Shown here: piece after piece, positions 1 to 20,898 of the stretch
How positions within the stretch are numbered: position 1 is the stretch's first letter
How the letters are laid out: each line of letters opens with the position of its first letter
From: a virus
DNA: 20,898 nt
IMG/VR virus record: IMGVR_UViG_3300017719_000283
Coordinates: 1-20,898 of that record
Direction: 5' to 3' (one strand)
Program-made: the position numbers and the translations under genes
The notes under the pieces: model-generated
What the model saw: only the letters and a program-made list of their open reading frames with translations
Database searches by the model: none
What the model was told of the DNA's origin: nothing

Positions 1-1
1 C

Positions 2-259
2 ACGCCAGCGGCAAACACGAACAACAACCTCCACACCCTTATCGCGGGAGCGACGCAGGGCGATGTGGAAGCGTTCGTCAATGGAACAAGCGCGGGAACC
101 ACAACCCTGTCCAGCGGTATTTCAGCAGGCGGGACAATCGGGGGTTCAGGCTCTGACTACCTCAACGGCTTTATACAAGAGGTCGTCGTTTACTCCAGCG
201 ACCAAAGCGAGCGCCGCCTTGGCATCGAACGCAACATCACAAACCACTATGACTTATGA
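2..259 (+). CDS. LamG/concanavalin-like phage fibre or adhesin protein, C-terminal part
   Basis: The reading frame is open from the window edge to the TGA at 257-259, so only the last 85 residues are present and the start lies upstream. The visible part is glycine-, serine- and threonine-rich and ends with a pattern typical of LamG-like (concanavalin A-type jelly roll) domains in phage fibres: a short strand with VEAFVNG, a loop of small residues, then FIQEVVVYSSDQS followed by a closing helix with IERNITNHY. Such domains usually bind glycans, so a role as tail fibre or receptor-binding protein is inferred. The gene overlaps the next one by 4 bases (ATGA), suggesting translational coupling. 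The N-terminal architecture cannot be judged. Confidence 0.6.
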   Translation, partial: TPAANTNNNLHTLIAGATQGDVEAFVNGTSAGTTTLSSGISAGGTIGGSGSDYLNGFIQEVVVYSSDQSERRLGIERNITNHYDL

Positions 260-648
260 GCTATATCCTAATCTCAGCCAACGACGACCACACGTCGCAG
301 GAGCGCGCCGAACTCATCACCCGCGAGCTCTACAACATCACGGCCCCTGAAGCCATGCAACACGACTACCAAGCCGACGGCACCGTCTTCGGCCTCGTGG
401 AGCACCCCGACGGGGGCGACTGGGCCATGCACATCCAAGCCGACTGGGTCATCTACTGCCATGACGACGTGGACCTCGCTCGCCTTGTAAGTGCCTTCCC
501 TGAAGTGCCCGCCGACGAGGTGGCAAGCCTGAGCGCCTTGATTGAGTCGAGCGACAAGATTGAGTTCGCTCAAATCATCCCAAGCACCGCCACCGTCCGC
601 GACTACGAATACATGGTCGACAACGGTTGGTTCACTGACGAAATCTAA
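256..648 (+). CDS. hypothetical protein, 130 aa, acidic
   Basis: I do not recognise this protein. It starts at an ATG overlapping the previous stop by 4 bases (ATGA) and ends 11 bases before the next gene. It is acidic (many D and E), has no obvious membrane segment or signal peptide, and carries a scatter of His, Cys and Trp around residues 50-75 (AMHIQADWVIYCHDD). Its position between a fibre-like gene and a small membrane protein suggests a virion accessory such as a fibre-assembly partner, but this is inference from place only. Codon use looks like that of its neighbours. Confidence 0.6.
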   Translation: MSYILISANDDHTSQERAELITRELYNITAPEAMQHDYQADGTVFGLVEHPDGGDWAMHIQADWVIYCHDDVDLARLVSAFPEVPADEVASLSALIESSDKIEFAQIIPSTATVRDYEYMVDNGWFTDEI

Positions 649-659
649 AACCCTTAGAC

Positions 660-830
660 ATGAACTTTCTTCTTAACAACTGGGCCGAGTTGGCCCTTGC
701 CCTCTTGGGAGCCCTTGGCACCTACACCGCCCTGACTGAATCCACCAAGGACGACAAGGTCGTGGACGTATTGAAACGAATTGTGAACGCCATCGTCATG
801 GGCCGTTCGCGCAAATCCAACAAGAAGTGA
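660..830 (+). CDS. small membrane protein, holin-like
   Basis: This is a 56-residue gene. It has one hydrophobic segment near the N terminus (about residues 8-25, rich in Ala and Leu), then an acidic/basic patch (ESTKDDK), a short amphipathic stretch, and a basic tail (GRSRKSNKK). One transmembrane span with a positively charged C terminus is the layout of many small phage holins and of unnamed single-span proteins encoded beside virion genes in marine phages. It is not next to the endolysin (14098-14469), which weakens the holin call. It ends with a GTGA overlap into the next gene. Alternatives are a virion-associated membrane protein or an antiholin. Confidence 0.6.
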   Translation: MNFLLNNWAELALALLGALGTYTALTESTKDDKVVDVLKRIVNAIVMGRSRKSNKK

Positions 831-1372
831 AGACGTACGACATTTTTGCCGGAATCTATGCGCAAGCCTCTGACGGGTTTTTCACGGTGAACGGCTACAT
901 CATGGGCAACAGCACCACCGAAGTCGAAGTGACAGTTCAGCCTTATGGCACGGAATACCCGGCGCCTTTGGTGACAAGCTCCGCACCCAATCAAGTGCCC
1001 GGGATTACAAGCGGGACTCCGGCAACAATCACAGCAAGCCAAACCGTCACCGGGCGCACCGCCACAAGCATCACAGGTGAAGGTAGCGGGGCGACATTCA
1101 CGTATGTGAGCGACGGGAGTGGGGTCATCACAAGCATTGTCGCAGATGCGGCGGGAACGGGCTATTTGGAGAACGACCACTTGAGCATCACGACAACGCC
1201 GGCTCACGGCTCGCAGACCATCAAGTTCCGACTTGTCTTCGACAGCAACAAGGTCTCTTTGGTGGCGACCTTAGTGCATGACCGCACCAACCCGTTAGCA
1301 TTTCCAGTGAAACGTGTCAAGGTCAACGGGACCACCGACCGCGATGTGTTTTTCTTGCGTGAAAGAACGTGA
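827..1372 (+). CDS. probable virion protein with a GTGY-type beta module
   Basis: Starts at GTG, overlapping the previous TGA (GTGA), and ends in the same way into the next gene; there is no in-frame ATG nearby. The 181 residues are rich in Thr, Ser, Gly and Val with almost no charge in the middle, as expected for an all-beta structural protein. Residues about 76-121 form a module seen repeatedly in phage fibre and virion proteins: GSGATFTY, a turn, GVITSIVADAAGTGY, then a short polar strand. The C terminus (about 130-181) is more basic. A minor tail or fibre-associated role is inferred from composition and place between a fibre fragment and a gp10-like gene. The exact function is unknown. 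Confidence 0.6.
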   Translation: MKTYDIFAGIYAQASDGFFTVNGYIMGNSTTEVEVTVQPYGTEYPAPLVTSSAPNQVPGITSGTPATITASQTVTGRTATSITGEGSGATFTYVSDGSGVITSIVADAAGTGYLENDHLSITTTPAHGSQTIKFRLVFDSNKVSLVATLVHDRTNPLAFPVKRVKVNGTTDRDVFFLRERT

Positions 1373-1923
1373 CCAACTATGAGGCCATTTTGGAGGAGTT
1401 CGCAAGGGAAACAACCCTCGCGGCAAAACGCGAGCTTGGTTCGCGACGCATTGGTCGCAATCGCTCGTATGGTGTTGCGACGCGTGATCTTCAGAAGAGC
1501 CTTACCTTCACTCGCAAAGGCAGTCGCATTGCGTTTGGCTCTCCCTTGGCCCATGCTGGTTTCGTTCATTGGGGCGTTAACGGCACGCAGCGTTCGCGCT
1601 CTGCGCCGTACTCGTACAAGTTCCCCAACCCCAGCAAGAAGCATGTGCAAGCAATCCGACAGTGGATGCGGGACAAGCCAGTGCGATTGCAAAAAGGCGG
1701 AGGCAAGGGCTTCGCGCGTCAAACGCCGCAGGCGTTACAATCGGCGGCGTACCTCATTGCAAGGGCGATCAAAAGGAACGGCGTACCGGGGGTGAAGTAC
1801 TGGACAGAAGCCTACGAGACAATGTGGCCTCGCTATGCCCAAAAGATAGCGGAAGCAAAAGCCAAGGACGCAGCTCTCGCGATTGAAGCTGTGATCGGAG
1901 GCATAACCATCAAAGCGAAATAA
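1369..1923 (+). CDS. HK97 gp10-like tail-completion (head-tail joining) protein
   Basis: Resembles the HK97 gp10-like family, which caps the tail tube and joins it to the head. Supporting features are the length (184 aa, a little longer than usual), the basic N-terminal helix, the middle segment HAGFVHWGVNGT followed by a PYSYKFPNPS loop, and the C-terminal helix around residues 123-150 with AYLIARAIKRNGVPG and an aromatic EAYE end. That helix-G-x-PG-x turn is common in the family. The start is GTG with a GTGA overlap to the upstream gene. In most siphoviruses this gene lies between capsid and tail-tube genes; here it precedes the tail-tip genes, so the module order is changed. The call rests on pattern, not on a search. 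Confidence 0.62.
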   Translation: MTNYEAILEEFARETTLAAKRELGSRRIGRNRSYGVATRDLQKSLTFTRKGSRIAFGSPLAHAGFVHWGVNGTQRSRSAPYSYKFPNPSKKHVQAIRQWMRDKPVRLQKGGGKGFARQTPQALQSAAYLIARAIKRNGVPGVKYWTEAYETMWPRYAQKIAEAKAKDAALAIEAVIGGITIKAK

Positions 1924-1924
1924 C

Positions 1925-3193
1925 ATGGCTGTCACGCTGACACTGGAGCCCTCCGACGACATCACTGTATGCAACCAGCATCTGCTGTATGAGCTTTTCG
2001 ATTCGGCAGCTACGCCCGACCGATACATCGTTCAAGTGTTTGAAGCGGCTGACGTGTTTGCTGGTGACGGTACAAGCATCGCGAAGATCTACATCACTCC
2101 CAATGCAGTGAACAGGGGCGTGTTTGACTTGTCGGACATCGTAGGCAATCGGCTGCTTCCAGCAGAGACAATCAGCTATCAAGGCAATGAGAAGTTTGCT
2201 CACGACCTTGGATCCCTTGAGGCTCCACAGTCAACCAGCAAGAGCGTCCGCAAGTACACGGTAAAGGCTGGCGTACTCAACGGAGGCACAGAGACCTTTC
2301 CCAACAACGCGGCTGCCAATGCGTTGGTGTTCTTGATGGGGGGAGCGTTTCAAATTGCTGACGGCAGACACCCCAGCTTTGCAGAGTATTACACCGATGC
2401 CCTTGCAAACACAGCTAAGGCATGGCTGACTAATATGCCCAACAACTCGCAGGTCATTGAGAAGCATATGGCTGACGAGGATCAAGGGCGTGCCCAAATC
2501 ATGCAGCACACCCTTTTGGGGGTCACGTCTTACCTAAGCCAAGTTCGGTACAACCTCTACCGACCCGGATCCAACACCGTGCTTGCAACCAAGACACTGA
2601 CTGTAAGCGTGCAGGTGACATACCCCGGTGCCGTACGATATGTGCCTATGGGGCCAGCTAACCTTGCTGCCTATTTTGCATCCAGCTGGAACACCGCATG
2701 GGGGCGTGTTGAGATCACACCACTCAGCTCAGGTGGCACGCAACTCGGTGCCAAGCTAATCATTTACAAGGACTGCCGACCCATCAAGCACCAGCCCGTG
2801 CAGTTGGCTTGGACCAACACCGTTGGTGGATGGGACATGCTGCGGTTCGATGCACGCGCACCCAAGACCATCACGAAGAGCGAGAAGCGATACCGCAAGG
2901 ATCCAATCGACTACCAATCCGCTGGACCCAACTGGAACACATGGGACCGAGGTACAAGTACGTTTCAGAACGAGGGCAAGATCCGCTTCACCTTGAACCA
3001 CGAGCAGTTCACTGCTGACGAGCGTAACCTCCTCGAATACTGTATGCGGTCGAAGGTGGTCTACTATCGTTACGGCACGGATGCTTGGGCTCCTTGCGTG
3101 GTCGATACTAACTCACTGGTCATTGAGCCCGCTGGTTCTCGGATGTACCGCGTTTCACTGACCATTGAAGATGCAAACCCGGTGCGATGCTGA
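1925..3193 (+). CDS. tail protein of Bacteroidota-phage type (422 aa)
   Basis: A large mixed alpha/beta protein without membrane segments. The clearest signature is around residues 285-325: a strand, then QLAWTNTVGGWDMLRFD, then a Lys/Arg-rich segment (KTITKSEKRYRK). I associate this with a tail-structural family widespread in phages of Bacteroidota, where the gene lies directly before the large tail-hub gene, as here. The C terminus shows a beta-rich end with SLVIEP and RVSLTIEDAN, as in distal tail-type proteins. It overlaps the next gene by 7 bases, arguing for coupled expression and a shared complex, probably the tail tip. No Shine-Dalgarno sequence precedes the ATG. A Dit-like (distal tail) role is plausible but unproven. 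Confidence 0.65.
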   Translation: MAVTLTLEPSDDITVCNQHLLYELFDSAATPDRYIVQVFEAADVFAGDGTSIAKIYITPNAVNRGVFDLSDIVGNRLLPAETISYQGNEKFAHDLGSLEAPQSTSKSVRKYTVKAGVLNGGTETFPNNAAANALVFLMGGAFQIADGRHPSFAEYYTDALANTAKAWLTNMPNNSQVIEKHMADEDQGRAQIMQHTLLGVTSYLSQVRYNLYRPGSNTVLATKTLTVSVQVTYPGAVRYVPMGPANLAAYFASSWNTAWGRVEITPLSSGGTQLGAKLIIYKDCRPIKHQPVQLAWTNTVGGWDMLRFDARAPKTITKSEKRYRKDPIDYQSAGPNWNTWDRGTSTFQNEGKIRFTLNHEQFTADERNLLEYCMRSKVVYYRYGTDAWAPCVVDTNSLVIEPAGSRMYRVSLTIEDANPVRC

Positions 3194-5412
3194 GGCTAAA
3201 CGTTTCCGACACTGACCTCGACCTGTACCAAGACGAGGCGGTAAACCTCACAATACAGTTCTCCGACCTTGAGCAAATCAACAGCCCGGTCGGTTCGTTC
3301 TCGCAGACCTTCCGGGTGCCGGGAACACCTAAAAACTTGGACTTGTTTGGAGCTGTCAACCTTAGCGACCCGGCAGGGGTTAACCTCAAGACCAAGAAAG
3401 ATGCAGAGCTGTTCTCCGGCTCTGTGTCGATCTTAAAGGGCTACGTGCAGGTCAAGGCTGTCTACCTTCAAAAGAAGGAATACGCAGACATAGAGCTGGT
3501 GTTTTTTGCTGGTGCCGTAGACCTAAAAACAGCGATTGGCGACGGCATGCTGACTGACCTCGATTGCAGCGACAAGGACCACGACTTGCTTTACAACTTT
3601 GTCGTTGCTTCATGGTCGGGTGTTGGCATCGGGCCTGAGGTTACCTACGGGCTCATTGACAAGGGGGCAAACTGGAACTTTGATGCGGGCGAGATCCCGT
3701 GGACTGCATCGAATGGGATGTACTTAGGGCAACTTACCCCCATGTTTCAGGCTAAGTACGTGCTGGACAAGATCATGAGCACGGCAGGGTACACCTTCGA
3801 CTCGACTTTCCTTAATCAGACAGGCCTTCAGACATTCGGCAATATCTACCTGCCAGGACTCAATGGGGCAACGACTCCATTGACGACAGATGCCGACCAG
3901 TCAAATGCCCGTGCAGGTTTGGATGCTGACTTCACAGGTTCTACGCTTACCACCTTGGATCTTGTAGACAACGCCACAGGCGGACTTGATGACGGTAGCA
4001 ACTGGAGCAACACGACGCACAAGTACACTGCCCCTTACACGGGCAAGTTTGCTTTGAGGCTGACCTACTCTTATAACCAAGGCGGGTTGACAAATCAAGT
4101 TGCTATACAGGTGTTCAAGAATGGTTCGACGCTTTTATTTTCCGCAGACACAGGACCGGGTACGGCTCAAAACCGACTCAAAACACAACTGGTAGACCTC
4201 GAAGAAAACGATACTATCGAGGTCAAAGGCAGGGCAATCTCCGCGGGTGTTGTCATCAAGGGCAACGACTCTACCATCTCAGGCATCCGCACCTCTCTGG
4301 AGATCATTGGCGGCTTCCCGTTCTCAGGGTTCGAGGTGGACGTGGCTCGCAATATGCCGGAGCTAAAGCAGATTGACTTCGTGACGGGGTTGCAAAAAAT
4401 GTTCAACTTGGTGTTCATTCCTGACAAGAACAGGCAGAAGCACCTACTCATTGAGCCTTACGTCGACTACATCGCCTCCGGCACAGACAAGAGCTGGACA
4501 GACCTGATCGACTACGACCACGACATTGTGATCAAGCCTACCACTGACCTGCAGTCAAAGCGGTACGAGTGGACTCACAAGGCAGGTGGTGACTTCTTGA
4601 GCCAAAGCGTGGACAGTAGCTTGGACAGGGTGTATGGCAACTACCGCGTCAATGATGCCGAGAACGACTTCGCAACAGGCGACAAGAAGATCAAAACGCC
4701 CTTCGCTCCATACATCACCTCACTCATCCCGGGTAGCGAGTTCCCCATACACAGGAGCTTGAAGCAGGACGGCACGGGGATTGAGAACCCGTTGCCCATG
4801 TTGGCTTACTACCACGGGCTGGTAAACGAGTTCGGGACATGGTACCTCAGGAACGATACCGGGGTGGAACAGACCTTAACTACATTCCCCAGCTTCTCAA
4901 ATTACTCTAACGACCTGCCGGAGCTGACGTCGCTCGACCTCAATTTCGGCATGGAAACGCCGTTTCTTACTGTGGAGTGCTCACCCCGCGATACACTGTT
5001 CATTAAGTACTGGTCACAGTATGTCACAGAGCTGTACAGCGAGGAAGCACGGATCATGAGCTTGCACGTTCGGTTGGACAGGGTGGAGTTGGCAGACTTT
5101 GAGTTTTCGGACAAGATTTGGATGCGTGGTGCCCGGTGGCGGGTGATCAAGATGACTTACGACGCGAATGTGGAGGGGTTGGTAAAGGTGGACTGCATCA
5201 AGGTGCTGTCAGACATTGCCTTTTGCGCCAAGGTTCCAACATCGTTGCGGGTCAGTGATAACTACCTGCTGTTCAATGGCTCCAATATCGCCAACCCTGA
5301 CTACGGGTCGCAGCAATGCTGTGAAGCATACGGGTTTATGTGGCAGCCTGACAAGGTCATTGGGACATTCGTCTGCCGCCCTCGCCTTGTAACATCGCAG
5401 CCAACACCGTAA
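3187..5412 (+). CDS. tail hub/baseplate-type protein with inserted jelly-roll-like domain (741 aa)
   Basis: The N terminus (residues 1-110: DLDLYQDEAVNLTIQFSD, then GSFSQTFRVPGT and a GYVQVKAVYLQ strand) matches a large tail protein common in Bacteroidota phages. The core resumes near residue 380 with MPELKQIDFVTGLQKMFNLV and LLIEPYVDYI, a hub-like fold in that family. Between them, about residues 250-375, lies a beta-rich stretch with KYTAPYTGKFALRL, IQVFKNGSTL and DLEENDTIEVKG, resembling C1q/TNF-type jelly rolls, possibly a receptor- or glycan-binding insertion. The C terminus has a Cys cluster (QQCCEAYGFMW with Cys further along). The position just before the tape measure gene supports a tail-tip location. 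The protein name is functional inference. Confidence 0.68.
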   Translation: MLRLNVSDTDLDLYQDEAVNLTIQFSDLEQINSPVGSFSQTFRVPGTPKNLDLFGAVNLSDPAGVNLKTKKDAELFSGSVSILKGYVQVKAVYLQKKEYADIELVFFAGAVDLKTAIGDGMLTDLDCSDKDHDLLYNFVVASWSGVGIGPEVTYGLIDKGANWNFDAGEIPWTASNGMYLGQLTPMFQAKYVLDKIMSTAGYTFDSTFLNQTGLQTFGNIYLPGLNGATTPLTTDADQSNARAGLDADFTGSTLTTLDLVDNATGGLDDGSNWSNTTHKYTAPYTGKFALRLTYSYNQGGLTNQVAIQVFKNGSTLLFSADTGPGTAQNRLKTQLVDLEENDTIEVKGRAISAGVVIKGNDSTISGIRTSLEIIGGFPFSGFEVDVARNMPELKQIDFVTGLQKMFNLVFIPDKNRQKHLLIEPYVDYIASGTDKSWTDLIDYDHDIVIKPTTDLQSKRYEWTHKAGGDFLSQSVDSSLDRVYGNYRVNDAENDFATGDKKIKTPFAPYITSLIPGSEFPIHRSLKQDGTGIENPLPMLAYYHGLVNEFGTWYLRNDTGVEQTLTTFPSFSNYSNDLPELTSLDLNFGMETPFLTVECSPRDTLFIKYWSQYVTELYSEEARIMSLHVRLDRVELADFEFSDKIWMRGARWRVIKMTYDANVEGLVKVDCIKVLSDIAFCAKVPTSLRVSDNYLLFNGSNIANPDYGSQQCCEAYGFMWQPDKVIGTFVCRPRLVTSQPTP

Positions 5413-5416
5413 GCAA

Positions 5417-5578
5417 ATGGAAAATCCTCGTCTTATACTTGAGGCCATCGACCTGCTCGTTGCAAGCAAGAAGCGGCAGCCCTCCCTTTGGTGGGTGAAG
5501 CCGTTGGACTTGGTGTTAACCCTTGCCTACTTACTGGCGTTTGGGTGGCTCATTTTTAACGTGATCCAATGGCTGTAA
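5417..5578 (+). CDS. small membrane protein, 53 aa
   Basis: A short gene between the tail hub and tape measure genes, overlapping the latter by 10 bases in another frame. The N-terminal half is soluble and charged (ENPRLILEAIDLLVASKKRQ), followed by a strongly hydrophobic stretch of about 24 residues to the C terminus (LDLVLTLAYLLAFGWLIF). One membrane span with its tail ending in the membrane is thus predicted. The start lies 4 bases after the upstream stop, which suits coupled translation. I do not recognise a family. It could be a virion-associated membrane protein, a holin-like factor, or a chaperone of tail assembly. Confidence 0.6.
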   Translation: MENPRLILEAIDLLVASKKRQPSLWWVKPLDLVLTLAYLLAFGWLIFNVIQWL

Positions 5579-7140
5579 CCAAGCAACAAATTATCCTTGA
5601 GTTCGATGCGGAAACTGGTCAGCTGACTGGTAAGCTCAATGACGTCAACCAGAGCGTGGAGCAGGTCAGCGACAGCACTTCGGTGTTGACGACCCAGCTC
5701 GACAAGATGACTGGCGGGGCTGTGTCGGGTTTCAAAAATGCTGCCAACGGAACCAAGGCATTTGTCACTGGACTAAAGCTAACAAGGGCTGCTATCATTG
5801 CTACGGGCATTGGTGCATTGGTCATTGGCGTGATTGCGTTGGTTAAAGCATTCACTCAGACCGAGGAGGGAGCACGTAAGCTTAAAAAGGCCTTCGCCCC
5901 TGTGCAGGCTGTGGTGGACGTGCTCATGATGCGTATTTCTGCTCTGGGCGGTGCCATTGTCAAGCTGTTTTCACGGGACTGGGAGGGAGCTGCTAAAGAC
6001 CTCGGCAGGGCACTGGCTGGTAACAATGACGAGTATGCACGGCAAATCAAGCTGTACGACGAGCTGATTGAGCGTGAATTCGCGTTGGAAGATGCTCGCA
6101 TAAAACAGACCGTCGAGACGGCGAGGATCCGTGCAGAGATCAAAGAACTAAACCTCGTAGCGGAGGACACCACAAGGACGATTGAGGAGAGAGAGGCGGC
6201 GGCAGCTAAGGCTGGTGAGCTGGAGCGAAACTTGTTCGAGGAGCGCAAGGCTCAGGCAGAGGAGGAACTGGCTATTGCTAATTTGCGTCTCGAGAACTCC
6301 AACACACTGACAGAGGACAGACAGGCCGTTGCAGAACTCGAAGCAGCGGTGTTCGACCTTTCCCGTGAATCGTTGGAGCTGCAGACGACCCTCAACAACA
6401 AGCTCAACATCATTCGTGAGGAGGGTGCCCGTAAGCAGCAGGAGGCTCTGACCAAAGAGATTGAGCTGATGCAGCAGACCGTGGAGCTCAACCAAGAGAG
6501 GATCAAGGAACAAGAGGAGGTCAACAACGAAACAGAGCGCGGCTTGATCATTCGCAAGGATGCGGAAACCGTCGCTACGGGCATCGTAGAAACAGAGTCA
6601 CAGAAGCGACGCAGGATCCGCAAGGAGGAGTTCAGCAATAGCATTGACCTTTTGGAGGACGAGTTTAACCACAGGGCAGAACTGGCTACGGCTTCGTTTG
6701 CGGCTTTGTCGGCTTTGAACAGCGCTTTTGCGGCAGACAGCGAGGAGGGTGCAAGAAAGGCATTCAAACGCAACAAAGCCCTCGCATTGGCTACGGCTAT
6801 CACTCAAACGGCACAGGGCATTATCACGCAGCTTGCTGTCCCACAGGATGCCTTGACAGGGCAGAACTTCGTCAAAGCAGCGATCGTGGCAGCTACTGGT
6901 GCGGCTCAGGTTGCTCAAATCAAGCAAAGCCAGTTTCAAGGTGGCGGAAACCTTGGTGGCAGCATCCCACGTCCCAATGAGGGCGGGGTATTCGGAGGAG
7001 CACCACAGCTCGACCTCGGATTTTTAGGTGGTGGAGCAGGACAGGATGCCCCCATACAGGCCTACGTTATAGCCCAAAACGTGAGCAACGCACAACAAGC
7101 AAATCAACAGGTACAGGACCAAGCAAACTTAGGCGGATGA
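5569..7140 (+). CDS. tape measure protein
   Basis: Tape measure proteins set tail length and are carried inside the tail tube. This 523-residue protein has the expected build: a polar N-terminal helix region with regular V/S/T/D heptads (VNQSVEQVSDSTSVLTTQL), a hydrophobic segment at about 74-93 (AIIATGIGALVIGVIALV), a second at 113-134, a long Glu/Arg/Lys/Gln coiled coil to about residue 370, an Ala-rich hydrophobic segment, a Gly-rich linker, and a C-terminal end (AYVIAQNVSNAQQANQQV) seen in tape measure proteins of Bacteroidota phages. By the rule of about 0.15 nm per residue the tail would be near 78 nm. The gene lies between tail-tip and head genes and overlaps the protease by 4 bases. 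Confidence 0.85.
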   Translation: MAVTKQQIILEFDAETGQLTGKLNDVNQSVEQVSDSTSVLTTQLDKMTGGAVSGFKNAANGTKAFVTGLKLTRAAIIATGIGALVIGVIALVKAFTQTEEGARKLKKAFAPVQAVVDVLMMRISALGGAIVKLFSRDWEGAAKDLGRALAGNNDEYARQIKLYDELIEREFALEDARIKQTVETARIRAEIKELNLVAEDTTRTIEEREAAAAKAGELERNLFEERKAQAEEELAIANLRLENSNTLTEDRQAVAELEAAVFDLSRESLELQTTLNNKLNIIREEGARKQQEALTKEIELMQQTVELNQERIKEQEEVNNETERGLIIRKDAETVATGIVETESQKRRRIRKEEFSNSIDLLEDEFNHRAELATASFAALSALNSAFAADSEEGARKAFKRNKALALATAITQTAQGIITQLAVPQDALTGQNFVKAAIVAATGAAQVAQIKQSQFQGGGNLGGSIPRPNEGGVFGGAPQLDLGFLGGGAGQDAPIQAYVIAQNVSNAQQANQQVQDQANLGG

Positions 7141-8489
7141 AAATTGTGGAACTAATCATTGACGAGGAAGCAGAGGTGTTCGGCATCGAAGCCATTTCAC
7201 TCGTAGACCGTCCCGCCATCGAGCTGGACTTCGTGGCGTTAAAGGATGAAAAGGTGCAGTTCGCCGAGATGGACGAGGACAAGCGCATCTTGATGGGCCC
7301 AGCCTTGGTGCCTGACAAGCCTATCTACCGCAAAAATGCGTCGGGGGAGTTCTACGTATACTTTTCCAAATCAACCGTGCGCAGGGCCGCAGAGCTGTAC
7401 CTCCAGCATGGCAACCAAGCGCGTCACACCTTGGAGCACGAGCATGCAATAAATGGGCTCACCGTGGTCGAGTCGTGGCTCGTGGAGGACAAGGACAGGG
7501 ACAAGTCAGCCGTCTACGGCTTGGACGTCCCGGTGGGCACATGGATGGTTGCGGTTAAGGTGGACAACGAGAGCATCTGGCAGGAGTGGGTCAAGGAACA
7601 GAAGGTTAAGGGCTTCAGCATCGAGGGTTACTTCGCCGACAAGATGCAGAAACAGGAGGAGCAGACAGAGATGGGCTACGACGTCGTGGATGCGGTGCTC
7701 AACCTGTTGGAGATGGAGAGCTACAGCGACTATCCTGACGCGGTTGTAAACAATGCCAAGCGAGGCATCGAGCTCAACGAGAAGGAGGGCAACAAGTGCG
7801 CGACGCAGGTGGGTAAGGTTCGTGCTCAACAGCTGTCACAGCGCAAGGCCTTGACCCGCGACACCATTGAGAGGATGGCTAACTACCTGTCGCGTGCAGA
7901 GGTGTACTATGACGAGGGAGGACCAAGCGATTGTGGGTACATCAGCTACCTGCTGTGGGGAGGTAAGGCTGGGAAGCGGTGGGCTGATGCTAAGGTGCGT
8001 GAGTTCAAAACCATGTCAGCCTTGGAACAGGTAGCGGTGGAGATCATGGCGGAGCAGTACAAGGCGGCAGAGGTCGGACCCCGTGGCGGTGTCAAACGCA
8101 GCAAGAAAGCTCCCAAAAGCGACACCCCAAACAAGAACCCCAAGCGCGGATCCGACAAGAACAAGCCCGGAGCTGCTGCCAGCGAGGGCAAGGTCAAGGT
8201 GCCGGAGAAGGTGAACAAGATCTTGCAGGGCAAAAGCGACGACTTCAATGAACGTTACAAGGAGAAGCTGGGCTACGGTGTTAGCGTGGCGAAGCTTCGT
8301 GTGGTCTACCAACGTGGGGTTGGTGCATTCCAAACATCCCACAGCCCAAAGGTGTCCAGCAGTCAGCAGTGGGCTTTGGCTCGCGTAAACGCTTTCCTGT
8401 ACTTGGTGCGCAATGGGAAGCCCGAGAACGCCAAGTACACCACTGACTACGACCTTTTGCCAGCAAAACACCCCAAGGCTGAAAAATAA
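7137..8489 (+). CDS. XkdF-like prohead protease with two extra C-terminal domains
   Basis: Residues 1-170 fit XkdF-type prohead serine proteases, which cleave scaffold and capsid proteins during head maturation: FGIEAISLVDRPAI at the start, the candidate His in HTLEHEHAINGL (101/103), and the candidate nucleophile Ser161 in GFSIEG. Residues about 195-290 form a second domain (YPDAVVNNAKRG, KVRAQQLSQRKALTRDTIERM, then LLWGGKAGKRWA) known from many phage head-associated proteins without a settled role. After a Lys/Pro linker (GPRGGVKRSKKAPKSDTPNK), residues 355-450 form a third domain (SVAKLRVVYQRGVGAF, SQQWALARVNAFLYLV, DYDLLP), reminiscent of DUF5824-type modules. At 450 aa it is more than twice a bare protease. 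ATGA overlap with the tape measure; the scaffold follows. Confidence 0.75.
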   Translation: MKIVELIIDEEAEVFGIEAISLVDRPAIELDFVALKDEKVQFAEMDEDKRILMGPALVPDKPIYRKNASGEFYVYFSKSTVRRAAELYLQHGNQARHTLEHEHAINGLTVVESWLVEDKDRDKSAVYGLDVPVGTWMVAVKVDNESIWQEWVKEQKVKGFSIEGYFADKMQKQEEQTEMGYDVVDAVLNLLEMESYSDYPDAVVNNAKRGIELNEKEGNKCATQVGKVRAQQLSQRKALTRDTIERMANYLSRAEVYYDEGGPSDCGYISYLLWGGKAGKRWADAKVREFKTMSALEQVAVEIMAEQYKAAEVGPRGGVKRSKKAPKSDTPNKNPKRGSDKNKPGAAASEGKVKVPEKVNKILQGKSDDFNERYKEKLGYGVSVAKLRVVYQRGVGAFQTSHSPKVSSSQQWALARVNAFLYLVRNGKPENAKYTTDYDLLPAKHPKAEK

Positions 8490-8546
8490 CTGCACCCCGG
8501 CGTAAGCATTAGGGGGTCAAAAACGTCTATACCAAAACGCACACAC
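8490..8546 (+). other. non-coding gap between protease and scaffold with weak hairpin
   Basis: This 57-base gap is one of the few breaks in the virion block. It can form a short hairpin (ACCCC at 8494-8498 with GGGGT at 8513-8517, loop 14 bases) without a T tract, so it is not a convincing terminator. No TTTG/TAnnTTTG promoter is visible. It may hold a processing site or leader for the scaffold-capsid pair. Confidence 0.35.
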
Positions 8547-9305
8547 ATGAACATCCAACAACGCGTGCAAGACATCCTTAACCGATTCGACGTCAACTTG
8601 ACTGTCACGGAGGAGAAGCGCACAGAGATGGCAGAAGTCACTCTCGAAAACGGCACCGTGCTCTATTCTGACGACGAGTTCGCAGTCGGAGCAGAAGCCT
8701 ACATTATCAATGACGAGGGCGAGCGCATCAGCGTTCCCGCTGGAGACTACGAATTGAACGACGGTCGCTTGTTGGTCATTGGAGAAGGTGGCAAGGTGGA
8801 GGAGATCAAAGGAGCTCCCGAAGCTGAGGAAGCTGCCGAGGAGAAGGACGAAGAGCGCGTGGAGCAGTCCGCCGAAACCGAGGAACCAGCAGAAGCTGAG
8901 GCCGAGGAGGAAGAAGAGATCGAAATTGAAATCGAACTTGAAGACGAGGACGAGGACAAAAAGAAGCCCACCTACGTCACCCGTGCCGAGGTGGAGGATA
9001 TGATAAAGTCTGCTTTTGCAGCCCTCAAGGATGAAGACAAGGACAAAGAAGAAATGTCCGACGTGAACCCAGAGGCACCCAAGGCTGAGGCAGAGCCCGA
9101 AGCCAAAGCGGTTGAAGCCCCCGAGGCTGACCCCATTGCAGAGGAACTGGCTGCCGTCAAGGCTGAACTTTCAGAGATGAAAGACGCTGCCGTTCCCATG
9201 CTCAAGCACGCCACTCCAACGGCGCAGCCTGAGCCCATCGACTTGTCTACACTTAAACTACAGGAGCGCGTCGCCGTGCTTCACTCAAAATTCTCTCAGA
9301 AATGA
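8547..9305 (+). CDS. capsid scaffolding protein
   Basis: Scaffolding proteins guide capsid assembly and are cleaved or expelled afterwards. Evidence is the place (after the protease, overlapping the capsid gene by 4 bases), the composition (very acidic, low complexity, with a Glu/Ala/Ile run around residues 90-145 such as EEEEEIEIEIELEDEDEDKK), a predicted helical C terminus (IAEELAAVKAELSEMKD), and an N-terminal small beta module (MAEVTLENGTVLYSDDEF, GDYELNDGRLLVIGEGGKV) that I know from scaffolds of Bacteroidota phages. Length 252 aa. An in-frame ATG at 9054 could give an 83-residue C-terminal product, as in nested scaffold genes, but nothing in the sequence proves its use. The ATG at 8547 gives the full N-terminal helix and is preferred. 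Confidence 0.72.
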   Translation: MNIQQRVQDILNRFDVNLTVTEEKRTEMAEVTLENGTVLYSDDEFAVGAEAYIINDEGERISVPAGDYELNDGRLLVIGEGGKVEEIKGAPEAEEAAEEKDEERVEQSAETEEPAEAEAEEEEEIEIEIELEDEDEDKKKPTYVTRAEVEDMIKSAFAALKDEDKDKEEMSDVNPEAPKAEAEPEAKAVEAPEADPIAEELAAVKAELSEMKDAAVPMLKHATPTAQPEPIDLSTLKLQERVAVLHSKFSQK

Positions 9306-10303
9306 GCCTTTACCAATTCAACAACGCCAGCATTGGCCTTGGAAATTATGCAGGTGAAGCAGCTCGCCCTTACGTGGCGGCGGCGATCCTGTCAGCAGAC
9401 ACCATTGCGAACAACTACGTGCAGGTGCTGCAAAACGTTCACTCAGTCGCACAGCTCCGGAAGTTCTCCGGCGTGAACATTGCTGCACAAACGTGCACGT
9501 TCACTCCCGGTGCCTCCGGTCCTTTGACTTTGACGAGCCAAACCTTGACCACTTCACCATTGCAGGTGAACGAGCAGGTTTGCAACAAAGACCTCCGTGC
9601 TACATGGGAGGGCATGCAGATGAGCGGAGAAAGCTCCGCTGCTCCTGCCGACTTCACCACTTACGTTGCTCAGTACGTCGCTGCTCGCGTGGCTGCGTCC
9701 ATCGAGGGCAACTTGTGGCAGGGTAACTACGACGCCGACGGATCCGGTGGCGGAGCAGTGGCTTACAACAGCTTCAACGGCTTGTCGAAGGTGTTGCTTG
9801 ATGCAACCCCCGGTTACGAATCTGCTACTGCTGGTGCCTTCACCGCAGACAACGCAGCCGTGACTGGCATCCTGACCCGCTTGGACGACCTCGTAAACAA
9901 CGCGCCAAGCGAGATTCAGGCTGACCAAGAGGCTGTTATCTACATGAGCAAAAAATCTTTGTTCATGTTGCAGCGTGCTATGTCCGGATTGGTGGACCGC
10001 GTTGTCGCAGGTGAGGGTTCTGCTGCAGCATTCTCGCCAACGTTCTTGGGCGATGCTCGTCCAATGATGTACCTTGGTTTCGCTATCGTCTGCCCTTCAG
10101 GCATGCCCAACGACACCATCATCTTCTGCAACCCCAACCAGTTGTACTTCGGCACAAACTTGTTGACCGACCACATCAACGCCAGCATCCTCGACTTGAG
10201 TGGTGTCACTGGTGATGACGTGACTCGCGTTATCATGCAGTTTAGCGGAGGAACCCAGATCGTTGATCAGGGATCCATCGCAATGGCTCGCCGTAGCTCC
10301 TAA
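9302..10303 (+). CDS. major capsid protein
   Basis: The 333-residue product follows protease and scaffold in the usual head-assembly order and starts within the scaffold stop (ATGA). It is neutral, Ala/Ser/Thr/Asn-rich and Lys-poor, without low-complexity regions. Parts fitting HK97-fold capsid proteins of Bacteroidota phages are the N-terminal VLQNVHSVAQLRKFSG, the ARVAASIEGNLWQGNY helix, a glycine-rich turn, QEAVIYMSKKSLFMLQRAM, then GFAIVCPSGMPNDTIIFCN with LYFGTNLLTD near the end. Ala/Asn/Leu-rich codons suit high expression. The gene is followed by a large hairpin (10311-10349). The call is strong from context and composition; a structure prediction would be the direct proof. Confidence 0.8.
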   Translation: MSLYQFNNASIGLGNYAGEAARPYVAAAILSADTIANNYVQVLQNVHSVAQLRKFSGVNIAAQTCTFTPGASGPLTLTSQTLTTSPLQVNEQVCNKDLRATWEGMQMSGESSAAPADFTTYVAQYVAARVAASIEGNLWQGNYDADGSGGGAVAYNSFNGLSKVLLDATPGYESATAGAFTADNAAVTGILTRLDDLVNNAPSEIQADQEAVIYMSKKSLFMLQRAMSGLVDRVVAGEGSAAAFSPTFLGDARPMMYLGFAIVCPSGMPNDTIIFCNPNQLYFGTNLLTDHINASILDLSGVTGDDVTRVIMQFSGGTQIVDQGSIAMARRSS

Positions 10304-10310
10304 TTAACCC

Positions 10311-10349
10311 GAGGAACGCGGGGGGGCAATAAGGCTCCCCTGCATCCTC
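10311..10349 (+). promoter_or_regulatory. extended RNA hairpin between capsid and tail-tube genes
   Basis: The 61-base gap after the capsid gene is mostly taken by one stem-loop. The inner stem pairs 10318-10327 with 10334-10343 (ten pairs, mostly G-C, two G-U) around the loop AATAAG. The outer stem pairs GAGGA at 10311-10315 with TCCTC at 10345-10349 across a small internal loop. No T run follows, so it should not terminate transcription efficiently. Likely roles are protecting the 3' end of capsid mRNA, RNA processing, or partial attenuation before the tube gene 15 bases further on. Confidence 0.6.
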
Positions 10350-10364
10350 CTAACCTCTGACATC

Positions 10365-10901
10365 ATGGCTTGTAGCCTTACAATTACAGGACGGTCTTTA
10401 CCTTGCCGCGACGCCCTCGGAGGTGTGAAAAAGGTTTGGATTGGACCATTCACAGACGGCATTTGGGGCGCAGTAAGCGCAACAACAGCCGGTGAAATTG
10501 ACGACAGCACAGCGGCATTGGCCTTGGAGGACTTCGTAAGCCCCAAAAACACCTCAAGCTTGACACAGACCGTCAACTCCTCAGTGGAAAACGGGACTGT
10601 GTTTTACTCACAGGTGCTTTCTTTGGTTTGCAATAAGCCCGTGGCGGCTGACGTAGTGGAGATTCAGAACCTTGCCAAGGGCCGCCTTGCGGTCGTGGTG
10701 CAGGATATGAACGACAACTACTTCGTCATTGGACATACTCGTGGTGCTGAGATGACAGGCGGCACAATTGCGTCAGGCACAGCCTTGGGCGACCTCAACG
10801 GATTTACCTTGGAGTTCACAGGCGAGGAAGCTATCCCGGCTCCTTTCTTGGATGCTACAAGTGCAGCCGCTGGCAGCGTCACCTTCAACGTCACACCGTA
10901 A
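10365..10901 (+). CDS. probable major tail tube protein
   Basis: A 178-residue, beta-rich protein directly after the capsid gene. Signatures I link to a virion family of Bacteroidota phages are the N-terminal LTITGRSLPCRDALGGVKKV, the TQTVNSSVENGTVFYSQVL segment, a helix VVEIQNLAKGRLAVVVQDM with NDNYFVIGHTRGAEM, and the end GDLNGFTLEFTGEEAIPAPF. That end (dynamic Gly-rich turn, strand, EE-x-PAPF) resembles tail tube proteins. Size, predicted high expression (hairpin before, terminator after) and the need for an abundant tube protein support the call. A capsid decoration protein is an alternative. No Shine-Dalgarno sequence precedes the ATG. Confidence 0.6.
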   Translation: MACSLTITGRSLPCRDALGGVKKVWIGPFTDGIWGAVSATTAGEIDDSTAALALEDFVSPKNTSSLTQTVNSSVENGTVFYSQVLSLVCNKPVAADVVEIQNLAKGRLAVVVQDMNDNYFVIGHTRGAEMTGGTIASGTALGDLNGFTLEFTGEEAIPAPFLDATSAAAGSVTFNVTP

Positions 10902-10949
10902 TAAACACCGGGCCAAAAGCCTTGGGACCGTTTATAGTTACAAAAGGAG

Positions 10950-10977
10950 GGGGAGGGCGTTGGCTCTCCCCTTTTTT
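10950..10977 (+). terminator. rho-independent terminator after the tail-tube gene
   Basis: A nine-pair stem (10950-10958 with 10963-10971, one G-U pair) closes a GTTG tetraloop and is followed directly by six T at 10972-10977. Weaker A/G-T pairs can extend the stem outwards. It lies 48 bases after the stop of the tube gene and 6 bases before the next start. It would end or reduce transcripts carrying capsid and tube genes, raising these relative to the portal. Confidence 0.85.
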
Positions 10978-10983
10978 GATAGC

Positions 10984-11379
10984 ATGATACACCTAGCACC
11001 TAACGCCGCAAGCAACGTTGTAAGCATTTCGCCCTTTCAGGCGCGAAAGTATCTTGCTACGTTCACTCACTACCTGCTTGTTTTAACCAACGAGGCGAGC
11101 GAGGCAACGCACAAGGCGGTGCTCAACACGTCGGTGGACAACAAGAGGCAGACAAAGTTTGACTTGCCTACCGATGCGAATGCAGCGGGCGAGGTGCTTA
11201 TCACGCAGTCAGGGCTCTACACCTACACAGTGTACGGCCAAAACAGTTCGTCCAACACCGACCCAACAAACGGCACGGTGGTGGGCATTTGTGAGACAGG
11301 CACGGCACGTGTGACTGCATCAGCTGCGTGGACTACACCAGCCATTTCGATCCCCGACAACGTCGTATATTACGAGTGA
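10984..11379 (+). CDS. virion-associated hypothetical protein, 131 aa
   Basis: The frame extends upstream, but the first usable ATG after the terminator at 10950-10977 is at 10984, so that start is chosen. The product is Thr/Asn/Ser-rich and beta-like, with LATFTHYLLVLTNEAS, a charged turn (DNKRQTKFDLPTD), LITQSGLYTYTVYGQNSSSNTD, and a final IVV-type strand region. The layout (two-strand start, 'G-x-Y-x-Y-x-V-Y' middle, acceptor loop) matches a small protein found beside capsid or tube genes in Bacteroidota phages; its role is not settled. It ends 2 bases before the portal start. A head-tail interface or fibre-like role is possible; I do not assign one. Confidence 0.6.
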   Translation: MIHLAPNAASNVVSISPFQARKYLATFTHYLLVLTNEASEATHKAVLNTSVDNKRQTKFDLPTDANAAGEVLITQSGLYTYTVYGQNSSSNTDPTNGTVVGICETGTARVTASAAWTTPAISIPDNVVYYE

Positions 11380-11381
11380 AC

Positions 11382-13250
11382 ATGGATTTACTACAACTCA
11401 AAGAATACCAGGCCAAGAGCTACGCGGAGTCAACAAGTCGCGATGGCTATATGAACTACGGGGACGACAACCTTTTCCCGCAGTACCTCATTGACCTGTA
11501 CCACTCCAGTGCCACGCACAATGCCTTGTGCACCTCGATTGCTTACATGATCTTTGGTGACGGCGTGCAGTCGGACGACTTCGACGCCAAGCTGAAGGTG
11601 CAGGAATGGGGGCTCGACGATGAGATCCGCAAGGCGTGCCTTGACCTGAAGATACAGGGAGGGTTTGCCTTGGAGATCGCCTACAACCTCGGGCGGACAT
11701 CAATTAAGAAAGTGAAGCACTGCCCGTTTGAGCGCGTCCGTTCGGGTGAGGTCAACGACGACGAAAAAGTAGAGTTCTACTACTACTCGGAGGACTGGAG
11801 CGACCCCAAAATTGAGCCCGTAAAGGTGCGGTGCTTCAACCCTGAGGACAAGAACGAGTACCCTCACCAGATCCTATACGTGAAGCCGTTCTCGCCCGGT
11901 TCGTACTACTACCCAAAGCCCGACTACGTAGGTAGCATAAACTACATCGAACTCGACAAGGAGATCGGCACCTACCACATCAACAACATCAAGAACGGGC
12001 TGGCTCCATCGTTCACCATCCACTTCAAAAACGGGGTGCCCTCGGCTGAGGAGCGTTACAAGATCCGGAACGACATCGAGCGTCAACTCGGTGGAGCTAC
12101 GAATGCGGGCAAGTTCATTGTGACTTACTCGGACCAGCCGGAGCGCAAGCCCGACTTCGAGCCGTTCCCGTTGAGCGATGCAGATAAGCAATACCAGTTC
12201 CTGAGCGAGGAGGTGGTCGCTAAGATCATGGTAGGCCACAGAGTGACATCGCCCATGCTGTTTGGCGTCATGGTCAGCGGCAAGCTTGGCGGCGGTCTGG
12301 AGCTCAAGACAGCGAAAGAGATCTTCACCAGCGAAATCATTGAGCCGTACCAAGACATCGTCACGCACAGCATTGAGCGCATACTCGAAGCGGCTGGCGT
12401 TCCTGCTCAGGTGGGACTCGTAGAGGCCGAGACAGAGGAAGCCAACGTGGAGGTCAGCTACACAGGCATCCAAATCAGCAGTGCGGTAGACATCATTGCC
12501 AAGGTTGGTACTGGTGAGCTCAACAAAGAGCAAGCCACCCAGCTATTGGTTGCTATGCTCGGCTTCGACCGTGAGACAGCTACCATGATGTTTGAAGACG
12601 TCGAGGTGCAAGCTCCTGCGGTAGAGATGAGCGAGGAGGCAGTCAACCTTGCCTGCGACTACCTGATTGAGATGGGCGAGGAGGAGGAGGACTACGAGGG
12701 CTGGGAACTGATTGATGCCCGACGGGTGGACTATGATACCGAGGCCCAGCAGGACGCCATGTGGAGCTTTGCAAGGGCTATTCCCGGCAGTTCTGCCGAG
12801 CGTGGTAGCCGTGGTACCTCTGAGCAGGACAACGACGTAATTCGCGTTCGCTACGCCTACATGCCCAAAGTGACAGGCGACCAAGGTGTTGCTACCTATA
12901 ATTCACGCGACTTCTGCAAGCGCATGGTCGGAGCAGGCAACAGGGTTTGGCGCAAGGAGGACATTGCATCTGCATCACAAAGAGCTGTGAACCCCGGATG
13001 GGGACCAAACGGAGCAGATACTTACGACCTGTTCCTGTACAAGGGCGGTGGATCTTGCCAACACTTTTGGGAGCGTCGCACCTACCTACGCAAGAACAAC
13101 AATCGGGTCGGGGTCAACCGAGCCCGTGCAATCATTCGTGAAGCAGGGCTGCCAGCTATGGAGCAGAACGACCGTCGGGTTGCAGTCACTCCCCGAAGTA
13201 TGACCAACCGTGGCTTTTTGAACCCCCAAAACATCACAACCCCGCAGTAA
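11382..13250 (+). CDS. portal protein fused to a C-terminal Cys/His domain
   Basis: The 622-residue protein starts at ATG 11382, two bases after the previous stop; an in-frame ATG at 11328 is rejected because it lies inside the upstream gene. Residues 1-370 resemble portal proteins of Bacteroidota phages: GDDNLFPQYLIDLYHSSATH, a helix-rich clip/stem with KIMVGHRVTSPMLFGV, and a tail helix. After an acidic linker (MGEEEEDYEGWELIDARRVD, 431-450) comes an extra domain (about 440-570) with RVRYAYMPK, FCKRMVGAGNRVWRKEDIAS, a WGPNGADTYDLFLYKGG stretch and CQHFWERRTYLRK. This domain, with Cys512, Cys559 and His561, recurs in related phages; it may be a MuF-like head domain. The DUF6712-type adaptor follows at TAATG. 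Confidence 0.8.
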   Translation: MDLLQLKEYQAKSYAESTSRDGYMNYGDDNLFPQYLIDLYHSSATHNALCTSIAYMIFGDGVQSDDFDAKLKVQEWGLDDEIRKACLDLKIQGGFALEIAYNLGRTSIKKVKHCPFERVRSGEVNDDEKVEFYYYSEDWSDPKIEPVKVRCFNPEDKNEYPHQILYVKPFSPGSYYYPKPDYVGSINYIELDKEIGTYHINNIKNGLAPSFTIHFKNGVPSAEERYKIRNDIERQLGGATNAGKFIVTYSDQPERKPDFEPFPLSDADKQYQFLSEEVVAKIMVGHRVTSPMLFGVMVSGKLGGGLELKTAKEIFTSEIIEPYQDIVTHSIERILEAAGVPAQVGLVEAETEEANVEVSYTGIQISSAVDIIAKVGTGELNKEQATQLLVAMLGFDRETATMMFEDVEVQAPAVEMSEEAVNLACDYLIEMGEEEEDYEGWELIDARRVDYDTEAQQDAMWSFARAIPGSSAERGSRGTSEQDNDVIRVRYAYMPKVTGDQGVATYNSRDFCKRMVGAGNRVWRKEDIASASQRAVNPGWGPNGADTYDLFLYKGGGSCQHFWERRTYLRKNNNRVGVNRARAIIREAGLPAMEQNDRRVAVTPRSMTNRGFLNPQNITTPQ

Positions 13251-13813
13251 TGGCACTGACAGCTGAAGTTCTCTTTATCAACCCAGACTACCTCAAGCGC
13301 ATTACGCAGCTCAACGGCAGTGTGGAGGAAGCAGTAATTGTGCCGGGTGTGATCTTGGCACAAGACAAGTACATGCAGCAGTTCCTTGGAACAGACCTGC
13401 TCAACAAGCTCAAAGCGGACGTGCAGGGTGGGTCGGTATCGGGCAACTATGAGATCTTGCTTGACTCGTATGTGCGTAAGGCTACGGCGTGGTGGTGCAT
13501 GGTGGAGTTGCTACCCAACCTCTACGTCAAGCTCGACAACGGGGGTTTGGTTATTAGGTCAGCCGAGAACACCAATGCCATCGGCCCTGACGACCTGCAT
13601 AGGGAGATCGAGAACGCCCGACAAAACGCGCAGTTCTACACAACACGACTGGTGGACTACCTCACCAACAACACGACGCTGTTCCCAGAGTACAGCTCAA
13701 ACAACGGTGCTGACATGCTCCCTCAGATTACTGCCTACTACCAAAATGGCATGAGCATCAGCGGTGGCTATGACCAAGTAGACCCCGAACTGGCAAGACG
13801 GTTTCTCAAATGA
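13250..13813 (+). CDS. DUF6712-type head-tail adaptor protein
   Basis: The 187-residue product has the helical layout of the small adaptor that docks below the portal, and I recognise it as DUF6712-like, a family typical of Bacteroidota phages. Key features are VLFINPDYLKRITQLNGSVE, a central helix with IVPGVILAQDKYMQQFLGTD, the DSYVRKATAWWCMVELLPNL helix, and a C-terminal helical/loop region up to ARRFLK. The place directly after the portal (TAATG overlap) supports the adaptor role. It overlaps the following small ORF by 4 bases (ATGA). Confidence 0.7.
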   Translation: MALTAEVLFINPDYLKRITQLNGSVEEAVIVPGVILAQDKYMQQFLGTDLLNKLKADVQGGSVSGNYEILLDSYVRKATAWWCMVELLPNLYVKLDNGGLVIRSAENTNAIGPDDLHREIENARQNAQFYTTRLVDYLTNNTTLFPEYSSNNGADMLPQITAYYQNGMSISGGYDQVDPELARRFLK

Positions 13814-13896
13814 CCCGGGAGGAAAACGAGAAGGCCTTGCGTGCATGGCTGGCTAAACAAGAGAAAGAGCAAGACAAGCCAAAACCACAGACATGA
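13810..13896 (+). CDS. very small ORF, 28 aa, charged
   Basis: This 28-residue reading frame fits exactly between its neighbours: ATGA overlap with the adaptor stop and ATGA overlap with the next gene. The product is a single charged helix (REENEKALRAWLAKQEKEQ) with a Lys/Pro tail and no known family. Exact stop-start coupling on both sides makes it a plausible gene rather than chance, or at least a device that carries ribosomes on to the lysis genes. Ribosome profiling or proteomics would decide. Confidence 0.5.
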   Translation: MTREENEKALRAWLAKQEKEQDKPKPQT

Positions 13897-14096
13897 ACAT
13901 TGAAGGGCTGATAACTTTGGTGCCACCTTTGGTGGCAATTGTAGGTGTGTGGGTGAACTTCAATGCAGAGGTGGCAAAATTGAAAGGGCGCGTCTACCGT
14001 CTGGAATCAGACAATCACGAGCTCAAAACCATGCTAAAGGAATGCGTCGAAGGCATCCAAGAGCTCAAAATTTTGCTGGCCAAAAAAGGTTTCTAA
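13893..14096 (+). CDS. holin/spanin-like membrane protein
   Basis: This 67-residue protein has one N-terminal hydrophobic span (about residues 6-23, LITLVPPLVAIVGVWVNF) followed by a Leu/Lys/Glu coiled coil to the C terminus (AKLKGRVYRLESDNHELKTM). It lies directly before the M15 endolysin, one base apart, the classic place for a holin. A single N-terminal span with a long coiled coil also fits inner-membrane spanins. I prefer holin or lysis accessory; the two cannot be separated by eye. Other small single-span proteins in the window are at 660-830 and 5417-5578. Confidence 0.62.
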   Translation: MNIEGLITLVPPLVAIVGVWVNFNAEVAKLKGRVYRLESDNHELKTMLKECVEGIQELKILLAKKGF

Positions 14097-14097
14097 C

Positions 14098-14469
14098 ATG
14101 TACAAATACTTCAAGCTCACAGAGTTCGACAGCCCTGACCAGCCCGGTTCGGGCGAAATGATGGAGCCCGCAGTCGTCTTGGCGTTAGATAACGCAAGGG
14201 ACCTTGCGGGTTTTCCGTTTGTGGTGACGAGTGGCTTTCGAAGTATTGCTCACAATCGCAGTTTGATCCGTGCAGGGCTTCCTGCATCGCCCAAATCCAG
14301 CCACTTGCTTGGATGGGCTGTGGACTTGCGTGTTGACAACAGCGAGAGAGCTTACCTCATGGTCGAAGCTTTGCTCGATGCGGGCTTCAACCGCATAGGC
14401 ATCAGTCAGAAATTCATTCACGCAGACATGGACCCTAACAAAAAAAGCAATTTACTGTGGACATACTGA
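14098..14469 (+). CDS. endolysin, peptidase M15 family (L-Ala-D-Glu or D-Ala-D-Ala peptidase type)
   Basis: A peptidoglycan-cutting zinc peptidase for host lysis. All zinc ligands of the M15 family are visible in the 123-residue product: SSHLLGWAVDL gives His69 and Asp76 in the S-x-H-x-x-G-x-A-x-D motif, and KFIHADMD gives the third ligand, His108. The strand/helix before them (FPFVVTSGFRSIAHN) is also typical, its Arg48 likely binding the substrate. The size matches single-domain phage M15 enzymes; no signal peptide or cell-wall-binding domain is present, so export should depend on the holin. The preceding membrane protein fits this. Which bond is cut cannot be told from the sequence. Confidence 0.85.
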   Translation: MYKYFKLTEFDSPDQPGSGEMMEPAVVLALDNARDLAGFPFVVTSGFRSIAHNRSLIRAGLPASPKSSHLLGWAVDLRVDNSERAYLMVEALLDAGFNRIGISQKFIHADMDPNKKSNLLWTY

Positions 14470-15302
14470 GAAAGGGCCGAACGGTTCACCACGTCGACCT
14501 CGACTTCATCAAGCGAGGAACAGACAAACACCTGCTGTTTATCTCCGACGTCCACTACGACTCCGTTAAATGCGACCGCTCGCTGTTGCACCGACACCTC
14601 GACGAGGCTAGGCGCATCGGGGCGGGCGTTTTCATTTTCGGCGACTTGTTCGACTTGATGCAGGGGCGGTTCGATCCACGGGGCAACTACTCAGAACTCC
14701 GACCCGAGTACAAGAGCTGTACCTATGTGGACGAGGTTATACAAGACGTGGGGGAGAAGCTGGCCGAGTACAAGGACGTCATCCGGTTTATCTCACGAGG
14801 CAACCACGAGACCAACATCGAAAAGCGCATGATGGTTTCACCCATTGACAGGGTGGCCCAAATCATTAACGCAGCAGGTGGCAGAGTAGAGACAGGAGGC
14901 TACGCAGGGTGGCTGGGCATCACTTGCCATCGAGGTAAAAAGAGTGCGAAGCGATTCATGGTGCATTACCACCACGGGTACGGAGGAAACGCGAAGCGGT
15001 CCAAGGGGGTGCTAAACAACGACCTTGATCTTGCACAGTTCCCTGACGCGGACTTTCTTGTGCGGGGTCATGACCACAACAAGTGGTACCACCCCGTTAC
15101 GGTGGACAGGATCAACCAAAAGCTCAAGCTGGAACAGAGCATGCGGTACATTATGCGGCTGGGATCCTACAAGAAGCTGGGTGACAGGTTTGCTGGATGG
15201 GCTACGGAAAAGGGATTTAACACCCCAAGCCTTGGCGGGTGGTGGGTTCGCTTTGTGGAAAACAGAGACGAGTATAGGGTCGAGGTTAGGGACGCCTCGT
15301 AG
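14457..15302 (+). CDS. calcineurin-like metallophosphoesterase
   Basis: The 281-residue product carries all metal-binding blocks of calcineurin-like phosphoesterases in order: D31-x-H33 in ISDVHYD, GDLFD (Asp63), GNHE (Asn116-His117), a His in MVHYHHGYG (170-173), and GHDH (205-207). It is thus probably an active hydrolase of phosphoesters, perhaps nucleotide or nucleic acid; the substrate is unknown. The start is GTG 14457, overlapping the endolysin by 13 bases; no nearby in-frame ATG exists. It is the last gene before a strong terminator, in the late block rather than with the replication genes, which is odd for a nucleic-acid enzyme and hints at a late role. Confidence 0.85.
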   Translation: MDILRKGRTVHHVDLDFIKRGTDKHLLFISDVHYDSVKCDRSLLHRHLDEARRIGAGVFIFGDLFDLMQGRFDPRGNYSELRPEYKSCTYVDEVIQDVGEKLAEYKDVIRFISRGNHETNIEKRMMVSPIDRVAQIINAAGGRVETGGYAGWLGITCHRGKKSAKRFMVHYHHGYGGNAKRSKGVLNNDLDLAQFPDADFLVRGHDHNKWYHPVTVDRINQKLKLEQSMRYIMRLGSYKKLGDRFAGWATEKGFNTPSLGGWWVRFVENRDEYRVEVRDAS

Positions 15303-15306
15303 TATA

Positions 15307-15338
15307 TTGCGCACGGCCATCAGGTGGTCGAATCTTTG
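15307..15338 (+). promoter_or_regulatory. possible Bacteroidota-type promoter before the terminator
   Basis: TTG at 15307-15309, a 21-base spacer and AATCTTTG at 15331-15338 match the TTG/TAnnTTTG consensus except for the first base of the -7 element. It points into the terminator 17 bases further on, so it would make only a short RNA of about 45 bases, or feed read-through into the early operon. The match may be chance. Confidence 0.3.
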
Positions 15339-15354
15339 TTTTTTCATTCATTGG

Positions 15355-15388
15355 AAGAGCCTTCGGAACGCCGGGGGCTCTTTTTTTT
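15355..15388 (+). terminator. strong rho-independent terminator ending the late block
   Basis: The arms 15355-15366 and 15371-15382 pair over 12 positions (two G-U) around an AACG loop. A run of eight T at 15381-15388 overlaps the end of the 3' arm and follows it. It lies 52 bases after the metallophosphoesterase stop and just before the promoter of the next operon, so it insulates late genes from early genes. Confidence 0.92.
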
Positions 15389-15398
15389 GTCTCAAAAT

Positions 15399-15429
15399 TT
15401 GGAAGTAGACATACTCTGTCCTATCTTTA
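15399..15429 (+). promoter_or_regulatory. Bacteroidota-type promoter of the early operon
   Basis: TTTG at 15398-15401, a 20-base spacer, then TATCTTTA at 15422-15429. The Bacteroidota housekeeping-sigma consensus is TTTG, about 19 bases, TAnnTTTG; only the last base of the -7 element differs. It stands directly behind the terminator at 15355-15388, where an operon promoter is expected. Transcription should begin near 15432-15436. The fit indicates recognition by the host primary sigma factor, hence early expression. Confidence 0.72.
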
Positions 15430-15454
15430 GGACATGAATCAAGGGAAAAACGAA

Positions 15455-15619
15455 ATGAAAAACTTAGATACCAACCCAAATCAAAAGCTCAAGAAGGGCG
15501 ACAAGGTGCAATACACTCGCCAGTTCATGTTTGGCAAGACAGGCACGGAGGTTACTACCGTGGTGCTGGTGAACGGCTGTCAAGTGTTGTTGCAGAATGG
15601 TGAAACTATTTACTGCTAA
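15455..15619 (+). CDS. hypothetical protein, first gene of the early operon
   Basis: Two in-frame ATG codons exist, at 15434 and 15455. The promoter at 15399-15429 puts the transcript start at about 15434, so the upstream ATG would be at or before the 5' end; the second, with a leader of about 20 A/G-rich bases, is preferred (54 aa; 61 aa from the first). The protein begins with a Lys/Asn-rich stretch, then a small beta-type unit (LKKGDKVQYTRQFMF, TVVLVNGCQVLLQNGETIYC) like an SH3/KOW-type barrel. The role is unknown. As the first early gene it may be a host-takeover or regulatory protein, by place only. Confidence 0.6.
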   Translation: MKNLDTNPNQKLKKGDKVQYTRQFMFGKTGTEVTTVVLVNGCQVLLQNGETIYC

Positions 15620-15624
15620 TCACG

Positions 15625-15825
15625 ATGAGACCAACACCCCCAAACATTCAAGCTATCCTCGCTCAAGAGGGCTACGGAGGCATTAAGAAAGCCGTGCGTG
15701 CCAGCTACTGGGACTTGTTCAAAGCAGGTTACAATGCAAAAGAGATGAAAGAGACCCTGTGCAGGGAGTTTGGTACAGAGGATGCCTTCATTCGCAACAT
15801 GATTTACTTCACCTTCAATGACTAA
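15625..15825 (+). CDS. hypothetical protein, 66 aa
   Basis: A short soluble protein starting 5 bases after the upstream stop and overlapping the next gene by 8. Residues about 25-60 look helical (VRASYWDLFKAGYNAKEMKE, then CREFGTEDAFIRNMIYF), a spacing that could be an HTH-like unit, but no helix-turn signature is strong enough for a DNA-binding call. No family is recognised. Its place in the early operon suggests regulation or host interaction. Confidence 0.55.
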   Translation: MRPTPPNIQAILAQEGYGGIKKAVRASYWDLFKAGYNAKEMKETLCREFGTEDAFIRNMIYFTFND

Positions 15826-16009
15826 GAAAACCCTAAAACCCAACGGCATCTCCCACACGGTTATGCCTGAAGATCCTGCCAAGGACTACAACGAGTGGAT
15901 GGAGCATATTACTGCCAAATCCATCGACCGCGACGCAGACATATTCAAGCAGAAGCTCGAAGAGCTTTGGGCTGACTTCAAAGAGCAAATCCAACAACAC
16001 ACAAAATGA
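15818..16009 (+). CDS. hypothetical protein, 63 aa
   Basis: Starts within the previous gene (8-base overlap) and shares ATGA with the next. The N terminus is polar (TKKTLKPNGISHTVMPEDPA); the rest is a Lys/Glu/Asp amphipathic helix, e.g. DADIFKQKLEELWADFKEQ, which may be a coiled coil or dimerisation helix. I do not recognise it. Tight coupling with both neighbours supports a real gene. Confidence 0.55.
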   Translation: MTKKTLKPNGISHTVMPEDPAKDYNEWMEHITAKSIDRDADIFKQKLEELWADFKEQIQQHTK

Positions 16010-16323
16010 TGAAAGAAGAACGATACAACGGCTGGACCAACTACGCCACATGGAGGGTCAACCTCGAGATCATTGACGGGGACTACGATTACTGGAACGA
16101 GCACCTTGAGGAGATGGAAGGAGAGGACGAGGCAGACATCCAATACACCATGACCCAAATGGTAGAGGAGCACGTGCAGCAGATCATGGATGCCAACGAC
16201 CCCGGTGACGACATGAGCAACTTGATCCGCAGCTATGCCAATGCATTCCTTGCAGATGTTTCGTACTATGAGATCGCGAAGCACTTGATTGAGCAGTACG
16301 AATTGGAAAAACAGGAAGCATGA
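16006..16323 (+). CDS. DUF7249-like phage protein (GWTNYATW motif)
   Basis: The 105-residue product opens with NGWTNYATWRVNLEIIDGD, a signature shared by small proteins in many phages that I link to DUF7249 (the number is from memory). The rest is acidic and helical (HLEEMEGEDEADIQYTMTQM, then AFLADVSYYEIAKHLIEQY). No enzymatic motif is visible; the family has no settled function. Such genes are usually found among early or middle phage genes, consistent with this place. A second ATG directly follows the first. Confidence 0.65.
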   Translation: MMKEERYNGWTNYATWRVNLEIIDGDYDYWNEHLEEMEGEDEADIQYTMTQMVEEHVQQIMDANDPGDDMSNLIRSYANAFLADVSYYEIAKHLIEQYELEKQEA

Positions 16324-16580
16324 AGGACTACTACGAACAGAAGAGCGGAGAGAGTCGCGTAAAAGGTGGACTTGACCTGCCGTCGGTGTTCATGCCCGAC
16401 AACGGGTGCATCTTCAAACAGGATCGCATGGAGGAGATGGGGTACACGCAGTACCTCGACACCCAGCACCCTGAGCGCGAATACGTCACGCGGTGGTGGT
16501 TCCGTGATGAGCACAACAGAGAGAGAGTACAAAAGGCTATCAAAGCACAGGGCTTTGAGGTCGTAACTATAAACCCCTAA
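16320..16580 (+). CDS. hypothetical protein, 86 aa
   Basis: Starts with ATGA overlap. Mixed charged protein with aromatic-rich middle (YTQYLDTQHPEREYVTRWWF) and a C-terminal helix followed by FEVVTINP, an alpha/beta-type end. No family is recognised and there are no metal-binding or membrane features. It is followed after 3 bases by the next gene. Confidence 0.55.
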   Translation: MKDYYEQKSGESRVKGGLDLPSVFMPDNGCIFKQDRMEEMGYTQYLDTQHPEREYVTRWWFRDEHNRERVQKAIKAQGFEVVTINP

Positions 16581-16583
16581 ACA

Positions 16584-17000
16584 ATGGCACAAGCCAAAAT
16601 CACGCGGCTAGAACCCGCAAACCCCCCAACGTGGTCAGGAAACCACGGAACCATGTATGCCTTCGACGTTGAACTCGACGACGGAACGACCGGAGTTGTC
16701 AATGCAAAGAGCCCCGACAAGTGGCAAGTAGGTGCAGAGGTAGAGTACACTTCACAGAGCACGCACCACGGCACGAAGTTGAGGCTGGACAAGCCCGGTT
16801 ACAATGGTCTCCCCAAGCCCTATGCAGGCGGCGGTGGATCGAGCTCAGACAATACCAAGGGCATCATTGCGTCTTGGGCTGTCGGTGTCGCTATGCAGGT
16901 GGCTGACGTCTCTGCTCCTAACTACGACCAACAGGTCATGCAGTATGCACGCCTTGCCCTTGAGGCCCGCCGTCAAATCAAAAACGAGGTGGAGCCGTGA
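16584..17000 (+). CDS. putative OB-fold-like nucleic-acid-binding protein
   Basis: The 138-residue product begins with a five-strand-like pattern (AKITRLEPANPPTWSGNHGT, MYAFDVELDDGTTGVVNAKS, VGAEVEYTSQ, THHGTKLRLDKPG) that resembles an OB-type barrel seen in small phage proteins, followed by a Gly/Ser linker (YAGGGGSSSDN) and a C-terminal helix that ends acidic. Single-stranded DNA-binding proteins share this build (barrel, flexible linker, acidic tip), so an SSB-like role is possible but not shown. The place in an early operon upstream of replication genes agrees with it. It ends with a GTGA overlap. Confidence 0.5.
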   Translation: MAQAKITRLEPANPPTWSGNHGTMYAFDVELDDGTTGVVNAKSPDKWQVGAEVEYTSQSTHHGTKLRLDKPGYNGLPKPYAGGGGSSSDNTKGIIASWAVGVAMQVADVSAPNYDQQVMQYARLALEARRQIKNEVEP

Positions 17001-17230
17001 GCGGTTGGCCTTTCAAGTACAGCACGGGAGAGCCCAAGGACATAGGGCTGTACCTCGCCTGCTGGATCCTTGAGCATGAAGGGGAGAAGAACTGCCACTT
17101 TGCTTTGGTGGAGTACGACTTAGGCTGGGACATTGGCGATTTTCCAGATGATCCGGACTACTGGATGGAAGTTACCGACCCCCGCGATGACTTAGAACAA
17201 ATGAAACAATACGAAAACTCAGTACAATGA
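16997..17230 (+). CDS. hypothetical protein, 77 aa (DUF551-like end)
   Basis: Starts at GTG, overlapping the previous TGA (GTGA); ends in ATGA overlap with the next gene. The order of strands (GLYLACWILEHE, FALVEYDLGWDIG) and the end PDYWMEVTDP recall DUF551-type phage proteins, which usually finish with a W-M-x-[LV]-P/D-x-P motif after an acidic turn. Match by eye is weak, and that family's function is unknown. The product is acidic and soluble. Confidence 0.5.
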   Translation: MSGWPFKYSTGEPKDIGLYLACWILEHEGEKNCHFALVEYDLGWDIGDFPDDPDYWMEVTDPRDDLEQMKQYENSVQ

Positions 17231-17505
17231 AAAACTCAAACCAGCTATGGACTGTCAAGGACATGCAAACAATCAAAATGCGGCATGCTGATGGACTATC
17301 CGACAACGTGATCGCGGAAGAGCTTGGCCGCTCCGTTGAATCAGTCAAAAGCCGTCGCTGTGCGCTGGGGTTGAAAAAGAACAACCCTAAAAAGAGAGGC
17401 AGAAAGCCATCACCCAAGCAGGATGCCAAGTACACGCGGTACAAGGCTCAGCCTCGCAAGACGGTGCGCTACCTGTGGGGGTTGTTCGAGGTGACAAAGT
17501 TTTGA
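17227..17505 (+). CDS. HTH DNA-binding protein with AT-hook-like motif
   Basis: Residues 7-50 form a helix-turn-helix/SANT-like unit (LWTVKDMQTIKMRHADGLSD, then NVIAEELGRSVESVKSRRCALGLKK), the 'IAxxLGRSxxSVxxRRxxLGL' pattern of small DNA-binding regulators. After it comes KKRGRKPSPK, an AT-hook-like element for minor-groove binding, and a basic, aromatic tail (TVRYLWGLF). A transcriptional regulator or DNA-binding accessory protein is therefore likely. It is followed after 2 bases by another HTH protein, forming a regulator pair ahead of the replication genes. Confidence 0.65.
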   Translation: MKNSNQLWTVKDMQTIKMRHADGLSDNVIAEELGRSVESVKSRRCALGLKKNNPKKRGRKPSPKQDAKYTRYKAQPRKTVRYLWGLFEVTKF

Positions 17506-17507
17506 GC

Positions 17508-17735
17508 ATGCAAGGTTTCATCATCAAGCACTTTGGCAGCATTGATGCCTGTGCGAAGCAACTGAACGTGGGTAGGTCGACGGTCTACCGCTGGATGCAG
17601 AGCTATCCCCGTGGTATATTGTTGCACGCTCCGGAGATCTGCCGGGACAAGAACACCACGGCCTTTCAACTGGTTGCCGAAGTGGCAAACAGGGAGGAGG
17701 AGCTGGAGAAGCTAGAACCTATTGCACACACATGA
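17508..17735 (+). CDS. small HTH protein, Cro/YdaS-like
   Basis: The ATG at 17508 is chosen because it lies 2 bases after the previous stop; an upstream GTG at 17475 would overlap that gene by 31 bases. The 75 residues contain one HTH (FIIKHFGSIDACAKQLNVGR, then STVYRWMQSYPRGILLHAPE) as in small Cro/YdaS-type repressors, where the 'STVYRW' part is the recognition helix. The C terminus is acidic and helical. A regulator of the early operon or of the late switch is plausible. Confidence 0.62.
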   Translation: MQGFIIKHFGSIDACAKQLNVGRSTVYRWMQSYPRGILLHAPEICRDKNTTAFQLVAEVANREEELEKLEPIAHT

Positions 17736-17911
17736 GTGACAAGAACCTTGCACAGGGTTGGATAGACGGAGGGGGCTACGGCTCCCTCCCTCCCAACTCT
17801 CACAAGAAAAGCAGCAAGTACCACGGAGGACCACAGAAGGGCTACTACCGAGGGGTTAAGACGTGGGACCCTTGGAAGCAGAGGTGGTGGGTCATACAGA
17901 CGTACCCATGA
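17732..17911 (+). CDS. small Gly/Tyr/Trp-rich basic protein, 59 aa
   Basis: A small gene with ATGA overlaps on both sides. The product has many Gly, Tyr, Trp and Lys residues (GWIDGGGYGS, KKSSKYHGGPQKGYYRGVK) and ends WDPWKQRWWVIQTYP. No family is recognised. Basic and aromatic content could suit nucleic-acid or protein binding; place between an HTH protein and the replication initiator is the only further clue. Confidence 0.5.
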   Translation: MSDKNLAQGWIDGGGYGSLPPNSHKKSSKYHGGPQKGYYRGVKTWDPWKQRWWVIQTYP

Positions 17912-18585
17912 GTCACGAACGGCAATTTTGTGGGGTGTGGATCAGCGCAGACGTATGGCTGGACAAGAGGCTATCGCTGGTGGAGAAAGCCCTGCTTGCT
18001 GAGGTGGAGAGCTTCACAGGCAATGGCAAGACCTTCCACAAAAGCAATGACACCATACAGACAGAGTACGGCATAAGCAAGAACACGATTGCAAGGGCTC
18101 TGCGTAAGTTGGAGCACCTGCAGTTCGTGGACATCCGATTTAACGGCAGGGTGCGTCACGTCTCACTTCGGGAAGGCAGACTCCCCAAAATGGAGAGGCA
18201 GACTATGCAAAATGGAGATGCTGCATCCCCAAATGTGGTCGCTACTAATACAACTAAGAAAACAAGAGACAATACAACTAAAGAGAGCAAAGCGCGCCCA
18301 AAGGACTTACAACAGGTTGTAGAGGCTTTCAAGGCGGTAGGATCGGCAGAGGAGGATGCGATGCAGTTCTACGACTATTACAGCGCAAATGGATGGACGC
18401 AGGGCCGAGGCAAGCCGATTAAGGACTGGAAGGCCGCGGCAAGGGGATGGATTCGCAGAAGCTCACAATTCCAAAAAAATGAAAGAACTCGCAAAGGCAC
18501 GTCAGGAGCTGGCCCAACGGACGGCTCACTCATTGAACAACATCTACGCCGCCTCGCGGATGGATCCGGTACAGGCATGGGTTGA
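17908..18585 (+). CDS. replication initiator-like protein, winged-helix plus DnaD-like tail
   Basis: The ATG at 17908 overlaps the upstream stop (ATGA), so it is chosen over an in-frame ATG at 17863. In the 225-residue product, residues 20-90 form a winged helix: LSLVEKALLAEVESF, SNDTIQTEYGISKNTIARAL, then FVDIRFNGRVRHVSL (wing). A polar linker follows, and residues 135-186 contain the replisome-organiser signature FYDYYSANGWTQGRGK with IKDWKAAARGWIRR. This build is common in phage replication initiators that bind origin DNA and recruit the helicase loader. The downstream protein is a candidate loader. The C-terminal end is shared with the next gene in another frame. Confidence 0.72.
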   Translation: MSHERQFCGVWISADVWLDKRLSLVEKALLAEVESFTGNGKTFHKSNDTIQTEYGISKNTIARALRKLEHLQFVDIRFNGRVRHVSLREGRLPKMERQTMQNGDAASPNVVATNTTKKTRDNTTKESKARPKDLQQVVEAFKAVGSAEEDAMQFYDYYSANGWTQGRGKPIKDWKAAARGWIRRSSQFQKNERTRKGTSGAGPTDGSLIEQHLRRLADGSGTGMG

Positions 18586-19123
18586 GGGTGTCAATGTCCA
18601 AGCAGCATACAACAATCCCCAGACACAGGCCGCTGTGGAAGCAGCATTGATTGCCATGCTGGCCAAGACCCTCCGGTACTTGGACTACTCAAGGACCATC
18701 ACGGCAGACCAAGACATCTTGGATGCGGTAGAGCATCTGCGGTTGGAGTTTCCAGCCATGAAGCTGGAAGAATGGGCTATAATTTTCCACCGACTCAAGA
18801 CGGGGGAGTACCGCCCCGGCTATGAGCGTTTGAAACTTCCGGAACTTGTTGCTATATTCCAGCAGTACGAAGGTGAACGTGCTGAACGTCGCGAAGCCAA
18901 TTGGGGTGAGCTCAAGAAGCAAACGCCCAACAATCTCGACGATGAGCAGGTGAAGGCCTTGTACGCACATTACGCACAACAACGCCGTGAAGCGAAAGAA
19001 GCCGCTGCAAAGGAAACCGAAATTGACCGCGTCCAAACAGACGAACGCGGAAGGTGGCAGCACATCCCGTACCCGAACACGCAAGACCACGAACCCTCGG
19101 GGGGCAATGGTGAAGAAGCTTGA
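18479..19123 (+). CDS. DUF6633-like protein, possible helicase loader
   Basis: From ATG 18479 the product is 214 aa and overlaps the previous gene by 107 bases; an in-frame ATG at 18560 would reduce this to 26 bases and cannot be excluded. Residues about 52-135 are the recognisable part: AAVEAALIAMLAKTLRYLDY, ITADQDILDAVEHLRLEFPA, KLEEWAIIFHRLKTGEYRPG and LPELVAIFQQYEGERAE, which I know from DUF6633-type proteins in Bacteroidota phages and prophages. The rest is charged and helical. Its position behind the initiator suggests a replisome role such as loading of helicase; no P-loop is present, so it is not a DnaC-type ATPase. Function is inference. Confidence 0.62.
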   Translation: MKELAKARQELAQRTAHSLNNIYAASRMDPVQAWVEGVNVQAAYNNPQTQAAVEAALIAMLAKTLRYLDYSRTITADQDILDAVEHLRLEFPAMKLEEWAIIFHRLKTGEYRPGYERLKLPELVAIFQQYEGERAERREANWGELKKQTPNNLDDEQVKALYAHYAQQRREAKEAAAKETEIDRVQTDERGRWQHIPYPNTQDHEPSGGNGEEA

Positions 19124-19490
19124 CGGGGTGTTTTCGCAGTATGTAAGGCTACGAGCAACCGACGATTCTGGTCATGGACATTGTTACACGTGTCACTCAC
19201 GTCGGCATTGGTCGGAGGTTGATGCTGGCCACTTCATGAGCAGAGCGTGTATGTCTACGCGATGGGACGAGGCGAATGTGCAGTTCCAATGCAAGAGGTG
19301 CAACGGTTTTCGATCGGGCGAGCAGTTCCTTTTTAGCAGGAACCTCGACGAGCAGTTTGGGGAGGGTAAGGCGGAGGAGCTATTCATTGCGTCCAAGCAG
19401 ACCCGAAAATGGACACGGGCAGAGCTTGAGGCTATGTACCACCACTACAAACGATTAGTTGATGAGCTCCGAAGCTCGAAAGGCATTTGA
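19107..19490 (+). CDS. NinG-like recombination endonuclease
   Basis: The 127-residue product carries the family pattern: KKLDGVFSQYVRLRATDD at the start, CYTCHSR (Cys26, Cys29), HWSEVDAGHFMSR with His42, STRWDEANVQFQCKRCNGF (Cys62, Cys65), and a helical end with HHYKRLVDEL. NinG-type proteins are HNH-like zinc nucleases linked to recombination and Holliday-type structures. An upstream in-frame GTG at 18987 would add a very basic 40-residue extension (MKRKKPLQRKPKLTASKQTN and more) like that of some NinG relatives, at the cost of a 137-base overlap; the ATG at 19107 (17-base overlap) is preferred. It overlaps the sigma-like gene. Confidence 0.72.
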   Translation: MVKKLDGVFSQYVRLRATDDSGHGHCYTCHSRRHWSEVDAGHFMSRACMSTRWDEANVQFQCKRCNGFRSGEQFLFSRNLDEQFGEGKAEELFIASKQTRKWTRAELEAMYHHYKRLVDELRSSKGI

Positions 19491-19953
19491 CAGCTGGTTT
19501 ACAGGCCATTACAATGAGCTTGCAGCCTCCGCGATGACCTACCACGCGGACGGTTCAGACTTGCTGCACAACACCTACCTCCGGTGCGTCGATGCACTGG
19601 AACGCAGTGGGGGAGCAATCAACAACTTTGCAGCGTACTTCCGCAGGGCTTTGTGGATTGAAGCCACAAGAGGGACCTTCAAAAAGCTTTACACGTACCG
19701 TGATTGCCCTAACGATGAGCTCCCGAACCCTGACCCTACCCGGGACCCATTCGAGCGCGAGAACGCGCTTATATTGACCCGACACCTCGCATGGTTCGAT
19801 CGCACCGTGCTCAGCCTGTACTTAGATGGCTATAACCTCAGGCAGGTAGCGAGGGAAAGCGGCATACCGCACCAAACACTATACCAATCGCTCCACCGGA
19901 GCAAAAACAAGGTTCGCAATGTTTATCGTCAGCGCACAAACAAGAGCAAATAG
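19462..19953 (+). CDS. RNA polymerase sigma factor-like protein (ECF type)
   Basis: A 163-residue product with the two-part layout of small sigma-70 factors. Region 2-like: LAASAMTYHADGSDLLHNTY, LRCVDAL and NFAAYFRRALWIEATR. Region 4-like: DRTVLSLYLDGYNLRQVARE then SGIPHQTLYQSLHRSKNKVR, whose HTH would read the -35 element. The two parts are joined by an acidic Pro-rich linker (NPDPTRDPFE). The start is ATG 19462, 29 bases inside the NinG-like gene. A phage-encoded sigma would redirect host polymerase to late genes. Loss of polymerase-binding residues cannot be excluded, so it may instead be a regulator derived from a sigma factor. Confidence 0.7.
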   Translation: MSSEARKAFDSWFTGHYNELAASAMTYHADGSDLLHNTYLRCVDALERSGGAINNFAAYFRRALWIEATRGTFKKLYTYRDCPNDELPNPDPTRDPFERENALILTRHLAWFDRTVLSLYLDGYNLRQVARESGIPHQTLYQSLHRSKNKVRNVYRQRTNKSK

Positions 19954-20326
19954 ACTCAACACCTGCCGAGAGTGCGAGCACTTCGTCAAGAGCACACAGA
20001 GCTGTGGGCCTCTCGTGGTGGAAGCCTTTACAGAGTCAAAGCTTTGCGGGTGTCACATGCCTACGAAGACACGACTGAAATGGGCGGAATGTCCGTTGGA
20101 GAAGTGGCAGGCCGTGATCAACAAAGAGCAGCTTGCCGAGGTGCAGGACTTCTTGGACACGGTGGACAACGATGTGCGTCAGTTAACGGACCAAGACCTT
20201 GCTGACCTATACAACCGTATCTTGGGCACTAACAAGCAGGCAAGTAGCTGTGGAGGGTGCAACAGAGACATGGTGCAGACCTTGCGCAAACTGATTAAAC
20301 AAAGCAAAAATGAATCCACCAAATGA
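19919..20326 (+). CDS. zinc-ribbon-like protein with two Cys clusters
   Basis: The 135-residue product starts 35 bases before the sigma-like stop. N-terminal Cys cluster: C16-x2-C19, C29, C43-x-C45, C58 in RLNTCRECEHFVKST, KLCGCHMPTK and KWAECPLEKW, suggestive of a zinc ribbon. A C-terminal cluster C111-x2-C114 (SCGGCNRDMVQTLRKL) follows a helical stretch with LTDQDLADLYNRILGT. The combination is found in small proteins of Bacteroidota phages near replication genes; function unknown, nucleic-acid or protein binding likely. It overlaps the following DnaA-like gene by 17 bases. Confidence 0.62.
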   Translation: MFIVSAQTRANRLNTCRECEHFVKSTQSCGPLVVEAFTESKLCGCHMPTKTRLKWAECPLEKWQAVINKEQLAEVQDFLDTVDNDVRQLTDQDLADLYNRILGTNKQASSCGGCNRDMVQTLRKLIKQSKNESTK

Positions 20327-20654
20327 AAGCTTCTACCTTGCGGTAGGCAACCTTGCCCACGAAGATGGGTTTTACATGAACAGGGAGGAGGCATTGGAGC
20401 GAGTTCAACGCGGTGTTACTCGCATCGGACTACAATGGGCGGACATTATTGGCCCCGTCCGGCACAGGCCGTTTGTGGATGCACGCAAAATGGTAAGCTT
20501 GTTTTTACGTGAACAAGGCTGGACATTCAAGCAAATAGGCAAAGTCATGAACAGGGACCATGCGACAGCAATGCATCACACGCGAACCCTGTCGCACTTG
20601 ATGGAGTACGAAGGCAAGACTCGTTTGAAATACCAGGAATTTTGCAGCGCATGA
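20310..20654 (+). CDS. stand-alone DnaA domain IV-like DNA-binding protein
   Basis: The 114-residue product lacks any ATPase domain but has the DNA-binding domain IV pattern of the bacterial replication initiator DnaA: VDARKMVSLFLREQGWTFKQ, IGKVMNRDHATAMHHTRTL, where DH at 83-84 matches the family signature (R/K-DH-x-T-x-x). Helix order and spacing agree with domain IV. Such truncated DnaA-like proteins may bind DnaA boxes, either at the phage origin or by competing at the host origin. The N-terminal 50 residues are unrelated to DnaA. It overlaps the next gene by ATGA. Confidence 0.78.
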   Translation: MNPPNESFYLAVGNLAHEDGFYMNREEALERVQRGVTRIGLQWADIIGPVRHRPFVDARKMVSLFLREQGWTFKQIGKVMNRDHATAMHHTRTLSHLMEYEGKTRLKYQEFCSA

Positions 20655-20898
20655 ACCCGAAACCACTTACCTTCCGCAAGGCCAAGCGATTGCTCGGTCA
20701 ATGCGACGACTGGATCCTCTTCACGTCAGAGAACACAGGAGAGGAGACAGCCAACCTCCAATGTGCCACGGCTGACGCGCAGTCATGGACAATACTTATA
20801 GACCTCGCAGCTAACGACGAAACTTTCTACAATGCCCTCGAAACAATCCTCAACACGGCCCGTGACATACGCGAAAACGGCGAATCTCCGGACCAATC
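20651..20898 (+). CDS. hypothetical protein, N-terminal part (truncated by window end)
   Basis: Starts at ATG 20651 overlapping the DnaA-like stop and stays open for 82 codons to the window edge, so the length is unknown. The visible sequence (KPLTFRKAKRLLGQCDDWIL, then ETANLQCATADAQSWTILID and ALETILNTARDIREN) looks like a compact alpha/beta protein. No family is recognised. Codon use is the same as in the neighbouring genes, and the coupled start supports a real gene in the early operon. Confidence 0.5.
   Translation, partial: MNPKPLTFRKAKRLLGQCDDWILFTSENTGEETANLQCATADAQSWTILIDLAANDETFYNALETILNTARDIRENGESPDQ

Follow-up and report, generated by a model that had tools for sequence, protein, structure and literature searches.

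An ECF-type sigma factor encoded by the phage very probably directs its late transcription from promoters of its own, a judgement that rests on computational comparison with related genomes and covers the sigma factor and the predicted late promoters only. The stretch of DNA analysed, here called the window, is a virus record of 20,898 bases in which all genes accepted on reading of the open reading frames lie on the plus strand. The proposal of a sigma factor for late genes, part of the original prediction, is well supported and right in kind; late promoter-like elements co-vary with the DNA-contact regions of the sigma protein, which is most likely the factor that reads them.

The sigma gene overlaps the gene of a Cys-rich protein by 35 nt, which in turn overlaps the gene of a stand-alone DnaA domain IV (DnaA-IV) by 17 nt. 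The three open reading frames occupy three different frames, and their ends are exactly those of the three overlapping genes originally described. The genes of this region are:

17911–18585, plus strand: replication initiation-like protein (HTH_36; PF13730 2.3e-7, phrog_270 3.1e-10)
18987–19490, plus strand: NinG/Rap family endonuclease (PF05766 1e-16, phrog_5034 2.6e-27), overlapping the sigma gene
19462–19953, plus strand: ECF-type sigma factor, 163 aa, from ATG 19462 to TAG 19953, assigned from phrog_1740, TIGR02937, the region 2 fold and co-variation
19919–20326, plus strand: Cys-rich protein, 135 aa, from ATG 19919 to TGA 20326, constant neighbour and candidate partner of the sigma factor
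20310–20654, plus strand: stand-alone DnaA domain IV without ATPase, 114 aa, from ATG 20310 to TGA 20654, matching Bac_DnaA_C
20651–20898, plus strand: small protein (g20651), its gene cut by the window end and sharing 4 nt with the DnaA-IV gene, as in 32/32 aligned rows; a Pfam search gave no match

Profile matches place small HTH proteins, the replication initiator-like protein and NinG 5′ of the trio. On the 3′ side, three relatives read gene by gene have g20651, a ParB-N-like gene, a TerS-like gene, TerL and structural genes; the ParB-N-like label is a profile match in one of them (L025), whose TerS and TerL labels were also confirmed by profile. In relatives the trio thus sits between replication genes and terminase. 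Within the window, a gap of 131 nt follows a phosphoesterase gene (14457–15302) and contains a terminator-like sequence as well as a promoter of host type:

15354–15390, plus strand: putative intrinsic terminator closing the late operon, a GC-rich inverted repeat and then a T run, found by reading
15398–15431, plus strand: predicted promoter of host type, TTTG-N20-TATCTTTA, ahead of the early operon

The sequence TTTG-N20-TATCTTTA resembles the Bacteroidota promoter consensus. In 27 contigs (the window and 26 full records chosen for length and clade) the pattern occurred 14 times in sense and 3 times in antisense orientation, against 2 and 3 times in the reversed control. From the gene setting and the gap with its terminator and promoter, we infer that the trio forms the end of the early operon, ahead of packaging. 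The same promoter, together with TerL similarity, points to a Bacteroidota host: 14 of the 15 best named TerL matches listed are Bacteroides phages, at ~40%, and the top match is a gut phage. Megablast against named phages found no DNA-level relative of the window, and neither the sigma nor the Cys alignment found a relative when bacterial and archaeal genomes were searched. Ahead of the terminase of Bacteroides phage BK745P1 the annotation lists neither a sigma nor a DnaA gene, with most of the genes in that stretch labelled “hypothetical”. Titles and opening lines of abstracts in open-licence PMC papers contained no description of the phage family or its promoters.

Relatives of the trio fall into clades. 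The loci compared were the best 80 of 87 and the best 80 of 379, clade C coming from the Cys search only, so that clade shares are not population frequencies. All 31 sigma-anchored loci carry sigma, Cys protein, DnaA-IV and g20651 in that order. With the window included (32 rows), the sigma and Cys genes overlap by 20–35 nt in 32/32; the Cys and DnaA-IV genes overlap in 16 and are 105–233 nt apart in the other 16. In the wider set drawn from these best loci, 93 of 122 dereplicated groups were counted, the 29 left out having sigma and TerL not on one locus, and the Cys gene was adjacent to sigma in 93/93. DnaA-IV was present in 12/12 groups of clade A, 46/46 of clade B and the single unclassified group (59/59 outside clade C) and in 0/34 of clade C, where several loci have methyltransferases or other genes in the place that DnaA-IV would occupy. 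Because DnaA-IV depends on clade, the trio is not indivisible: its core consists of sigma and Cys protein, with DnaA-IV as a trait of particular clades. This distribution could reflect one gain or loss and therefore says little about function. The “takeover module” suggested for the three genes holds for the constant sigma–Cys pair and fails for DnaA-IV in 34/34 clade-C groups; likewise, the co-occurrence proposed as its check is conserved as a three-gene group in clades A and B but not in clade C.

The ECF-like sigma gene was correctly called, with matches that are not chance to phrog_1740, “RNA polymerase sigma factor” (E 5.9e-9), and, over residues 4–155, to TIGR02983 (1.4e-7) and the sigma70-ECF family TIGR02937 (2.9e-7). 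PHROG 1740 is the best phage family match, and within this profile of 567 positions the match is confined to 64–223. Both TIGR scores lie under the curated cut-offs (30.3 bits against 42.9 for TIGR02937), so we call the protein ECF-type, a distant relative that would work like an ECF sigma factor, and do not file it as a member. With ECF sigma factors (group IV of sigma70) it shares size, the region 2 fold, bipartite promoters and a layout of regions 2 (~1–86) and 4 (~95–160) only, joined by a linker and without region 1.1 or 3 (TIGR02937 aligns over 8–153). It differs from them in its sub-cut-off scores, its phage lineage and a Cys partner that matches no known anti-sigma. Against named phages, tblastn at E 0.01 gave no match.

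Residues 1–83 of a structure model of the sigma factor align with residues 21–102 of sigma-H, in region 2 (Z 9.0, rmsd 2.8, 76 residues), and its region 4 reached about Z 5. The model is of modest quality (pLDDT 66.8), with poor linker and region 4 start, and Foldseek with it returned no match reaching E 0.001; the predicted region 4 leans on sequence profiles more than on the model. Passages of PMC6411747 describe a specificity loop (72–79) and stacking by W81 in M. tuberculosis sigma-H, and reading of the −10 by the specificity loop in other ECF sigmas. Because of the alignment of 1–83 with 21–102, the loop and W81 would correspond to ~52–61 here.

The predicted late promoters are two-block elements noticed by visual inspection, initially ahead of the first gene after TerL (the post-TerL gene) and then in the window at 8502, in the head module:

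8502–8531, plus strand: predicted sigma-dependent late promoter before head-module gene 8547, GTAAGCAT-N14-CGTCTATA
8547–9305, plus strand: gene served by the predicted 8502 promoter, between the head maturation protease-like gene (7137–8489) and the portal side
5409–5436, plus strand: weaker candidate for a late promoter, located where two genes meet, GTAAGCAA-N12-CGTCTTAT, its −10 inside the coding start of gene 5417

In this module, 7137–8489 matches head maturation protease profiles (4.5e-12), 11328–13250 matches portal protein (1e-83), and the gene at 9302 weakly matched a virion structural profile (3.6e-4). The window ends before TerL, and the post-TerL site is known from relatives alone. 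Among the 27 contigs, a bipartite element precedes the head-module gene in 23/23 that hold this gene, and in 23/23 contigs one precedes the post-TerL gene. The two 8-mers are spaced by 14 or 15 at the head-module site and by 12 to 14 at the post-TerL site, the spacing being fixed per site and clade with the single exception of G033, by one base. Elements begin ~26–48 nt upstream of the gene, and the post-TerL transcript would be nearly or wholly leaderless, because the element there ends a few bases from the start codon. Identity at the head-module site was 0.97/0.91 in the −35/−10 blocks and 0.48 in the spacer for clade A, 0.90/0.93 and 0.60 for clade C, and 0.76/0.60 and 0.52 for clade B. 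The 25 nt upstream of the −35 had identities of 0.62 (A), 0.55 (C) and 0.45 (B), compared with 0.48–0.60 for the spacers, and no conserved element was seen 5′ of the −35, by identity over these 25 nt or by eye farther upstream. Terminators often lie directly upstream of the late elements.

The clade-A form, GTAAGC-N12-18-CGTCT, occurred 15 times in 10 of 11 records, every copy in gene sense (three of the records are reversed); the backward control yielded 0 copies. One mismatch gave 27 sense and 18 antisense copies, and two gave 158 and 194; only exact clade-A elements therefore separate from chance, one mismatch being weak and two useless. At the place of the 5409 element the window alone has the exact pattern, and other clade-A contigs have copies with one mismatch at the corresponding position. 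When each genome was searched with its own element, the 27 contigs returned 49 sense matches and 1 antisense match, of which 46 were the defining sites; as a control, elements of genomes sharing none gave 18 matches in 504 tries. Predicted phage promoters that differ from the host-type early promoters stand before structural genes.

The two sites of a genome resemble each other. Upstream regions of the head-module and post-TerL genes were compared over all genome pairs without the hand-read elements, in the 19 genomes, from the 26 records plus the window, that have both genes; the choice of sites came from inspection by eye. The best two-block match was 11.95/14 within a genome and 10.67/14 between genomes (19 genomes, p 5e-5). 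Permutation inside clades gave p 0.005, and clade B alone (7 genomes) p 0.0014. In 16 control tests on eight other gene pairs, p exceeded 0.05 in 15 and was 0.034 in one. A factor acting in trans with a changing preference is the simple explanation.

In the co-variation runs the −35 was set by the pattern T-N-A-G and the −10 by the fixed spacing of the clade, both learned from inspection by eye. Residue 142 of the sigma factor, Q in the window, occupies position X of an LY-X-S or FY-X-S motif within the −35 recognition helix. It paired with base 4 of the −35 in 68 genomes as E/G (19), K/C (13), Q/C (1), Q/A (12), R/A (22) and T/A (1); E142 was found with G in 19/19 and K142 with C in 13/13. 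Within clade B (33 rows), residue and base switched nine times on the TerL tree and ten times on a sigma tree built without the recognition helix. On each tree the two traits need equal numbers of changes, and they moved together in every independent pair counted (9 and 10). Well-supported branches force 3 joint switches on the TerL tree and 4 on the sigma tree, numbers at which a sign test cannot reach 0.05. Close natural pairs differ at both residue 142 and base 4, one example being L078/L079 against L082/L095, with E142 in L078 and K142 in L082.

When all variable sigma columns were ranked, −35 base 4 peaked at residue 142 (0.86) and base 2 at 139 (0.46), while −10 bases 4, 2 and 1 peaked at columns 62, 61 and 56. 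The best control columns for −35 base 4 reached 0.19 in the Cys protein, 0.23 in DnaA-IV, 0.22 in TerL and 0.18 in the post-TerL protein. All control proteins stayed below 0.25 for −35 bases 2 and 4 and below 0.33 for −10 base 4. For −10 bases 1, 2 and 5 some control proteins came near or above sigma, and these bases therefore prove nothing alone. The values for −35 base 2 (0.46) and −10 base 2 (0.62) lie inside the extreme of 300 label shuffles (0.48 and 0.63), and only −35 base 4 and −10 base 4 clearly exceed both shuffles and control proteins. The Cys protein and DnaA-IV were rejected as −35 readers, with no co-variation peak in either. Judging from co-variation, the helix of region 4.2 would read the −35 and the region 2 loop the −10, as in ECF sigma factors.

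If the elements are real promoters, their reader might instead be an ECF sigma of the host or a phage regulator encoded elsewhere, the sigma-like protein doing something else. Polymerase binding by the phage sigma is a prediction, and the early region encodes small HTH proteins besides the five proteins tested for co-variation. Yet co-variation is confined to sigma among the five proteins (at −35 bases 2 and 4 and −10 base 4), and the two sites agree within a genome, making another reader very improbable. That the elements serve translation or RNA processing at start codons and are not promoters is scarcely credible: they adjoin gene starts, but comprise two blocks beginning ~26–48 nt upstream of the gene with a spacer fixed in length and unconserved, and base 4 of the −35 and of the −10 changes in step with the sigma factor (regions 4.2 and 2, respectively), not with the product of the neighbouring gene.

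With the phage sigma factor as reader, the locus would act as an early-to-late switch in a family of tailed phages that are small, have their genes mostly on one strand and probably infect Bacteroidota. Host RNA polymerase would start at the host-type promoter and transcribe the early and replication operon, which would end with NinG, the sigma factor, the Cys protein and DnaA-IV. The ECF-type sigma would then bring host core polymerase to a pair of late promoters, of which one stands before the head-module gene (8502 in the window) and the other before the first post-TerL gene, past the window end. On the co-variation evidence, base 4 of the −35 would be read by residue 142 of region 4 and base 2 perhaps by residue 139; the region 2 loop and next helix (~56–62) would read the −10.

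The Cys-rich protein was originally described as a zinc-ribbon or Cys-cluster protein. Its open reading frame is present, Cys 16, 19, 29, 43, 45, 58, 111 and 114 are invariant in 11 aligned sequences, and “zinc ribbon” would be a reasonable reading of this pattern. It matches phrog_13558, which has no function label, at 1.2e-7, and otherwise gave weak matches only. In tblastn against named phages, its domain was matched in 36 records, all below 60% identity, with at most about half of the query covered among the matches listed (30 of 36). The protein would be a constant sigma partner and may, at a guess, modulate the sigma factor. Genes of ECF sigma and anti-sigma factors are commonly paired, and here the Cys gene adjoins sigma in 93/93 groups, with overlapping reading frames in 32/32 rows. 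It is possible on these grounds, if somewhat doubtful, that it is an anti-sigma or co-sigma factor of the phage sigma; profile searches gave no anti-sigma family match, and the N-terminal Cys domain is also present in cyanophages and Stenotrophomonas phages.

The third gene does encode a DnaA DNA-binding domain without ATPase, as had been proposed. The protein matches Bac_DnaA_C (PF08299) with E 1.3e-8 and 35.2 bits (gathering score 31.5) and 1j1v by profile (2.3e-8), and structural alignment of its model with DNA-binding domains of DnaA gave Z 14.6/14.4 (for 3pvp, Z 14.6, rmsd 1.5 over 89 residues). At 114 aa it matches the C-terminal domain of DnaA alone, without the AAA+ ATPase of the whole protein. 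Against named phages, tblastn at E 0.01 gave no match. A role as small terminase was rejected, because in each of the three relatives read gene by gene TerL has a TerS-like gene of its own ahead of it. The equivalents of R399, H434 and T436 (numbered by alignment to 1j1v) are invariant in 14/14 sequences; D433 is kept in 10/14, the T435 position is A, S or T (A in the window) and H439 is H or Y. The list of DnaA-box contacts follows in part passages of PMC9638019. DNA binding by DnaA-IV is likely, given the fold and the several contact positions kept.

What DnaA-IV would do once bound is best judged beside GafY, which appears to be its closest functional parallel. According to passages of PMC9632790, HdaB, a DnaA-IV protein of Caulobacter, was first proposed to act in replication, and that role was later replaced by one in transcription, as GafY. 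GafY, homologous to DnaA domain IV, activates gene-transfer-agent genes and binds RpoD at domains 3–4; Caulobacter uses two genes (PMC9632790 and PMC11150451, in part), whereas GafA has DnaA-like and sigma-like parts in one protein, locally similar to the DNA-binding domains of DnaA and sigma factors (PMC9638019, in part). As in GafA and GafY–GafZ, a DnaA-domain-IV part is found here with a sigma-like part or separate partner and with phage-type structural genes. The systems differ in that GafZ acts in anti-termination and GafY partners the housekeeping RpoD; the sigma of the window has regions 2 and 4 and a promoter code of its own.

DnaA-IV could be a GafY-like co-activator that binds DNA and domain 4 of the sigma factor, aids late transcription and with the sigma works like GafA, a role that is plausible but short of probable. 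It follows sigma and Cys protein in 59/93 groups and keeps the equivalents of R399, H434 and T436 throughout. Against this, 34/34 clade-C groups have sigma and Cys protein without it, the clade-C contigs examined carry the same two late elements, its columns lack co-variation with the −35, no conserved element was seen upstream of the −35, and terminators often stand directly before the late elements.

That DnaA-IV occupies DnaA boxes of the phage or host origin and so redirects replication, as first suggested, is quite unlikely, and the box occupation gained no support from the phage DNA, which is what was examined. In its favour are the DnaA-domain-IV fold with most recognition positions kept, and a place in the gene run of the replication initiator-like protein and NinG. 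The consensus DnaA box, TTATNCACA, is absent from the window, and one-mismatch boxes number 4, with 3.05 ± 1.8 expected (20 simulations). Dereplicated relatives have 8 boxes in 717,559 bases with DnaA-IV and 3 in 401,077 without (0.11 and 0.07 per 10 kb; ~0.3 expected at equal base use), no clear enrichment; DnaA boxes were accordingly rejected as its phage-genome targets. In addition, the window has A in place of the base-contact residue T435, and the parallel replication claim for HdaB was revised (PMC9632790, in part). DnaA-IV would then be a clade-specific accessory, and our guess is that a DNA-binding late-transcription co-regulator like GafY is most likely and a DnaA-box blocker less so. 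A DnaA domain beside a sigma factor should not at once mean replication takeover.

Phage sigma factors are known, and it is difficult to locate the promoters they use by sequence alone. In Gram-positive phages the genes of the late regulators ArpU, RinA and Xpf likewise lie at the end of the early operon, ahead of terminase. The sigma factors of phiEco32 (gp36), SU10 and 7-11 are phage-encoded and serve middle and late promoters, with early genes on host sigma70, and that of SU10 is annotated as ECF (PMC4281155 and PMC4331800, in part). The arrangement here is similar, with a phage sigma for late promoters and predicted host-type early promoters. According to the same passages, the motif of those phages, tAATGTATAtA, differs from the elements here, as do the phages themselves, and phiEco32-type phages have a known small protein acting on the host sigma70 polymerase. 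The regulator described here appears to be of a known phage type, for which the sequence evidence on promoters and on residue-base reading is unusually clear.

Many relatives can in this way reveal a probable promoter together with the amino acid that probably reads it. The natural close pairs offer a test bed for change of sigma specificity, and the family a source of separate sigma–promoter pairs for laboratory strains of Bacteroidota or E. coli. A fuller scheme, which we consider unlikely, is a three-part late switch comprising an ECF-type sigma that has a promoter code of its own, still evolving, together with an obligatory Cys partner controlling it and a DnaA-IV co-activator in two clades; if true, it would be the counterpart, with a true sigma factor, of the GafA switch of gene transfer agents. 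One-residue sigma changes matched at both late promoters would then mean that these phages re-key their late switch repeatedly, perhaps avoiding cross-talk with co-infecting relatives.

The late operon of the window closes with two overlapping genes, and these are followed by the gap that marks the late/early junction:

14098-14469, peptidase M15 gene (PF08291, 2.8e-9)
14457-15302, calcineurin-like phosphoesterase gene (PF00149, 9.3e-7)
15303-15433, junction gap, with a terminator-like repeat and then a host-type promoter

The peptidase is probably the endolysin, and the host-type promoter is predicted as TTTG-N20-TATCTTTA.

The promoters predicted after TerL have, in all clades, a -10 element very near the start codon; because of this proximity, leaderless or near-leaderless late transcripts are expected. 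In some relatives only, a self-contained cassette is inserted between the TerL stop codon and this late promoter:

L012 9640-9955 (equivalent to L054 11640-11955), host-type promoter, small gene and terminator

In clade B loci, a gene beside that of the Cys-rich protein encodes a 48-52 aa protein:

L025 3870-4016, an example of this small gene

These proteins have in common the C-terminal pattern R-C ... P-N/D-E/A-D-Q-R ... C ... W, and 48-52 aa proteins with the same pattern are likewise encoded near the Cys end in L185, L187 and L193. The interval between the Cys gene and TerS, which holds DnaA-IV in other clades, carries diverse cargo in clade C (e.g., L180, L185, L193, L194 and L195). That of L193 includes a C-5 cytosine methylase, as judged by a profile match (PF00145), and genes at other such loci look by eye like methyltransferases or reductase-type enzymes.

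In another relative, the variable stretch adjoining the trio holds a three-gene cassette:

L020 5481-8705, three genes, before TerS

Its products match profiles for a PLP enzyme (PF00291, 1.6e-8, slightly below the cut-off for that profile), an amino acid:DNA transferase, ADDT (PF18724, 1.2e-17), and a Tet/JBP oxygenase (PF12851, 4.6e-14). From these matches, the apparent role of the cassette would be DNA base hypermodification.
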